Assembly (NCBI GenBank): GCA_001829315.1
Contig: MIAY01000001.1
Coordinates: forward strand, 448,927 to 512,926
Source: Spirochaetes bacterium GWE1_32_154
GTDB lineage: Bacteria > Spirochaetota > GWE2-31-10
Direction of reading: 5' to 3'
Length of the DNA: 64,000 nucleotides
Shown here: in pieces, positions 1-64,000 of the stretch
Position numbering within the stretch: the first letter of the stretch is position 1
Layout of the letters: each line of letters begins with the position of its first letter
The notes under the pieces: model-generated
What the model was told of the DNA's origin: nothing
What the model saw: the letters and a program-made list of their open reading frames with translations, nothing else
Database searches by the model: none
Translations under genes and position numbers: made by a program

Positions 1-781
1 TTAAAGTAATCAAATTGGCTTTAATGGCCGGATAAAATCCGTCGTTTTTACTGATAAAATACCGGATATCTGATAGGGGTGTTGCCCAACCGGTATTGGT
101 AATCCAGGAAGCAGATTCCCGGGGATCACTAATTTTTCCATCCACGACACCTGAAAATAAAACAAGGCGCTTTACTTGATTTTTCTTTGCAATCCATGCT
201 GCATGACCTGCTCCTTGAGAGTAACCCGAAATAATAACTGAGTTCCAAAGAACTTTATTATTCAAAAGATATCTTCCCCAATCTTCAGTTGGATATTGGT
301 TATGAAGATAAATCAGCAATGTATTGATCCGATTGAAAATAGAATTCTCAGGAGTAATACTTATTGACGTTGTGGTATCAAGACCTTCTATAATTTCCTG
401 ACGAATCAGACCATACTCATTGAGATTATTTAATGCTAATCCACCAACCGCAGTTGCATTCGGGTATTGCAGGCTAATGACATGATAACCAAGACCGATC
501 GGTGTGGACAAAAGACCGGAATATGATGCCGGGTCGCTGGAAGTACCCCCAAGAAATAGTACCAGAATCTTTTTTACGGGTAGATTCATGTTTATTCCTG
601 CATAATGAAAATAAGGTGAAGAATCGATAGAACTATCAGTATCAATTGGATTTATTTTGTGAATAGTTGCCTGAGTGCCGGAAATCCCAGGGATACTCTC
701 ATCTTCAGGGGATATTTTACTACAAGTTGTGAATAAAAGTACCATTAGAAAAAATAGAATTATGCTTTTTGAAAAAATCAT
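1..781 (-). CDS. Lipoprotein-like serine esterase/hydrolase, partial (C-terminus beyond window)
   Basis: An open frame runs from an ATG at 781 (preceded by GAGG) off the left edge with no stop, giving about 260 visible residues. The N-terminus is a hydrophobic signal (IILFFLMVLLF) followed by TTCS, a plausible spirochaetal lipobox with Cys as residue 17. Later comes GYSQG (Ser about residue 188), the nucleophile elbow of alpha/beta hydrolases, after LVLFLGGTSSD and a YHVISLQYP strand as expected for that fold. The Asp and His of the triad would lie partly beyond the window. Substrate is unknown. The fold assignment comes from the motif only, so an acyltransferase or esterase role cannot be separated. 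Confidence 0.7.
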   Translation of the reverse strand, partial: MIFSKSIILFFLMVLLFTTCSKISPEDESIPGISGTQATIHKINPIDTDSSIDSSPYFHYAGINMNLPVKKILVLFLGGTSSDPASYSGLLSTPIGLGYHVISLQYPNATAVGGLALNNLNEYGLIRQEIIEGLDTTTSISITPENSIFNRINTLLIYLHNQYPTEDWGRYLLNNKVLWNSVIISGYSQGAGHAAWIAKKNQVKRLVLFSGVVDGKISDPRESASWITNTGWATPLSDIRYFISKNDGFYPAIKANLITL

Positions 782-853
782 CAATCTTTACCTCGCATTA
801 AAATGAGCTTTAACATACGTTTAAACCATGATAACAATAATTGACCCGTTGAA

Positions 854-1666
854 TTATTTGTCAGAAATCTGTTTTTTTGTCATTAGTATGATATATGGAA
901 CAAAACAAACCAGACTCATAATCCATATAACAATACTATCAATTATTTCAAATTTGATGTTTGCACATATTGGTTTAATAATAAGATATCCTATTAAACA
1001 GAGAAATAACAAGGACGATTGAAAATATATTCCAATTATTGATGAATATCCGAATTTATTTTTTTTTAATAATAAAACACCGGCAAGAAACCAGATTATG
1101 CAAATAAAGATATCTGCAAAACTTACAGCTAAATCGGGTAGTGATACTGTTTTTATCCCGATAAAATTATTTATTATTACAGAAGAAGCTTTTGTAATAA
1201 ATAAAAGACCTAAAATGATGATGATAATACTATAGATTTTATTTGAAAAATGTAATGCAAATTTTTGTTTAACAGCAGTGTGATCTATAGCTTTGAAAAT
1301 TGATACATATGCAACGATGCAGGTTACCAGTATTATTATATTGATTATTTTATTTACAAAAATATGTATTGAAATTGAATAGACTATTTGATTATACATA
1401 ATAAAAAGCATCACCCCCGATAAACACAACTGCCATTGTTGTATTTTTCTAACAGATAAAATAAACACTATCGCAAAAACAGGTATGCCTATAATTAGAT
1501 TTACAATATCATTTGCGAGAAAAGCATTTTTTAAAACTAAAGTCGGATAAATTATATTTGATATAAGTATGTTAAGAATAGAATTAGCAAAAAATAATAC
1601 CATTGCAATAATGGATATAAAATATGCATTTTTTTCTCTTGATTTAATTAGTATCGAATTTTCCAT
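854..1666 (-). CDS. Hypothetical polytopic membrane protein (about 8 TM)
   Basis: 270 residues starting MENSILIKS. This start has GGAG 8 bases upstream. An in-frame codon at 1723 would extend it by 19 residues into the end of the upstream gene but lacks a better ribosome site. About eight hydrophobic segments span the protein, with short charged loops and no recognisable catalytic motif. It follows the J-domain gene by 22 bases on the same strand, so it is probably the last gene of the cheD transcription unit. Family not recognised; no function proposed. Confidence 0.6.
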   Translation of the reverse strand: MENSILIKSREKNAYFISIIAMVLFFANSILNILISNIIYPTLVLKNAFLANDIVNLIIGIPVFAIVFILSVRKIQQWQLCLSGVMLFIMYNQIVYSISIHIFVNKIINIIILVTCIVAYVSIFKAIDHTAVKQKFALHFSNKIYSIIIIILGLLFITKASSVIINNFIGIKTVSLPDLAVSFADIFICIIWFLAGVLLLKKNKFGYSSIIGIYFQSSLLFLCLIGYLIIKPICANIKFEIIDSIVIWIMSLVCFVPYIILMTKKQISDK

Positions 1667-1688
1667 TTTTTCTCCATGTTTGCCTTTT

Positions 1689-2435
1689 CTAAAACTCCCA
1701 GTTTTCAAAAAAATCTTCTTCACTGAATAGTGTTATCAGCGACATTATAGAAAATATTTCCTGCCTGTGAGTTCGTGAATTTATTGTATTAATCGCCTGA
1801 ACGCAATCGATTATTAGTGAATCCTTCATTGAAAATATTGATGAGCGTAATTCGAGATAATTTCTTGAACCGGTAATAGTATTAAAATACTTTATGATAT
1901 TTGCTCTTGTTCGCTCAAGTTCATACTCATCTTTATGCAATTCGCCGGATAAAATATCTTTTCTGAAAAGCACGATGTATTTGAAATTTTCAAGAATCGC
2001 ATAAATAATATCAAGATATTGTTCATGGTTAACATTACGTTGTTTTTTAATATAAAGAATTAAAATCGATAAATATTCATCAAAAAAATTCAGGTTTTTT
2101 TCTGAATACAAAATATTCCTGAAATTAATTGTCAGTTGTTTTATATGTGAGAAAAATACTTTTTTATCTGATTTTAAAATAAAATTTGTACCGAAAAACA
2201 TTTCATACTTAATAAAAAATAATGTTTCAGATTCTTTCAGTTGTATGGTATCAATTTTTGTGGCTTTTTCCATTGCAGCATGGTATGCTTCAATGATTTC
2301 TGCAGTTTTGCCTGCATCACCGCCATTAATATCAGGATGATGTTTTCTGATTAATTCACGAAAAGCTTTTTTTATGTTCTCAACTGTTGAGTTCTCAGGA
2401 ATATTAAGAATATAAAAAGGATCAGCACTACTCAT
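1689..2435 (-). CDS. J-domain (DnaJ-like) protein with unknown C-terminal region
   Basis: Residues 5-60 form a J domain with the invariant HPD tripeptide at 33-35 between two predicted helices (YILNIPENSTVENIKKAFRE and an AEIIEAYHAAME helix). J domains stimulate the ATPase of Hsp70 (DnaK). The glycine-rich and zinc-finger regions of true DnaJ are absent. Residues 65-248 are helical and unrecognised, so this is a class III/C type J protein that probably targets DnaK to one client. Its ATG overlaps the stop of cheD (ATGA at 2432-2435), so the two are translationally coupled. Whether the client is a chemotaxis component is inference. Confidence 0.8.
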   Translation of the reverse strand: MSSADPFYILNIPENSTVENIKKAFRELIRKHHPDINGGDAGKTAEIIEAYHAAMEKATKIDTIQLKESETLFFIKYEMFFGTNFILKSDKKVFFSHIKQLTINFRNILYSEKNLNFFDEYLSILILYIKKQRNVNHEQYLDIIYAILENFKYIVLFRKDILSGELHKDEYELERTRANIIKYFNTITGSRNYLELRSSIFSMKDSLIIDCVQAINTINSRTHRQEIFSIMSLITLFSEEDFFENWEF

Positions 2436-2923
2436 AAATTCTTCAGTCTCACTATTTTGACTTCACCGCTTAATGTATTCAGAAAAATCTTCAGTGGTTC
2501 AGGTTGTAATACTATTTTTTCAATGATTTTAATTCGTGCCATTGACAAAAATGCCTCTACAAATTCGACATTTGACTCCTGAACTTTTAAAACACTTTTA
2601 TCAGGCCTGTTCATAATTGATGCACCAAAAATCTTCGCAATAATATCTTTTCTTTTTGTCCCGAATTGTTCCATTTGATATAAAAGCTTCTCTAAAGAAA
2701 AAATACCGTATCTGCTGTTCTTCTCATCAAGCATTTGTTCAAAATCATGTTCTAAAAATGTACCCGGCAGAACAATATGATTTAAACCTGCGACATGACA
2801 TACCGGATCAAACATTGTTACTGAAACACAGGAACCAAGAAGTGTTTGTAAAATAGCCGGTTTATTTGTTACTGCCAATCCCCCGATTGGAACAATAATA
2901 TTTTCTAATGATTCGTTTTCCAA
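2432..2923 (-). CDS. cheD: CheD chemoreceptor glutamine deamidase
   Basis: 163 residues, the usual CheD length. The family signature LGSCVSV is at 29-35, with the catalytic Cys32 and His49 (GLNHIVLP) 17 residues apart, the same spacing as in Thermotoga CheD. The conserved RYG and KIFGASIM segments follow. CheD deamidates glutamines in methyl-accepting chemotaxis proteins and, in several bacteria, binds CheC/CheX-class phosphatases. The core che operon of this genome lies 53 kb away in the window, so cheD is detached from it. It is the first gene of a unit with the J-domain gene (4-base overlap) and a membrane protein. Confidence 0.93.
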   Translation of the reverse strand: MENESLENIIVPIGGLAVTNKPAILQTLLGSCVSVTMFDPVCHVAGLNHIVLPGTFLEHDFEQMLDEKNSRYGIFSLEKLLYQMEQFGTKRKDIIAKIFGASIMNRPDKSVLKVQESNVEFVEAFLSMARIKIIEKIVLQPEPLKIFLNTLSGEVKIVRLKNL

Positions 2924-3071
2924 TTTTACCTCTTATTACTTTTTTACCCGAAGTATAATAATATTATTATAATATTTTATCAACTTGAAAAATTTTTATT
3001 TGAAATAAAATAAAGTTGAGATATATTAAAAAGTGTTGTAGTTTAATTTAATCTATACCGAAGAAAATACT

Positions 3072-3941
3072 ATGAGAAAATTACTTTTAATATGTATATT
3101 ATCCGTATTCGTAACAACAGGATTATATTGCAGCAAAACAAGAAAACAAATTGTTTCAGAACTTTTTGCTGTTGTTGATAAATGGATGGGAACTCCTTAT
3201 GTGTATGGAGGTGACAGCAGGACCGGAATCGACTGTTCTGCGTTCACAAACAGGGTTTATACTGAAGTATTTAATAAAACGCTCCCCAGAACTGTTGCTA
3301 AACAAAAATTTACCGGTACAACAGTAACCGGTAATTTACAACCGGGTGATTTACTCTTTTTTAATATAGATGGTAAAATAAGTCATGTCGGTATATTTGT
3401 TTTTGACAATAAATTCATCCATGCAGCATCAGCCGGAAACGAGGTTGGTGTAATCAAATCATCATTGCAGGAGAAATATTACAGAGCCCGTTTTGTATAC
3501 GCAAAAAGACTCGTTGACTTACCTGCTTTCGGTACAATCGCATTAGAAAATGATCCGGCACTACCAACGATACAATCACTTCATGAAAAAGAATCATCCA
3601 ATAACGATATGAATAGCATTACTATTACCAATAAATCTGATTTAGTTTCTTTTATTTTAGGGGCTGTTGTATATAAAGGAGAAATCAGAGATTTGACAGA
3701 TTCCTATTTTTCAGAAAGGGAAATTAAATATAGCATAGAAAACATTAATCATGAAAAAAATCATTTTGTAATATCAATATTAAATTTAAATACTGAAAGA
3801 GAACGAAAAATCCATTTATTTGATATGAAAAAAGATAAAAAAATTATTAAAGGTTTTTATCTTCCAAAAGGAAATTACGCTATCAAATTGAAAACGACAA
3901 AAAATGAGATTATTTTTGAAAAAAACATATTTATATTATAA
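3072..3941 (+). CDS. NlpC/P60 family cell-wall peptidase, lipoprotein-like, with extra C-terminal domain
   Basis: The N-terminal signal ends in GLYCS, a lipobox-like site with Cys at residue 20. Residues 25-150 are an NlpC/P60 domain: GTPYVYGG, catalytic Cys in DCSAF, His in SHVGIF and a third polar residue in FIHAAS, ordered as in gamma-D-glutamyl-diaminopimelate endopeptidases. Residues 160-289 form an unrecognised domain rich in beta strands. The enzyme would cut peptidoglycan stem peptides in the periplasm. The start ATG at 3072 is preceded only by a weak purine run. It converges on dnaE with an 18-base gap and no obvious hairpin. Confidence 0.88.
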   Translation: MRKLLLICILSVFVTTGLYCSKTRKQIVSELFAVVDKWMGTPYVYGGDSRTGIDCSAFTNRVYTEVFNKTLPRTVAKQKFTGTTVTGNLQPGDLLFFNIDGKISHVGIFVFDNKFIHAASAGNEVGVIKSSLQEKYYRARFVYAKRLVDLPAFGTIALENDPALPTIQSLHEKESSNNDMNSITITNKSDLVSFILGAVVYKGEIRDLTDSYFSEREIKYSIENINHEKNHFVISILNLNTERERKIHLFDMKKDKKIIKGFYLPKGNYAIKLKTTKNEIIFEKNIFIL

Positions 3942-3959
3942 AAAAACTACCGGAATAAC

Positions 3960-6900
3960 TTACAACATTTTTATATCATAAATAAAACTGTATTTATCTA
4001 AAAACGAACGGACAACCTCTTTATCATTTGGTGCCAGACAATCTTTAGATCTGATTAAATACTCATCACCATCTTCCGTTTTAATATGAAAAATAAGCTT
4101 TAATGATCCTGCAATGCTGATTAAATCATTTCGTAATAGTTTTAAATCATTTACATCTGCCAACTCAGTGCCTTCGATATAAATATGCATTTCCGAGATG
4201 TCAGCTTCATTAACTTCTTTTAAGTCTATAATCTTATCCGCGATGACCTGAACCGAGTCGTTATGACCCTTACGGCAATAAGCCTTTATAAATAGCGGTT
4301 GCAACGGTTTTAAAAGTGAAGCAAACTGGCTATATTGTATTTTGTAAATAATCAATTCAAACTCACCATGATTATCAGCAATCATTGCCTTAGCCCATGT
4401 GTCGCCATTTTCATTTTTAAACTCTTTAAATGTATCAACTAAACCGGCAATAGTAATGTTATTTTTTGTTCCATAGCCGGGAATGACTATTTCCTTAATA
4501 GTTTTTGAATTATACTGACAATTATTTCTGATAAAATTCCTGTATTTATCAATCGGATTACCGGTAATAAAAAAACCGATCGATTCTTTTTCATACGCTA
4601 AACGTAAATTATCTTCCCACTCAGCAACATTGATACCGGGAATAGTTTCATGGGTTGATTGTTCCTCCAATACAATATCAAAAAGTCCGCCTTGACCTGT
4701 TTTCTGGTCATTCTGATATAACTGAGCTTCTTTTATCAGTTCATCGAGACTCTCAAATATCCATCGTCGTTTTTGTCCGAATGAGTCAAATGCTCCGGTT
4801 TTTATCAGAATTTCCAATACAGAACGATTGATAATTCTCAGGTCAATATTTTTAAGAAAATCAAGAAAATGTTTAAAACCGCCACATTTAATTCTTGATT
4901 CAACAATATTTGCAGAGGCTGTCTCTCCAACACCTTTTATGCCATTGAGTGCATATCTGATATTATTTTCTTCAACTGTATATTTAACATCGGACTTATT
5001 TACATCCGGTTGTAGTACATTAATGCCTTGTTCCTTTGCATATTTAACATAAATTGATATTTTCTCAGGATTCCCTCTTTCAGAAGATAAAACAGCTGCC
5101 ATAAAATGAACAGGATAATATGCTTTTAAATACCCGCATTGATATGCAAGATAAGAATAAGCGGCTGCATGCGATTTATTAAAACCATAGTTTGCAAACT
5201 CTTCCATTTTCTTAAAAACAGTTTCAGCAACTGATTTCTCAATACCGTTTTTTATTGCCCCTTCAACAAATATTGCAAGCTGTTTTTGCATTTCCTCAGC
5301 TTTTTTCTTACCCATAGCTCTTCGTAGAATATCAGCTGAACCAAGAGAATAACCTGCCATAACCTGTGAAACTTTCATAACCTGTTCCTGATATACCATA
5401 ATACCGTAGGTTTCATTAAGGACAGGCTCAAGGCATGGATGATCGTAAATGATTTTTTCCTCACCGTTTTTTCTTTTAATAAATGTTTCGATAAACTGAA
5501 GCGGACCGGGACGATAGAGTGCATTCATTGCTATAATATCTGATAATTTGTTTGGCTTTAACCCTTTCAAATGTTTTTGCATACCAGGGCTTTCAAACTG
5601 AAATATAGCGGCGGTATCACCCCTGGAAAATAAATCAAAGACTTTTTTATCATCAATCGGAATGGTATCAATATCTAATGTAATACCTTGTTTTTGAAGA
5701 AGTTCAATACAATCACGCATTAATGTTAATGTGATAAGTCCGAGAAAATCCATTTTTACCAAACCGCAATCTTCCAGTTGCGGTCCGGGAAACTGAGTGG
5801 TTATAGTATCTCCCTGTTTTTCATCTTTAACAAGTTGTAACGGTACATACTCAATAACCTGTTCTTTACCAATTACAACACCGCAAGCATGAACACCGGT
5901 TTGTCTATTTAAATTTTCAAGTTTTTTTGCCATGAAAATAAGTTTTTGCTCTTCTTCTGTTCCGTTTTCAACAATTTGTTTTAATTCGGGAACCATTTCA
6001 ATTTTATCGGCAAGCAATTTACCTTCTTCGGGAATCAGTTTGACGATCTGGTTGATTCGCCCGAGCGGTATTTCCATAACACGCCCGACATCTCTTATTA
6101 CCGATTTTGTTTTCATTTTCCCGAATGTTACAATCTGACTAACCCTGTCTGACCCATACTTGCGATTAACATAATCCATAACTTCGCCACGCCGTTCTTT
6201 ACAGAAGTCAATATCAAAATCTGGCATGCTGACTCTCTCAATATTCAAAAACCGTTCAAAAAGAAGATCATAGGCTAACGGATCAATATTGGTGATACCA
6301 AGAGCATACGCGACAATACTTCCGGCACCAGAACCTCGTCCAGGTCCAACCCAAATACCATTATCCCGTGCATATTTAATAAAATCCCATACAATAAGAA
6401 AATAACCGGGAAATTTCATATCATTTATAACGCCGGTTTCCATTTTCAGTCGCGCTAAAATCTCAGGTGTAACATCTTTATATTTTTTATAAACACCTTC
6501 TTCGGCAATTTTATACAAAAAGGTTTCTTTTGTAAAACCCTCCGGTACTTCAAATTCAGGTAAAATCGGACCGGGTAAATCAAGTTTAACATTGCATAAA
6601 TCTGCAATAACTTTTGTATTTGACATAGCTGAAGGAAATGATTTGAAAATTTTAAACATTTCTTCTTCTGATTTAAAATAAAATTCATCAGATGAAAACC
6701 TCATTCGATTTGTATCTGAAATCAATTTCTTGGTACCGATACAAAGAAGAGCGTCATGAGTCGTTGCGTCAGATTTACTTAAATAATGAGCATCATTTGT
6801 AGCAACAAGAGGAATTTTAAGTTTTTTTGAAATAGCAGCAAGTTCTTTAATGACAATTTCTTCTTCTTTCATTCTGTGATATTGCATTTCAAGATAAAAT

Positions 6901-7397
6901 GAATCGCTGCCGAATAAATTTTTAAAATAGAGTGCTGTTTCTTCTGCATGAGGTATATCTTTATTTAATATTGCAGCTTGAACCTCACCTCCGATACAGG
7001 CGGAAAGACAAATTAAATCGTCTTTATATCGTTCTAACAATTCTCTGTCAATTCGTGGTTTATAATAAAAGCCTTCAGTATATGAATATGAACTGAGTTT
7101 AATAAGATTTTTGTAACCATTATGATTTTTTGCAAGAAGAATTAAGTGAAACCGTTCTTTTTCTTTATCAAACCGCGAACCGGATGTCATATAAAACTCA
7201 GAGCCGATTATCGGTTTTATACCATTTGCAACGCATTCCCGATAAAATTCAATTGCACCAAACATATTACCATGATCAGTCATAGCAACTGCACTCATAC
7301 CAAGTTCTTTGGTTTTTTTTACCAGTTCCTTGATTTTTATCATACCGTCAAGAAGACTGTATTCAGTGTGAATGTGAAGATGAACAAAATCACTCAT
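3960..7397 (-). CDS. dnaE: DNA polymerase III alpha subunit
   Basis: 1145 residues, standard for DnaE-type replicative polymerase. An N-terminal PHP domain (LHIHTEYSLLDG, TDHG, NDAH) is followed by the polymerase core with PDFDIDF at 392-398 (catalytic Asp393 and Asp395) and KMDFLGL carrying the third Asp. Then come helix-hairpin-helix/beta-clamp-binding regions and a C-terminal OB-type domain. All nine positions that bind metal in active PHP domains look occupied (H8, H10, D17, H42, E67, H84, C134, D202, H204). The ATG overlaps the TGA of the upstream hydrolase gene (7394-7397), so it is the last gene of a three-gene unit with HDOD and hydrolase. Confidence 0.98.
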   Translation of the reverse strand: MSDFVHLHIHTEYSLLDGMIKIKELVKKTKELGMSAVAMTDHGNMFGAIEFYRECVANGIKPIIGSEFYMTSGSRFDKEKERFHLILLAKNHNGYKNLIKLSSYSYTEGFYYKPRIDRELLERYKDDLICLSACIGGEVQAAILNKDIPHAEETALYFKNLFGSDSFYLEMQYHRMKEEEIVIKELAAISKKLKIPLVATNDAHYLSKSDATTHDALLCIGTKKLISDTNRMRFSSDEFYFKSEEEMFKIFKSFPSAMSNTKVIADLCNVKLDLPGPILPEFEVPEGFTKETFLYKIAEEGVYKKYKDVTPEILARLKMETGVINDMKFPGYFLIVWDFIKYARDNGIWVGPGRGSGAGSIVAYALGITNIDPLAYDLLFERFLNIERVSMPDFDIDFCKERRGEVMDYVNRKYGSDRVSQIVTFGKMKTKSVIRDVGRVMEIPLGRINQIVKLIPEEGKLLADKIEMVPELKQIVENGTEEEQKLIFMAKKLENLNRQTGVHACGVVIGKEQVIEYVPLQLVKDEKQGDTITTQFPGPQLEDCGLVKMDFLGLITLTLMRDCIELLQKQGITLDIDTIPIDDKKVFDLFSRGDTAAIFQFESPGMQKHLKGLKPNKLSDIIAMNALYRPGPLQFIETFIKRKNGEEKIIYDHPCLEPVLNETYGIMVYQEQVMKVSQVMAGYSLGSADILRRAMGKKKAEEMQKQLAIFVEGAIKNGIEKSVAETVFKKMEEFANYGFNKSHAAAYSYLAYQCGYLKAYYPVHFMAAVLSSERGNPEKISIYVKYAKEQGINVLQPDVNKSDVKYTVEENNIRYALNGIKGVGETASANIVESRIKCGGFKHFLDFLKNIDLRIINRSVLEILIKTGAFDSFGQKRRWIFESLDELIKEAQLYQNDQKTGQGGLFDIVLEEQSTHETIPGINVAEWEDNLRLAYEKESIGFFITGNPIDKYRNFIRNNCQYNSKTIKEIVIPGYGTKNNITIAGLVDTFKEFKNENGDTWAKAMIADNHGEFELIIYKIQYSQFASLLKPLQPLFIKAYCRKGHNDSVQVIADKIIDLKEVNEADISEMHIYIEGTELADVNDLKLLRNDLISIAGSLKLIFHIKTEDGDEYLIRSKDCLAPNDKEVVRSFLDKYSFIYDIKML

Positions 7398-8287
7398 ATT
7401 ATTATCTCTAACCCTTCGTAAGCAGGTTCTACACGTAGAATTCCTTTACTATTGTAATTTTTATCACACATTTCTAAAAGTGTATCAAGTTTCTTATCTG
7501 ATCGTTCAGGATCATGATGAGTTAAAACTAAATGTTTCACTCCGGCTTTTAATGCCTGATCAATTGCATAACCATACGTTGAATGTCCCCAGCCCGTAAA
7601 TTTAGGATACTCTTTTGTTGTATATTGCGCATCATGTATTAAAAGATCAGAATTTTTATAAAAATCAACAATTCGTTTATTACTAAAATATGCGGCATCC
7701 TGTCCCTCTTGAAAGTTATCAGGGTCATTTGCAAATAAATTAATATATTGCTCATGATCATAGCACGTTGATATTGATTTGCCTTTATATTCTATTTTAT
7801 AGCCAAGACATAAAACAGGGTGGTTTAAATAAATATAACTGACCTTTACTCCACCTTCTAACTCTATAGAACCTTCTTTTAATTCATGGTATGTAATTTT
7901 ACTTTGCAATTGTGAGAAATTAACCGGGAAATGTTCATAGTTTAGCTGACCACCTACTATAGTCTCAAGATTACCATCAAGAGAAACAGGCCCGTAAATA
8001 TCAATAATCGAATTAGGTGCATAAATTGGTCCGAAAAAAGGAAAACCGTAAATATGATCCCAATGAGTGTGTGTAAGAAATGAATGTATCTGCAACGGTT
8101 TTTTTATATCAGGATTGGAAAAATAATGAGTTCCCAGAGCTCTTGCTCCGGTTCCAAAATCGATCATTATCTGATAATCCAAATCTGTTATTATTTGAAT
8201 ACAACTTGTATTACCGCCATATTTTGCAGTCAGCGGACCGGGAGATGGAATCGAACCGCGGACTCCCCAGAATCTTACTCCAAACAC
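7394..8287 (-). CDS. Metallo-beta-lactamase-fold hydrolase (GVRGS type)
   Basis: The start of the protein carries FWGVRGSIPSPG and YGGNTSC, and HTHWDHIYGFPFF supplies the HxHxDH zinc motif. Later HDAQYT and THHDPERSD provide further metal ligands. This is the layout of the MBL subfamily related to class II cyclic-nucleotide phosphodiesterases and PhnP/RNase Z-like enzymes. The substrate is unknown. I chose GTG at 8287, which has GGGGG five bases upstream; a TTG at 8299 would add four residues but has no ribosome site. The gene follows the HDOD gene almost without a gap and overlaps dnaE by four bases. Confidence 0.85.
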   Translation of the reverse strand: MFGVRFWGVRGSIPSPGPLTAKYGGNTSCIQIITDLDYQIMIDFGTGARALGTHYFSNPDIKKPLQIHSFLTHTHWDHIYGFPFFGPIYAPNSIIDIYGPVSLDGNLETIVGGQLNYEHFPVNFSQLQSKITYHELKEGSIELEGGVKVSYIYLNHPVLCLGYKIEYKGKSISTCYDHEQYINLFANDPDNFQEGQDAAYFSNKRIVDFYKNSDLLIHDAQYTTKEYPKFTGWGHSTYGYAIDQALKAGVKHLVLTHHDPERSDKKLDTLLEMCDKNYNSKGILRVEPAYEGLEIII

Positions 8288-8300
8288 ATTCGCCCCCAAT

Positions 8301-9164
8301 TTATGTCAACTTTAAGAAAATTTCTGCTTTTTTGATTGTCGATTCAACGTTTTTCTCTGCTTCCCGTATATCATCCCATTTTAAACCTGTTATAGATAAC
8401 AACTCTTCTTCATTCGTATCAGGTGTCCCGTTTCCACTAAAACCAATACCTGCACGTCTTGTAAGAATATTTGCAAGACAAATAGTTGCAACAAACTTTT
8501 TAGTTTGAGAACTTACATCCTGTAAGTTATGGTGACATGATATGGTGTCTTTTAATGTTGCAGGCAGTTTCCACATATCTGCAATACGAAGTCCTAAATC
8601 ACAGTGATTTATTTCAAAATGTTTTGTTTCAACATCATGTAACGGTATTTTATGTTCTACCGAATAATCAATAACTTTTTTATATTCTTCAGGAATAACG
8701 CTATTAAATGGAATCTTACCAATATCATGCAATAAGCCTGCTACAAAATATTCTTCAATAAATTTCACATCAATTTTTTGCTTACTTGCAAAAAACTTTG
8801 CCATAGCACCAACACATAGTGAATGTCTCCAAAAGGCTTCCATATCTAAAGCAACAAAATTTGCACCTGTACTAATATTTGAAATAACACCGGTTGATAT
8901 AACAAGGTTTTTAATTGTATTCACACCTAGCATTACAACAGCACGCACCAGTGACGTAACCTGATTTGGCATGGAATAATATGCTGAATTTATAAGTTTT
9001 AAAACTTTCCCTGTTAAAACGGGGTCAATACTGATTACATCATTCAATTTTTTTGCATCAACTGCCGGATCACGGGATAACTCCATAATCTTTGTTACAG
9101 AAACTGATAAAGGTGGCATTTCCTTGATAAATCTATTTATTTTGATAAGTGAATTACTATCCAT
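8301..9164 (-). CDS. HDOD domain signalling protein
   Basis: 287 residues, nearly all one HDOD domain: PLSVSVTKIMELS, DPVLTGKVLKLINSAYY, the hallmark VTSLVRAVVMLG, then GLLHDIGKIPF and HFEINHCDLGLRIADMWKLP. HDOD proteins are HD-superfamily relatives that usually act in signal transduction (motility, stress, regulation of kinases) and mostly lack nucleotide-hydrolysing activity. This one keeps an HD pair in HDIGK. No other domain is attached. It is the first gene of the unit with the MBL hydrolase and dnaE. The ATG at 9164 is used. Confidence 0.9.
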   Translation of the reverse strand: MDSNSLIKINRFIKEMPPLSVSVTKIMELSRDPAVDAKKLNDVISIDPVLTGKVLKLINSAYYSMPNQVTSLVRAVVMLGVNTIKNLVISTGVISNISTGANFVALDMEAFWRHSLCVGAMAKFFASKQKIDVKFIEEYFVAGLLHDIGKIPFNSVIPEEYKKVIDYSVEHKIPLHDVETKHFEINHCDLGLRIADMWKLPATLKDTISCHHNLQDVSSQTKKFVATICLANILTRRAGIGFSGNGTPDTNEEELLSITGLKWDDIREAEKNVESTIKKAEIFLKLT

Positions 9165-9317
9165 TTTTTAAGAATAACAGAAATAGTGTTAAAAATCAAT
9201 ATACTGTTTTAAATATATTTTAAGGTTACTAAAATAACCGGTTAATTTTTAAAATTTAGTAAAATCCTATATAATTCTGGACAATTTGCCTTCTTTTATG
9301 ATAATTGTATTATAGCG

Positions 9318-10769
9318 TTGGAGCTTTTAAAGGTTTCAAATTCATTGTTAGTCCGGTGGTTGAATGTGGGTTTTTTGAAAAAAAATAGTAATATATTACT
9401 TGCTGTGTATGTGACAATTGATTTCCTTGTACTAATTGGATCATTTATTATAGCTTTTTATCTTGAAACCCGATCAAACTTCTTTTATTCTATTAGTACA
9501 CGATTAATTTTTTCGGGAATTATTATTATACCATCGTTATTTTTTATGCTTCAAAAATTTGAATTTTCCAGCAAATATAGAATTAAATCACTTATCGATG
9601 TTTTAAGGAATATTATTGCTTTTGAATTTATTACAATTACTTTTTTTTATGTTTTCACATTATTCGGGTTTTATACTTTTAGTAATGACTTTGTTTTATC
9701 TTTTTTTATTATGACGTATTCTTTTTTTGTAACTGAAAGAATTATTTTAAAGTTATTTTTATCCTTTATGAGATCAAGAGGTTATAATTACAAAATTTAT
9801 TTGATCATTGGTGCCGGTCCGCTTGGTTTAAAACTTTATAATTTAGTTAAAGAATCAAATGAATTTGGCATTAAAATACTTGGTTTTCTTGATGATTATG
9901 CAGAAAGGTTTATTTCTAATCCTGATTATCCCGAGTCTATTAAATCATTGATTATTGGAACAACCGATAAACTCGAAGATATGCTGAAATTAAAAAAAAT
10001 TGACAATGTCATTATTGCTTTGCCTATGCTTGTTGAAGATAAAATTATTAAAATAACTAATATTTGTGAAAAATATGGAATTAAAGCAGAGCTTATTCCT
10101 GATTATTATAAAATTACGTCAAAAACACCATCAGTCAGGATGATAAAAGGTTTTCCGCTTATCGGTATCAGAAATGTTCCTCTTGAAAACCTTTTTAACA
10201 GATTACTTAAAAGACTTCTTGATATTTCAGTCTCTCTTTTAGCACTCATTTTATTAACACCTTTTTTTATAATCATTATGATAGCAATTAAAGCAACATC
10301 AAAAGGTCCTGTTTTTTTTAAACAGAAAAGAACGGGTTTTATGCAAAAAGAATTTAAAATTTTTAAATTCAGAACAATGTATGTTAATGCAGAGGCTGAT
10401 ACAACTCAGGCAAGCAAAAATGATCCAAGAAAAACTTTGGTTGGTGACTTTTTACGAAAAACCAATATTGACGAACTTCCACAATTAATCAATATATTAA
10501 TTGGTGATATGTCATTAGTCGGACCCCGGCCCCATATGATCAAGCAGACTGAAGAATTTTATCAGATCTATGATAAATACCTTGTCAGACATTGGGTAAA
10601 ACCGGGGTTAACAGGCTGGGCACAAGTTAATGGCTGGCGGGGCGACTCTGATATTGGAATGCGGGTAAAATATGATATTGATTATATTGAAAACTGGACA
10701 TTCTTTCTGGACATTAAAATAATATTACTGACAATAGTAAGTAATAAAGTGAGAAAACATGCATATTAA
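9318..10769 (+). CDS. Polyprenyl-phosphate sugar-1-phosphate transferase (WbaP/WcaJ type)
   Basis: 483 residues with four N-terminal membrane helices, a Rossmann-like CoA-binding-type central domain (IGAGPLGLKLYNLV, GFLDD) and a C-terminal catalytic bacterial sugar transferase domain with a membrane hairpin: FKQKRTG, FKFRTM, IDELPQLINIL, LVGPRP, KPGLTGWAQVNGWRG. Such enzymes load the first sugar phosphate onto undecaprenyl phosphate and start exopolysaccharide or O-antigen synthesis at the inner membrane. No other glycan genes are nearby. The start is uncertain: TTG at 9318 lacks a clear ribosome site, and GTG at 9366 (after GGTGG) would remove 16 residues. A TATAAT lies at 9270-9275. Confidence 0.93.
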   Translation: MELLKVSNSLLVRWLNVGFLKKNSNILLAVYVTIDFLVLIGSFIIAFYLETRSNFFYSISTRLIFSGIIIIPSLFFMLQKFEFSSKYRIKSLIDVLRNIIAFEFITITFFYVFTLFGFYTFSNDFVLSFFIMTYSFFVTERIILKLFLSFMRSRGYNYKIYLIIGAGPLGLKLYNLVKESNEFGIKILGFLDDYAERFISNPDYPESIKSLIIGTTDKLEDMLKLKKIDNVIIALPMLVEDKIIKITNICEKYGIKAELIPDYYKITSKTPSVRMIKGFPLIGIRNVPLENLFNRLLKRLLDISVSLLALILLTPFFIIIMIAIKATSKGPVFFKQKRTGFMQKEFKIFKFRTMYVNAEADTTQASKNDPRKTLVGDFLRKTNIDELPQLINILIGDMSLVGPRPHMIKQTEEFYQIYDKYLVRHWVKPGLTGWAQVNGWRGDSDIGMRVKYDIDYIENWTFFLDIKIILLTIVSNKVRKHAY

Positions 10770-11442
10770 TAACACAATTGTAAAACTGGCATTTATCGGT
10801 ATAATCATTTTTTCTATTTCCTGTTCACATGAACAGTTAAAAGAAAAGTCGTTATCCCCGGTTCTAAAATCCTCTGATACATTAATAATCAGAACAAACC
10901 ATTTTCAATGGTTTTTACGGGACTCAACAATTTGGGATAGTGCAACATATTCACTTAACGATGATTTCGAACTAATTTCAAAAAGAAAATATTCGATAAT
11001 GATGCTTCCTTTTACAAACAATTCATATAAATCTTTTTCAATAAAAAATATTGAAACAAATGAAAAATTTTTACTTATAAAAGCAGAGAGGGATGAAAAG
11101 TCTAATGACGCGTACTCATATAAGTTAGTGAATAAGTATGAAGAAATAATTGCGGAATTTAAAAAAACAAATGATGATGATATACTTAACCATACAATTA
11201 AACATGAAAACAAACAATTTTCACTGACAAGTATATATGATAAAAATAAAAAAGGTTTTCTTGCACAAGTGACCGATGAAAAAATGGTTCTTGCAATACT
11301 GAAAAAAGATATGAATTATTTTTCAGATATTACAGAACTGACTATAGAAAGAATAAATAATCCAAACCCCGATATAATATTCATTGCTTCAAGCATTGTC
11401 ATTGATGATTTGTATAAAGATGCATACGGGAGATTCAAGTAA
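10759..11442 (+). CDS. Hypothetical lipoprotein
   Basis: 227 residues. Residues 1-22 are a signal peptide with lipobox FSISC (Cys at 22). The rest is polar with alternating beta-type strands and no family I recognise. The start ATG lies 11 bases inside the end of the sugar transferase gene, so the two are co-translated. The neighbouring sugar transferase makes a role in envelope polysaccharide assembly possible, but this is context only. Confidence 0.6.
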   Translation: MHINNTIVKLAFIGIIIFSISCSHEQLKEKSLSPVLKSSDTLIIRTNHFQWFLRDSTIWDSATYSLNDDFELISKRKYSIMMLPFTNNSYKSFSIKNIETNEKFLLIKAERDEKSNDAYSYKLVNKYEEIIAEFKKTNDDDILNHTIKHENKQFSLTSIYDKNKKGFLAQVTDEKMVLAILKKDMNYFSDITELTIERINNPNPDIIFIASSIVIDDLYKDAYGRFK

Positions 11443-11446
11443 ACGA

Positions 11447-11950
11447 ATGTTATTAGAGTCAGATTTTTTTACAATAGATAAAGCTCAATACATCAAAATC
11501 GTTATTGCACATTATGTAAAAATAAAATTGAAATATTTTCTGATATTATATTCCGTTTTAATAAGTTATAACATTTTATTACTTGTGATTGAAACAAAGA
11601 TTATTTCTGCATTGTATGTATTTCTTGCAATATCATATTCAATACCTGTTATAATAATAATATATGGTATTTTATCATTAACACGCTATTTAAAATCGTC
11701 TCAATCACATTTTATCACAGCTGATAAAATGATCCGGTTAACCGACAACAGTTTTTATATAATTTTTCGAGACGGGAAATACAACGAGATTCCATGGGTC
11801 GATTGCTATACTATTAAATACAACAAAAACTATATCATACTATTTATTAATAGATTTTTTCCAATAATAATATCATTCAAATCATTCAAAACTGACAAAA
11901 AAAATGAAATCAAAAACTTTATTGATAGTTTTACCAGGAATCGCCCTTAA
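11447..11950 (+). CDS. YcxB-like membrane protein
   Basis: 167 residues from ATG 11447; in-frame ATG codons at 11420 and 11405 lie inside the end of the preceding gene. Two adjacent transmembrane helices (about residues 22-70) precede a soluble C-terminal domain with RLTDNSFYIIF, EIPWVDC, NYIILFI and a closing IKNFIDS helix, which resembles the YcxB-like C-terminal domain found in many small bacterial membrane proteins. Function is unknown. It ends tail-to-tail with the RlpA-like gene, with a 20-base overlap. Confidence 0.55.
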   Translation: MLLESDFFTIDKAQYIKIVIAHYVKIKLKYFLILYSVLISYNILLLVIETKIISALYVFLAISYSIPVIIIIYGILSLTRYLKSSQSHFITADKMIRLTDNSFYIIFRDGKYNEIPWVDCYTIKYNKNYIILFINRFFPIIISFKSFKTDKKNEIKNFIDSFTRNRP

Positions 11951-12995
11951 TTATATAAGCATCTCTAAAACCAAAGTTTCTAATTGTATTGATTGATTGG
12001 TTCAGATTTTTCTCATCTATTGGTTTACTGACTAAATGGAAGATATTCCCTCTTCTTACAGCAATAACACCACCGAATAATGTGTTGAAATTAAAATATT
12101 TAATAGCAAAATCATCATGTTTTGATGATGAGAAAAATTTTATATAATTTTTTTCAGGATCTAATTTATTTGTCCATGGAATATCTTTGAAATTCATTTT
12201 TGTATCTTCGACTTTCGCTTCAATCGATTTTTCCGGAACTACAGGAATAATTAAATCTTCCTTATCAATTTGAAATGAGTGCGTACTTACGTCTATAGCC
12301 TTTTTTCGTACTGGTGTAAATGACGGAATGAGTATTTCCTCTGGTATAGTAATTGCAATTAAAGGGGTATTTTCATTAACAGTGATATTTCGTTCAGGTG
12401 TAAAAGAAGGTATTAAAGTATTTTCTGCAATATGAAAAGACTCTTGGGAAGGTGCAATTTCATCATCAGTCACATCCGGAATTGTTTGTTCTTCAAAGAT
12501 TTTATCATCAGTCACATCCAGAATTGTTTGTTCTTCAATAACGTTCTCGTTCGGCCATTCAATTTTCTGAAGAATTTTATATTCATTTGCATGTTCATCT
12601 TCGGGTAACAAACCGCCAATTGGTAAACGCTCTGTTGAATTTAATGCATTAAAATCTGCCGATACAACAACAAGGCCAGTTTCCCATTCTAAATTGATTT
12701 CTTTCGCTGCTGCCGGAGATAATAAAATAAAATATTTTGAATCACCTTCAATTCTATCATTGATAGTAACTTGAACCATTTTCCCCGTGTTAGCATTGGT
12801 TACTTCGACTTTTGCACCCAATTTAAATCCGTTCGATGCTGCAGTTAATGAGCTACCGGAAAAAGGCTCTTTACCGGCAGTCAAGGTTCCCTCAACAAGT
12901 TGATAAGTAGCAGCCTGTCCAACCCAGTTTTCTGCACATATATACGAATATGAAATAATTAATACTAGTAATAAAATTGTTTTTTTCAATTTCAT
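11931..12995 (-). CDS. RlpA-like double-psi beta-barrel protein with C-terminal SPOR-like domain
   Basis: 354 residues. A signal peptide (residues 1-21, ending YSYICA) is followed by WVGQAATYQLVEGTLTAGKEPFSG, GFKLGAKVEVTN and VTINDR, the RlpA double-psi barrel pattern. The middle (about 150-270) is a low-complexity linker with a duplicated 14-residue unit and repeated LIPSFTP segments. The last 75 residues (YIKFFSSSK to GFRDAYII) look like a SPOR domain, which binds denuded septal peptidoglycan. RlpA proteins are lytic transglycosylases or wall-associated lipoproteins; the catalytic residues of active RlpA are not convincingly present. ATG overlaps the stop of the upstream SPOR protein gene by four bases. 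Confidence 0.75.
   Translation of the reverse strand: MKLKKTILLLVLIISYSYICAENWVGQAATYQLVEGTLTAGKEPFSGSSLTAASNGFKLGAKVEVTNANTGKMVQVTINDRIEGDSKYFILLSPAAAKEINLEWETGLVVVSADFNALNSTERLPIGGLLPEDEHANEYKILQKIEWPNENVIEEQTILDVTDDKIFEEQTIPDVTDDEIAPSQESFHIAENTLIPSFTPERNITVNENTPLIAITIPEEILIPSFTPVRKKAIDVSTHSFQIDKEDLIIPVVPEKSIEAKVEDTKMNFKDIPWTNKLDPEKNYIKFFSSSKHDDFAIKYFNFNTLFGGVIAVRRGNIFHLVSKPIDEKNLNQSINTIRNFGFRDAYIIKGDSW
12462..12538. repeat. 42-bp tandem duplication inside the RlpA-like gene
   Basis: Two copies of a 35-base stretch, 12462-12496 and 12504-12538, differ at one position and start 42 bases apart. They encode two 14-residue units EEQTI(L/P)DVTDD in the linker of the RlpA-like protein, showing recent in-frame linker expansion. 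Confidence 0.85.
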
Positions 12996-13714
12996 TTTCC
13001 CTGTTTTATAATTGAATCGCCGGTTTTAAGATAAACCGGATCTTTTTCTTTTGAATTTATTGTTCTTGAAATTTTTATTGCATCTTCCCTTGAATAAGGA
13101 CCGGCAAGAACACGATACACTTTGTTTTTAGTTGATTCGGAATATTCTACCATAAAAAAACTCGGCCGTAATTCAAGATACGGTAATAACTGTGTTATTT
13201 TAGGATACGAATTCTGGTAATACGAAAAAGAACCTAATTGAATATAAAATTTTTCCGCACCATTAACGGTGAGTTGAGACAATGCATTTTCAGGAGGCAC
13301 TACCATATTCTGAATATTTAAAAAATCATTCTCCGCTTCTGAACCTGTATTCGACCACCCTAAAAAAATCAATTTTGTTTCAATCTTTCCAGTCACTGCA
13401 GGATCATTTGAACCAAAAAAAGAATATAAATCATCAGTAATATAAACCGTTTCCGGCGGTGTACTTGTCATACTATATGCTATTTGAATAATAGCCTCAC
13501 GATTATTTGATAATGAAACAATTTTATAAATGCCATTATCCGGTAAAATTGATGAGTAGGCAATATTATATACATCAGTTCTTACATTTGTAAATGTCGA
13601 TGTATAAGCACTGATTTTTTCCACCTGAAATTTAATATTTGAAATATTTACATTTTGAGGATTGATTTTTATTAAACTTAATAATAGAATATACATGGTA
13701 ATCGTTTTTTTCAT
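12992..13714 (-). CDS. Exported SPOR-domain protein, RlpA-like N-terminal region
   Basis: 240 residues from the ATG at 13714, which has AGGA at the right distance and leads straight into a signal sequence (ITMYILLLSLI); an in-frame ATG at 13768 has neither. The N-terminal half (VRTDVYNIAYSSILPDNGIY, REAIIQI) resembles a degenerate double-psi barrel. Residues about 150-235 match SPOR domains: FYIQLGSFSYYQNS, VYRVLAGPYSREDA. SPOR domains target proteins to glycan strands at the division site. It is coupled to the downstream RlpA-like gene (ATGA overlap), suggesting two paralogous wall proteins produced together. Confidence 0.75.
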   Translation of the reverse strand: MKKTITMYILLLSLIKINPQNVNISNIKFQVEKISAYTSTFTNVRTDVYNIAYSSILPDNGIYKIVSLSNNREAIIQIAYSMTSTPPETVYITDDLYSFFGSNDPAVTGKIETKLIFLGWSNTGSEAENDFLNIQNMVVPPENALSQLTVNGAEKFYIQLGSFSYYQNSYPKITQLLPYLELRPSFFMVEYSESTKNKVYRVLAGPYSREDAIKISRTINSKEKDPVYLKTGDSIIKQGK

Positions 13715-13797
13715 AGTATCCTCTATAATTGATATAATGGTAATTATAGTTTCGGTAATATATTTCATAAGATTTAAAATTTATTTGGAGAATTTAT

Positions 13798-14595
13798 TTG
13801 ATTATTGATTTTCACACTCACACATTCCCTGAAACTATTGCTGCATATGCTCTAAAAAAACTGACTGACTTAGGAAAGATAAAACCTTTCGGTTTGGCAA
13901 CAGAAAAAGATTTATCAGAAAAAATGCTCGATGCCGGCATTGATAAATCGGTAATTTTAAATATTGCCACAAAAGTAGAACAGGTTGAAGTGATAAACCG
14001 TTATTGTATTAATAAAGAAAATGATTCTCTTATATTTTTTGGTGCAATGCATCAGGATTATGCAAATTATAGCGAAGAAGTTAATTTTCTGTATAAGAAT
14101 GGAATAAAAGGCATAAAAATGCATCCTGAGTTTCAAGGTTTTTTTCCGTCAGATAAAAAATTATATCCATTGTATAAAGCGCTATCAGATAACGCTATGA
14201 TTATTGTCTTTCATTCAGGAAAAGAAGAGTTTTTCGAAAAGGATGAATATTTCAGTCATCCGAAGCATTTTGCTGCAATTCATGAGGATTTTCCTGATTT
14301 AAAAATGGTTTTAGCTCATTTTGGAGCACATGGAATGTTTGAGGAGGCAAAAGAATTGATTTTTGGCAAGAAAATATTTGTTGATATATCGTTTGATTTA
14401 ACAAAAAATAATATTTCATTGTTAAATCAATTATTACAATTTCATTCAGAAGATTATATCTTGTATGGTTCAGATTGGCCATGGCGTGATTTAAAGGAAT
14501 ATTTTCACCTGGTTGAAAGTGCAGATATTTCTAAAACTGTTTTATCAAAGATTCTTGGTGATAATGCACGAAAATTATTAGCGTTAAAAGTGTAA
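13798..14595 (+). CDS. Amidohydrolase (amidohydrolase_2 family)
   Basis: 265 residues. TTG at 13798 is the likely start because GGAG lies eight bases before it and the protein begins directly with the metal motif DFHTHTFP (His6, His8). Further expected ligands appear in order: GIKMHPEFQG, IIVFHSG, LAHFGAHG and YGSDWPW. This is the TIM-barrel metal-dependent hydrolase/decarboxylase family that includes many predicted amidohydrolases; the substrate cannot be read from sequence. The gene stands alone, about 120 bases before the glycogen debranching enzyme. Confidence 0.87.
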   Translation: MIIDFHTHTFPETIAAYALKKLTDLGKIKPFGLATEKDLSEKMLDAGIDKSVILNIATKVEQVEVINRYCINKENDSLIFFGAMHQDYANYSEEVNFLYKNGIKGIKMHPEFQGFFPSDKKLYPLYKALSDNAMIIVFHSGKEEFFEKDEYFSHPKHFAAIHEDFPDLKMVLAHFGAHGMFEEAKELIFGKKIFVDISFDLTKNNISLLNQLLQFHSEDYILYGSDWPWRDLKEYFHLVESADISKTVLSKILGDNARKLLALKV

Positions 14596-14715
14596 AAAAT
14601 TTGATGTTAATTTTTTTATAATTGATTGATATTTATTTGATAAAATATTAAATTGGAAAAAAAGTTTTTATACTTTATTGATATTTTGCAAAATTACCAT
14701 TTTATGGAGATTAAT

Positions 14716-17172
14716 ATGTTTATAGATAAATCATACACTCTTAAAGTTGATTCTAATAAAAGAGTTTTTCAAAGTGACAATTATTCCTCATATATTTCAT
14801 TTTCAGATATGGAATATGAGTTTGACGGATTATGGTCTCATGGGTTTAAATTATTTAACGGGGTCACAATTAATGGAGCAATTTTAAATGGTAAAAAAGA
14901 ATTAAATCCTTTTGGATTTGAAATTTACTACACAAAAGGGCTTAGCTTAAATGGAATGTTATTTAAAAACAATCAGGGATTACTTCTTGATACAGGAAAA
15001 AATGCTTTTAGAACCGAATATGTTAATCGTAAACGACATAATAGTGTCAGTTATCAATTTTCTATCTCAAGTAAATTCACAATTCTTGAATTAAAAAATA
15101 ATACTCTATATGTTCAATATATGAAACCTGAAAGAGACGGATTTGAGGTGGAACATTTATTTGTCGCTTTTACAACAACAAAAGATTTTACCATCAGAAA
15201 AAATGATAGTAATGAAAATACATTGATTATTTCTATAGATAAAAAAATAAGAACGAAAGAGTCACCGTATCTTTACATTTTGTATTCACATTCTTTAGAT
15301 CAATTAAAAACTACTGTTGAATGTAATCAGGAAAAACATGGAGTCTTAATTCAGCAACATATCAACAATTCACTTTTACCGCTTAAATATACGGGATGTA
15401 AAACAGGCAATAAAAAAATGAATAGAGCACTTACTTATTCACTTTTATCAGCTTCTTCTTTTATAATGAATAAAAATGGACAAATCGGGATATGGGCCGG
15501 TTTTCCCTGGTTTGACAATGGTTGGGGACGTGATACATTTATTGCTCTTCCGGGTGTTGCGTTAGTAACAGGAAGATATGAAATTGCTTCACACATCATT
15601 GGTAACTTCTTAAAATATCAAAATCAGGATAAATGCTCCAAAGACTATGGAAAAATCCCGAATGTTATATTCAGTGAAGACAATATTAAATATAACACCG
15701 GTGACGGAACTCCTTTACTTATAAGAGAGCTTTATGAATATTTCCTTTATACCGGGGATGTGGCAGCCGTTATGAGTGTCTGGAATAATGTTATTACTGC
15801 TATTGACGAAGTTTATTTTGTTAATAAAGATGTAAATTATTTTATGCCAAGCGGTGATGCTGATGACTGGATGGACGCAAGAATTCTAGGAAAAAACTCA
15901 TATTCCCCCCGTGGTGACAGGCAAGTTGAAATTCAATCATTGTGGTTTACTGCATTACACGCAGTTGCAAATATTGCCAGTGAAATTATAAAAAGATATG
16001 AAGAATATAAGCCAATTGTACAAAATATTAATATCAATGAACTGAAAGAAAAGAAAGATCAGTATACAAACGCTGCTAACAAACTTCAAGCCTCTTTCAA
16101 ACAATTTTTTATTACTGATAAAACACCGTTTATATTTGATCATATCAATAAAGATAATACTCCTGATTATAAAATCAGACCGAATGTAATGCTTGCATCA
16201 TACTATAACGATCTCATAGGAATTCCAAAACTTATTGACGACAATTCACTTCTTCATGCATTTAAAATCATTGTGAATAACTGTGTTTTTGAACATGGTG
16301 TTGCTTCATTAAGCAAATTCGATGAAGATTTTCACCCGTTACACATTACAAAAACCCATCATAAAGACGCTGCGTACCATAACGGAGCTATATGGGGATG
16401 GTTATCCGGTGCATTTATTCACTGTGCAACAAAATTCGGACTACAGAATTTTGCATTTAAACATACCAATTTTCTTATTGATCAGCTTTTATTCGGCGAA
16501 ACAGTTGGAACGCTCAGTGAATTATTTGAACCATACAAAGAAGGCGGGTTAGTCAAGGAGTCCGGTACTTTTAGCCAGGCATGGTCAGTTTCAGAATTCA
16601 CCAGATCATTTTATCAGGATTACCTCGGTATCAGACCCGATGTTCCACAAAGAAAACTTCATATTTCACCTTCATTTCCCGGAAAACTCGGAGATTTCAG
16701 TGCAAATATTCGTTATGGCATTTCAGAAATTATCACTGTGGATATTAAAATCAATAAGCATAAATCAATTATTTCGCTTATAGAAGTAAAAGCAGTTGAT
16801 ATTGAAAAACCTCTTGAAGTTATTATACGGTTAAATTTAGGACCGGAAAAAGATGGATGCTGTAAAGATTACAAGGTTATTTTCTTAAAAATACAGTTAA
16901 AAACGACCGGAGCACAAGTTAAAATTGATTTTGATTTCATAGAAAAAAATCGATTACGACTTCGTGACTTATTTATCAGTAATAATAGTGAATTAATAAC
17001 AATGGGCACAGATACTATTGGGTATTGTGAAAATGCTTCTGAAAATGTCGATTTTGTTAAACCAATTACAGAAGATGATTTATTAATGTACAAAAGTTAC
17101 AATGAAGAAAATTATCTTGATAAAAAAATACTTGGTGAAGATTTTGACATTATCGAAAGGTTTAAAAACTAA
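14716..17172 (+). CDS. Glycogen debranching enzyme (amylo-alpha-1,6-glucosidase)
   Basis: 818 residues from the ATG at 14716, which has GGAG six bases upstream; an in-frame TTG at 14653 has no ribosome site. The N-terminal domain (about 1-230) is the beta-sandwich glycogen-binding region. The C-terminal (alpha/alpha)6 barrel carries WFDNGWGRDTFIALPG, GDADDWMDAR and GTLSELFEP, typical of GH133 debranching enzymes with the acidic catalytic residues. The enzyme hydrolyses alpha-1,6 branches left after phosphorolysis in glycogen breakdown. No other glycogen genes are adjacent, though pgi lies 4 kb downstream. The stop overlaps that of the convergent lipoprotein gene. Confidence 0.92.
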   Translation: MFIDKSYTLKVDSNKRVFQSDNYSSYISFSDMEYEFDGLWSHGFKLFNGVTINGAILNGKKELNPFGFEIYYTKGLSLNGMLFKNNQGLLLDTGKNAFRTEYVNRKRHNSVSYQFSISSKFTILELKNNTLYVQYMKPERDGFEVEHLFVAFTTTKDFTIRKNDSNENTLIISIDKKIRTKESPYLYILYSHSLDQLKTTVECNQEKHGVLIQQHINNSLLPLKYTGCKTGNKKMNRALTYSLLSASSFIMNKNGQIGIWAGFPWFDNGWGRDTFIALPGVALVTGRYEIASHIIGNFLKYQNQDKCSKDYGKIPNVIFSEDNIKYNTGDGTPLLIRELYEYFLYTGDVAAVMSVWNNVITAIDEVYFVNKDVNYFMPSGDADDWMDARILGKNSYSPRGDRQVEIQSLWFTALHAVANIASEIIKRYEEYKPIVQNININELKEKKDQYTNAANKLQASFKQFFITDKTPFIFDHINKDNTPDYKIRPNVMLASYYNDLIGIPKLIDDNSLLHAFKIIVNNCVFEHGVASLSKFDEDFHPLHITKTHHKDAAYHNGAIWGWLSGAFIHCATKFGLQNFAFKHTNFLIDQLLFGETVGTLSELFEPYKEGGLVKESGTFSQAWSVSEFTRSFYQDYLGIRPDVPQRKLHISPSFPGKLGDFSANIRYGISEIITVDIKINKHKSIISLIEVKAVDIEKPLEVIIRLNLGPEKDGCCKDYKVIFLKIQLKTTGAQVKIDFDFIEKNRLRLRDLFISNNSELITMGTDTIGYCENASENVDFVKPITEDDLLMYKSYNEENYLDKKILGEDFDIIERFKN

Positions 17173-18419
17173 AATCGTTCATATTGATAAATTACAGAAT
17201 CAGGAATAATTTGTTTTTCAGAAATCCAGTCATTAAGATCCAGGTATCTTTGGAATTGGATTTTTGACTTTGTACCGACCAGTATTTTCATAGCTGTTTC
17301 TTTTTGTCCTATTTCGTAGAGTTTTATTGCTTTATGAACATTAACAAGATCAGCATATCCGACAGAATTTGTTTTGCTTCTTAAAATATCACAAATTCGT
17401 ATAAATTCATCTGCATCAATACTTCGGCTTAAAATATCGATCATCCATTCGGATGCTGTTTGATTCCAGTCATTATCCATCACCGTTAGAAAGTTTATTT
17501 TATCATCCATTGTTAACATGGTAGAAATAACCAGTTCACGGAATTTAGTGTATTCTTTGACATTCGCCTTATTTATCAACATTAAATCTATATAAATTTT
17601 TGCAAGTTTTACGGTTGAATTTAATCCTCCAATTTGCGTGTTATCTGATCGTTTCCAGAAATATCGTTTAATTAAAAGATTATGAATTTCCGCTGCTTTT
17701 TCGAGTTCACCTTGTTTATGAAAACAATCTGCTAAAAGGTTCATTGATATTACTTTTTCATTAATACGCCAATTATCAAACATCGTAGAAGCATAAAAAA
17801 ATGTATCTGAATCATTGGAAATCTCAACAGCATTTTCTGATAATTGAAGAGCTGTTTCAATATCTACAGGATAAAACCAACCGGATGTTTGAAAATTACC
17901 AAGCAGCATTGGAATTATGTTTTTATATAAAATAATTTTATATGAGTTTGAAACTATCCCTGTGTTTTCTTTATAATGTGAAAGATAATATTGAGGTTTT
18001 GTGTCAGAAAAAAAATAGAGGTTTTTATCCTCTGAATAATCTATCGCAATTCCGGATGCAATATTAACCCATCCACGATCACCGGTTATAGTTTCACAAT
18101 AGAATTTATTATCTATTTCTTTAAATGGGATAATTGGAAAAACAACATCAGTAATATTCAGGTTTACATCATATTCATTAATATCTGATGAATCCGGTTG
18201 AAAATGAAGAAAAATATTGTTTTTCAGTATATAAAAAGGTGAATTTGATTTTAAATTTATTCTATTGCGAAGAATAAGTTCATTTGGTACTTCATTATTA
18301 CTTATAATTACATCTGGTTTTTTTAAGAAAGGAAGTGTAACTTCCTTTCTGCAATTTTGAAATATCACTAAAAAAAGTAAAAGAGATATAGAATAAAAAC
18401 ACTTACAGGTATTATTCAT
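17169..18419 (-). CDS. Hypothetical lipoprotein with helical repeat (TPR-like) segment
   Basis: 416 residues from ATG 18419, which overlaps the final codons of murA (GATGAATAA); in-frame upstream codons would add seven residues. The signal peptide ends in IFQNC, a lipobox (Cys at residue 23). Residues 30-130 are beta-rich with GDRGWVNIASG, resembling an SH3-type fold. Residues 195-400 are helical, with NLLADCFHKQGELEKAAEIHNLL reading as a TPR. Family unknown. Overlap with murA means it is co-translated with a peptidoglycan precursor enzyme, so an envelope role is plausible but unproven. Confidence 0.6.
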   Translation of the reverse strand: MNNTCKCFYSISLLLFLVIFQNCRKEVTLPFLKKPDVIISNNEVPNELILRNRINLKSNSPFYILKNNIFLHFQPDSSDINEYDVNLNITDVVFPIIPFKEIDNKFYCETITGDRGWVNIASGIAIDYSEDKNLYFFSDTKPQYYLSHYKENTGIVSNSYKIILYKNIIPMLLGNFQTSGWFYPVDIETALQLSENAVEISNDSDTFFYASTMFDNWRINEKVISMNLLADCFHKQGELEKAAEIHNLLIKRYFWKRSDNTQIGGLNSTVKLAKIYIDLMLINKANVKEYTKFRELVISTMLTMDDKINFLTVMDNDWNQTASEWMIDILSRSIDADEFIRICDILRSKTNSVGYADLVNVHKAIKLYEIGQKETAMKILVGTKSKIQFQRYLDLNDWISEKQIIPDSVIYQYERF

Positions 18420-19692
18420 CAATAACATTAATGTGAGCACCCAAAGCTTTTAATCGTTCAGGAAGGTTTTCATAGCCCCTTTCAATTTGTATAACATTGT
18501 GAATTGTACTGGTTCCCTCAGCACACAGTGCAGCAATAACCAATGCCATTCCGGCTCGTATATCAGGGCTCGTTAATGTAGTTCCCCGTAATCGTGCAGG
18601 TCCTGAAATTACCGCTCTATGCGGATCACAGAGTATTATTTTAGCACCCATTGAAACTAATTTATCAACAAAGAACATTCTTGACTCAAACATTTTTTCA
18701 AAAACAAGAACAGTTCCTTCAACTTGAGTCGCTGTTACAATTGCAATACTAACCAGATCAGGCGGAAAGCCCGGCCATGGTGCATCATCGATTTTTGGTA
18801 TCATACCACCGATATCTGATTGAACTTTAAGCTCCTGATGTCCCGGTACAAAAATTGATTTACCATCTGTTTCCCATCTGATACCAAGTTTTCCGAACGT
18901 TAATCGTGCCATGTTCATATTATGAGGTTCTGCATCAAGTATTTCTATCTCACTTTTTGTTGCAGCAGCAAGACCGATTAATGAACCGACTTCCATAAAA
19001 TCAGTTCCGATTTTAAAATCAGTACCATGAAGTTTTTTCACACCATTTATTTTTAAAATGTTTGAACCGATTCCATCAATATTTCCGCCCATTTTATTTA
19101 TTATATTACAAAGATCCTGAACATGCGGTTCGCTTGCTGCATTCATAATAATTGTCTGACCTTCAGCAAGAACTGCCGCCATTATTGCATTTTCAGTTCC
19201 TGTAACCGATGCTTCATCAAGAAATAATTCTTTACCGACAAGTTTATTGGTTACAAGTTTATATTTTGCATTAATTTCTATACTGCACCCGAGTTTTGAT
19301 AATGCAAGAAAATGGGTGTCAAGCCTTCTTCTTCCGATAACATCACCACCGGGTGGCGGTAACTCAACCTCTCCTGTTCGTGCAAGTATTGGTCCTGCAA
19401 AAAGAATCGATGTTCTTATTTTTCTTCCAAGCTCAGAATTTATTGAATTACTTGTAATTTTACCGGTAAATTTATAATCATGTTCACTCAGTTTTTCAAC
19501 TTTTTTACCGAGTTCCTCGAGAATTTTTATCATTATTACAACATCTTCGATATTCGGTATATTTCTTAAAATCACTTCTTCATCTGTCAGAATAGTTGCT
19601 GCAAGAACGGGTAATGCTGCATTTTTATTACCATTTGGTTGAATGATACCTTTAAGAGGATGACTTCCTTCTATTATATATTTTTTTGCCAT
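18412..19692 (-). CDS. murA: UDP-N-acetylglucosamine 1-carboxyvinyltransferase (MurA), Cys-to-Asp type
   Basis: 426 residues, the standard MurA length. NGNKNAALP contains the substrate-binding Lys23, and the two inside-out barrel halves are evident (DDAPWPGFPPDLVSIAIV, RGTTLTSPDIRAGMALV). MurA adds enolpyruvate from PEP to UDP-GlcNAc, the first committed step of peptidoglycan synthesis in the cytoplasm. In the active-site loop (LPPPGGDVIGRRRLD) residue 117 is Asp where most bacteria have the Cys alkylated by fosfomycin (Cys115 in E. coli). Asp variants are active and drug-resistant, as known in Mycobacterium, Chlamydia and Borrelia. Ribosome site AAGGG precedes the ATG. Confidence 0.95.
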   Translation of the reverse strand: MAKKYIIEGSHPLKGIIQPNGNKNAALPVLAATILTDEEVILRNIPNIEDVVIMIKILEELGKKVEKLSEHDYKFTGKITSNSINSELGRKIRTSILFAGPILARTGEVELPPPGGDVIGRRRLDTHFLALSKLGCSIEINAKYKLVTNKLVGKELFLDEASVTGTENAIMAAVLAEGQTIIMNAASEPHVQDLCNIINKMGGNIDGIGSNILKINGVKKLHGTDFKIGTDFMEVGSLIGLAAATKSEIEILDAEPHNMNMARLTFGKLGIRWETDGKSIFVPGHQELKVQSDIGGMIPKIDDAPWPGFPPDLVSIAIVTATQVEGTVLVFEKMFESRMFFVDKLVSMGAKIILCDPHRAVISGPARLRGTTLTSPDIRAGMALVIAALCAEGTSTIHNVIQIERGYENLPERLKALGAHINVIDE

Positions 19693-19835
19693 GAAACCCT
19701 TCCATTTATAAATTAATACTGAAATTGTAATAACATAAAATATTAATTATTTCTAATGTTTTTATATGTAATTAAACAATTTTAATGTTATTATTTATTA
19801 TAGTTTCTAACACATGATTTAATTGGAGTAGTACA

Positions 19836-20270
19836 ATGGAATATTGGATTGTCTGGATGGTTCTCGGGGTGATTTTAATTATTCTCGAAATGTTTACTGT
19901 AACTTTTTTTATTTCACTTTTCGGAGTAGCTTGTTTAGTTGCCGGTGTTGTAGCATTAATAACAGATTCGTATATTATACAGTTAGTTTTTTTTATTGTA
20001 ACTAATATTTTGTTATTGATATTTGTCAGACCTCTTTTTTTGAGGTATTTTCTGAAAAATAAAACACCTTCAAATGTTAATGCACTTATTGGAAAAACAT
20101 TCATTGTATCAACAACTATTAATAATCATTCAAATTCAGGGTATATAAAGTCAGATGGTGATTATTGGAAAGCAAAATCAATGGATGATTCGATAATCGC
20201 TGAAGGTGAATCTGTAGTCGTAGAGAAATTAGAAGGGAATACTGTGTACGTCACAAAGCAACAGGTTTAG
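19836..20270 (+). CDS. NfeD-family membrane protein
   Basis: 144 residues: two or three N-terminal transmembrane helices (IVWMVLGVILIILEMF; FFISLFGVACLVAGVVALI; VFFIVTNILLLIFV) and a C-terminal OB-fold domain (NALIGKTFIV to VYVTKQQV) as in short NfeD proteins such as YbbK/YbbL-type partners. NfeD proteins are encoded next to SPFH proteins and assemble with them in membrane microdomains. GGAG precedes the ATG. The SPFH gene starts 42 bases downstream, reproducing this pairing. Confidence 0.88.
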   Translation: MEYWIVWMVLGVILIILEMFTVTFFISLFGVACLVAGVVALITDSYIIQLVFFIVTNILLLIFVRPLFLRYFLKNKTPSNVNALIGKTFIVSTTINNHSNSGYIKSDGDYWKAKSMDDSIIAEGESVVVEKLEGNTVYVTKQQV

Positions 20271-20312
20271 TTATTCTAAACTTTTAATAAACTTAAAAAG
20301 AAGGAGCATTTT

Positions 20313-21293
20313 ATGTCAGGTAGTTTGTATGTATTAGGAGCAATTGCATTGCTGGTTCTATTTCTTATTATCAAAGGTGTCCGGATTGTTAATCAGGCAA
20401 CCGTAAAAGTAATAGAACGATTAGGAAAGTATCACAGAACACTTGAAACTGGTATTAATCTTATCATTCCAATCATTGATAAAGTAAAACCTGTTCAAAC
20501 GCGTCTTTTAAAAACAGATTTTAACGGTAAATTATTTTATCAATTGTCATACGTTGATTACCTTGATATGAGAGAAAGAGTGTACGATTTCCCGAGACAA
20601 ACAGTAATAACGAACGATAATATTACAATGGAAATAAATGCAATGTTATATTATCAAATTACTGATCCTTTTAAAGCAACGTATGAAATTGAAGATCTTG
20701 GAATGGCTATTGAAAAATTAACTCAAACGACCCTTAGAAATATTATCGGAGCTCTTGAGTTAGATCAGACACTAACAAGTAGAGATACAATAAACACAAA
20801 ACTTCGTGAGATTCTTGATGATGCAACTGACAAGTGGGGCGTTAAGGTCAATAGAGTTGAATTACAGGATATAACACCTCCTAAAGAAATTAGAGAGGCT
20901 ATGGAAAAACAGATGCGAGCTGAAAGAGAACGAAGAGAAACAATAATTCGTGCTGAGGGTGAGAAAAAGGCTAAAGTATTAAACGCTGAAGGTGAAAGAG
21001 ATCGATTAATAGCAGAAGCTGAAGGTTATAAACAATCAAGAGTTATTCAGGCAATCGGTGAAGCCGAAGCAAAAATAGCAGTAGCTGAAGCAGAAGGTAA
21101 AACTTTGGAGTTAATAAACAACTCTTTAAAGAACACAAAAATGGATGCCGGACAATATCTTGTTGCTCTTAAGTATGTTGATGCGTTGAAAGATATTGCT
21201 TCACAACAGGGTGAAAAAGTGATATTCTTACCATTCGAATCAAGTGCTTTAATGGGATCAATCGGTTCAATTAAAGAGGTTTTTAAGTACTAA
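20313..21293 (+). CDS. SPFH/band 7 (stomatin-like, QmcA type) membrane protein
   Basis: 326 residues: one N-terminal membrane helix (LGAIALLVLFLIIKG), then a band-7/SPFH domain (TVKVIERLGKYHRTLETGINLIIP, VDYLDMRERVYDFPRQTVITND, AMLYYQITDPFKATYEI) and a long charged coiled coil (residues 195-270, rich in EAEG repeats). It forms membrane cages or rafts that in bacteria modulate membrane proteases and lipid domains. AAGGAG precedes the ATG. Located between the nfeD-type gene and pgi with a 15-base gap to pgi, so all three are probably co-transcribed. Confidence 0.93.
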   Translation: MSGSLYVLGAIALLVLFLIIKGVRIVNQATVKVIERLGKYHRTLETGINLIIPIIDKVKPVQTRLLKTDFNGKLFYQLSYVDYLDMRERVYDFPRQTVITNDNITMEINAMLYYQITDPFKATYEIEDLGMAIEKLTQTTLRNIIGALELDQTLTSRDTINTKLREILDDATDKWGVKVNRVELQDITPPKEIREAMEKQMRAERERRETIIRAEGEKKAKVLNAEGERDRLIAEAEGYKQSRVIQAIGEAEAKIAVAEAEGKTLELINNSLKNTKMDAGQYLVALKYVDALKDIASQQGEKVIFLPFESSALMGSIGSIKEVFKY

Positions 21294-21308
21294 AGGAGCT
21301 ATACAACA

Positions 21309-22700
21309 ATGGAAAAGAAAATTACTATTGATTATTCTTTTACGCATCCGTTTATTAATGAAGTCGCAATTGAGTCTTATAAAGACGAAGCTTTAAAAGC
21401 AATGGAAACATTAATGAAAGGTAACGGTGCCGGAAATGATTTTATCGGTTGGAGAAATCTTCCTGATAACACACTTTCATCTGATGAATTTAAGAAAATA
21501 ATTGAAGTCGGTAATGAAATTTATAAAAATGCAGATCTTCTTATTTGTGTAGGAATCGGGGGAAGTTATCTTGGTTCAAAAGCAGTTACTGAAGCGTTAT
21601 TACACCCGTTTCATAATTCTTTACAAAAAGACAAAAGAAATGGTCCGCGTATTCTTTTCGCAGGGCAAAATATTTCAGGAACATGGCTTGAAGCAATAAT
21701 TGCCGAAATCGAATCTTCAGAAAGTGTATACATTAATAATATTTCAAAATCCGGTACAACAACAGAACCGGGAGTCGCATTCAGGTACATCAAAAATGCG
21801 ATGGAAAAAAAATACGGCAAAATTGATGCAGCAAAAAGAATAATTGCAACAACAGATGCAAAAAAAGGTGCATTAAGAAAATTAGCGACAAACGAGGGGT
21901 ATAGAACATTTGTTATTCCTGATGATGTTGGTGGTAGATTTTCTGTACTCACACCGGTAGGTTTATTACCGATTGCTTCAGTTGGTATTGATATTCAAAA
22001 ATTATTACAAGGTGCAAAATATGCATCTGAATACTGTAAAGAAAAAGATTTTTCGACAAATCCGGCACTTGTTTATGCGACTATTAGAAATCTTTTACTA
22101 AAAGAAGGGTATCATACAGAAATTCTTGTTAATTATGAACCGGGCTTTCACTTTTTAAGTGAATGGTGGAAGCAACTTTTTGGTGAAAGTGAAGGAAAAG
22201 ACGGTAAGGGAATATTCCCTGCTGCTGTTGATTTTACAACGGATCTTCATTCAATGGGACAATGGATTCAGGACGGACAACGTTTTATTTTTGAAACGGT
22301 ACTTAATGTCGGCAAACCACTTTCAGAACTTACAGTAGTATCAGATAAAGAAGATCTTGACGGCCTCGAGTTTTTATCCGGAAAGTCTTATGATGAAATC
22401 AATAAAAAGGCTCAACTTGGAACGTTAATAGCGCATTATGACGGTAAAGTTCCAAATCTTATTATTAACATTCCTGAATTAAATGAATTTTTCTTAGGTC
22501 AGTTACTATTTGTTTTTGAACAAGCATGCGGGATTTCAGGTTATTTACTTGGAGTCAATCCTTTTGATCAACCTGGTGTTGAAGCATACAAAAAGAATAT
22601 GTTTGCTCTTCTTAATAAACCCGGCGAAGAGAATGCAAAAAATAAGTTAAGTTTAGATGAAAAAATGAAAAAACTTCCTTCAGGAAAAGTCACTAAATAA
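21309..22700 (+). CDS. pgi: Glucose-6-phosphate isomerase
   Basis: 463 residues, the short bacterial form of Pgi. Motifs: GIGGSYLGSKAVTEAL (phosphate-binding), NISKSGTTTEPG, DVGGRFSVLTPVGLLPIA and the C-terminal QPGVEAYKKNMF containing the catalytic Lys. The enzyme interconverts glucose-6-phosphate and fructose-6-phosphate in glycolysis. It has GGAG upstream and follows the SPFH gene closely. A perfect 15-bp-stem hairpin begins immediately after its stop codon. Confidence 0.97.
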   Translation: MEKKITIDYSFTHPFINEVAIESYKDEALKAMETLMKGNGAGNDFIGWRNLPDNTLSSDEFKKIIEVGNEIYKNADLLICVGIGGSYLGSKAVTEALLHPFHNSLQKDKRNGPRILFAGQNISGTWLEAIIAEIESSESVYINNISKSGTTTEPGVAFRYIKNAMEKKYGKIDAAKRIIATTDAKKGALRKLATNEGYRTFVIPDDVGGRFSVLTPVGLLPIASVGIDIQKLLQGAKYASEYCKEKDFSTNPALVYATIRNLLLKEGYHTEILVNYEPGFHFLSEWWKQLFGESEGKDGKGIFPAAVDFTTDLHSMGQWIQDGQRFIFETVLNVGKPLSELTVVSDKEDLDGLEFLSGKSYDEINKKAQLGTLIAHYDGKVPNLIINIPELNEFFLGQLLFVFEQACGISGYLLGVNPFDQPGVEAYKKNMFALLNKPGEENAKNKLSLDEKMKKLPSGKVTK

Positions 22701-22740
22701 AAATTACACCTCATATATCTATTTGTATGAGGTGTAATTT
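22701..22740 (+). terminator. Hairpin terminator after pgi
   Basis: Perfect 15-bp inverted repeat (arms 22701-22715 and 22726-22740) with a 10-base loop, starting at the base after the pgi stop. The stem is flanked by A and T runs inside the arms (AAATT... and ...AATTT), so it could work as a Rho-independent terminator, although no long T tract follows. Confidence 0.75.
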
Positions 22741-22934
22741 CAAAATCATGTAAATGAAAAAAAATTGTATAATTTTTGTTACATATTTCATTATTTTGTT
22801 TGTTTTATTATATTTTCATATAAATTTCTGTAATTATATGATATATTTCTATGATGAAAATATATATTTTTATTATTACCAAATCAAAAAATAATCTGCT
22901 TTTATTATAACTATAAATAAGGAGGAAATAAATT

Positions 22935-23369
22935 ATGAAAATGAAAAGTCAACATCTTAATGTTGTCAAAATGCTTGCATATTCCGGAGCACCAAAAAGA
23001 GAAGTTGCAAGAACTGCAAATATTTCTGAACAAACTCTGTATAATTGGATAAAAGATGATGATTTCGCACGACTGCATGAAGCCTACACAAGCAGGTATC
23101 AAAAAGCAGTCGAAGAATATCAATTAACATCTAATTACGAACAATTTCTTTTAGATCTTGAAATTTCTAAAAACGATAAAGATATTGTTTCTTGTCTTGC
23201 TTACATTGATGCTAATATTACCGGCATAATCGAAAATAAAACAAGTCGAATTGATAACATCTTAGAAAAATGTATATCTCTCATTGAAAAACGAATCGAT
23301 TCCGAAACAGCAGATGATGAGCTTTTAATTTATTTACTTGATAGATATCTGAAAAATTTTAATAAATAA
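22935..23369 (+). CDS. Small helix-turn-helix DNA-binding protein
   Basis: 144 residues with a strong GGAGG site. Residues 8-40 (NVVKMLAYSGAPKREVARTANISEQTLYNWIKDD) form a homeodomain-like helix-turn-helix of the type found in phage small terminase subunits and transposase-associated regulators. The remainder (45-144) is acidic and helical with no recognised family. It is flanked on both sides by terminators and is therefore an independent transcription unit. No phage or transposase genes adjoin it, so a stand-alone regulator is as likely as a mobile-element remnant. Confidence 0.65.
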   Translation: MKMKSQHLNVVKMLAYSGAPKREVARTANISEQTLYNWIKDDDFARLHEAYTSRYQKAVEEYQLTSNYEQFLLDLEISKNDKDIVSCLAYIDANITGIIENKTSRIDNILEKCISLIEKRIDSETADDELLIYLLDRYLKNFNK

Positions 23370-23394
23370 AATTTTTTAGCACAATGATAAAGAA

Positions 23395-23439
23395 CCCGGG
23401 ATGTATAGTTAGAAAGCATATACATCCCGGGCTTTTTTT
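23395..23439 (+). terminator. Rho-independent terminator after the HTH gene
   Basis: Perfect 13-bp GC-containing stem (arms 23395-23407 and 23419-23431, with CCCGGG at the base), an 11-base loop, then a run of seven T residues after GGGC. A textbook intrinsic terminator for plus-strand transcription, placed just before the end of the convergent MATE gene. Confidence 0.92.
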
Positions 23440-24829
23440 ATATTAATGGTTCCTGTTCTTCTATTATAGCTTCTTCATTCATAATAGAGACTGTTTGAAA
23501 ATTTCTTATTGCAATTTTTGTTTTCCATCGGCCGGTATAATAATAAATAGATGAGAAAACGGCACCAATGAGCCATGCTATAGGGATACCAAACCAGATT
23601 CCTTTTGTCCCCATAAAACCAGATAATATCGCTGAAGTCGGTATTCGTATTGCCCAGAGAGAAAATATAGTAATAATCATCGGAATAAAAGTATCGCCAA
23701 CACCTCGTAATAAACCGTTATAAATAAACATGATAGAAAAGACTACATAAAAAGCACTAACAATAACGAGATATTCGTTACCAATTGATATTACATCCGG
23801 ATCAGAATTAAACATAGATACAAGATTTTTTCCGAAAACCATAATAATTGTTGTTATTATAAGACAAAACACAGTTGACATAAATAGAGTGCTTGTTAAT
23901 CCCTTTTTGACTCTGTCAATTTTATTAGCACCAATATTTTGCCCGGTAAATGTAGATAATGCCATTGAAAAATTCATTGCCGGCATCATTGCAAAAGCAT
24001 CTATTCGTCCGGCAGCTGCGTATGCGGCTATTGCATTTGTCCCAAAACCATTAACAATTCTCGTTAACGCCATCATACCAAGAGCAACTGCCATTTGCTG
24101 TACACCAGATGGTATACCAATTGCAATGCTTTTAGAAAATAATGCTTTGTCGAAATACATTTTCAGTCGTATTGATAATATAGATTTTTTTTGAAAAAGA
24201 ATAATAACGCCGAAGACAAAAGAAACACCTTGTGAAATAACAGTTGCCCATGATGCACCAGCTATTCCCCAGCGAAAGTGAGCAACAAAAAGTATATCAA
24301 GAAAAACATTAAGTATAGCTGCGATAACAAGCAAATATAAAGGTGTTTTTGAATCCCCGACCCCCCTCATTAAAGCACTTAATCCGTTATAGCCAAAAAG
24401 CGGTAACATCCCGATAAACATAATATCTATATATGTTTTAGCTCCCTGATAAATGGAATCCGGTGTTTTTAAAATTTGTAAAATATAAGGGCTTAATAGT
24501 AACCCGGCAATTGTAGCAATAATTGACATAAGAAATAAAAAAATATATGTTGTATCAACCATTCTACGTAAGGCATCCATTTTTTTTGCACCATAAAACT
24601 GTGCAATTAATATCATACTTCCCGTTGTAGCACCCATTATAAGAGCAATAATAAGAAACATAACCGGAAATGCAATACCAACTGCCCCAAGAGCCTCTTT
24701 TCCGACAAATCTTCCAACTACTATTGAGTCAACAATGTTATAAAACTGTTGAAAGAAATTACCCAGTAACATCGGTATACTAAAATACAGAATATTTTTC
24801 GTAATACTTCCTTCGGTCATATTTTTCAT
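23438..24829 (-). CDS. MATE family multidrug efflux transporter
   Basis: 463 residues with twelve hydrophobic segments in two six-helix halves, each starting with the MatE pattern (FSIPMLLGNFFQQFYNIVDSIVVGRFVG; IGIPSGVQQMAVALGMMALTRIVNGFG). MATE transporters export cationic drugs or metabolites using Na+ or H+ gradients at the inner membrane. It starts 24 bases after the serS stop, so the two are probably one transcript. AAGGA precedes the ATG. The substrate cannot be inferred. Confidence 0.95.
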   Translation of the reverse strand: MKNMTEGSITKNILYFSIPMLLGNFFQQFYNIVDSIVVGRFVGKEALGAVGIAFPVMFLIIALIMGATTGSMILIAQFYGAKKMDALRRMVDTTYIFLFLMSIIATIAGLLLSPYILQILKTPDSIYQGAKTYIDIMFIGMLPLFGYNGLSALMRGVGDSKTPLYLLVIAAILNVFLDILFVAHFRWGIAGASWATVISQGVSFVFGVIILFQKKSILSIRLKMYFDKALFSKSIAIGIPSGVQQMAVALGMMALTRIVNGFGTNAIAAYAAAGRIDAFAMMPAMNFSMALSTFTGQNIGANKIDRVKKGLTSTLFMSTVFCLIITTIIMVFGKNLVSMFNSDPDVISIGNEYLVIVSAFYVVFSIMFIYNGLLRGVGDTFIPMIITIFSLWAIRIPTSAILSGFMGTKGIWFGIPIAWLIGAVFSSIYYYTGRWKTKIAIRNFQTVSIMNEEAIIEEQEPLI

Positions 24830-24853
24830 TCTATTCCTTACTGTCTCAATGTT

Positions 24854-26122
24854 TTATTTCTTTCGGGTAATCTTTGAAAAACCAGTAAATGGTACAAGAA
24901 TTTCCGGAATATCAACTGTTCCATCTTCATTTTGATAGTTTTCAAGTATTGATATAATAACTCGAGGTACTGCAATAACTGTGCCATTTAACATATGTGC
25001 TATGTTCTTATTACCTGCTTTATCTTTAATTCGTGTGTTCAACCTTCTAGCCTGAAAATCAGTGCAGTTTGACGTTGAGGTAATTTCGCCGTAACATCCC
25101 CGACCGGGCATCCATGCTTCAAGATCGTATTTTTTGTATGCCGGGTTTCCTAAATCGCCGGTAGCGATATTTAAAACTCTATAAGGAATGCCAAGAGCTT
25201 TGTATATTTCTTCTTCAATTTCGCGTAAAGTCTCAAGCATTTTCTCTGACTCTGAAGGTGTACAAATGACAAACATTTCAACTTTACTAAACTGGTGAAC
25301 CCGGTAAAGCCCCTTTGTTGCCTGACCTGATGCACCGGCTTCCGTTCTAAAACAATGACTAAAACCTGCCATCTTTACAGGTAACGCTGATTCGTCTATA
25401 ATTGTATCTCTATAAATACCACCTAAAGTGATTTCTGCTGTACCAACCAGACATTGATCGGTATTTTCAATTGAATAGATATTTGTTTCAGAACCTCGCG
25501 GATTAAAACCAATTCCCTCAAGTATTGATGCTTTTGCAATATCAGGAGTGAGATACGGTGTAAAACCTTTTTTAGTCATATATTGCATACCAAAGTTTAT
25601 TAAAGCAAGCTCCAGTAGAGCACCTTCATTTTTTAGATAGTAAAATTTCTGACCGGAAACATTTGCACCTGAGTCAAAATCAATTACATCAAGAATATCA
25701 CCAAGTTCAACATGATCTTTAGGTTTAAAAGAAAAATTCCGTATTACACCTTCTTTTCTAAGTTCAACACTATCAGCTTCTCCACCAACCGGACATGAAC
25801 TGTCAGTCATATTGGGGATTTTCATAGCCTCTTCGGTATATTTAAGTTCGATTTCCTTAATTTTTTCTTCAAGTTCAGCTACCTTAACTTTAATATTTTT
25901 ACCTTCTTCTATTAAAACAGCCCGTTCACCTTCCGGGAGTTTTTGTTTCATTTTAGAAGCATTTTCATTCCGGTCATTTCTCAGTGTATCAATTTCAAAT
26001 TGCAGCTTATTTCTACTATTATATAAATCAATTACAAGTGTCGCATCAGCCTTAACACCTCTTTTTAAAATATTGTGTTTAACAGCCTCTAAATTATCTC
26101 GTATATATTTTGGATCTAACAT
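24854..26122 (-). CDS. serS: Seryl-tRNA synthetase
   Basis: 422 residues: an N-terminal coiled-coil arm that contacts the long variable arm of tRNA-Ser (residues about 28-105, charged helices), then the class II core with motif 2 (FRTEAGASGQATKGLYRVHQF) and motif 3 region (GCYGEITSTSNCTDFQARRL). It charges tRNA-Ser, and tRNA-Sec if selenocysteine is used. AGGAG precedes the ATG. The gene is followed by the MATE exporter. Confidence 0.97.
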   Translation of the reverse strand: MLDPKYIRDNLEAVKHNILKRGVKADATLVIDLYNSRNKLQFEIDTLRNDRNENASKMKQKLPEGERAVLIEEGKNIKVKVAELEEKIKEIELKYTEEAMKIPNMTDSSCPVGGEADSVELRKEGVIRNFSFKPKDHVELGDILDVIDFDSGANVSGQKFYYLKNEGALLELALINFGMQYMTKKGFTPYLTPDIAKASILEGIGFNPRGSETNIYSIENTDQCLVGTAEITLGGIYRDTIIDESALPVKMAGFSHCFRTEAGASGQATKGLYRVHQFSKVEMFVICTPSESEKMLETLREIEEEIYKALGIPYRVLNIATGDLGNPAYKKYDLEAWMPGRGCYGEITSTSNCTDFQARRLNTRIKDKAGNKNIAHMLNGTVIAVPRVIISILENYQNEDGTVDIPEILVPFTGFSKITRKK

Positions 26123-26168
26123 AATTTTCTCCTATTTATAATTAATTATATGTTTATAACTTAATTAT

Positions 26169-26197
26169 TTGAAATTTTGAAGAAGATTTTGTATTAT
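26169..26197 (+). promoter_or_regulatory. Sigma70-type promoter of the histidine kinase gene
   Basis: TTGAAA at 26169-26174 and TATTAT at 26192-26197 with 17 bases between them, about 50 bases before the kinase start codon in the divergent serS/kinase gap. A shifted TATACT at 26195-26200 overlaps the -10 box. Confidence 0.55.
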
Positions 26198-26248
26198 ACT
26201 TTTCAGGTTTTTATATAAAAATCAAATAAAAATGTTAGGCATAATATT

Positions 26249-28423
26249 ATGAATATATTTCAAAACAAATCAAATACATTACGAAGTTTTTTTATTTACG
26301 CGGATATAGTATTAATTGCAATTATTATCATATTTTCATCATTTTCTTTATATAAAGCCAATCAAATTATTCTAAAAAATCAGATTAAAGACAATCAGGA
26401 AATAATGGATAAGGTTTCATTTGTTATAACCAACGAAATTGAAAAATACATTCACTATCTGAATTCTGAAAATATTAAACATAATTATTCATCAAGATAT
26501 TTCACTGTAACAAACAATTTCTTTAATTATGTTTACATATCAGATTTAACATTTGCAAAACAACACTTTATATACCCCGAAAATACCATTATACAAAAAG
26601 AAATAGGTACAGAATTAATCAATTTTCGTAACTTTAAAACGGTACAGGATGTTTATATCATTCCTCATAAATCTATTATTGATAATAAACCAACCATTTC
26701 ATTATTCATTAATAATTATAAAAACTATCTCATTGCAGAAATAAATCCGAATACAATTGCAAATATTATACAAAACACAACTCGTGAAAATAATTGTATT
26801 ATTTATTGTATAGATTCACTATCTAAAAATATCATAACAAAAACCAAGGATATTAATTACACATATAATGCTTCTGATATAAACAACAGATCATTACAAA
26901 TAAATGAAATTCGATATTTTTATTCTATACATCCAATAAATGATTTCAATATATCTGTTGTAATTTTATCAAAAGCAACACTTTATTCACAATATTCTAT
27001 TATAATATTGAATAATTTGATAATTTTACTCGCATTAATCATACTATCCATTATTTTTCGTAGTATTTTGATTAGTAGATTTAACTACGGCCCAATGGAA
27101 ATTTTGATTAAAGCAATTGAGTCAAAAAAAGTCGAAAAAATATCATTAAATTCAAATTTTTACGAATGGAATGTAATTGAGAATATTTATAATAAATTTA
27201 TTGAAAATTCGAAGGAATTTACCAATACATTAATGAAAGAAATTAATGAAAAAGAGGAAGCAAGAGAGTCTTTAGCTATTATAAAAGAATATTTAGACAG
27301 CATTCTAAATTCATTACCTTCGGCTATTATTTCCATTGATAATAAAAGAAAAATTACATCGTTTAATCAAAGTGCAAAGTTATTATTTCAAATACCTGAT
27401 ACGATTAATGCAAACAGTAAATTTGAAACAGTAATTCCTTATTTAAAAAAATATCTTGCACTGATACTTGATTCGATTGAAAATAAAAAAAAATTAACCT
27501 TAGATAAAGAAACTTTTCTTATAGAAGATGAATTATTATACAAAGAAATTACAGTTATTCCATTAACTATTGCAAATAATAAAGGTGGCGTGATTATTAT
27601 TGATGATATTACAAAAAAAGTGAAGTTTCAGGAAGCAATACTTAATGCAGATAAAATGTTAAATATTGGCGGGCTAATAGCAGGCATTGCACATCAGATT
27701 AATAACCCTTTATCGACAATAATAACCGGCAGTCAGAATATTCAAAGACGATTATCAAATAGCCTTTCAAAAAACAATGAAATTGCTGAGTTATATTCTA
27801 TTAATTTTGAAAATTTAAATAAATACATTACAGAACGGAATATTTTCAAAATACTTGGTAATATTAATAATGCAGCCCTTATGTCTGCCGGTTTAATTAA
27901 AAAATTAATGGAATTAACGAAAAAAGAATCATCGAATAAATCAACTATACAATTAAATGAACTTCTTGATTCATCAATTTTACTTGTAAGCAATGATGAT
28001 AAATTTAGAAGAAAATTTACTACCAGTTCAATTGATATTATAAAAAATTATCAGAATAATAATTTGGAAATTAATATTAATACAAATGAACTACAACAGG
28101 TTATTCATAACTTATTTAAAAATGCTCTTGAAGCAATCGCTGTAAAAGATTTTCCTCAAACCATAAAACCATTTATAAAATTATCAAATTGGAAAGACGG
28201 AAATTATATTGTTATAGAAATAGAAGATAACGGTATTGGAATCAAACAGGAAAATATTAAGAGAATTTCTGATCCTTTATTTACTACAAAAAAAGATAAT
28301 GCCGGGCTCGGACTCGGTATCCCTGTTTCATATTACATTATTACCGAGAAAAATCCCGGAACCATGGAAATAAAAAGCACAGAAAATTTAGGAACTAAAA
28401 TAACAATCAAATTAGCGGTTTAA
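26249..28423 (+). CDS. Membrane sensor histidine kinase with PAS domain (HQ variant of the H-box)
   Basis: 724 residues: TM1 at about 12-35, an extracytoplasmic sensor region (40-245, Asn/Ile-rich), TM2 at about 250-270, a linker with coiled coil, PAS (about 345-455), the phosphoacceptor helix with His482 (GIAHQINNP), and a C-terminal ATPase domain (N box HNLFKNALEA, DNGIGI, TTKKDNAGLGLGI). The residue after the phosphorylated His is Gln where Glu or Asp is usual. No response regulator gene adjoins, so the partner is elsewhere. Its kinase core resembles the soluble PAS kinase at 41628. A promoter with TTGAAA/TATTAT is present upstream. Confidence 0.9.
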   Translation: MNIFQNKSNTLRSFFIYADIVLIAIIIIFSSFSLYKANQIILKNQIKDNQEIMDKVSFVITNEIEKYIHYLNSENIKHNYSSRYFTVTNNFFNYVYISDLTFAKQHFIYPENTIIQKEIGTELINFRNFKTVQDVYIIPHKSIIDNKPTISLFINNYKNYLIAEINPNTIANIIQNTTRENNCIIYCIDSLSKNIITKTKDINYTYNASDINNRSLQINEIRYFYSIHPINDFNISVVILSKATLYSQYSIIILNNLIILLALIILSIIFRSILISRFNYGPMEILIKAIESKKVEKISLNSNFYEWNVIENIYNKFIENSKEFTNTLMKEINEKEEARESLAIIKEYLDSILNSLPSAIISIDNKRKITSFNQSAKLLFQIPDTINANSKFETVIPYLKKYLALILDSIENKKKLTLDKETFLIEDELLYKEITVIPLTIANNKGGVIIIDDITKKVKFQEAILNADKMLNIGGLIAGIAHQINNPLSTIITGSQNIQRRLSNSLSKNNEIAELYSINFENLNKYITERNIFKILGNINNAALMSAGLIKKLMELTKKESSNKSTIQLNELLDSSILLVSNDDKFRRKFTTSSIDIIKNYQNNNLEININTNELQQVIHNLFKNALEAIAVKDFPQTIKPFIKLSNWKDGNYIVIEIEDNGIGIKQENIKRISDPLFTTKKDNAGLGLGIPVSYYIITEKNPGTMEIKSTENLGTKITIKLAV

Positions 28424-28443
28424 TATGTTATTCACCTGTAAGT

Positions 28444-29001
28444 CTACATTTTATTGATGTTAAATGATGCACTAAAACCATAGTAACCAAAAGTTCCAAT
28501 GGTCATATCACTAAAACCATACAATGTACCATTTGATACTTTAAGATTTTTATCAAACGCAACATATATAGTATCATCATTAAAACCGACTTTAAGTGTA
28601 TTTAATGGAATGTTTCCTGTTGTAAACGGTATGGTAAAAAAATAAGTTACTGTTTTATCTGATTCTATTTGAGCGTGGAAATTAGTAATCGATTTAATTG
28701 GAGTTTTTTTCCCGTTAACATGCAGCTCCATAAAGTAATTAAACTCTTTAATACCATCAAAGAAATCGGTGAAAACAGCTTTAACTTCTTTATCACTTAA
28801 AACTCCATTTCGATCTGTATCACACCCTGCTATTACATCAGCTGACCAGTAACTATCCCACGACCATTGAACCCGTATTCCTGTAACACTTGTTTCATTT
28901 TCTACAAATTCAATACCTGATTTTATAAATAAATGCGGATGTGAATGACTCAATGTAATGACTGAAAAAAATGCAACGGCAAAAAAAAACTTTGAAAACA
29001 C
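28444..29001 (-). CDS. DUF1007 family exported protein (NicO partner)
   Basis: 185 residues from GTG 29001, which has GGGGG five bases upstream and opens a signal peptide (FSKFFFAVAFFSVITLSHS). The mature part begins SHPHLFIKSG, the histidine-containing hallmark of DUF1007, followed by WSWDSYWSADVIAG, an EF-hand-like DTDRNGVLSDKEV loop and a beta-rich domain. DUF1007 proteins are encoded next to NicO metal permeases and are presumed periplasmic components of nickel/cobalt systems. It lies 13 bases downstream of the NicO gene. A reading from TTG at 29061 would add 20 residues overlapping NicO and is less likely. Confidence 0.83.
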   Translation of the reverse strand: MFSKFFFAVAFFSVITLSHSHPHLFIKSGIEFVENETSVTGIRVQWSWDSYWSADVIAGCDTDRNGVLSDKEVKAVFTDFFDGIKEFNYFMELHVNGKKTPIKSITNFHAQIESDKTVTYFFTIPFTTGNIPLNTLKVGFNDDTIYVAFDKNLKVSNGTLYGFSDMTIGTFGYYGFSASFNINKM

Positions 29002-29014
29002 AAAAACCCCCAAT

Positions 29015-29797
29015 TTAACTGAATAAACTTTTAAAAAATCCCGACGACATGAAAAATCCAATAGATATAATCAGCATAATAGAAATATATTCTATTATTG
29101 ACGCAATTCTTTCAGTATTTTTTTGAAACTTTCCTGATAGAGTTACAAAGGCATTTCTTGAATAAATAGTAATCGCACCAATAACAGACAGTAATACAAA
29201 CATACCAAGCGATATACTGAGAACAGAAAAAAGTCCTATTATAATTATATTATTTGATAATGCAAATAACATAATCATTAATGATGCAGGACAGGGAACA
29301 ATTCCTGCAGAAATACCGACAAGAAGTATATTTTTAATACTTTTTGATGATTTGTATGTATTTTCTGCATTATTATCCTCATGATTGTGACCGGTTAATT
29401 TTAAAATAAAAAATAAAATACCCAGTGCAAGTATCATTAAACCGCTTGCAGTCATAAAGTAACTTTGTAATTTGATTCTAAACATACCTCTGATGCCCGT
29501 TAAAACATAAAATAACAGAAATGAAAGCACAAGTGCAGAGCCTGTATGTATGACCGAAATAATAAATGATAATACAACAGATCGTACAACCGGATGTTTT
29601 TCCTTTAAAAAGAAGGTTGCAACAAGTGACTTTCCGTGTCCCGGACCTATGGAATGTGCAACTCCATATAAAAATGAAATTAATGAAAGTAGAAGTAGAG
29701 AAGTCAGTTTGAAATCCGTTGTAAATTCGCGTATGAGTTCATTAATCATAGTATCTGCTACTCGAAGATAATTCATAAAAAAAGAAGGAAAATGCAT
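29015..29797 (-). CDS. NicO-family nickel/cobalt-type membrane transporter
   Basis: About 260 residues with six or more membrane helices. Characteristic motifs: GVAHSIGPGHGKSLV in the second helix region, SVIHTGSALVLS, a cytoplasmic His-containing loop (TGHNHEDNN), and GISAGIVPCPASLMIML. The family includes RcnA exporters and NicO-type uptake components. I chose ATG 29797 (AGGA nearby); ATG 29818 would add seven residues. It is translated ahead of the DUF1007 gene. Metal identity and direction of transport cannot be told from sequence. Confidence 0.85.
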   Translation of the reverse strand: MHFPSFFMNYLRVADTMINELIREFTTDFKLTSLLLLSLISFLYGVAHSIGPGHGKSLVATFFLKEKHPVVRSVVLSFIISVIHTGSALVLSFLLFYVLTGIRGMFRIKLQSYFMTASGLMILALGILFFILKLTGHNHEDNNAENTYKSSKSIKNILLVGISAGIVPCPASLMIMLFALSNNIIIIGLFSVLSISLGMFVLLSVIGAITIYSRNAFVTLSGKFQKNTERIASIIEYISIMLIISIGFFMSSGFFKSLFS

Positions 29798-30007
29798 ACT
29801 GTAAATCCTGTAAATCATGAAAGTGTTATTATTGTATGTGATAATCTGAATTATTAAATATGTCAAGCTGTCTTAATGTGAACATCACAATAGAATCATA
29901 CAATAACAAATTCAATAAACTTCTTCTGACAAAAATTTTAAGAATTTATTAATAATTCATTAAGGTCATTTTAAAATCTATTTGATAGATTGATACTGGA
30001 GGCTGAA

Positions 30008-31237
30008 ATGAAAAAAATATGGTTTTTGATAATTATGCTGCCTGTTATGATGTTGGCAACGGAAGACAATAACAATGGTATGTCTGTTTCACTTGAAGAT
30101 GCGGTGAATATGGCTGTTAGTAATAATCTTACATTAAAAAATGCCGGATTAGAATATAACGGTACATTAGTAAATGCAGCTACATCATGGAATACTCTGT
30201 TGCCCTCAGGAGGAATAACTCTTACAAGTAATTTTGAGTCTCTTCAAGCAGGATTATCAGCATCAATAAATATAAGTGCTTCAAAAATTATTTCAATAGG
30301 TAAATCCATTGCTGATTATAAAGAAGGAAAGATTACCTATTTGAGTGCTAAAAATAAAGTTAAAAAAGAGATCAATGAACTTTATTATTATATAGTGCTT
30401 TTTGAAAAGAAAATAGAACTACAGTCGTCTAAAGTTGCTATTTTAAATGGAAGATATAAAACTGCTTCACTTCAATTAGCAACAGGGTCAATCTCTGAAA
30501 TTGATTCATTAACCCATGATATTGCATTTAAAACAGGCGGATATGAATTAAGAAAACTTAAAGATCAATACAATGAAGCAGTAACTACACTAAAAAATAC
30601 TATTGGAATGTATGACGATAAAAAGATTATTTTTACCGGAGTTCTTCCTGAAATAGTTGATACTACTACCGATGAAAAAATATCGTTGCAAAATAATAAT
30701 GATATTGCTCTTGCTTACAGTAAATTACAAAATTCAAAAACTGGTACTGCCCTGTTAATCGGTGATTTATTACCTTCACTTAATCTTAATTATTCGCAAC
30801 CAGTATATTCGAGTGTTTCTTCTACAAACTTTGATGCAGCCTCGGGCAATCTTGGATTCTCGGTAAATATACCTCTGCAGTGGTTACTACCATTTTCAAG
30901 TTCGCAGTCTGCAATTATAAAAAATCAACTGGCAGTTGAAAGTTACCGGAATAACCTGCTTGCTACAAGACAGAATGTTGCGACTCAGGTAAATACAATA
31001 TCCAACTCTATTAAAAGATTGCTCGATGATTATGAAACACTTCAATTAAGTGAAAGTCTTTATAAAAGTAAATATCAACTCTCAGTAAAACTTTATGCTT
31101 CGGGCAGCAGTAATTATCTTGAACTGAAAGAAGCAGAAAACGGCCTTTTTGAATCGAGTCTGGCAATTCTCAATGCAAAGTATGAATATGCAATTTTATT
31201 ATTGAATTTTAAATCTATTTTAAATAACGAGGAGTAA
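30008..31237 (+). CDS. TolC-like outer-membrane efflux channel protein
   Basis: 409 residues from ATG 30008 (GGAGG upstream). Signal peptide WFLIIMLPVMMLA, then the TolC/OEP repeat structure: SLEDAVNMAVSNNLTLKNA, helical stretches (residues 90-200), a second SLEDA-like repeat region (ISLQNNNDIALAYSKLQNSK) and YASGSSNYLELKEAENGLFESSLAILNAKYEYAILLLNF near the end. It would form the outer-membrane exit duct for the pump encoded by the following three genes. First gene of the seven-gene efflux module. Confidence 0.9.
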   Translation: MKKIWFLIIMLPVMMLATEDNNNGMSVSLEDAVNMAVSNNLTLKNAGLEYNGTLVNAATSWNTLLPSGGITLTSNFESLQAGLSASINISASKIISIGKSIADYKEGKITYLSAKNKVKKEINELYYYIVLFEKKIELQSSKVAILNGRYKTASLQLATGSISEIDSLTHDIAFKTGGYELRKLKDQYNEAVTTLKNTIGMYDDKKIIFTGVLPEIVDTTTDEKISLQNNNDIALAYSKLQNSKTGTALLIGDLLPSLNLNYSQPVYSSVSSTNFDAASGNLGFSVNIPLQWLLPFSSSQSAIIKNQLAVESYRNNLLATRQNVATQVNTISNSIKRLLDDYETLQLSESLYKSKYQLSVKLYASGSSNYLELKEAENGLFESSLAILNAKYEYAILLLNFKSILNNEE

Positions 31238-31240
31238 AAA

Positions 31241-32548
31241 ATGAAAAATAATTTTAGTACAGGTACAATAACTACTATGTTAAAGTACAATAAAAGAGGA
31301 AAAATTGTTCTGATTGTCATGAGTGCTTTTATGACCCTTTCAGTAATTGTATTATTTCTTTCATCGTTTCATACTACATCAGCCGGAACTATTCAGTATG
31401 GTGAAATAACCATGCGGGATGTTGAAATTACCGTTTCATCAACGGGGACAATCAAAGCTCAGAAATCAGTAGTTGTCAGTACGCAGGTATCAGGAAAAAT
31501 TGTTAATGTGTATGCTGATAATAATGATACCGTAAAAAAAGGTGAAGTTCTTGCAAAAATTGATTCGCAGCTTCTGGAAATTTCTGTGAAAACCGCTGAA
31601 GCGGAATTGTTAAAAGCAAAATCGCACTATGAACTTGCACTGCATGAATATACATCAACGATTGAACTAAATAAAGAAAAACTTGTCTCAAATCTTCAGC
31701 TTGAAAAGTTGCGGGTTACAAAAGACGGTGCGTATGCGGATTATCTCTCAGCACAGTCACGATTGTTAACAGCAAAAACCAATCTTGAATATTCTGTTAT
31801 CACTTCACCGATCAATGGTATTGTGCTTGAAAAAAATGTAGAAGAAGGACAAACTGTTGCTGCAAGTCTTTCTGCACCGGCATTATTTACTATTGCAGAG
31901 AGTTTATTAAAAATTGAAATCAATGCTTTGGTATCAGAATCTGATATCGGATCCATTAAAAAAGATCAGAAAGCAAGGTTTACTGTTGAAGCGTATCCTG
32001 AGATGCAATTTGAAGGTGTTGTGACAAGTGTACTTCTCAATGGAACGGTAAGTTCAAATGTCGTTAATTATCAGGTAATAATAAGTGCTTCAAATAGTGA
32101 AAAAAAATTACTACCCGGTATGACGGCAACAATTGATTTTGTTATAAATAGTGTTGAACAAGCCCTGGTAGTCCCGAATAGTGCGTTGGAATTCAGACCG
32201 TCACCGGAAATGTTGAGAGAACTCGGTGTGGTCAGACCTGAAATGCCAAAAGGTAATGGAAAGGGATTTCCACCGCCACCACCTGATAATAAAAATGCAA
32301 GTGGGAAAAGTATATGGATTAAAGGAGAGAATAATCTTATTAGTCTTGTACGGGTAGAAACCGGTATAACTGACGGGCAATATACCGTGATATCGGGTGA
32401 TGGTATAACTGCCGGTGATTCTGTAATAACGGGTAGTAAAAGTAAAGCGGAAACTAAAAAATCAGACTCAAATACCGGTAAAAAACAAAATGCTAACCGG
32501 AGTGGTGCAGGCGGACCTCCGGGGGGTATGCCACCAATGATGTTTTAA
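31241..32548 (+). CDS. Periplasmic adaptor (membrane fusion) protein, MacA-like
   Basis: 435 residues: membrane anchor (VLIVMSAFMTLSVIVLFLSSF), lipoyl/barrel-sandwich halves (ISTQVSGKIV-type VVSTQVSGKIVNVYADNNDTVKKGEVLAKID; TSPINGIVLEKNVEEGQTV), alpha-hairpin between them (about 105-170), beta-barrel and membrane-proximal domains. Residues about 325-352 form a loop with five consecutive prolines, and the C-terminus is Gly/Pro/Met-rich (GGPPGGMPPMMF). Adaptors link an inner-membrane transporter to a TolC-type channel. The gene sits three bases after the channel gene and 12 bases before the ATPase. Confidence 0.93.
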   Translation: MKNNFSTGTITTMLKYNKRGKIVLIVMSAFMTLSVIVLFLSSFHTTSAGTIQYGEITMRDVEITVSSTGTIKAQKSVVVSTQVSGKIVNVYADNNDTVKKGEVLAKIDSQLLEISVKTAEAELLKAKSHYELALHEYTSTIELNKEKLVSNLQLEKLRVTKDGAYADYLSAQSRLLTAKTNLEYSVITSPINGIVLEKNVEEGQTVAASLSAPALFTIAESLLKIEINALVSESDIGSIKKDQKARFTVEAYPEMQFEGVVTSVLLNGTVSSNVVNYQVIISASNSEKKLLPGMTATIDFVINSVEQALVVPNSALEFRPSPEMLRELGVVRPEMPKGNGKGFPPPPPDNKNASGKSIWIKGENNLISLVRVETGITDGQYTVISGDGITAGDSVITGSKSKAETKKSDSNTGKKQNANRSGAGGPPGGMPPMMF

Positions 32549-32560
32549 GTGGAGGATGAT

Positions 32561-33346
32561 ATGGAAACTATTATACAATTGAAACAGATAAAAAAAACAT
32601 ACAGTCTTACGGAGTCCGTTTCTGTACAGGCATTAAGAGGTGTGGACATTGAAATAAAGAAAGGTGATTTCATAGCTGTTATGGGACCGTCCGGTTCAGG
32701 AAAGTCAACACTGATGAATATATTAGGTTGTTTGGATATACCTACCGATGGTGAGTATTTCCTTGATGGTGTAAGTGTTAAAACGCTCAATAAAGATGAA
32801 CTTGCCGGACTGCGTAATGAAAAGCTTGGTTTTGTATTCCAGGGCTTTAATCTTTTATCACGTACAACTGCACTTGAGAATGTGGAACTGCCTTTATTCT
32901 ATAACCGCACTCATGACAGGAAAGATTTTAAAGCACTTTCAATTGCTGCTCTCGAAAGAGTAGGTCTTGGTAACAGACTTGATCATACACCGAATATGTT
33001 ATCAGGCGGTCAGCAACAGCGTGTTGCAATTGCACGGTCGCTGGTGAATACACCAAAAGTGCTCCTTGCCGATGAACCGACAGGTAATCTCGACACAGCA
33101 ACTTCACTTGATATTATGAGTATTTTTCAGGAACTGAATGACCAGGGAATAACACTGGTACTGGTAACTCACGAGCCTGATATTGCACAGTTTGCTAAAA
33201 GGGTTATTACCGTTCGTGACGGGATGATACGGGAAGATTATCAGGTGAAAAATAGAAAATCAGCAACAGAGGAAATAGAAAGGTTTAAAGCCGGTAATAT
33301 TCAAATCTTTACAGAAAGTGAGAAACTTCACCAGGAGGTGGTATGA
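32561..33346 (+). CDS. ABC transporter ATP-binding protein (MacB/LolD type)
   Basis: 261 residues from the ATG at 32561, six bases after GGAGG; a GTG four codons earlier overlaps the ribosome site. Walker A GPSGSGKS, Q-loop FVFQGFNLL, signature LSGGQQQRVAIARSL, Walker B VLLADEPTGNLD and H-loop VTHEP are all intact, with the MacB/LolD-type spacing. It powers the FtsX-type permease encoded next; the stop overlaps the permease start (ATGA). A C-terminal tail of about 30 charged residues extends beyond the core. Confidence 0.96.
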   Translation: METIIQLKQIKKTYSLTESVSVQALRGVDIEIKKGDFIAVMGPSGSGKSTLMNILGCLDIPTDGEYFLDGVSVKTLNKDELAGLRNEKLGFVFQGFNLLSRTTALENVELPLFYNRTHDRKDFKALSIAALERVGLGNRLDHTPNMLSGGQQQRVAIARSLVNTPKVLLADEPTGNLDTATSLDIMSIFQELNDQGITLVLVTHEPDIAQFAKRVITVRDGMIREDYQVKNRKSATEEIERFKAGNIQIFTESEKLHQEVV

Positions 33347-34560
33347 AACTCGAATACACATTAAAAATCGCGTTTAAGAATATTCTTAAAAATAAAGTGC
33401 GCAGTTTTCTCACGATGCTCGGGGTAATTATTGGTGTTTCATCGGTAATAATTATGGTTGGTATCGGTCAGGGAACCCAAAAAAAGATTGAAAAAGAAAT
33501 TAATAGCCTTGGTACAAATCTTATTATGATTTATCCGGCAAATTCACGTTTTGCAGGTGTCAGTCAGGGATCAGGTTCGACTAATAAAATAACCCTTACC
33601 GATATGAAAAAGATAATCGAAGAGGTTAGTAATATTCAGTATATTTCACCTGATATTTCATCGAATGAACAGGTTATTTCACAGAATAATAATTACCGCA
33701 CAACAGTGCATGGAGTATCCGATCAGTATCAGGGCATAAAAGACTATACAATGGCGGAAGGTGAGTTTTTCACAGAAGCACAATGTAAATCAAGCAAAAA
33801 TGTTATTGTTCTTGGTAAAACTGTCAGTGATGCATTATTTCCCGGGATCAGTTCTATCGGTAAAACAATACGAGTGCGTAATATTCCGGTGAAAGTAGTT
33901 GGTGTACTGAGTTCAAAAGGTTCGGGAAATAACGGTATGGATCAGGACGACCTTGTGCTGATTCCATATACGACGATGATGAATAAAATAACCGGTTCAA
34001 AATATATCAGAACACTCTTTGTCAGTGCTGTATCAAAAGACGTAATTGATACAGTTCAGGAGGAAGTAAGCCGGGTACTACGGATTTCTCATAAACTAAA
34101 AAGTACAAATAGTGATGATTTTACCATCAGTACTCAGTCAGACATTGTTGAAAAAGCGTCATCTATTACGGGAATGATGACGCTACTTCTTGGTTCGATA
34201 GCTGGTGTTTCATTGTTTGTCGGAGGGATAGGTATAATGAATATAATGCTTGTTTCTGTTACTGAGCGAACCAGGGAAATCGGAACACGTATGGCTGTCG
34301 GTGCACGAGGTGATGATATTCTTATACAGTTTCTCATTGAAGCGTCTGTATTAAGCCTTGCCGGCGGTGTTGCCGGAATAGGTATTTCCGGTGTTGTCAT
34401 ATTTCTATTGAATATTTTTACGACATTAACACCGGTTATGAATCTTACAATTGTTGTTCTGGCTCTGGTATTTTCAGGCGGTGTCGGTATATTTTTCGGG
34501 TATTATCCGGCAAGAAAAGCGTCACAGCTTAACCCGATTGACGCATTACGGTATGAATAA
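33343..34560 (+). CDS. MacB-like ABC transporter permease (FtsX family)
   Basis: 405 residues: TM1 near the N-terminus (NKVRSFLTMLGVIIGVSSVIIMVGIG, the MacB_PCD signature), a large periplasmic domain (60-270), and a C-terminal FtsX domain with three helices, including GGIGIMNIMLVSVTERTREIGTRMAVGAR. Ends NPIDALRYE, the family's conserved C-terminus. Together with ATPase, adaptor and channel it makes a MacAB-TolC-type mechanotransmission pump exporting peptides, antibiotics or lipids; substrate unknown. Confidence 0.95.
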   Translation: MKLEYTLKIAFKNILKNKVRSFLTMLGVIIGVSSVIIMVGIGQGTQKKIEKEINSLGTNLIMIYPANSRFAGVSQGSGSTNKITLTDMKKIIEEVSNIQYISPDISSNEQVISQNNNYRTTVHGVSDQYQGIKDYTMAEGEFFTEAQCKSSKNVIVLGKTVSDALFPGISSIGKTIRVRNIPVKVVGVLSSKGSGNNGMDQDDLVLIPYTTMMNKITGSKYIRTLFVSAVSKDVIDTVQEEVSRVLRISHKLKSTNSDDFTISTQSDIVEKASSITGMMTLLLGSIAGVSLFVGGIGIMNIMLVSVTERTREIGTRMAVGARGDDILIQFLIEASVLSLAGGVAGIGISGVVIFLLNIFTTLTPVMNLTIVVLALVFSGGVGIFFGYYPARKASQLNPIDALRYE

Positions 34561-34589
34561 TTTTTTATAATAAAGAAACTGGAGGCAGT

Positions 34590-35336
34590 ATGAATCGAAT
34601 TGTTTTAAGTATTTTTCTTATCGGGGTATTTTCATTGAATGCCGGGGAAATTGATTTCAAGAAAGCGAAACTTGAAGCACTCACAAAAAGACTTCAATTA
34701 TCAGAAGAACAACAGGTGCAAATGAAAGTAATAGTTGCAGAAGATTCGTTATTTATTAATGAAGGACTGTCATTAAGGCCGGATATTGAAAACCTCAGTG
34801 CGATTATTGAAAATCGTGTTGAACGCATCAGACTTTTACATGAAAGGGTTCGTATGATACTTGATGAAAAACAACTTCCTGTATATTTTGGAATGAAAAC
34901 AGAGTTGCTCACCAATAAATTTGCTAATGAAACAGTAATAAAGCTCTCATTAAGTGATGAGGTTACAATCTGTCTCTACGAAATTGTTAATCTTACGGCT
35001 AAAGCAACACGCGGTATGGGTCAGGATCGAGGTGTTGATGAATCAATGGGACAGCCGCCTGAAGGTGGAACGGGTCGCAGAGGTCAGGGTATGGGCAGAC
35101 AACCGCCTCCTGATAGAAAACAGGACGCCAGACCGGATAATTCTCCGGTTATTGAGATTTTCAGTAACAGCCTTATTAATCTTCTTACGCCTGAACAGTT
35201 TGAAGTATATAAAAATATCAAAAAAGATATTCAGGTTGACATTGCAAAGGAATTTGGTCAAACTACTACTGCTGAACGACGTAATCGTGGTGGAATGAAA
35301 GGCGGTCCCGGAGGAATGGGACAGGGGAGAATGTAA
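34590..35336 (+). CDS. Spy/CpxP-like periplasmic protein with Gly/Pro/Met-rich segments
   Basis: 248 residues. A signal peptide (IVLSIFLIGVFSLNAG) is followed by two helical segments each carrying an LTXXQ-like box (QLSEEQQVQMK near 37-47; LLTPEQFEVYKNI near 200), the pattern of Spy/CpxP stress-sensing chaperones. Between and after them are low-complexity segments (MGQPPEGGTGRRGQGMGRQ; GGMKGGPGGMGQGRM). In the same operon the stop of this gene overlaps the response-regulator start by one base, so it may report envelope state to the kinase as CpxP does to CpxA. Family call is from motif and context. Confidence 0.6.
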   Translation: MNRIVLSIFLIGVFSLNAGEIDFKKAKLEALTKRLQLSEEQQVQMKVIVAEDSLFINEGLSLRPDIENLSAIIENRVERIRLLHERVRMILDEKQLPVYFGMKTELLTNKFANETVIKLSLSDEVTICLYEIVNLTAKATRGMGQDRGVDESMGQPPEGGTGRRGQGMGRQPPPDRKQDARPDNSPVIEIFSNSLINLLTPEQFEVYKNIKKDIQVDIAKEFGQTTTAERRNRGGMKGGPGGMGQGRM

Positions 35337-36058
35337 TGAGCGGGGAAAGGGTACTTATCGTTGATGATGAAAAGGAAATAAGAGATCTTATCGCAAAATA
35401 TTTGAGAAAAGAAAATATGGAAATTACCGAAGCTGATTCCGGTGAGAAAGCCCTTTCCCTCATACATGTTTATAAATACGATCTTGTCATACTTGATATT
35501 ATGATGGGTGGTATTGACGGTTTTGAAGTAGTAAGAAAAGTACGCTCTGATAATGATGAGCTGCACATTATGATATTGAGTGCCCGCGAGGAAGATTATG
35601 ATAAGGTGCTTGGTTTCGGCCTTGGGGCTGATGATTACATGACGAAGCCTTTTAGTCCGTTTGAGCTGGTTGCACGGGTGAAGTCGCATTTACGCAGGAC
35701 TAAATTAATCGGTAACAGGCCGGTAGAACAGAATATCCCGGAGAGTGTCACAAGGGGCGTTTTTACTCTGGACAGTAAATCATATACGCTCATCAAAGAA
35801 GGTGTCAATACTGAACTTTCAGCGAAAGAGTTTAAATTATTCCGGTTTTTATTTGATAATCCTGATCGAGTGTATACGAAACAACAGATTTATGAGAATG
35901 TATGGGATGACGGGTATTATGATGAAAATACGCTTATGGTGTATATCAATCATCTTCGTAATAAAATAGAAGATAAACCCGAAAAACCGCAGTTCATTAA
36001 AACAGTTTGGGGAGTCGGGTATAAATTTACTCTTGAATCTGTCGCGAAAGGAGTATAA
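35336..36058 (+). CDS. OmpR/PhoB-family response regulator
   Basis: 240 residues: receiver domain (VLIVDDEKEIRD, phospho-acceptor Asp in LVILDIMMGG, MILSAREED, TKPFSPFEL) and a C-terminal winged-helix DNA-binding domain (ELSAKEFKLFRFLFDNPDRVYTKQQIYENVW, NTLMVYINHLRNKIE, VWGVGYKF). It should bind direct repeats upstream of its targets. The ATG overlaps the preceding stop (TAATG), and the cognate kinase follows at once. The obvious target is this operon, whose upstream region (29867-30007) contains AT-rich repeats. Confidence 0.96.
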   Translation: MSGERVLIVDDEKEIRDLIAKYLRKENMEITEADSGEKALSLIHVYKYDLVILDIMMGGIDGFEVVRKVRSDNDELHIMILSAREEDYDKVLGFGLGADDYMTKPFSPFELVARVKSHLRRTKLIGNRPVEQNIPESVTRGVFTLDSKSYTLIKEGVNTELSAKEFKLFRFLFDNPDRVYTKQQIYENVWDDGYYDENTLMVYINHLRNKIEDKPEKPQFIKTVWGVGYKFTLESVAKGV

Positions 36059-36059
36059 A

Positions 36060-37487
36060 ATGCGTCTGCAAGGGAAAATCGCTTCTGTTATTGTTTTCTC
36101 ATTATTTCTATCGGCACTTTTATCGGTTGTGGTTATAAACGTTTTTATTTATATGTATGATAAAAGTTACTCGAAAGATGATCCTGAAATGATTGCTGAG
36201 AAATTAGCACAACGTATAAGAGGTCTTACTGTTATTTCAAATGATACTGTTATGTCGGTATTCAGTGAATATCAATCATACCGTGATGTTTTCTTTTTTT
36301 CGTATTTTGAAATGGAGAGTAAAATGTTTGTGACGACTGATTTTAAGCATCCGCCACCACCGGGTAGTCGTGGTTTTAACATGGACGGAAAGCCGGACAA
36401 GCGAGGTTTTGAATTGGAGGAACGGAAAAAATTCAGGTTTATCAATTTTTTCAATCAGATGGATTTTGTTATCCGCAAGCCGGTGTCTGATACTCATCTG
36501 AATAGAGGTATGATTGAAGTTTCGGTGAGGAAAGAGTATTTATTTCCATTCTATTTGAGAATAAACAGTGAAAAACTTTTTGTCATTTATGCTCTGGTTT
36601 TTCTGTTATTATTTATCATTATTACATTTTCATATCTTTTTGTTTTTATTTTTACCTATCCTATGATACGGCGGTTAAAACGTATATATATGAAAATAAA
36701 TTCATTTGAACTTGAAGGAAAACTCACCAATCTTAATGATGCGAAAAATGACGAAATTGGTGAAATTGCCCGCACATTCGATGATATGAGTACTAAAATA
36801 GTAGAAAATTATAATCAGATGAAACAATTTTATGTAGATCGTCAGGAACTTCTGAAAAACATATCCCATGACTTTCGTACACCGCTTACATCAATATTGG
36901 GGTATGCGGTCTCCTTAGATGAAGGGGTGTATGAAAATGAAGAGGAGAAAAAAGAGTACTACAAAATTATCCGGAAAAAAGCGATGTATATGTCTGCTTT
37001 GTTTGATGAAATGCTTGAATTGACGCGTCTCGGTAATGACACTTATGTTTTGCGTACACGGGAATTTGACTTTGCAGAACTTTTACGTTCGATAATTATT
37101 GAATACATACCTCAATTTGAAGAAGTAGTTTTTAATGTCGAAACTGATATTCCTGAGAAATGTATGCTTACTGCTGACCCGGAAAGAATGTCTAGAGCAG
37201 TGAGAAATATCATCGATAATGTACTGAAACACGCATATCAGGGAAAGATGATTGGTTTTTCCCTAAAGCCTGTAAATAGTGGCTGTCAACTTTGTATTAA
37301 TGATTGTGGTCCTGGTATTTCTGATCCCCTGAAGCAAAAAGTTTTTGAAAGATTTTACCGGATATCAAGACAGGGTGGTATGGGATTAGGACTTACTATC
37401 GCTAAAGATATAATTGAAAAACATGGCGGAAGTATACATATCGAAGATAATCCGAATGGCGGCGCTGTTTTTAAAATAGTGATTTAA
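36060..37487 (+). CDS. Two-component sensor histidine kinase (HAMP-containing)
   Basis: 475 residues from ATG 36060 (AAAGGAG upstream). TM1 at about 5-30, an extracytoplasmic sensor (30-160) holding HPPPPGSRGFNMDGKPDKRG, TM2 at about 168-195, HAMP, the H-box NISHDFRTPLTSILGY, and an ATPase domain with N box (IIDNVLKHA), DCGPGIS, FERFYR and MGLGLTIA. This is the CpxA/BaeS-type organisation. The sensor loop shares Pro/Gly-rich composition with the adaptor tail and the Spy-like protein of the same operon. Confidence 0.95.
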   Translation: MRLQGKIASVIVFSLFLSALLSVVVINVFIYMYDKSYSKDDPEMIAEKLAQRIRGLTVISNDTVMSVFSEYQSYRDVFFFSYFEMESKMFVTTDFKHPPPPGSRGFNMDGKPDKRGFELEERKKFRFINFFNQMDFVIRKPVSDTHLNRGMIEVSVRKEYLFPFYLRINSEKLFVIYALVFLLLFIIITFSYLFVFIFTYPMIRRLKRIYMKINSFELEGKLTNLNDAKNDEIGEIARTFDDMSTKIVENYNQMKQFYVDRQELLKNISHDFRTPLTSILGYAVSLDEGVYENEEEKKEYYKIIRKKAMYMSALFDEMLELTRLGNDTYVLRTREFDFAELLRSIIIEYIPQFEEVVFNVETDIPEKCMLTADPERMSRAVRNIIDNVLKHAYQGKMIGFSLKPVNSGCQLCINDCGPGISDPLKQKVFERFYRISRQGGMGLGLTIAKDIIEKHGGSIHIEDNPNGGAVFKIVI

Positions 37488-37505
37488 GTTGTTGCTTTTT
37501 CCAAT

Positions 37506-37523
37506 TTATAGTACATACTATAA
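37506..37523. promoter_or_regulatory. Palindromic operator candidate at the promoter of the iron exporter gene
   Basis: TTATAGTA-CA-TACTATAA, 8-base perfect arms around a 2-base centre. A -10-like TATAAT (37519-37524) overlaps the right arm, and the gene starts 30 bases later. The shape suits a dimeric repressor of the Fur/PerR or MntR class, but spacing does not match the standard PerR box exactly. Confidence 0.5.
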
Positions 37524-37553
37524 TCATAATTAAGTTGTAAAAGAGGGTTGAAT

Positions 37554-38429
37554 ATGGACAATACAATGAAAAATTACATTAAAGGTATCCAGAAACTTGA
37601 AATTGAAGGATATCATATATATAATGTATTAAGCCGGATTGTAAAAAATAAGGAAAATGCAGAAATATTAAAAGATATTGCACAGAATGAACGTGAGCAT
37701 TATCATACATTGAGAAAATATTCGGGACTTGATGTGAAACCTTCGAAAATTCGTATTTTTATCTATATAATTCTGGCTCGTGTTCTCGGGTTGACATTTG
37801 CATTGAAACTAATGGAGCGCGGAGAACATGCTGCACCTGTCACGTATGCGTCAGTCGAATCAGAAGTTCTTGAGGTAAAACACATTCTTATGGAAGAAGA
37901 CACTCATGAAGCCAGACTGATTAACATGATAAACGAAGAACGTCTTAACTATGTAGGTTCGATTGTTCTTGGACTAAGTGATGCATTGGTTGAGCTTACC
38001 GGTGCTCTTGCCGGTTTTACTTTTGCAATCCAGAATACGCGAACTATAGCAATGATTGGTTTGATAACAGGTATAGCAGCAACATTGTCGATGGCCGGTA
38101 GCGAATTTCTGTCTCAGAGTAATGAATCTGAAGAAGACAGTAATGTGAATCCTGTAAAATCAAGTATTTATACTGGTGTTGCATATGTTGTTACCGTGGC
38201 AATGCTTGTTTTACCATATTTTGTATTCAGAAATCCATTTATTAGTTTGTTTATAATGCTTTGTATTGTACTATTGATTATACTTGCCTTTACATTTTAT
38301 ATATCGGTAGCCAAAGACAGACCTTTCTTTTCTCGATTTTTTCAGATGGCATCAATAAGTCTTGGGGTTGCGGTCATATCATTTGGTATTGGTTATGTAA
38401 TGCGTACTTTTTTCGGATTGGATATTTAA
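37554..38429 (+). CDS. Ferritin-like domain fused to VIT1/CCC1-type iron (manganese) exporter (MbfA-like)
   Basis: 291 residues from the ATG at 37554 (GAGGG six bases upstream). Residues 5-60 are a rubrerythrin/ferritin-like helical pair with candidate metal ligands in KLEIEGYHIYNVL and NEREHYHTL, and later EEDTHEARL. The C-terminal half is the VIT1 membrane domain (GLSDALVELTGALAGFTFA, MAGSEFLSQSNE, two more helix pairs). In MbfA such fusions export iron and protect against peroxide stress. The gene follows the efflux kinase by 66 bases with its own promoter-like palindrome, so it is likely transcribed separately. Confidence 0.88.
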   Translation: MDNTMKNYIKGIQKLEIEGYHIYNVLSRIVKNKENAEILKDIAQNEREHYHTLRKYSGLDVKPSKIRIFIYIILARVLGLTFALKLMERGEHAAPVTYASVESEVLEVKHILMEEDTHEARLINMINEERLNYVGSIVLGLSDALVELTGALAGFTFAIQNTRTIAMIGLITGIAATLSMAGSEFLSQSNESEEDSNVNPVKSSIYTGVAYVVTVAMLVLPYFVFRNPFISLFIMLCIVLLIILAFTFYISVAKDRPFFSRFFQMASISLGVAVISFGIGYVMRTFFGLDI

Positions 38430-38444
38430 AATTGTATATACCGC

Positions 38445-39023
38445 TTAGCTGAATACTTCTTTAACGTCTACCGTGAAACCGCCGGCTACGGGGACTTGAA
38501 TAGTCTCCGTTGTGTCGTATAATACCGATGGACCATACACACCATTTTCAAGTGTGAATATTTCGATAGTATCTTCACCCGGATAGATAAGCCAGTATTG
38601 TTGCACGCCGTATTTTTCATAGAGTTTAAACTTCTCATTGCGATCTTTTTTCATCGTTGAAGGAGAGAGAACTTCAACAATTAGATCGGGAGCGCCACGG
38701 CAACCTTTCACATCCAGTTTTTTCTGATCACATACAATAAGAATATCAGGTTGCACGACATTGGTGATTTCATTATCAGACTGATTGTCCGTGTCAATAA
38801 AACGAACATCAAAAGGTGCTATAAATGCCTGACATGGTTTACCTTTTAATGCCTGGTTAAATATAGACCCTACATTTAACACGCTTTGCTGATGAAATCT
38901 ATTAGGTGCAGGACTCATGTTATATACCACACCATCAATGATTTCCCAACGTTCATTGTCACTCCATGTTGTGTATTGAGCATAATTCCATGATTCGTTA
39001 CTTTTTATTAACGGGTCAGCCAT
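38445..39023 (-). CDS. Uma2 family (DUF820) putative PD-(D/E)XK endonuclease
   Basis: 192 residues from the ATG at 39023, eight bases after GAGGAG. Signature: YTTWSDNERWEIIDGVVYNMSPAP, HQQSVLNVG, VQPDILIVCD, GAPDLIVEVLSPST and YEKYGVQQYWLIYP, which carry the PD...ExE/K restriction-like catalytic set (Asp in PDI, Glu in VEV). Uma2 proteins are abundant in cyanobacteria and spirochaetes and have no settled role. It stands alone; the convergent neighbour is the iron exporter. Confidence 0.85.
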   Translation of the reverse strand: MADPLIKSNESWNYAQYTTWSDNERWEIIDGVVYNMSPAPNRFHQQSVLNVGSIFNQALKGKPCQAFIAPFDVRFIDTDNQSDNEITNVVQPDILIVCDQKKLDVKGCRGAPDLIVEVLSPSTMKKDRNEKFKLYEKYGVQQYWLIYPGEDTIEIFTLENGVYGPSVLYDTTETIQVPVAGGFTVDVKEVFS

Positions 39024-39156
39024 AATGTGTCTCCTCATATAGTTATAGTATACATAAAATATAAAATGGGTGCAAGGGGATGTTTAGAATTATCGTTATA
39101 CCATAACGATCAGTGTCATGAGCGTTCTATTCTCTTCCACCAGATTATTAATTAAA

Positions 39157-40130
39157 TCACCCCAGTTTATCCAACACTACTTCTTTACTATCAGCAAAAA
39201 CAAATTCATCCAGTGCATCATCCAGGTTAGTAACATCTTCACATTTATTTATAATCTCAATATCTCCACTATTCATCTGAAATTTTCTGCTCATCTGACG
39301 ACATAATGTTTCTTTTTTATCTTCAATCTTACCCTCAGCCCTACCATCATCAAATGCGGTCTTTATCATTGCAGTTGCATCCCAGTAATTCATTAAACTT
39401 CTTTCATACTCCATCATCTGCTTCTCATTATAATTAGCTTTCTCTGCTTTACTTAAAGCATCCATAAAAACCGGTTCATTAAGAATTTCAGGAATAGTGT
39501 CAAAATCTTCAAGGTGTTTGAGGAAATAAAGCCATTTATCAAAATGAGTTGTAAGTTCTGACTCTGTTTTTTTGAACTTTGGCATTTCTATAAATATGTA
39601 ATTTAACTTATCATAGAATCTCTGACAATACTGATCTTTTAGTTCTACATAACTTATATGATCTGTTTTCTTTCTATTCACGCTATGAAACTCAAAATCA
39701 AGGATTGCTATACAGAAAACAGGTTTTAAGTTAAAATCCCAACCGCCTTTATCAGCCATGTTTCTAATTGGGAATGTAGTGTAGTATATTGTTCTGTCTT
39801 TGAAATAGTTAATTTTCGCTTTTTGCATTTTAACAATGAATTTATCACCATTTTGAGAAGTACAGAATATGTCAAATATTGCCTTTCTGTCATTGATGTG
39901 ATCCGGTAATTGTTCGTTATTATTGAGTGTAAGTTCGAATATGGTATACTTTTCCGGCAGTAGTTCGTTTAAGAAATCTTTTAACAGTTCTTTACACCCC
40001 TCTTCACCAAATATTTTTTTAAAACCGAAATCTGTATATGGATTAATGTATTTCGCGTATTCATTGTGTTATCCTCTGTTTCATTATATCCGATATGGTT
40101 TTTTGTGTCAAAGTTATTGTCTTTTTCCAT
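39157..40130 (-). pseudogene. Frameshifted PD-(D/E)XK nuclease family (Rpn/PDDEXK_2 transposase-like) gene
   Basis: Conceptual translation of the minus strand gives the family start YAKYINPYTDFGFKKIFGEE, then DFLNELLPE, RKAIFDIFC and KMQKAKINYFKDRTIYY, ending at 39157. The frame holding all this has no usable start codon. Two ATGs with good ribosome sites (40130 after GGAGG, 40064 after GAGG) are in a different frame, so one base appears to be missing next to 40059-40064. The ExQ catalytic motif reads KMQ (Lys for Glu at 39829-39831). Frameshift plus lost catalytic Glu imply decay. The intact 223-residue C-terminal frame from 39828 could still be translated. A sequencing error in the short A run cannot be excluded. 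Confidence 0.7.
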
Positions 40131-40248
40131 AGTTGCCTCCATATATATTAAAGGGAGAAACGTGAAATAACCGCGTGTTATTTACAATTTATTTTATTTC
40201 TTACTACGTTATATCAAGGATTATTAATTGCAAAGATGCGATGGTATG

Positions 40249-40277
40249 TTGACAATACAAGCAATCCACTTTATACT
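40249..40277 (+). promoter_or_regulatory. Near-consensus sigma70 promoter for the adh-kinase-macroglobulin unit
   Basis: TTGACA at 40249-40254 and TATACT at 40272-40277, 17 bases apart: the best promoter match in the window. Transcription would begin near 40284, two bases before the inverted-repeat element, giving a leader of about 170 bases ahead of the alcohol dehydrogenase gene. Confidence 0.8.
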
Positions 40278-40285
40278 ATACTAAC

Positions 40286-40405
40286 GAGGCTCTTGCAAAA
40301 ATAATGAGTACATTCTTTTTGCGTCCGCTCTATGCGATATTATCGCATTATAGGAAGCCTCATGCAAAAATTCGAAATAAAAAAAAGTATTTTTGCATGA
40401 GGCTC
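40286..40405. repeat. 120-bp inverted-repeat element (MITE-like or leader hairpin)
   Basis: The ends are near-perfect inverted copies: 40286-40303 (GAGGCTCTTGCAAAAATA) and 40388-40405, differing at two or three positions. A second left-type copy, 40356-40371, pairs perfectly over 16 bp with 40389-40404 around a 17-base loop. A further 7-bp hairpin (ATGCGAT-ATT-ATCGCAT, 40332-40348) lies between. No open frame is inside. The rest of the intergenic stretch 40131-40456 holds only the promoter at 40249-40277 and AT-rich sequence. Ends of this type resemble termini of IS elements, but no transposase or clear target duplication is seen. Confidence 0.8.
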
Positions 40406-40456
40406 TATCGAAAAAGTAATTAAAGTCATTTCAAGTCAACATAAAGAAGGTCGCAA

Positions 40457-41626
40457 ATGGAAAACAAAGATTATATTTCTTCTATCCGTAAATTTATAGC
40501 ACCTGAATTTGTTTTTGGAGTAAATTCAACCTTATTTCTAGGACGGTATTGTAAAAGTCTTGATCTTAATAAAGTGCTTATAGTAACTGATAACACATTG
40601 AAAAATACAAAAAATATGAATGCTGTTATCCAGTCATTAATATCTGAATCAATTCAATTTGAAGTGTTTTCAGACATAACTCCTAATCCGAAAGATATTG
40701 AAGTAATGAAGGGGGCAGCATTTTTTATCAATACAAAATGTGATTCAATCGTTGCCTATGGCGGGGGAAGTGTTATTGATGCGGCGAAAGGAATTGGAAT
40801 TGTTTCTACCAATAATCAGGAAATTGTAACATTTGAAGGTGTTGATAAAATAGAATTACCGATGCCGCCATTTATTTGTATACCGACAACGGCAGGGAGT
40901 TCTGCAGATGTATCACAGTTTTGTATCATTAATAAGGTGTCTGAAAAAGTTAAAATAGCAATAATAAGTAAATCATTAGTACCTGATGTTTCGTTAATCG
41001 ATCCTGTTAATCTTATTTCCATGCCGGCATTTTTAACAGCATGCACAGGTATTGATGCTTTAGTTCATGCTTTTGAAGCGTATGTTTCAACCGGTTCTTC
41101 GTATGTAACCGATGTTCATGCGTTAACGGCGGTAAAACTGATTACAGAAAATCTGATTGATTCAATAACAAACCCGGATGATATTGAAAGACGGTCATTA
41201 CTCATGATGGGGAGTTTACAAGCAGGACTTGCATTTTCTAATGCAAGTTTAGGATGTGTTCATGCATTAGCTCATAGTCTGGGCGGGTATTTTGACTTAC
41301 CACACGGTGAATGTAATGCACTTCTTTTAGAAGCAGTTGTTGATTATAATTTTTCATCTGCTTCAAAACGCTACAGCAAATTAGCCGAAACCATAGGTCT
41401 GGATGTTATTAAAAAAAGTGATGAATATACCAAAAAAATACTGCTTGAATTTCTTGCTGATTTCAGAAATAAAGCAGGTGTACGAGGAACATTAAAAGAA
41501 CGTGGTGTTAAAGATTCTGATATTCCGGTATTATCGTCAAAAGCAATACACGACCCGTGTAATGCAACAAACCCGAGGATTCCAACGATTTCTGATATAG
41601 AAAATCTATACAGGAGGTCTTTGTAA
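40457..41626 (+). CDS. Iron-containing (type III) alcohol dehydrogenase
   Basis: 389 residues. NAD-binding segment YGGGSVIDAAKGIGIV and PTTAGSSADVSQF, then metal ligands in ACTGIDALVHAFEAY, GCVHALAHSLGGYFDLPHGECNALLL, as in Fe-ADH/butanol dehydrogenases. Typically reduces aldehydes to alcohols with NAD(P)H in fermentation. AGAAGG precedes the ATG. An AGGAGG ribosome site for the next gene lies inside its last codons, so expression with the kinase is coupled. Confidence 0.94.
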   Translation: MENKDYISSIRKFIAPEFVFGVNSTLFLGRYCKSLDLNKVLIVTDNTLKNTKNMNAVIQSLISESIQFEVFSDITPNPKDIEVMKGAAFFINTKCDSIVAYGGGSVIDAAKGIGIVSTNNQEIVTFEGVDKIELPMPPFICIPTTAGSSADVSQFCIINKVSEKVKIAIISKSLVPDVSLIDPVNLISMPAFLTACTGIDALVHAFEAYVSTGSSYVTDVHALTAVKLITENLIDSITNPDDIERRSLLMMGSLQAGLAFSNASLGCVHALAHSLGGYFDLPHGECNALLLEAVVDYNFSSASKRYSKLAETIGLDVIKKSDEYTKKILLEFLADFRNKAGVRGTLKERGVKDSDIPVLSSKAIHDPCNATNPRIPTISDIENLYRRSL

Positions 41627-41627
41627 A

Positions 41628-43631
41628 ATGGATTCTCAACAAGAAAGAAATGATCTGAGAGATAGAATCGTCGGATTGGGGTCTGTTCAGGGGCGAAAAA
41701 CATATTATCCTGAATTAAAGAAAAAACTACAGGAATTAGAACGGTTTAAAACCTTAATCGACGCATCGGGCGAAATGATTCTGCTTGTTGAATTACCCGC
41801 CGGAGAAATACGGGATTGCAATAAAATAGTCTATGAAAAGTTGGGCAATACAAAACAGGAAGTTACTTCATTAAAAATTGAAGAAATTTTATTCTGTCCC
41901 GATAAAAATAATTGTATAGAATGCCTGAAAGATGATCGTACCTTAAAAAGATGTAATATACATTCGTCAACTCAAAAGATAATACCGGTTGAACTTAATA
42001 TTAATGTTGTTCAATTTGAATCAACTGATTTTATGGTTATTGTAGCAACTGATATAACAAAAAGACTGGAATATGAAAATGAAATAATAAGTAGTGAACA
42101 TAAATTTCATGCGGTATTTGATAATTTTTTTCAACTGACAGGCATATTAACACCACAAGGTATTCTAATTGATGTTAATCAGACTGCATTGTCATTAGTT
42201 GGTGTAACGAAAGAAGAAGTTATCGGTAAATATCTTTGGGATTGTATCTGGTTTAATCATTCAGAAAATGAAATTGTAAAATTAAAAGACGGAATTAAAA
42301 AAGCTCTTCAAGGTGAATTAGTACGTTTTACAACAACACATAAAACAGTTTCAGGCGAAATAAGGTATATTGATTTTTCTATAAAGCCGGTTGAAAATTC
42401 ATTTCATGAGATAATATATTTAATCCCGGAAGGTCGTGACACGACAGAGAATCGAGTTATGTCCATGGAACTTGAGAAAACCAAAAAACTCCTTGATACA
42501 ATTTTAGAATCTATGGCATCAGGAATAATCACTCTTGATAAAGACAATATAATATTACATATTAATACATTCGCAAAAACAATTTTACAACTTCAGCAGG
42601 AATATATAATCGGGAGTAATTTCTTTGATGTTCTGGATGATAATTTATTTGCTAAGGTAAAACGCATGATTAAAGAACTTAATAATGATGCATTGTCAAA
42701 TTCATTAATCATACCTGTTCATTCAACTGAAATTACAAAATTTTTGGAATTTACAGTATATCATTTAAAACGGTATGATGGTAATGGCGTTGTTATTCGA
42801 ATTGATAATGTTACCGAGCGTGTCAAGTTTACCGAGCTCATTATTCAGTCAGAGAAAATGATGACTGTTGGTGGTCTGGCAGCAGGTATGGCACATGAAA
42901 TTAATAATCCGTTAAATATAATTCATGGAAGTATTCAAAATACAAACAGAAGATTATCCCTCGATATACCTGATAACGTTGCTGAGGCTAATCGTCTTGG
43001 TTTAGATCTTGGGAAAGTAAGAGAATACCTGGAAAATAGAAAAATATTCTACTATATAAATGGTGCTCAGGAAGCTGTAGTGCGTGCGTCAAGAATAATA
43101 AGTGATATGCTGCTTTTCAGCAGAAAAAGTGAAAATAAAAAATATCTATGCAATGTTAATGAGGTCATTGAAAAATCAATTGAAATTTTAAATAGTGATT
43201 TTAAATATAAAGAAATAATGAAAAAATATACTGTTTTTATTAATTTTGATTATTCTAAACCGATACAAGCTATGATTTGTTATAATGAAATTGAACAGGT
43301 ATTGATAAATCTGTTAAAAAATGGTGTTGAGGCATTTGAAGGTAAAGAAAAACAAAACGATCCTAATCAGGTTGAAATTACAACACAATATTCAGATGAT
43401 GGTCATTTTGTAGAAATCTCAATCTGTGATAATGGTGTGGGCATTCCCAATGCTAATAGAAATAAGATATTTGAACCATTTTATACCACTAAATCCATTG
43501 GTAAAGGAACAGGGTTGGGACTTTCAATTGTCTATTATATTATTAAAGACAGACACGACGGGCACTTGTCGGTTAATTCAATAGAAGGAATAAAAACAGA
43601 ATTTATTATAAAACTACCGGTTAAATCATAA
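41628..43631 (+). CDS. Soluble PAS-domain sensor histidine kinase
   Basis: 667 residues with no membrane segment. An N-terminal coiled coil (20-45), three PAS-type domains (about 40-140, 155-270, 285-390), a phosphoacceptor with His423 (GMAHEINNPLNII) and a complete ATPase domain (LINLLKNGVEAF, CDNGVGIP, TGLGLSIVYY). The first PAS holds several Cys residues (CPDKNNCIECLKDDRTLKRC, about 85-104), which could bind a metal or heme or sense redox. No response regulator adjoins. It lies between the alcohol dehydrogenase (one-base gap) and the macroglobulin gene. Confidence 0.93.
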   Translation: MDSQQERNDLRDRIVGLGSVQGRKTYYPELKKKLQELERFKTLIDASGEMILLVELPAGEIRDCNKIVYEKLGNTKQEVTSLKIEEILFCPDKNNCIECLKDDRTLKRCNIHSSTQKIIPVELNINVVQFESTDFMVIVATDITKRLEYENEIISSEHKFHAVFDNFFQLTGILTPQGILIDVNQTALSLVGVTKEEVIGKYLWDCIWFNHSENEIVKLKDGIKKALQGELVRFTTTHKTVSGEIRYIDFSIKPVENSFHEIIYLIPEGRDTTENRVMSMELEKTKKLLDTILESMASGIITLDKDNIILHINTFAKTILQLQQEYIIGSNFFDVLDDNLFAKVKRMIKELNNDALSNSLIIPVHSTEITKFLEFTVYHLKRYDGNGVVIRIDNVTERVKFTELIIQSEKMMTVGGLAAGMAHEINNPLNIIHGSIQNTNRRLSLDIPDNVAEANRLGLDLGKVREYLENRKIFYYINGAQEAVVRASRIISDMLLFSRKSENKKYLCNVNEVIEKSIEILNSDFKYKEIMKKYTVFINFDYSKPIQAMICYNEIEQVLINLLKNGVEAFEGKEKQNDPNQVEITTQYSDDGHFVEISICDNGVGIPNANRNKIFEPFYTTKSIGKGTGLGLSIVYYIIKDRHDGHLSVNSIEGIKTEFIIKLPVKS

Positions 43632-43646
43632 AAAAAGGAAATAAAA

Positions 43647-46600
43647 ATGCTAAAAAAATTGTTACTTCTTATCAGTCTGATTGTAATAACTTTTTCACTG
43701 ACTCAATGCAAAAAGAAAGAAAAAATGAATGGTAATACAATGAGTTATGATTCACAATTTGTTGAATACATAGCCGATTACACATCAGGAACAATATCAA
43801 AACGCTCTAATATTACAATCACACTCGCATCGGTGGTTGACCTTGAAAAAATTGAAATAAATAATAATGGCATCGTAGCCGATGGCGTTTTTACTATAAC
43901 CCCGGCAGTGAAAGGTAAAGTATTATGGGATAGTGATAAACGGATTATTTTTCAACCTGACACTTTGTTTGAATCAGGCAAATCGTATAGTGTTACATTA
44001 AATCTAAAAAAAATATACGAAACTCTACCTGAAAATCTTTCGGTTTTTACCTTTAAATTCTTTGCCATCAAGCAGGATTTTGAAATCACCGTTGATGACA
44101 TAACATTTTATACTGATAATTCTAATGAATACCAAACTATTTCAGGAACAATTACAACGTCTGATAACGAATTATCAAGTGATATTGAATCGGTTATAAA
44201 AGGATTTCCGGATATAGAATGGGATCATCAGACCGGTACTAATACACACAAATTTATTATTCGTGGCCTTTCGCGTAAAGCCGGTAACTATACTGTACCG
44301 GTTGTGTATGACGGTGTAAAAATCGGCATTAATAAAAAAGGTAAAATTGAATGTGATGTTTTTGGTCTGGAAGGATTTAATTTTATTGATTACAAACTTT
44401 TCACAAAGGGTGATAAACATGTAGTAGTAACATTTTCAAATCCATTAGATAAAAATCAGAATTTAAAAGGGCTTATAACAATCAATGAAAGTGCAGATGT
44501 AAAAACCTTAGTTGATAATAATAAAATAAAGATTTTTCTCAATGAAATGAAAGAAAATACGGTAAACATTACCATTGATAGCAGCCTCAAGAATTATTCA
44601 GGTAATCAATTATCAGAAAAAGTTACATTTGCCGTAGTTTTAAAACAGGAAAAACCTCAAATAAAATTTACAGATGAGAAAAGTGGCATTTTAGCCGGTG
44701 GGGAAAGTTTCATTATTCCATTTATGGCAATCTCATTAAAAGCAGTTGATATAACCGTGGTTGAAATATTTGAAAATAATATAACTCAGTTTTTTCAATC
44801 AAATTCTAATATTGATGGCAATGACAATATAAATAGGGTTGGAAAACCGATTTTGTATAAAACCGTTTCACTTGTATCAAAAGATATTAATCTTTATACC
44901 TGGAATACATTTAATATTGATCTTAATGACTATTTGAAAACAAAAGAAGGTGTTTTTTATCAGGTTAGAATTAATTTCAGACGTTCTCAATCGATGTATA
45001 CCTGCGATGAAATTGATAAACCCATTGAAGATGAGATGTTAAAAGATAATTGGGATGCACCCGGTGAGTTTTCCAATTGGGATTATGATTATTATTACGG
45101 AGACTGGAATCAACGTGATAACCCGTGCAGTGACTCGTATTACGGGAAAAGACGTGAAATATCTAAAAATATTCTTGTTTCCAATATTGGAATCATTGCC
45201 AAAGGTTCTGATAATCTTGAATATTCATTTTTTGTGACCAATATAAAAACAACAGAACCTGTCGGTAATGTTGATATCGAATTGTATGATTACCAGAATC
45301 AGACAATATTCAGCGGTAAAACAGATAGTGATGGTATAGTAAAAGTAACGCTTGATACCGTTCCGTTTGTTGCTGTTGCTAAAAACGGGAAAGAAAGAGG
45401 TTTTATTAAAATAGATTCAGGTTCATCATTAACGCTAAGTCGTTTTGATGTCGGTGGAACCAATGCAAAAAGAGGTGTGAAAGGCTTCTTATACGCAGAT
45501 CGTGGGGTATGGAGACCCGGTGATACAATCTATTTAAACTTCATACTGTTAGATCGTGATAAAATATTACCTGTAAATCATCCCGTTATTTTTGAATTAT
45601 TTGATCCTGATGGAAAAAATCTGCAAAAGATGGTAAAAAATACCGGTGTCGGGAATATTTACAGTTTCACATTTAAAACGGACAGTGAGGCTGCTACCGG
45701 TAATTATCAGGCAAAAATTCGTGTGGGAAGTGATGTTTTCACGAAACGAATTAAAATTGAAACAATAAAACCAAACAGATTAAAGATTGCTCTTGATTTT
45801 GGCAAAGACACTCTTCACTATACTGATGGTGGCATAACTTCAAAAATGAAAGTTAATTACCTTCACGGTGCTGTTGCACGAAATATGAAAACAGAAGTCA
45901 GTGTTCTTTATTCACCGGCTCAAACAACTTTTAAAGGGTTTCAGGGGTTTACTTTTGATGATCCTTCAAAAGATTTTTCACCAAATGAAGATATTGTTTA
46001 TAGCGGATATTTAAATGATGCCGGTGAAACCGGGTTTATGTATAATCCAAAAAACATTACAGAGTCATCCGGGATGCTGCTGGCAAATTTCATCACTCGT
46101 GTAATGGAAGACGGCGGAGATTTCAGTACCGATAAACTTGTTATTCCCTATTATCCGTATTCAAATTTTGCCGGTATCAGATTACCTGCCGGTGATGCTG
46201 CCCGTGGTATGCTTTTAACGGATACTGACCATAGCGTGGAAATTGTTACCGTATCAAGTAACGGTCAGAGTATTTCAGTGAAAGAACTTGAGGTTTCAGT
46301 GTATAAATTATCATGGCGATGGTGGTGGGACACGAGCGTTGAAGAGAAATCTAATTTTTCTTCTTCAAGTTACTCACAAAGAATCGCTTATTCTAAAGTC
46401 TCAACAGTAAATGGAAAAGGTTCGTATTCTCTTAGAGTTAACTACCCGGATTGGGGGCGATATTTTATTAAAGTGTATGATCCCGTTTCAAAACATTCAA
46501 CAGGACAAATATTTTATATTGACTGGCCGGGTTGGGCAGGGGCACAAAGAAAAGGTGATCAGGGTGGCGAGAATCTATTAACATTCTATGCTGAAAAAGA

Positions 46601-49163
46601 GAAGTATAATGTTGGCGATGTTGCCAAATTTACGATACCTGTTTCGTCTGAAGGGCGGGCCCTTGTCAATATTGAATCGGGAAATAAAAGCATTGAAAGT
46701 TTCTGGGTTAAAACAAATCAGGGCAAAACTGAGTTTTCAGTTCAGATAAAAAATACAATGACTCCAAATATTTTTGTTCACCTTACATTAATACAGCCTC
46801 ATAAACGGGATAACGATTTACCGATACGATTATTTGGTATAGTTCCCATTTCTGTTGTTGATGAAAAAACAGTGTTACACCCTGTTTTACAAATAGCAAA
46901 TGAACTGGCACCTGAAAAAGAAGTTAAATTTGTAGTTTCTGAAAAAAACGGTAATGCAATGGCATATACCGTAGCAATTGTCGATGAAGGTTTATTAAGT
47001 CTGACGAACTTTAAAACACCTGATCCGTGGAATTCATTTTTTTCAAAAGAAGCAATCGGGATAAAAACATGGGATATGTATGATTTTGTTATTGGTGCTA
47101 ATACAAAAATATTCGGGCCAATGCTAACAATCGGAGGGGATGGTGAATTTTTACCGCCCGCTGCACAGAAAGCAAATAGATTTGAGCCTGTTGTCAGAAC
47201 ATTTGGTCCGTTTTATTTAAAACCGAATGAAAAAACAACACATACTTTTATAATGCCGCGATATGTCGGTGCTGTACGAACTATGGTTGTTGCCGAAAAC
47301 AAAGGTGCCTATGGTTTTGCTGAGAAAACATCACTTGTGAAAGAGTCACTGATGGTGCTTGGAACTATGCCGAGAGTTATCGGGCCTGATGAAACGATAA
47401 AATTACCGGTTAATGTTTTTATGCTTGAGGAAGGAAAACGAACGGTGACTGTCAATATAAAAACTGAAGGTTTACTGGATATTATTGGAGAGAAAACAAA
47501 AACGATTGATTTTGATAGCGCCACTGATAAATTTGTGTATTTTGATTTAAAAACACCTTCAAAACTTGGTATGGCGAAAGTTTCTATTGAAGCATTATCA
47601 AATGGTATCAAATCAACCTACGAAGTAAACATTGAAGTTCGTGCGTCAAATCCTGTGGTTACAAAAACATCAACAATTATGATTGAGCCAAATGAAAAAA
47701 AAGAAATTGCAATCAATACGATCGGGCTTGAAGGCACCAATAAAATATTCCTCGAGTTATCATATCTTCCACCGATTAATCTTACAAAAAGACTTAATTA
47801 TCTCATACAATATCCTCACGGTTGCCTTGAACAAACCGTTTCAGGCGTTTTTCCGCAGCTTTTTATTGAAGATCTGACCACCGTGGATGCAGAACAATCA
47901 TTAGCAATAGAAAAAAATATTAATGCCGGAATCGATGCTATTATGAAATTCAGAACGGGAAACGGTGGTTTTGCATATTGGCCGGGTAACAGTAATGTCA
48001 GTGAGTGGGCAACAAATTATGCGGGACATTTTTTAATAACCGCCAAAGAAAAAGGGTATACCGTCTCCGAATCACTCATGAATGAATGGGTTGATTATCA
48101 GAATTCACTAGCCAACAGATGGCGTGATAATGCAGATGGTCAGTTTGATATGATTCAGGCATACCGTTTATATACACTTGCTTTGTATAATAAACCTGCT
48201 CATAGTGGTATGAATAGAATGAAAGAGAAAAAAAATATGGATTTCCGTGCCCGATGGATTTTATCTTCAGCCTATGCAATTACCGGTAATGTGAAAATTG
48301 CTGAAGAAATAATAAAGGATATTAATTATACAAGTGATATGTATGCTGAATCTCCTGAAACATTTGGTTCTGCAGACCGTGATAAAGCGATGATTCTGGA
48401 AACACTGGTTTTATTGCAGAGAAAAACTGAAGGTTTTACCTTGTATAAAGAACTTGCAGAAGTATTAGGTTCTGACAGATGGTTAAGTACTCAGACAACC
48501 GCGTATTGCCTGATTGCAGTTTCAAAATTACTATCAATTACTGCACAGGATGAATCGGTAACTGCCAAATATACATTTGGCAAAGACAGTTCGGTTGTCA
48601 ATACACAGGATACTTACTGGAATAAAGAACTTTCTGCAGAAAATAACACACTGAGCATTGAAAATACGGGGAAAAGTACACTTTTTGCAAAAATTGTTAA
48701 TCAGGGAATACCATTGATACATAAAGAAGTCGCTGAGGAAAAAAATGTTTCGATGATAATCAATTATAAAAATAAAGACGAACAAATAATTACAGACATT
48801 TCAAAATTGAAGCAAGGTTCAACGATTATTGTTGAAACAACTATTAAGAATATACGATTGGTTGGCAAAATTAAAGATCTTGCATTGACACAAATAGTTC
48901 CTTCCGGCTGGGAAATTATTAATACCCGATTATTGGATGTTGATAATTTTAAAGCCTATTCAGATTTTGAATATCAGAATATAAGAGATGATAGAGTTCT
49001 TACTTATTTTAGTTTAAATCCTTTAGAAACCAAAACCTTTAGATTTATGATAACAGCAAGTTATACCGGTGAGTTTTACTATCCCGGGGTTAATCTGGAA
49101 GCAATGTATAATGATGATGTGTATTCAAGGAAAAGAGGAATGACTGTTTCTGTGGTTCGATAG
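43647..49163 (+). CDS. Bacterial alpha-2-macroglobulin family lipoprotein (CLEQ thioester type)
   Basis: 1838 residues. Signal with lipobox SLTQCKK (Cys at 25), multiple MG-type beta-sandwich domains, the family motif RGVWRPGDTIYLN (MG2) and WRWWWDTS, a bait-like region, and the thioester motif GCLEQ with Cys1393 and Gln1396 inside the helical thioester domain, followed by a C-terminal receptor-type domain. Bacterial macroglobulins trap proteases at the envelope. E. coli YfhM is paired with the PBP1C gene pbpC, which is absent here. It follows the kinase gene by 15 bases and ends at a strong terminator. Confidence 0.95.
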   Translation: MLKKLLLLISLIVITFSLTQCKKKEKMNGNTMSYDSQFVEYIADYTSGTISKRSNITITLASVVDLEKIEINNNGIVADGVFTITPAVKGKVLWDSDKRIIFQPDTLFESGKSYSVTLNLKKIYETLPENLSVFTFKFFAIKQDFEITVDDITFYTDNSNEYQTISGTITTSDNELSSDIESVIKGFPDIEWDHQTGTNTHKFIIRGLSRKAGNYTVPVVYDGVKIGINKKGKIECDVFGLEGFNFIDYKLFTKGDKHVVVTFSNPLDKNQNLKGLITINESADVKTLVDNNKIKIFLNEMKENTVNITIDSSLKNYSGNQLSEKVTFAVVLKQEKPQIKFTDEKSGILAGGESFIIPFMAISLKAVDITVVEIFENNITQFFQSNSNIDGNDNINRVGKPILYKTVSLVSKDINLYTWNTFNIDLNDYLKTKEGVFYQVRINFRRSQSMYTCDEIDKPIEDEMLKDNWDAPGEFSNWDYDYYYGDWNQRDNPCSDSYYGKRREISKNILVSNIGIIAKGSDNLEYSFFVTNIKTTEPVGNVDIELYDYQNQTIFSGKTDSDGIVKVTLDTVPFVAVAKNGKERGFIKIDSGSSLTLSRFDVGGTNAKRGVKGFLYADRGVWRPGDTIYLNFILLDRDKILPVNHPVIFELFDPDGKNLQKMVKNTGVGNIYSFTFKTDSEAATGNYQAKIRVGSDVFTKRIKIETIKPNRLKIALDFGKDTLHYTDGGITSKMKVNYLHGAVARNMKTEVSVLYSPAQTTFKGFQGFTFDDPSKDFSPNEDIVYSGYLNDAGETGFMYNPKNITESSGMLLANFITRVMEDGGDFSTDKLVIPYYPYSNFAGIRLPAGDAARGMLLTDTDHSVEIVTVSSNGQSISVKELEVSVYKLSWRWWWDTSVEEKSNFSSSSYSQRIAYSKVSTVNGKGSYSLRVNYPDWGRYFIKVYDPVSKHSTGQIFYIDWPGWAGAQRKGDQGGENLLTFYAEKEKYNVGDVAKFTIPVSSEGRALVNIESGNKSIESFWVKTNQGKTEFSVQIKNTMTPNIFVHLTLIQPHKRDNDLPIRLFGIVPISVVDEKTVLHPVLQIANELAPEKEVKFVVSEKNGNAMAYTVAIVDEGLLSLTNFKTPDPWNSFFSKEAIGIKTWDMYDFVIGANTKIFGPMLTIGGDGEFLPPAAQKANRFEPVVRTFGPFYLKPNEKTTHTFIMPRYVGAVRTMVVAENKGAYGFAEKTSLVKESLMVLGTMPRVIGPDETIKLPVNVFMLEEGKRTVTVNIKTEGLLDIIGEKTKTIDFDSATDKFVYFDLKTPSKLGMAKVSIEALSNGIKSTYEVNIEVRASNPVVTKTSTIMIEPNEKKEIAINTIGLEGTNKIFLELSYLPPINLTKRLNYLIQYPHGCLEQTVSGVFPQLFIEDLTTVDAEQSLAIEKNINAGIDAIMKFRTGNGGFAYWPGNSNVSEWATNYAGHFLITAKEKGYTVSESLMNEWVDYQNSLANRWRDNADGQFDMIQAYRLYTLALYNKPAHSGMNRMKEKKNMDFRARWILSSAYAITGNVKIAEEIIKDINYTSDMYAESPETFGSADRDKAMILETLVLLQRKTEGFTLYKELAEVLGSDRWLSTQTTAYCLIAVSKLLSITAQDESVTAKYTFGKDSSVVNTQDTYWNKELSAENNTLSIENTGKSTLFAKIVNQGIPLIHKEVAEEKNVSMIINYKNKDEQIITDISKLKQGSTIIVETTIKNIRLVGKIKDLALTQIVPSGWEIINTRLLDVDNFKAYSDFEYQNIRDDRVLTYFSLNPLETKTFRFMITASYTGEFYYPGVNLEAMYNDDVYSRKRGMTVSVVR

Positions 49164-49185
49164 GTCATGACTTGGTTTTGTTTAT

Positions 49186-49214
49186 AAAATCCGCTGTCAT
49201 GGCGGATTTTTTTT
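49186..49214 (+). terminator. Rho-independent terminator after the macroglobulin gene
   Basis: Perfect 9-bp stem AAAATCCGC/GCGGATTTT (49186-49194 and 49202-49210), 7-base loop, then a T run to 49214. Marks the end of the adh-kinase-macroglobulin unit. Confidence 0.9.
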
Positions 49215-49243
49215 ATGAAATTAAAGTTATTTAATAAATCATT

Positions 49244-49289
49244 AATTATTTGCATAGAATTAAATGTATTTAATTCTATGCAAATAATT
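49244..49289. repeat. Perfect 21-bp-arm palindrome upstream of the AAA ATPase gene
   Basis: Arms 49244-49264 and 49269-49289 are exact inverted copies around TGTA. There is no T tract, so it is not an ordinary terminator. A -10-like TATACT lies at 49301-49306, which would put the -35 position inside the right arm. This suggests an operator or a cruciform/RNA hairpin rather than a stop signal. Confidence 0.85.
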
Positions 49290-49328
49290 GCCTAATGTGG
49301 TATACTTTATATAACGATAGGAGATGGT

Positions 49329-50528
49329 ATGATTAATCGCGAACTTTACCTTTCGAAAATACGACCATTTTATGATTCTGAACTTGTAAAGGTGATTACC
49401 GGTATTAGACGATGCGGAAAATCAACAGTCATGCAGCAGATTATCAGGGAATTACAAGCCAGTGGCGTTACTAATACAGATATTCTGTATATAAATTTTG
49501 AAGATTATCAGTATAAAAACTTGTGTAATCCTGATTTATTTTATGAATATATAAAAAACTGGTTCACCGGTTCCGGAAAAAAATATTTTCTATTCGACGA
49601 AATTCAGAATGTTACCGAATTCGAACTTGTGATTAATTCTTTCAGGGCAACAACAGATGCCAGTATTTTTTTAACAGGGTCTAACTCAAGACTATTATCC
49701 GGAGAACTTGCGACGCACCTTACAGGAAGGACAGTACAGTTCAGGATTATGCCTTTCAATTTCAAGGAATATGTCGAATTTCAGAAATTTCTTGGTTACG
49801 AAAAACCTCATGAAGATATGTTTGCCGATTATATCCGATGGGGCGGTTTTCCTTTAGTTTGCAAAGAACAGAATGAAGAAGTAAAAAAAGTGATTCTTTC
49901 AAATATATATGATTCTATTGTTTTAAAAGATGTTATCATGCGGAATAAAATTGCCTCTCCCCGTGCGCTTGAGAAAATACTGGAATATGTGATTGCAAAT
50001 TCTTCAACAACGATTTCAGGAAATACAATAGCTTCTGTTTTGTCTGATAAAGTTCTGAAAATTTCTGCACCTACAGTGTATGATTATTTGAAGTATATTT
50101 CTGATGCCTGCATTTGTGATATTGTTCCCAGATTTGATATTCGAGGAAAAAAAATACTTGCTTTTTCAGAAAAAACGTATGTTTGTGATACCGGATTATT
50201 TTATCTTAAGAAAAATCGTGTTAAAGATGAATACAACTATATTATTGAAACAATCTGCTATAACGAACTTATTTCACGGGGGTATTCGGTGTATGTCGGT
50301 AAGACATATAAAGGAGAAGTCGATTTTATTGCCCAACGAGAGGATGAAAAAATATATATTCAGGTAGCATATCTTCTTGCCGATGAATCGACGGTTGAAC
50401 GTGAATTTGGCGCATTTGATGTAATACAGGATCATTATCCTAAATATGTCATATCAACTGACAGAATTACTCTTTCAAGAAATGGTATTATCCATATCAA
50501 TCTGATAGATTGGCTTATTGGTTTTTAA
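49329..50528 (+). CDS. AAA_14/DUF4143 family ATPase with nuclease-like C-terminal domain
   Basis: 399 residues. Walker A GIRRCGKST, Walker B YFLFDEIQNV, sensor segment FLTGSNSRLLSG, then a winged-helix segment (SSTTISGNTIASVLSDKVLKISAPTVYDYLKYI) and the DUF4143 C-terminal part (GYSVYVGKTYKGEVDFIAQ...IYIQVAY), whose E-V-D-F...Q pattern resembles PD-(D/E)XK folds. Such single-gene ATPases are widespread in spirochaetes and archaea with no firm function; mobile or defence roles have been suggested. GGAG precedes the ATG. No antitoxin-like partner is visible. Confidence 0.9.
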   Translation: MINRELYLSKIRPFYDSELVKVITGIRRCGKSTVMQQIIRELQASGVTNTDILYINFEDYQYKNLCNPDLFYEYIKNWFTGSGKKYFLFDEIQNVTEFELVINSFRATTDASIFLTGSNSRLLSGELATHLTGRTVQFRIMPFNFKEYVEFQKFLGYEKPHEDMFADYIRWGGFPLVCKEQNEEVKKVILSNIYDSIVLKDVIMRNKIASPRALEKILEYVIANSSTTISGNTIASVLSDKVLKISAPTVYDYLKYISDACICDIVPRFDIRGKKILAFSEKTYVCDTGLFYLKKNRVKDEYNYIIETICYNELISRGYSVYVGKTYKGEVDFIAQREDEKIYIQVAYLLADESTVEREFGAFDVIQDHYPKYVISTDRITLSRNGIIHINLIDWLIGF

Positions 50529-50613
50529 AGTTCGTGACTGGTTAAAAATATGCTTGACTTTAATGATGTTAAGCATTAAATAAAATTATTATAATTAATT
50601 CAAGGATGAAAAA

Positions 50614-51114
50614 ATGAATGCAATATTTAAACGAAAAAGTGTACGGAATTTTCTAAGTAAAACAGTTGAAGACTTTAAGATTGAGAATATCCTAAAAGCT
50701 GCAATGCAGGCACCGAGTGCCGGAAATCAGCAACCGTGGGAGTTTATTGTAGTGCGTAATAAGGTGACTCTTGAAAAATTATCAGCCATGAGTCCCTATG
50801 CCGGAATGATAAAAGATGCAGATGTTGCTATAGTACTTGTTGCTCATAAAAAGTTCATAAAATTTGCAGAAAATATCGAACATGATATGAGCGCCTGTAC
50901 TGAAAATATACTTTTACAGGTTGTAGAAGAAGGACTTGGTGCAGTATGGTTAAGTGCTATTCCGTTACAGGAAAGAATGAAACATATTACCGGACTTTTT
51001 AATCTGTCTGATGATGTTATACCTTTTGCAGTTGTTCCGATTGGTTATCCGGCTTCTGAAAGTGAAGTAAGCAATCGTTTTGATACAAGTAGAATTCATT
51101 ATGAGAAATACTGA
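50614..51114 (+). CDS. Nitroreductase family flavoprotein
   Basis: 166 residues, the compact form of the family. FMN-binding segments RKSVRNFLSKTV, QAPSAGNQQPWEFIVV, DMSACTENILLQVVEEGLGAVWLS and VPIGYPASE. These enzymes use NAD(P)H to reduce nitro groups, quinones or flavins. A ribosome site (AAGGATG) precedes the ATG. A hairpin terminator follows the stop. Confidence 0.93.
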   Translation: MNAIFKRKSVRNFLSKTVEDFKIENILKAAMQAPSAGNQQPWEFIVVRNKVTLEKLSAMSPYAGMIKDADVAIVLVAHKKFIKFAENIEHDMSACTENILLQVVEEGLGAVWLSAIPLQERMKHITGLFNLSDDVIPFAVVPIGYPASESEVSNRFDTSRIHYEKY

Positions 51115-51121
51115 TGTTCTT

Positions 51122-51160
51122 GTAAAACTACAGTTTTTCAAACGGTAGTTTTACGATTTT
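51122..51160 (+). terminator. Terminator after the nitroreductase gene
   Basis: Perfect 10-bp stem GTAAAACTAC/GTAGTTTTAC (51122-51131, 51145-51154), 13-base loop, followed by GATTTTTATTT. Sits between the convergent nitroreductase and HD-GYP genes. Confidence 0.8.
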
Positions 51161-52335
51161 TATTTCTTTACATAAACGCCTTTGATATAAATATCAATTC
51201 TTTTGCTTAAATCGATTGTTTCTTCTTTACCGTCAATGAGGGCAGCGACAATTGGCCTCATTGCAACTCCTGAGTTGCCTATAACTTTTGCCGGGGAATT
51301 GTTTGATAGCAATATCAAACTACCAATCGGATATATTGAAATGTTTTTCACAAATTCTTTTAATATTACAGTGTCATAAGCAGCACCGCCTAATTTTAAA
51401 AGATCTTGTACCGCTTCCTTTGCGTGAACAGGGCTTCTAAATGATTTTGTTGAAATAGCGGCAGAATAAGCATCTAATACTGCAACAATTTTTCCAATAT
51501 TTGTTATTTGCTCTGCTGATTTTTTTTCAGGATATCCTGTTCCGTCAATCCTTTCGTGATGCTGTAGTGCACCTGATGCGATAATCGCGGAATATCGTAC
51601 ATCCCTAATAAGGTTAAAACCAATTATTGTATGACTTTGAATGACTTTAATTTCTTCAGGTGTTAAAACTCCTTGTTTTTCTAAAATTGATTTAGGAATT
51701 TTAAGCATACCGATATCGTGGAAAAAGGTTCCAAGAACCAGATTTGTTTTAGCGAATTCTGAAAGTTGGAGACTGTGGGACATGATTAAGCCAAGTATTA
51801 CTGTGTCAAGGGTTTGTCTGTATACTCTTGATAAGCCTTCCAGGTTTTGACCAACCAATAATAAAACAGAGTCTTTATCTCTTTTAACAAAACTTTCTAT
51901 ATCATTCAGTAAATTAATAACATGTTGTTTGTTTACATCTTTCGTTGTTATAACACTATTAAAAAAAGAAACGGTTGCCAATATCCATCGTTTATATACT
52001 TCTTTATAACTATCGTTTCTGCTAACGGTATCGTTTTTAATCGTATCAGGTGATAAAGGTAATGAATCATCATTTTCATTTTCCAGTGTAATAGCATTGT
52101 CATTATTTTCAAATAAAGTATCTAATTCTTTAATTTCTTCTTTATATTTCGGCACTCCTGTTGCATAATAATCGCCATTGCTAAAAAGTTTTTCTATACC
52201 CCAGTTTTTTAAAACTTCAACATGATAGTCTTTTATAATTGTTTTTTTTGGTAAAAAAAATAAATCATCGTATATATATGAATCATCAAGAAAAAAACCG
52301 CCAGGTATAATTTTTTCAAATTCAACTGCGTTCAT
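51160..52335 (-). CDS. HD-GYP domain phosphodiesterase (c-di-GMP)
   Basis: 391 residues. Residues 1-140 are an N-terminal HD-GYP-associated region (DUF3391-like start with FFLDDSYIYDDLFF) and linker. Residues about 185-330 are the HD-GYP domain: FFHDIGMLKIP, HTIIGFNLI, LQHHERIDGTGYP, AVLDAYSA. All metal and GYP residues are present, so hydrolysis of c-di-GMP to GMP is expected. A C-terminal YPIGSLILLSNNSPAKVI strand pair is typical. GAGAGG precedes the ATG. Works against c-di-GMP that the PilZ protein at 59961 would sense. Confidence 0.93.
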   Translation of the reverse strand: MNAVEFEKIIPGGFFLDDSYIYDDLFFLPKKTIIKDYHVEVLKNWGIEKLFSNGDYYATGVPKYKEEIKELDTLFENNDNAITLENENDDSLPLSPDTIKNDTVSRNDSYKEVYKRWILATVSFFNSVITTKDVNKQHVINLLNDIESFVKRDKDSVLLLVGQNLEGLSRVYRQTLDTVILGLIMSHSLQLSEFAKTNLVLGTFFHDIGMLKIPKSILEKQGVLTPEEIKVIQSHTIIGFNLIRDVRYSAIIASGALQHHERIDGTGYPEKKSAEQITNIGKIVAVLDAYSAAISTKSFRSPVHAKEAVQDLLKLGGAAYDTVILKEFVKNISIYPIGSLILLSNNSPAKVIGNSGVAMRPIVAALIDGKEETIDLSKRIDIYIKGVYVKK

Positions 52336-52401
52336 AAAAACCTCTCTTTAAAAAAAGAAAATTACATTACTAAAAATATCGACCTTTATATTCATTAAAT
52401 A

Positions 52402-52456
52402 GAGGGACTCTTGAAAAATACCTTATTAAAATAAAAATTTCAAAAGTCTCATGTCC
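52402..52456. repeat. Short imperfect inverted repeat, same end type as the 40286 element
   Basis: Left arm GGGACTCTTGAAAAATA (52404-52420) and right arm, read inverted, GAGACTTTTGAAATTT (52435-52450): 11 of 16 positions agree. The left arm shares the core CTCTTG.AAAAATA with 40286-40303. Probably a second, smaller member of the same dispersed element family, located between the HD-GYP and purA genes. Confidence 0.5.
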
Positions 52457-52597
52457 AATATAATATCATTTGATTAAATAAACCAATAATTTTTTATGAG
52501 ATGTTCAATATACATTGATGATATAATAAAAAATAATAAAATATATAGAAGAAAATCATTTTTTCATATATAATGCAGTTCGATGTTTGGAGGTGTC

Positions 52598-53866
52598 ATG
52601 GGCGTAACAGCAGTATGTGGAATTAATTGGGGAGATGAAGGCAAAGGTCGAATGGTTGATTACTTTGCGGGAACAGCAGATTATATCGTTAGATTTCAAG
52701 GCGGAAATAACGCAGGCCATACAGTTATGAATAGTTATGGGAAATTTGCATTGCATCTTTTACCATCGGGTATTTTTAATAAAAAAGCAATGAATATAAT
52801 AGGTAATGGGGCGGTTATTAATCCTGAAGCTTTATATCAGGAGATTATTGAGATTGAGAAAGTTGTGGGTAAAATTTCTAATCTTATGATTTCTGAACGT
52901 TCACATATAGTTTTTCCATTTCATATTCTTCTTGATGAATATGAAGAAGAACGGTTACAGGATAAGATGTTTGGTTCGACAAAACGGGGGATTGCGCCTG
53001 TTTATAGTGATAAATATTTAAAAGTCGGCATTTTAGCCTCTGATTTATTGAATAAAGATTATTTAGCACAACGAATTAAAACAAACCTGGAATTTAAAAA
53101 TAAAGTAATTACCGATGTTTATAAAAAAGCACCGGTTAATGCTGATGAAATGATTGAATGGGGCTGGAACTACGGTCAGAAAATCAAAGAGTATATTTCA
53201 AATACAATTCTTGTTTTGCGAAAAGCCGTTAATGAAGATAAGAAAATTCTTCTCGAAGGTCAATTAGGTGCTTTACGTGATATAGAATTCGGAATTTATC
53301 CATATACAACATCTTCGTCACCAATCCCGGGTTATGCGTCAGCAGGTTCTTCAATACCACCGTACGCTATTAAAAGAGTAACCGGTGTAATGAAGGCGTA
53401 CTCCTCATGTGTTGGCGAAGGTCCTTTTGTATCAGAATTATTTGATGATGTAGCTGAAACAATTAGAACGGTTGGTAAAGAGTTTGGCGCTTCTACAGGA
53501 AGATCGCGAAGAATCGGTTGGTTTGATGCAGTTGCCTCACGATACGGATGTGAAATTACTGCTGCAACCGAATTGGCACTAACATTATTAGATGTTTTGT
53601 CAGGCCATAAAGAATTAAAAATATGTGATGCCTATGAAATTGATGGTGAATATATTTACGATTTTCCAACAACTGAAAAGTTGTATAAGGCAAAACCGCG
53701 ATATATTACTATGAAAGGCTGGGATGAAGATGTTACTGCTATCAGAGAGTATTCTCAACTCCCTGAAAATGCCAGAAAATACATTGAGAAAATAGAAGAA
53801 ATGGTCGGCGTGAAAATAAAATATGTTTCTGTCGGGCCTGAACGTGATCAATTAATTAAAAGATAA
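52598..53866 (+). CDS. purA: Adenylosuccinate synthase
   Basis: 422 residues from ATG 52598, preceded by GGAGG; an upstream in-frame codon at 52583 is inside the ribosome site region. GINWGDEGKGRMVDYFAG contains the IMP/GTP loop with catalytic Asp, GGNNAGHTV the second catalytic His, then GTKRGIAPVYSDK, GQLGALRDIEFGIYPYTTSS and STGRSRRIGWFDAV. It joins IMP and aspartate with GTP on the route to AMP. Single-gene unit ended by a strong hairpin. Confidence 0.97.
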   Translation: MGVTAVCGINWGDEGKGRMVDYFAGTADYIVRFQGGNNAGHTVMNSYGKFALHLLPSGIFNKKAMNIIGNGAVINPEALYQEIIEIEKVVGKISNLMISERSHIVFPFHILLDEYEEERLQDKMFGSTKRGIAPVYSDKYLKVGILASDLLNKDYLAQRIKTNLEFKNKVITDVYKKAPVNADEMIEWGWNYGQKIKEYISNTILVLRKAVNEDKKILLEGQLGALRDIEFGIYPYTTSSSPIPGYASAGSSIPPYAIKRVTGVMKAYSSCVGEGPFVSELFDDVAETIRTVGKEFGASTGRSRRIGWFDAVASRYGCEITAATELALTLLDVLSGHKELKICDAYEIDGEYIYDFPTTEKLYKAKPRYITMKGWDEDVTAIREYSQLPENARKYIEKIEEMVGVKIKYVSVGPERDQLIKR

Positions 53867-53868
53867 CC

Positions 53869-53915
53869 AATGCTCTTGTACAATGAAAAGTATTGTCTTG
53901 TACAAGAGCATTTTT
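53869..53915. terminator. Terminator between purA and the che operon
   Basis: Perfect 14-bp stem AATGCTCTTGTACA/TGTACAAGAGCATT (53869-53882, 53899-53912), with a T run on the plus side. It starts two bases after the purA stop, and the minus-strand che operon ends four bases beyond it, so it may serve both. Confidence 0.88.
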
Positions 53916-53918
53916 ACT

Positions 53919-55058
53919 CTAAAAATTGAATATATTAAATCCATAAAAAATTATTTTATTCATTTCTGAAGTTGATAAATACTGCAATGAGTTAATTTCA
54001 TTTGTAGTTAAAACAACTTTATAATAATAATTTTCGTTGTACTTTAATTTTACTCTTTTTCCTTCACTATCGATAATGCCTGATAATATATCTTTTTTTA
54101 ATAATGAATCAGAAATAATTGTGGTTTTCATTGATCCCACTGGTTTTGTTTCTGAATTCTCATTAGAATAAAGAAATAATTCAATATCTGAAATATGATT
54201 AGTATCATTAAGTATCAGTTCAATTCTATCTCGACTGCTATTTCTTTCAATAGGTACCATAAAACCGTAGTTTGGTCCTTTTTCATTGCCGTAAATATCT
54301 ATAACTTGAAATGGTTTCTGAATAATTCCTAATGTCCCGAGTGATAATTGTACTATGTATATGCCATTTTCAATATAATGCTTATGATCGGAAAAATTTA
54401 TTTTTCCATTGCTTGTCAGTAAAGAAGTCTCTGTATCAACTTCATATTGCAACTCCCAGAAAAAATCTTCTGAAGGTGGTATGATTTTTAGTGATTCAAC
54501 AGTATTATTTTTTGTATTCATTTCCAGATTAATTAATAATGATGTGACTCTTTCTTTATCAAGTGACTCTGTTATTACCGGACCAAATTGTATTTGCGGG
54601 TAATCGGGAAAACCGGGTTTATTTAAAAAGCCTTCATATTCATTTATTGAATTATTCTCATTTTTCAATGAGACAGTATATTTTATCGTACTATAAAATA
54701 TGAAGTCATCAAAAGTGAAAGTTAGTGGTTTACTTCGTTTGGTTACTTTTACAAGATCACTTGTATATAAAAGAAAATTGTTCTCATCATAGAATGAGCA
54801 GGTTAATTCACCAAAACCGGTTGTATTTATACTTATTTTGTAATGAACCTTATAAAGTCCATTATTTTGTTTAACAGACATGGATGGGTCAATATCAAGT
54901 TCAATTTTTTTCATTTCAAAAATAATTTTGGACGAATCATCTTCTTGCAATACGGTATAGTTATCAGGAATATTATTGACACGAATATGCATTGAAGATG
55001 ACTTACATCCGGTAAAAATGAGAAGCAGTAATAAAGAAATAAAGAATAATAACTTCAT
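53919..55058 (-). CDS. Hypothetical lipoprotein, last gene of the che operon
   Basis: 379 residues. Signal with lipobox IFTGCKSS (Cys at 18). The mature protein is beta-rich and Asn/Ser-rich, with segments such as VHYKISINTTGFGELTCSFYDENNFLLYTSDLVKV that read like immunoglobulin-like or beta-sandwich repeats. No family recognised. The ATG overlaps the cheY stop (ATGA at 55055-55058), so it is translated with the chemotaxis genes. A surface or periplasmic role linked to motility is inference from position. Confidence 0.65.
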   Translation of the reverse strand: MKLLFFISLLLLLIFTGCKSSSMHIRVNNIPDNYTVLQEDDSSKIIFEMKKIELDIDPSMSVKQNNGLYKVHYKISINTTGFGELTCSFYDENNFLLYTSDLVKVTKRSKPLTFTFDDFIFYSTIKYTVSLKNENNSINEYEGFLNKPGFPDYPQIQFGPVITESLDKERVTSLLINLEMNTKNNTVESLKIIPPSEDFFWELQYEVDTETSLLTSNGKINFSDHKHYIENGIYIVQLSLGTLGIIQKPFQVIDIYGNEKGPNYGFMVPIERNSSRDRIELILNDTNHISDIELFLYSNENSETKPVGSMKTTIISDSLLKKDILSGIIDSEGKRVKLKYNENYYYKVVLTTNEINSLQYLSTSEMNKIIFYGFNIFNF

Positions 55059-55492
55059 CGAGTTAAAACATTTAAACTTCTTTCAAGAACTTTTTTTCTA
55101 TCCAGTGGTTTAACAATATAATTTTTTGCTCCGAGCAATAATGATTTTTTTACTAACTCCTGTTTTCCAAGTGCACTTATCATTATAACTTTGGCATTTT
55201 TGTCAAATTCGATTATTTTTTCCAAAGCTGTTATTCCATCCATTTTTGGCATTGTAATATCCATTGTTACGATATCAATATTTGGATGATGTTCCTTGTA
55301 TTTTTCAACAGCTTCTTCGCCGTCACCCGCTGTATCAAGAACTTCATATTGCTCAGACTGAAATATTTGAATTAACTGTTTTTTCACAAACATAGAATCG
55401 TCAACAATCATTACTTTATAAGGAGTGCCATCAGATTTTAGTCCATCCGGTTCCTTTGGATTTAATGATGGGAAATCAGACTTAGCCTTCAT
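55055..55492 (-). CDS. cheY: Chemotaxis response regulator CheY
   Basis: 145 residues with a 24-residue N-terminal extension. Receiver residues: Asp31-Asp32 (IVDDSMF), phospho-acceptor Asp78 (VTMDITMPKMDG), Ser in VIMISALG, Lys in YIVKPLD. Phospho-CheY binds the flagellar switch. It follows cheX by 69 bases and has AGAGG before the ATG. The extension (KSDFPSLNPKEPDGLKSDG) is unusual for CheY, which normally begins at the first strand. Confidence 0.95.
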   Translation of the reverse strand: MKAKSDFPSLNPKEPDGLKSDGTPYKVMIVDDSMFVKKQLIQIFQSEQYEVLDTAGDGEEAVEKYKEHHPNIDIVTMDITMPKMDGITALEKIIEFDKNAKVIMISALGKQELVKKSLLLGAKNYIVKPLDRKKVLERSLNVLTR

Positions 55493-55561
55493 TTTAACCT
55501 CTTTTCACGCGTACTATTTTTTCTTGAACAATGTTAGATCGTATATCATTTACATACAATA

Positions 55562-56026
55562 TTAATAATTTTCTTTAATTGCTACATTGATTTCAATCTT
55601 ACCTTCTGTTAATTCTAAAGGAACTACCAATGCTTCAATTTTTGCATCAGTTATTCTTAAATTATCACCCATAAATAATGCAGGTGGTGTTAAGTCAAAT
55701 TTAAAACCTAATTGATGAAGTTTAGTTACTGCATTTCCGGTAATCATATTTCCCAGTTCTGTTAATGTTGCTGATACTAATTCGTCAAAAGTATTAAGTC
55801 TTTCTCCATTCATCGATGATGCGATGTTTAACGCTGTTTCCTGACTCATGTCAATAATAACACGACCTGATACTTGTCCTGCTAATCCTACAATAATTGC
55901 AACACCCATAATATGATTAATACTATTTGATAATTTAGGAGCTCCTCTTTTTACTTCACTTGAAACAGTTGTTTGTAAAACAGACATTGCTGATTCTACA
56001 AATGGATTGATATATTCTACTCTCAC
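55562..56026 (-). CDS. cheX: CheX CheY-P phosphatase
   Basis: 154 residues from GTG 56026 (AAGGGG upstream). The conserved phosphatase motif is SATLTELGNMITGNA, with the Glu and Asn that insert into the CheY active site, and GLAGQVSGRVIIDM is the CheX/CheC strand pattern. CheX dephosphorylates CheY-P and is the characteristic phosphatase of spirochaete chemotaxis. Between the CheW/CheR fusion gene and cheY. Confidence 0.94.
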   Translation of the reverse strand: MRVEYINPFVESAMSVLQTTVSSEVKRGAPKLSNSINHIMGVAIIVGLAGQVSGRVIIDMSQETALNIASSMNGERLNTFDELVSATLTELGNMITGNAVTKLHQLGFKFDLTPPALFMGDNLRITDAKIEALVVPLELTEGKIEINVAIKENY

Positions 56027-56039
56027 AATAACCCCTTCG

Positions 56040-57368
56040 TTAATTTTTTATAAATATCGATAATCGGTCAGCATTTACTTTTGTAAATTTCTGATTTGAT
56101 ATGACTTCGTTATCGCCAATCATTAATACACCACCCTTGATGAGCCTGTCAGCTATTTCATCAATAAATGTTATGTATTCAGCTTCTTTTAAATATAGTG
56201 ACATGTCTCTTGCTATTATTATATCAAATTTTTTATGGTTTGCGGAAATATTTTTTGCATCGTGAAATTCAAAATAAATTTTATCATTTATTTCTTTATG
56301 AATTTTATATTGATTTCCTCCTACTTCAATAAAGTTCTTTTGTTTCTCCATCCATGAGGGGATAATATTCCCATCGACAACTAAACCTGATGCTGAACTG
56401 ACAGATGCTAAGTTCGTATCAATAGCAGTCAATTTAACAATTGCTCCGTTCATTGAGTTGTGAATTGCAAGATATGCTGAAAATGTTTCAAAACCATTAC
56501 CACATCCTATATCCATTACTCGAACTTCGTCAGAACAGATTTTACCTAACGCTGCGATTGCACTGTCATTAAATCTATCAATAAGATTAGATTCCCAGAA
56601 TTCATCAGTATGAATTGACAATACTTTGTTAACCATTGTTTCTGCAATTTCTTTTGAAACTTTCGGCATTTCTTTGATATTATTGTCAGTAACATACTCA
56701 TTATAGTAATCTCTGAATTTCCCTTTATTTGCAGAATTAATGTGAACTCCGCACAACTCTTCGACCTGATTAACAAAGTACACAAAAAATTCTTCTGTCA
56801 AATCGGTATCCTGTGGGATTGTTTCTTTTTTTGCTTTTTCTTTATCTGAAAAAACTGAATCAGTATCTAATATGACATATAATCGATTATTAATATCAAC
56901 AACACCGGAAATATACCGTTCATTAATGCTCCCAAGAAGAGGGCTCGGCGGTTGAATATCAGATTTTCGTAAAGGAATTACATGCTGGATTTGTTCAACG
57001 ATTATACCAATTAAAAGATTTTCTACTTTTATTATAATTATTGATTGTAAATCGTTTGTTATTTTTTTCCCGTTTCCAAGATTAAACATTTTAGCTAAAT
57101 CGATTACTGGGATAATATCGCCTCGAAGGTTTAAAACACCCCGAACAAATTCAAGTGCATTCGGTACACGGGTGAATTTTTTTTCTTTTAAAATTTCTTT
57201 TACAGCCATAATATCAATACCGTAAAATTCATCGCCAATTTTAAATGAAACTATTTTGAAATCATATTCAATAATATTTTTATTATCTTTATGACTTGAG
57301 GAAGTTGTATTTATTTTTTTCTGGTTCTGCATCAGATATCTAAAGTCCATATTTTCTACTTGATTCAT
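56040..57368 (-). CDS. cheW: CheW-CheR fusion: chemotaxis coupling protein with methyltransferase-like domain
   Basis: 442 residues. Residues about 30-165 are CheW: IVSFKIGDEFYGIDIMAVKEIL, RGVLNLRGDIIPVIDL, IGIIVEQIQHV. Residues about 195-442 match CheR: a short N-terminal helical part, then the SAM-binding loop MDIGCGNGFETFS (about 284-296), IDTNLASV, FDIIIARDMSLYL and GGVLMIGDNE. In Treponema denticola a CheW-CheR-like fusion is a structural part of the receptor array. The CheR residues look plausible for SAM binding, but methyltransferase activity is unproven. ATG overlaps the cheA stop by four bases. Confidence 0.93.
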   Translation of the reverse strand: MNQVENMDFRYLMQNQKKINTTSSSHKDNKNIIEYDFKIVSFKIGDEFYGIDIMAVKEILKEKKFTRVPNALEFVRGVLNLRGDIIPVIDLAKMFNLGNGKKITNDLQSIIIIKVENLLIGIIVEQIQHVIPLRKSDIQPPSPLLGSINERYISGVVDINNRLYVILDTDSVFSDKEKAKKETIPQDTDLTEEFFVYFVNQVEELCGVHINSANKGKFRDYYNEYVTDNNIKEMPKVSKEIAETMVNKVLSIHTDEFWESNLIDRFNDSAIAALGKICSDEVRVMDIGCGNGFETFSAYLAIHNSMNGAIVKLTAIDTNLASVSSASGLVVDGNIIPSWMEKQKNFIEVGGNQYKIHKEINDKIYFEFHDAKNISANHKKFDIIIARDMSLYLKEAEYITFIDEIADRLIKGGVLMIGDNEVISNQKFTKVNADRLSIFIKN

Positions 57369-59731
57369 CTGATAACTCCTTTGTTTTTATTTCCTCTTGA
57401 TTGATAATGCTCAATCTCCTGTTTTAAACCCAGTTCTATTAATTGTGAAACATCGAGGATTAAACTAACCATCCCATCACCTAAAACAGTAGCACCGGCG
57501 ATACCCGGAGTGTTTGTGTATTTGTCTTTTAAAGGCTTAATTACAATATCTTCTTCACCTATCAGAGTATCAACTAACAAACCAATTTTTTTATCACCAA
57601 CACCGACAATGACTACAAAGTAGAATTCTTTTATTTCATCGTCACCTAAATTAAATAATCGGGATAAACGCAAAAGGGAAAGAACATCATCACGAACATT
57701 GATTACTTCATAATTATCAATAGATTTGATTTCATCAGGTGATATTCTAATGCTTTCTAAAACTGATGAAATAGGAAGTGCATACACGTCTCCTTGTACT
57801 TTTACCATTAAACCTTGTATGATGGCTAATGTTAGCGGTAATTTTACAGCAAATGTTGTACCCTTACCAAGTGTTGAGTTAACCCGAATTGAGCCTGATA
57901 ATTTCTCAATATTTCTTTTTACAACATCAAGACCTACACCACGTCCTGAAACAGAGGTCACTTTTTCTGCTGTTGAAAAACCCGGTTCAAAAAGTAATGC
58001 AAAAATATCCTGTTCACGCAAAACTTTATCAGATGATATTAAATTATTGGCAATGGCTTTTTTTCTGACTTTTTCTGAATCAATGCCTTTCCCATTATCT
58101 GAAATATAAATAGAAATTAAATTACCTTCATTTATTGCTTTTAGTTTTAATATACCCGGATTTTTTTTGCCAAGTTTAAGTCTTTCTTCCGGAGTTTCAA
58201 AACCATGGTCAATCGCATTCCTAACCATGTGAATTAATGGATCTATTAAATCATCAAGCATTGCTTTGTCTACTTCGGTTTCTTCACCTTCAATAACCAA
58301 CTCAATATCCTTTTTTAAATCTCTTGATAAATCCCGTACTAATCGTGGAAATCTGCTGAATACCTGCTTAATCTGAATCATTCTGACACGCATTACACCT
58401 TCCCGCAAATCAGCAGAGATTCTATCAAGATTTTGAGTTGTTGACTTGAATCTTTCGATAATACTTTTATATTGTCCGCCAAACTGATCAAATTGTCCGG
58501 TTATTGCTGCAAACTCTTTAAGAAAATCTTTTTTGACTTGATTAATCGATTTTTCTGAAGTGGTTAATGTCATATTATCAGCATATTGTTTTATTTTATC
58601 TTTAAAGTTACTTATTGAGAATGCAAGATTTTCTATATTATCAAAGAATTGAGAATTTATCTGATTGAATGTAGCTTTATTTATAACTATTTCAGAAACA
58701 AGATTTAGTAAATCATCGATTCGTGATGAATCTACACGAAGAACTGATGAAGTATTTGTTTTGCCTGACGGTTCTTTCATAGATGGTTTATTTGGAGTTT
58801 CTTCCTGCTCCTCTTTTATAATATCATTAACTTTTTGTATGTGCTTTGTTTCATGTTGTAAGGTTTCTGTTGTATGTACCGGTGCTTTCGATGTTTGATG
58901 TAATGAAACTTCTGACGCATCAATATCACTTTTAGTGCTAATTCTGTCACCACCATTTAGCGGTTCAATAATATGCTCAACAGTTGTGTCCGGTATTGTA
59001 CAGAATTGAATAATTTTATCAGGATCTGTATCGGTTGATAATATATATGTTACTACAGGATGGAAATCTTCGGAGTATAAATCATCAAAATCAGGATATG
59101 TTTTTAGAATTTGTCCGATATCTCTCAGTGCAGTGAAGACTTGTATCCCCCCGACAGTTCTCATCGGGTTTGCTTCATCGAAACTGACGATTACTTTGTA
59201 AAGCGGGAGATTGTCTGTATTTGCCTGTTTAATTTCGAGTAAATCATATTCAGGTATATCAGCACCTTTAATGCCGACGGATTCTTTCTTGTTTGAAGTT
59301 CCTGTAGCGTGGTGTTTTTTGTCATCAGAATTTTCTTTTGCATTACCTGAAGAAACCTGTTTTAATAAAGCAACAGTAGAGCCAATATCCTTTGAGAATA
59401 TTGTACCATTACTTCTGGCTTCTATCATGTTTTTTATAATGTCGAGGGCATCGAGAAGAATATCAACTATCGAAGAATTTACTTTTACTTTACCGCTTCT
59501 GACTTCATCCATTGCGTCTTCAAGTATATGAGTGAATTTTGATATTTCCTCCATTTGTACTGTTGCCGAGCCACCTTTTAATGTGTGTGCCGCTCTAAAA
59601 ATAGAGTCAATCGCTTCTGCGTTACCGGTATCATTTTCAAGGGTCAGTAAATTAGATTCTATGCTTTCAATTTGAGAATATGCTTCTTCAAACCAGTCTT
59701 TTAATAAATCTTCATCTATAAAGTCACTCAT
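57365..59731 (-). CDS. cheA: Chemotaxis histidine kinase CheA
   Basis: 788 residues: P1 (phospho-His49, AAHTLKGGSA), a P2-like region (about 165-265), linker rich in Glu/Thr, P3 dimerisation domain (about 332-440, unusually long), P4 ATPase (MVRNAIDHGFE, DNGKGID, FSTAEKVTSVSGRGVGLDVVK) and a CheW-like P5 (QGLMVKVQGDVYALP). It phosphorylates CheY in response to receptors. GGGGAG precedes the ATG, and a sigma70-type promoter lies upstream. First gene of the che operon. Confidence 0.97.
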   Translation of the reverse strand: MSDFIDEDLLKDWFEEAYSQIESIESNLLTLENDTGNAEAIDSIFRAAHTLKGGSATVQMEEISKFTHILEDAMDEVRSGKVKVNSSIVDILLDALDIIKNMIEARSNGTIFSKDIGSTVALLKQVSSGNAKENSDDKKHHATGTSNKKESVGIKGADIPEYDLLEIKQANTDNLPLYKVIVSFDEANPMRTVGGIQVFTALRDIGQILKTYPDFDDLYSEDFHPVVTYILSTDTDPDKIIQFCTIPDTTVEHIIEPLNGGDRISTKSDIDASEVSLHQTSKAPVHTTETLQHETKHIQKVNDIIKEEQEETPNKPSMKEPSGKTNTSSVLRVDSSRIDDLLNLVSEIVINKATFNQINSQFFDNIENLAFSISNFKDKIKQYADNMTLTTSEKSINQVKKDFLKEFAAITGQFDQFGGQYKSIIERFKSTTQNLDRISADLREGVMRVRMIQIKQVFSRFPRLVRDLSRDLKKDIELVIEGEETEVDKAMLDDLIDPLIHMVRNAIDHGFETPEERLKLGKKNPGILKLKAINEGNLISIYISDNGKGIDSEKVRKKAIANNLISSDKVLREQDIFALLFEPGFSTAEKVTSVSGRGVGLDVVKRNIEKLSGSIRVNSTLGKGTTFAVKLPLTLAIIQGLMVKVQGDVYALPISSVLESIRISPDEIKSIDNYEVINVRDDVLSLLRLSRLFNLGDDEIKEFYFVVIVGVGDKKIGLLVDTLIGEEDIVIKPLKDKYTNTPGIAGATVLGDGMVSLILDVSQLIELGLKQEIEHYQSRGNKNKGVIR

Positions 59732-59770
59732 ACATTTCTCCCCGTTTTTCAGAGTTTCAAATATTAATAT

Positions 59771-59799
59771 AGTATAATTGCCAAAAATAATAAATGCAA
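59771..59799 (-). promoter_or_regulatory. Sigma70-type promoter of the che operon
   Basis: On the minus strand TTGCAT (59799-59794) and TATACT (59776-59771), separated by 17 bases, about 40 bases before the cheA start codon. No sigma28-type sequence is visible. Confidence 0.6.
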
Positions 59800-59960
59800 A
59801 TAAATCATACTATTATTTATCGTCCTATAAAAATATTAACTAAATAATTAACTCAAAATAACATTTTATCATATTTTTTTGAAAAATTTGGAAATTTATG
59901 AAAAAAGTTTCATTTATATAGTAAAAAAAACTATAATAGATATATGTGCGAGGTATAATT

Positions 59961-60677
59961 ATGGATAATAAGGTAAAAATTGGTCTTATTCAATCAAACA
60001 ATGATACTGCCCTATTGATTACGAATATATTATTAAATTATGGTGTACCTACAATAAGAATTGATCCGGTAAAAGATGATATCATAGAAAAAGTATCAGA
60101 AGATGTAAAGTTTCTGTTTGTCGATTTTGATTTTTCTGATAATGCATCATTGAAAGCTTTAATAAAAATAGGTGAATCAATTAAACCTTTTCCGTGCTTG
60201 ATTATAGGTACATCATTTAATGCAACACCCGATTTAATTAATACTTTACAGCACTATAATTTAATCAGTTTTCTGGTAAAACCGGTTACAGCTGATATGC
60301 TGAAAATTAAATTTAAAAAAATAATTGACACCTACGGAGATCATTTTCCTACAAGAAGACATATAAGAATAAAACCTGATGCTGATGAATCAATGCGTGC
60401 AAGTTTTAAATTTAATGATAAATTTTATAGCTGTAAAGTAATTGATATTTCATTAGGCGGTATAGCAGCAGAAGTATATTCAAATGTAGATGTATTACCT
60501 TTTGAAGAAGGTAATACAATTACCGGTATTTCGATAAATCTCGGGTTAAAAGATGCCGGTTTTAACGCTGAATTTGTAAGTATTAAATCGAAGTTTATAA
60601 GTTTAAAATTTATAGATTTTGCAAGTGGCTCGTATGAAATAATGAGTAAATATATACTTTCTAAAATATCAGTTTAA
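59961..60677 (+). CDS. REC-like/PilZ domain protein (c-di-GMP receptor candidate)
   Basis: 238 residues from ATG 59961 (GAGG upstream). Residues 1-125 resemble a receiver domain (KIGLIQSNNDTALLI, FLFVDFDFSD, CLIIGTS, FLVKPVTADMLKIK), but the first acidic pair is missing, so phosphorylation is doubtful. Residues about 130-238 form a PilZ domain with RRHIR (RxxxR) and DISLGG ([DN]xSxxG), the residues that wrap c-di-GMP. It is divergent from cheA across a 229-base gap and could modulate motility. A TATAAT at 59932-59937 is a possible -10 box. Confidence 0.82.
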   Translation: MDNKVKIGLIQSNNDTALLITNILLNYGVPTIRIDPVKDDIIEKVSEDVKFLFVDFDFSDNASLKALIKIGESIKPFPCLIIGTSFNATPDLINTLQHYNLISFLVKPVTADMLKIKFKKIIDTYGDHFPTRRHIRIKPDADESMRASFKFNDKFYSCKVIDISLGGIAAEVYSNVDVLPFEEGNTITGISINLGLKDAGFNAEFVSIKSKFISLKFIDFASGSYEIMSKYILSKISV

Positions 60678-60739
60678 GTATTTGTAACCGATTAACCGAT
60701 AGTTAATTATACTTAATAACATTTGTATCAGGATAAAAA

Positions 60740-61408
60740 ATGAAAAAGCTTTTTATATTTTTTTTTCTATGTGTTTCATATGTCACGATGTTCTCTCAGG
60801 CCAATTCATTTTATATTGATTTAAAAGAAAAAGAGCTTGCGACTTTTAATGATGCGATTACATTAATTCGTTTAGTGTTTGATGAAAAAGATGAAACAAA
60901 GAATTTTATATTAAATGCCCTATGGGCTGCTGAGAAAAAATTGTTTAAGGTATCCATACCAATTGATCCAAAAGCAGTTAATCCTGTTATTTCAAGAAAA
61001 GAATTTGCCTATTGGTTATGCGGAATATCAGAAGCTGGCGGTAAATCAATTCCAACTACACGATTAGATGCATATAAAAGACTGGTCCGAGTCGGAGTTA
61101 TACATGCCGGAAGAGGCCCTGAAGATTCATTTAGCGGGATTGAATTATTGGATACGTTTACATATTATGATTATTATATTCGATCAAATAAAATTAAATT
61201 ACGATTTAATAACCTTCCTTTGTTTGATGATGAATATGATGGAGTGCCCGAATGGCGTGTAAAGTTGTATAATGAACTTGATGAACAAAGAAAATATGAG
61301 AAGAAAATGATGCAGGAGCGTAAAGATAAAAAGAAGAAGTTGAATCAGAAAGGTGAAGAAATTATTGATACAAAAGATGCGCCTGTTAATGAAAAAATTG
61401 TAGAATAG
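60740..61408 (+). CDS. Hypothetical exported protein with charged C-terminal tail
   Basis: 222 residues. Signal peptide (LFIFFFLCVSYVTMFSQA), a helical domain (30-185) with SRKEFAYWLCGISEAGGKSIPTT and a strongly charged Lys/Glu-rich tail (185-222). The same layout occurs in spirochaetal exported proteins, but I cannot name a family. GGA precedes the ATG. It is followed at nine bases by a second exported protein gene, so the two form a small unit. Confidence 0.6.
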   Translation: MKKLFIFFFLCVSYVTMFSQANSFYIDLKEKELATFNDAITLIRLVFDEKDETKNFILNALWAAEKKLFKVSIPIDPKAVNPVISRKEFAYWLCGISEAGGKSIPTTRLDAYKRLVRVGVIHAGRGPEDSFSGIELLDTFTYYDYYIRSNKIKLRFNNLPLFDDEYDGVPEWRVKLYNELDEQRKYEKKMMQERKDKKKKLNQKGEEIIDTKDAPVNEKIVE

Positions 61409-61416
61409 GAGTTATT

Positions 61417-62829
61417 GTGAAAAAATATGGTTTATTAGTACTCATAATTTGTTTTGTTGTTCAAATACATTCAAATACTGTTGAGTTGGAATCAGCATTA
61501 ACAGATATTCTAAATAAGTCGGAATTTAATTATGATATATTAAAAAGACAGAATGTCGTTTTTAATATTGGCAGTTATTTATCTTCAAGAAGTAATTTTC
61601 TTGTGGGTGAGAATTCATTATATTATTCAACTACCGGTACATACCCATTTGAGTTAGCGCCAAATAGACAGTGGGAATCAATAAATTCTGCTACCATTTG
61701 GGGTTCAATGGTGTTTGAAGAAGGTAATTTTATAAAATTAGCAATAAACGGAACTTTTTTATTTGGTTATGAGTCGGTACTTCCTGTATTTAATCTATCA
61801 GAGTTATATATTTCATGGAAATATTCATTAGGAAGGATTGTAATCGGCAGGACATTGTTCGCTTTGAATTCACAACTTAATTTTTCAGGAACCTTGGATG
61901 GAATCGGGTTGGAAATTAATGCTCCGTTTATTAATTTTAAGTCTTTTGTTGGTTTTACAGGTTTCACGGGTGTTTTTCATCCGTATTATAATAATTTTAA
62001 TATTTCAGCGTATGATAAATCATTTTTTGAACAAACCAATTTAACTAATCTGGTTATGGTGGTGCAATTAAATGGAGTGCAGTCCAGAAGGATTTTTTTA
62101 TCAACCGATTTTGATATTCATTATCTTTTTTTTAATGTAAATCCATATTTTCTAATGCAGCTTGATATTTCAAATATTGATGTACCCAATTTTAAAAATA
62201 CTGATTATATTTTTAATACATTTACAATTGGTTTATTAAATAAAATAAGAATCTGGACCCCATTGTATTTTTATTTTGATGTTTCCGGGGTCTTTGGTGT
62301 TATGCAGGATATTGCGAATGTTAAAACGGTTCCTATATCGGCATTCGGTCTAAATACAGAGTTACGTTATACTTTTACACCTCGAAGTAATACCGCTTTT
62401 TCAATTTGTTATGCAACCGGTTCGGGTACGCCACTTGAAGAGAATAAAATTGACAGTTTAAGAACAAGTACTGAAAAAAACCAGAATTATGTTTATTACG
62501 GGAAATTTAATGGCGGTTATGTTTTAGATCCGGTATTGTATAATATTCATTCTATTGGTTTGAAATTTATTTCAAATATAAATAGTTTTTTGTCAGGCTA
62601 CATTTATGGGTTTCAAACTTTTAAAATGTATTCCGAGTCTCCGGTAAGTGATTCTAAAGCAGATATAAATGATTATATAGTAGGAACTGAAATAGATGCC
62701 GGTCTTAGTTTTAAATTTACAGAGGGTGTTAATCTAAGTATAGATGCAGGGGTTTTTATTCCAGAGACGGCTTATACTGATAAAACGCCACGATTAAAGG
62801 CGGGAATAGCACTTAATGTCGCTTTGTAA
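61417..62829 (+). CDS. Hypothetical outer-membrane beta-barrel-like protein
   Basis: 470 residues from GTG 61417 (GGAG upstream). Signal peptide (YGLLVLIICFVVQIHS). The rest shows strings of alternating hydrophobic/aromatic strands ending in a Leu-rich strand (PRLKAGIALNVAL), as in outer-membrane barrels: FIKLAINGTFLFGYE, LYISWKYSLGRIVIGRTLF, FYFDVSGVFGV, LSFKFTEGVNLSIDAGVFI. No family recognised. Location at the cell surface is inferred from strand pattern. Confidence 0.55.
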   Translation: MKKYGLLVLIICFVVQIHSNTVELESALTDILNKSEFNYDILKRQNVVFNIGSYLSSRSNFLVGENSLYYSTTGTYPFELAPNRQWESINSATIWGSMVFEEGNFIKLAINGTFLFGYESVLPVFNLSELYISWKYSLGRIVIGRTLFALNSQLNFSGTLDGIGLEINAPFINFKSFVGFTGFTGVFHPYYNNFNISAYDKSFFEQTNLTNLVMVVQLNGVQSRRIFLSTDFDIHYLFFNVNPYFLMQLDISNIDVPNFKNTDYIFNTFTIGLLNKIRIWTPLYFYFDVSGVFGVMQDIANVKTVPISAFGLNTELRYTFTPRSNTAFSICYATGSGTPLEENKIDSLRTSTEKNQNYVYYGKFNGGYVLDPVLYNIHSIGLKFISNINSFLSGYIYGFQTFKMYSESPVSDSKADINDYIVGTEIDAGLSFKFTEGVNLSIDAGVFIPETAYTDKTPRLKAGIALNVAL

Positions 62830-62881
62830 TCGATTTTCACATAAACTATATTCAATGATAGTAAAAAAAGTTGCAATTTTC

Positions 62882-62909
62882 TTGATTTTATCTTTTATTC
62901 AAGTATAGT
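62882..62909 (+). promoter_or_regulatory. Sigma70-type promoter of mltG
   Basis: TTGATT (62882-62887) and TATAGT (62904-62909) with 16 bases between, 34 bases before the mltG start codon. Confidence 0.6.
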
Positions 62910-62943
62910 AACAGCTAAGTCTCAAATCTATGGAGTAATAATC

Positions 62944-63957
62944 TTGAGAGTATTATTTAAATTTTTCGTTTTACTAACAGTTATTTTTTTTGCCGGTTCG
63001 ACAACATTATTTTTGTTTCTAAATACATCCCCTGCGAATATGCCTTTTAATGATTATGAATTTCATATTAAAGACGGAATGAGTGCATCAAAACTGGCAG
63101 ATAATTTACAATCAGAACATCTGATTCGATCAGCTTTGTTTTTTAAAATATTAATTCGTATTTCTCAATTAGATAAAAATCTTAAAGCGGGTTACATTCT
63201 CGTTTCAAATGGTATGAAAACAACTGATATTATGAAAAAGATTTTATATGCAGATTTTATTACTATTTCATTAACAATTCCTGAAGGATATTCGTTAAAA
63301 GAAATAAATAATGTACTGATAACAAAAAATCTTGTAACGAAAGATGAGATTGATGGGTTTTTAAATAGATCAGATTATACAAGCCTCATCGGGTTGAAAG
63401 ATTTTCCTTCTGCTGAAGGATTTTTATTTCCTGAAACATACACCTTTCATAAAGGGGTAAAAACTGAGAAAATTTATTCAACAATGGTTAAATTATTTTT
63501 TGTAAAGTTAAATGAAGCTTCAAATTCAATTAAATCTATGAAGCCGGATGAGATGTATAAAAAGCTGATAATTGCATCTATTATAGAAAAAGAAGTTAGA
63601 AATCGTGAAGAGGCATCTCTTGTTGCAGGTATTTTTTATAACAGGTTAGATCTTAGAATGAAACTGCAAAGTTGTGCTACTGTTCAATATATTCTTGATA
63701 AACCTAAAGAACGATTATTATTTGATGATTTGCTAATTCCAAGTCCTTACAATACTTACCTGAATGAAGGAGTCCCTCCCGGACCGATTTCAAGTCCCGG
63801 TTTAAATTCATTAAAAGCAGCATTTAATCCTGAGAAAACAGATTATCTTTACTTCGTAGTAAAAGATCCAGTAAAGGGAAGTCACCATTTTTCTGTTGAA
63901 TATGATGAGCATTTACGAGCTCAGGAACGATATAAATCAATACAAGGATTTGAATAA
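62944..63957 (+). CDS. mltG: Endolytic murein transglycosylase MltG (YceG-like)
   Basis: 337 residues from TTG 62944, which has GGAG eight bases upstream. One N-terminal membrane helix (FFVLLTVIFFAGSTTLFLFL), a LysM-like domain (MSASKLADNLQSEHLIRS; EGYSLKEINNVLI) and the catalytic region with IIASIIEKEVRN (Glu about 215), FYNRL, MKLQSCATVQYIL, YNTYLNEGVPPGPISSPG. It cleaves nascent glycan strands and sets their length. The stop overlaps the next start (TAATG). Confidence 0.96.
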   Translation: MRVLFKFFVLLTVIFFAGSTTLFLFLNTSPANMPFNDYEFHIKDGMSASKLADNLQSEHLIRSALFFKILIRISQLDKNLKAGYILVSNGMKTTDIMKKILYADFITISLTIPEGYSLKEINNVLITKNLVTKDEIDGFLNRSDYTSLIGLKDFPSAEGFLFPETYTFHKGVKTEKIYSTMVKLFFVKLNEASNSIKSMKPDEMYKKLIIASIIEKEVRNREEASLVAGIFYNRLDLRMKLQSCATVQYILDKPKERLLFDDLLIPSPYNTYLNEGVPPGPISSPGLNSLKAAFNPEKTDYLYFVVKDPVKGSHHFSVEYDEHLRAQERYKSIQGFE

Positions 63958-64000
63958 TGAATAAAAAACCCGAGCTTCTTGCTCCTGCGGGAAATTTTGA
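63957..64000 (+). CDS. Peptidase U32 family protein, 5' end only
   Basis: ATG at 63957 shares a base with the mltG stop. The 14 visible codons read MNKKPELLAPAGNF, the conserved start of U32 (collagenase-like/TrhP) proteins, many of which take part in tRNA hydroxylation. The remainder lies beyond the window. Confidence 0.75.
   Translation, partial: MNKKPELLAPAGNF

Follow-up and report, generated by a model that had tools for sequence, protein, structure and literature searches.

The DNA upstream of an ErcA-like gene in Spirochaetes bacterium GWE1_32_154 contains three short arms, A, B, and C, two of which can pair with the third. We examined this locus within a stretch of 64,000 nucleotides (the window). 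Do the arms act as an RNA switch for the downstream gene, or are they parts of a mobile repeat? The original prediction was that A and B compete for C, as in attenuators and riboswitches, and its alternative was that a miniature element derived from an insertion sequence (IS) had inserted at the start site. The alternative is what the present results show, whereas the regulatory reading was not supported. The features of the region are as follows.

40249 to 40277, plus strand: promoter-like site of the sigma-70 type, TTGACA-17-TATACT, located immediately before the element and not within it (consensus match only, 11 of 12 positions)
40282 to 40285, no strand: left 4-bp target-site duplication, TAAC (agrees with the right copy at three of four positions)
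40286 to 40405, plus strand: 120-bp element, almost certainly a copy of a miniature inverted-repeat transposable element (MITE) with IS1182-type termini (covariance model score of 133.6 bits, target duplication, shared termini)
40286 to 40303, plus strand: arm A, the left terminal inverted repeat (repeat search, genome pattern count, termini of plasmid elements)
40295 to 40322, plus strand: left hairpin of the GCAAAAAT..TTTTTGC type with an AGTA tip (fold, copy comparison)
40333 to 40349, plus strand: central hairpin ATGCGAT-ATT-ATCGCAT, for which two paired states dominate among copies (sequence, fold, copies)
40356 to 40371, plus strand: arm B, an internal near-repeat of A and the left side of the B:C hairpin (repeats, fold, copies)
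40388 to 40405, plus strand: arm C, the right terminal inverted repeat and the right side of the B:C hairpin
40406 to 40409, no strand: right 4-bp target-site duplication, TATC
40457 to 41626, plus strand: gene for an ErcA-like regulator of the iron-alcohol-dehydrogenase type, a neighbor and not part of the element (NF041833, 560.9 bits; cut-off 550)
41628 to 43631, plus strand: gene for a PAS-containing sensor histidine kinase, a neighbor (profile matches)

The arms lie exactly where they were predicted. The B:C stem is paired at 16 of 16 positions, and the repeat search found A:C paired at 16 of 18, with two mismatches where two or three had been claimed. A resembles B because both match C. 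In the whole window, the arm sequence had three matches with up to three mismatches (1.35 expected), and 11 of 100 shuffled sequences also reached three. The arm count alone is therefore unremarkable; the match of the whole element takes the observation out of chance. The covariance model did not detect a second full copy in the window.

Copies of the whole element are dispersed throughout the genome. A DNA search of this genome yielded at least 83 matches, with pieces and reverse readings counted, and a covariance model built from 32 copies matched all of the 150 places scored, 148 of them over more than 90 bp and the others over 49 and 63 bp. Since only part of the candidates was scored (40 of 357 in the DNA search and the best 150 of 7273 first-look candidates with the model), these copy numbers are lower bounds. 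The left-terminus pattern, allowing three mismatches, matched the genome 456 times and its reversed control five times. An ErcA-like gene, the only gene for which association was assessed, was present at one of 61 element loci, namely, that of the window. The leader had been proposed to be tied to the adh gene; scattered elements without this link, the result specified in advance as speaking against the proposal, were found at the other 60 loci. The 68 readings of the element (118–199 bp; two overlap, in L143) contain no transposase gene. They are located in tandem gaps (38), divergent gaps (22), convergent gaps (5), or at an edge (3); four are inside a mechanically called open reading frame (ORF) and 15 partly overlap one.

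The related genome G001 contained 47 termini with up to two mismatches, while each of 58 other genomes contained eight or fewer, near background. In 15 of 20 stretches of G001, paired termini enclosed a core that differs from the present one; these elements scored at most 25.1 bits with the core covariance model, and four of the 15 had perfect 4-bp duplications. The element was not found in plasmids or phages by blastn, nor was one 24-letter element pattern found in viral contigs.

Insertion left a clear trace. Perfect 4-bp target duplications flanked 32 of 43 full-form copies, which were the best matches of the genome DNA and terminus searches rather than a random sample, and five more agreed at three of four positions; shuffled flanks gave a mean of 1.7 and a maximum of 7. 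The 43 copies came from 44 full forms, one of two overlapping L011 readings having been dropped. The window copy (TAAC/TATC) is one of the five imperfect cases. Perfect duplications of 5–8 bp were absent from the 43 copies, and a small excess was also observed at 3 bp (5 versus 1.1). IS1272 has the same IS1182 family assignment; as described in the excerpted text of PMC5678879, it replaces stem-loop targets without duplication, whereas the present element has 4-bp duplications. Hairpin targets of this kind were rejected because the insertion sites were no more palindromic than shuffled sequences (longest inverted repeat of 3.69 versus 3.93 bp, 32 sites).

We then consider the parent of this family. 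Two of five IS1182-like plasmid elements share MITE-type termini and perfect 4-bp duplications: L155 (GAGCCTCTTGCAAAA and GAGCTTCTTGCAAAA, with ATGA on both sides) and L157 (GAGGCTCTTGCAGAA and GAGGCTCTTGCGAAA, with TGGT on both sides). L156 has similar termini and no clear duplication, and L158 and L159 have no such termini. L155 and L157 are IS1182-family elements of the ISUnCu17 type and, like the MITE, have GAGSCTCTTGCAAAA-like termini flanked by 4-bp target duplications. However, they are approximately 1.4–1.5 kb in length and carry a transposase gene; the MITE shares their ends only. Our literature search returned nothing on ISUnCu17.

In the genome of the window, the PF05598 (DUF772) profile matched one place, L153, where the terminus GAGCCTCTTGCAAAAAT (L153:1091–1107) is followed, approximately 290 bp downstream, by a piece of a transposase with DUF772. 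This piece is open over 95 amino acids and scored 34.5 bits (cut-off 23.1); the surrounding stretch is otherwise full of stops, and the relic shows one terminus only. An open 50-amino-acid piece between the terminus and the DUF772 piece had no family match. Compared with plasmids, the 95-amino-acid piece matched 11 records at 28–45% identity, eight of which, those at 39–45%, are named IS1182. It scored far under the NCBIfam cut-offs for IS1182 (17.3 of 270 bits) and IS5_4 (15.3 of 140 bits). With the L155 protein as the query, the relic was the only match in its genome and G001 gave none; no relative of the transposase piece was found in viral contigs. The link to IS1182 rests on the termini, the duplication length, and the L153 relic jointly. 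Beyond the IS1182-like piece, L153 seems, at approximately 1655–2400, to hold fragments of a further insertion sequence, which by eye resembles IS21.

An intact partner transposase is usual for a MITE, but is not required. The genome of the window yielded only the broken piece, and, therefore, present mobility is unproved; the assembly is in 43 contigs and could lack an intact gene. Searches with PF13359 and PF13586 gave no match in this genome or G001, and PF13701 gave none in G000–G003, the first of which is the genome of the window. Two candidates were rejected. A PF01609 gene, searched for in the genome of the window only, encodes a transposase of the IS982 type, for which one terminus-like match was found, but no paired termini. 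A PF05598 fragment in G001 (L154) scored 73.5 bits with the IS1182 model, but has no such termini nearby. Inspection by eye of five G001 stretches with unpaired termini revealed no transposase among the listed ORFs.

We conclude that positions 40286–40405 are almost certainly a non-autonomous MITE of the IS1182 type that has A and C as terminal inverted repeats. Its most likely origin is insertion in trans by a transposase of the IS1182 family, with a 4-bp target duplication, between an Rpn-like gene on the minus strand and the ercA-like gene. B is a near-repeat of A within the element, and its pairing with C gives a 50-bp hairpin.

The near-consensus promoter that had been predicted ahead of the arms is present as a promoter-like site. 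The gap at 40130–40456, which was selected post hoc, contains one site matching at least 11 of 12 positions against 0.015 expected, and 3 of 200 random sequences, which were Markov-1 samples and not exact shuffles, reached this number. Seven such sites occur in the whole window (4.5 expected), and four sites of at least 9 of 12 occur in 39900–40700 (4.6 expected). If this promoter is used, the ercA-like mRNA would carry the element, folded into three local hairpins, as its 5′ leader, and the effect of the element on this mRNA would be at most generic.

The genes downstream of the element encode the ErcA-like protein, the PAS histidine kinase, and a bacterial alpha-2-macroglobulin, in this order. 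The title of a reference in PMC12997753 connects ErcA with the regulation of ethanol utilization in Pseudomonas aeruginosa. The ErcA-like protein had matches in 14 of 41 genomes, including its own; those in the other genomes did not exceed 38% identity, and no empty insertion site was available for comparison. L078 and L079, two named ErcA relatives with 52% identity, lacked paired element termini. Upstream, the Rpn-type PD-(D/E)XK gene (PF12784; 39157–39828, minus strand) was listed as an ORF without the start of the domain (profile positions 73–229), and, thus, the gene may be broken near its start. A promoter-like site matching at 12 of 12 positions lies at 40111–40083 on the same strand as this gene.

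A MITE may also act as a generic 5′ leader whose hairpins alter the stability or processing of the mRNAs of genes behind it, as is reported for the Correia elements of Neisseria. We regard this as possible, but rather unlikely. In 32 copies of 118–120 bp (excluding 12 longer full forms and 64 solo-marked hairpin readings, many of which read a full copy in reverse), 93.6% of cells in the three local hairpins were paired versus 89.0% in shuffled data, and 61 cells were changed on both sides versus 24.4; none of the 500 shuffles reached either value. The prevalence of tandem and divergent gaps among the element loci is also consistent with a leader function. However, two measures that resist the effects of relatedness did not exceed the shuffles (7 versus 6.8 double-change pairs, reached by 328 of 500 shuffles, and 12 versus 13.4 further pair types), indicating that covariation events are few. 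Furthermore, the central hairpin is mostly in one of two linked states, with perfect pairing in 36 and 19 of the 68 readings, and tandem-gap copies showed no clear strand preference (24 on the same strand and 14 on the opposite strand). Hairpin-templated repair could produce such paired changes without selection.

The Correia repeat enclosed elements of Neisseria offer a known comparison. According to the excerpted text of PMC2649163, they are short mobile repeats present at more than 100 per genome that can precede genes, as the MITE does, and can bind RNase III and affect their neighbors. Regulatory effects are reported for Correia elements in that text, whereas such effects of the MITE would be hypothetical.

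A stronger version of this idea is that the family is maintained as a folded module of RNA or single strand, in which approximately 150 three-hairpin cassettes, bearing compensatory changes and, on one strand, RGTA-type tips, serve as portable leaders or processing sites, with structure selected beyond the need for terminal repeats. We consider this improbable. Tips of the form G[RGTA]C occurred on the element strand in 36 of 68 readings (50 tips in all), the other strand had three tips, and 32 readings had none. Hairpins tipped with G[AG]GTAC, such as that at 40295–40322 of the window, were noted as a recurrent form on one strand, and forms of 138 bp and longer seem to carry extra ones.

The proposal of a locus-specific leader, in which alternative A:C and B:C stems control ercA in the manner of an attenuator or riboswitch, is very hard to sustain. 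The promoter-like site just upstream, the perfect B:C stem, and the nearly perfect A:C stem suit it. In addition, when the leader is cut before C (40286–40380), the start of A is predicted to pair with the start of B (−27.4 kcal/mol), and, thus, pairing may change during RNA growth. At one column, A is the better partner of C (paired in 27 of 32 copies, compared with 15 of 32 for B), which implies that C is not kept for B alone. However, the best computed fold of the window copy is three local hairpins at −42.1 kcal/mol versus −35.4 kcal/mol with A:C forced, so that B:C is favored by 6.7 kcal/mol in silico. A:C was paired at 88.0% over the 32 copies versus 87.9% in shuffled data, and no measure exceeded the shuffles. 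B:C was paired at 94.1%, and 1000 shuffles had a mean of 92.4% and a maximum of 93.6%. At another, variable column, C and B formed C-G in 19 copies, T-A in 10, and T-G in one, and were unpaired in two, while A was unpaired in 11. A conserved A/B switch over C was not seen. As had been predicted, no T run, i.e., no intrinsic terminator, follows B:C; a terminator scan of 39900–40700 returned only 40160–40176. The two Rfam matches scored 19 and 17.7 bits against gathering thresholds of 100 and 60. We rejected the attenuator or riboswitch because of the dispersal of the element over approximately 150 places, the lack of a gene link, the absence of A:C covariation, and the lack of an Rfam match at gathering level.

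An equally remote reading, in which a RAYT-type enzyme moves a family of REP-like palindromes whose basic unit is the 50-bp B:C hairpin, would fit the eight 50-bp hairpins of this type found alone (picked by eye), but not the sharp 4-bp duplications of the full forms, which are also perfect in three of the eight solos, or the termini that match DDE-type IS1182 elements. A deletion between A and B, which are direct repeats, could generate such solo hairpins; when B is taken as the left side, six of the eight start with G, like A.

Other structures were noted in or beside copies. Many longer MITE copies contain a structured module, CAGGTTGCATGCCCGAGCAG..CGACCAGG, whose inner stem varies in sequence and is mostly paired. 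It was observed at 24 places in the genome of the window (L100 and L102–L124) and at L101 in G018, another family of the phylum; at L119, L121, and L101, it appeared by eye to be outside MITEs. Four carrier loci (L032, L036, L051, and L052) gave no Rfam match for the module at an E-value of 0.5. At L051, a cobalamin riboswitch (1146–1340, minus strand; 60.3 bits, gathering 31.5) abuts a 181-bp MITE copy (1338–1518).

The closest known case to the IS1182-type MITE described herein is MITEPye1 of Paracoccus yeei. As presented in excerpts of PMC11578231, MITEPye1 is 159 bp in length with 18-bp IS1182-like termini and 4-bp direct repeats, and, similar to the window MITE, is short, intergenic, without an ORF, and strongly folded in prediction. 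However, MITEPye1 copies are 96–100% identical and number 1–3 per chromosome, whereas the present copies are 118–199 bp, more divergent, and found at approximately 150 places. Moreover, the window MITE differs in having an internal near-repeat of its terminus and in that no intact IS1182 was found in the genome. Our literature search returned nothing that linked a MITE with a spirochete or Treponema.

The present results dispose of a misleading regulatory clue: of the two competing arms, one is a transposon end and the other a near-repeat of it inside the element. The nested forms illustrate how a terminus that is copied internally can resemble a leader with competing stems. The element is a mobile repeat of an ordinary kind rather than a dedicated regulator of the ErcA-like gene, and an effect on ercA, if any, would be one common to the element in general. 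It belongs to a new IS1182-linked MITE family in this spirochete, the copy number of which is far above that given for MITEPye1 in the excerpted report (PMC11578231).
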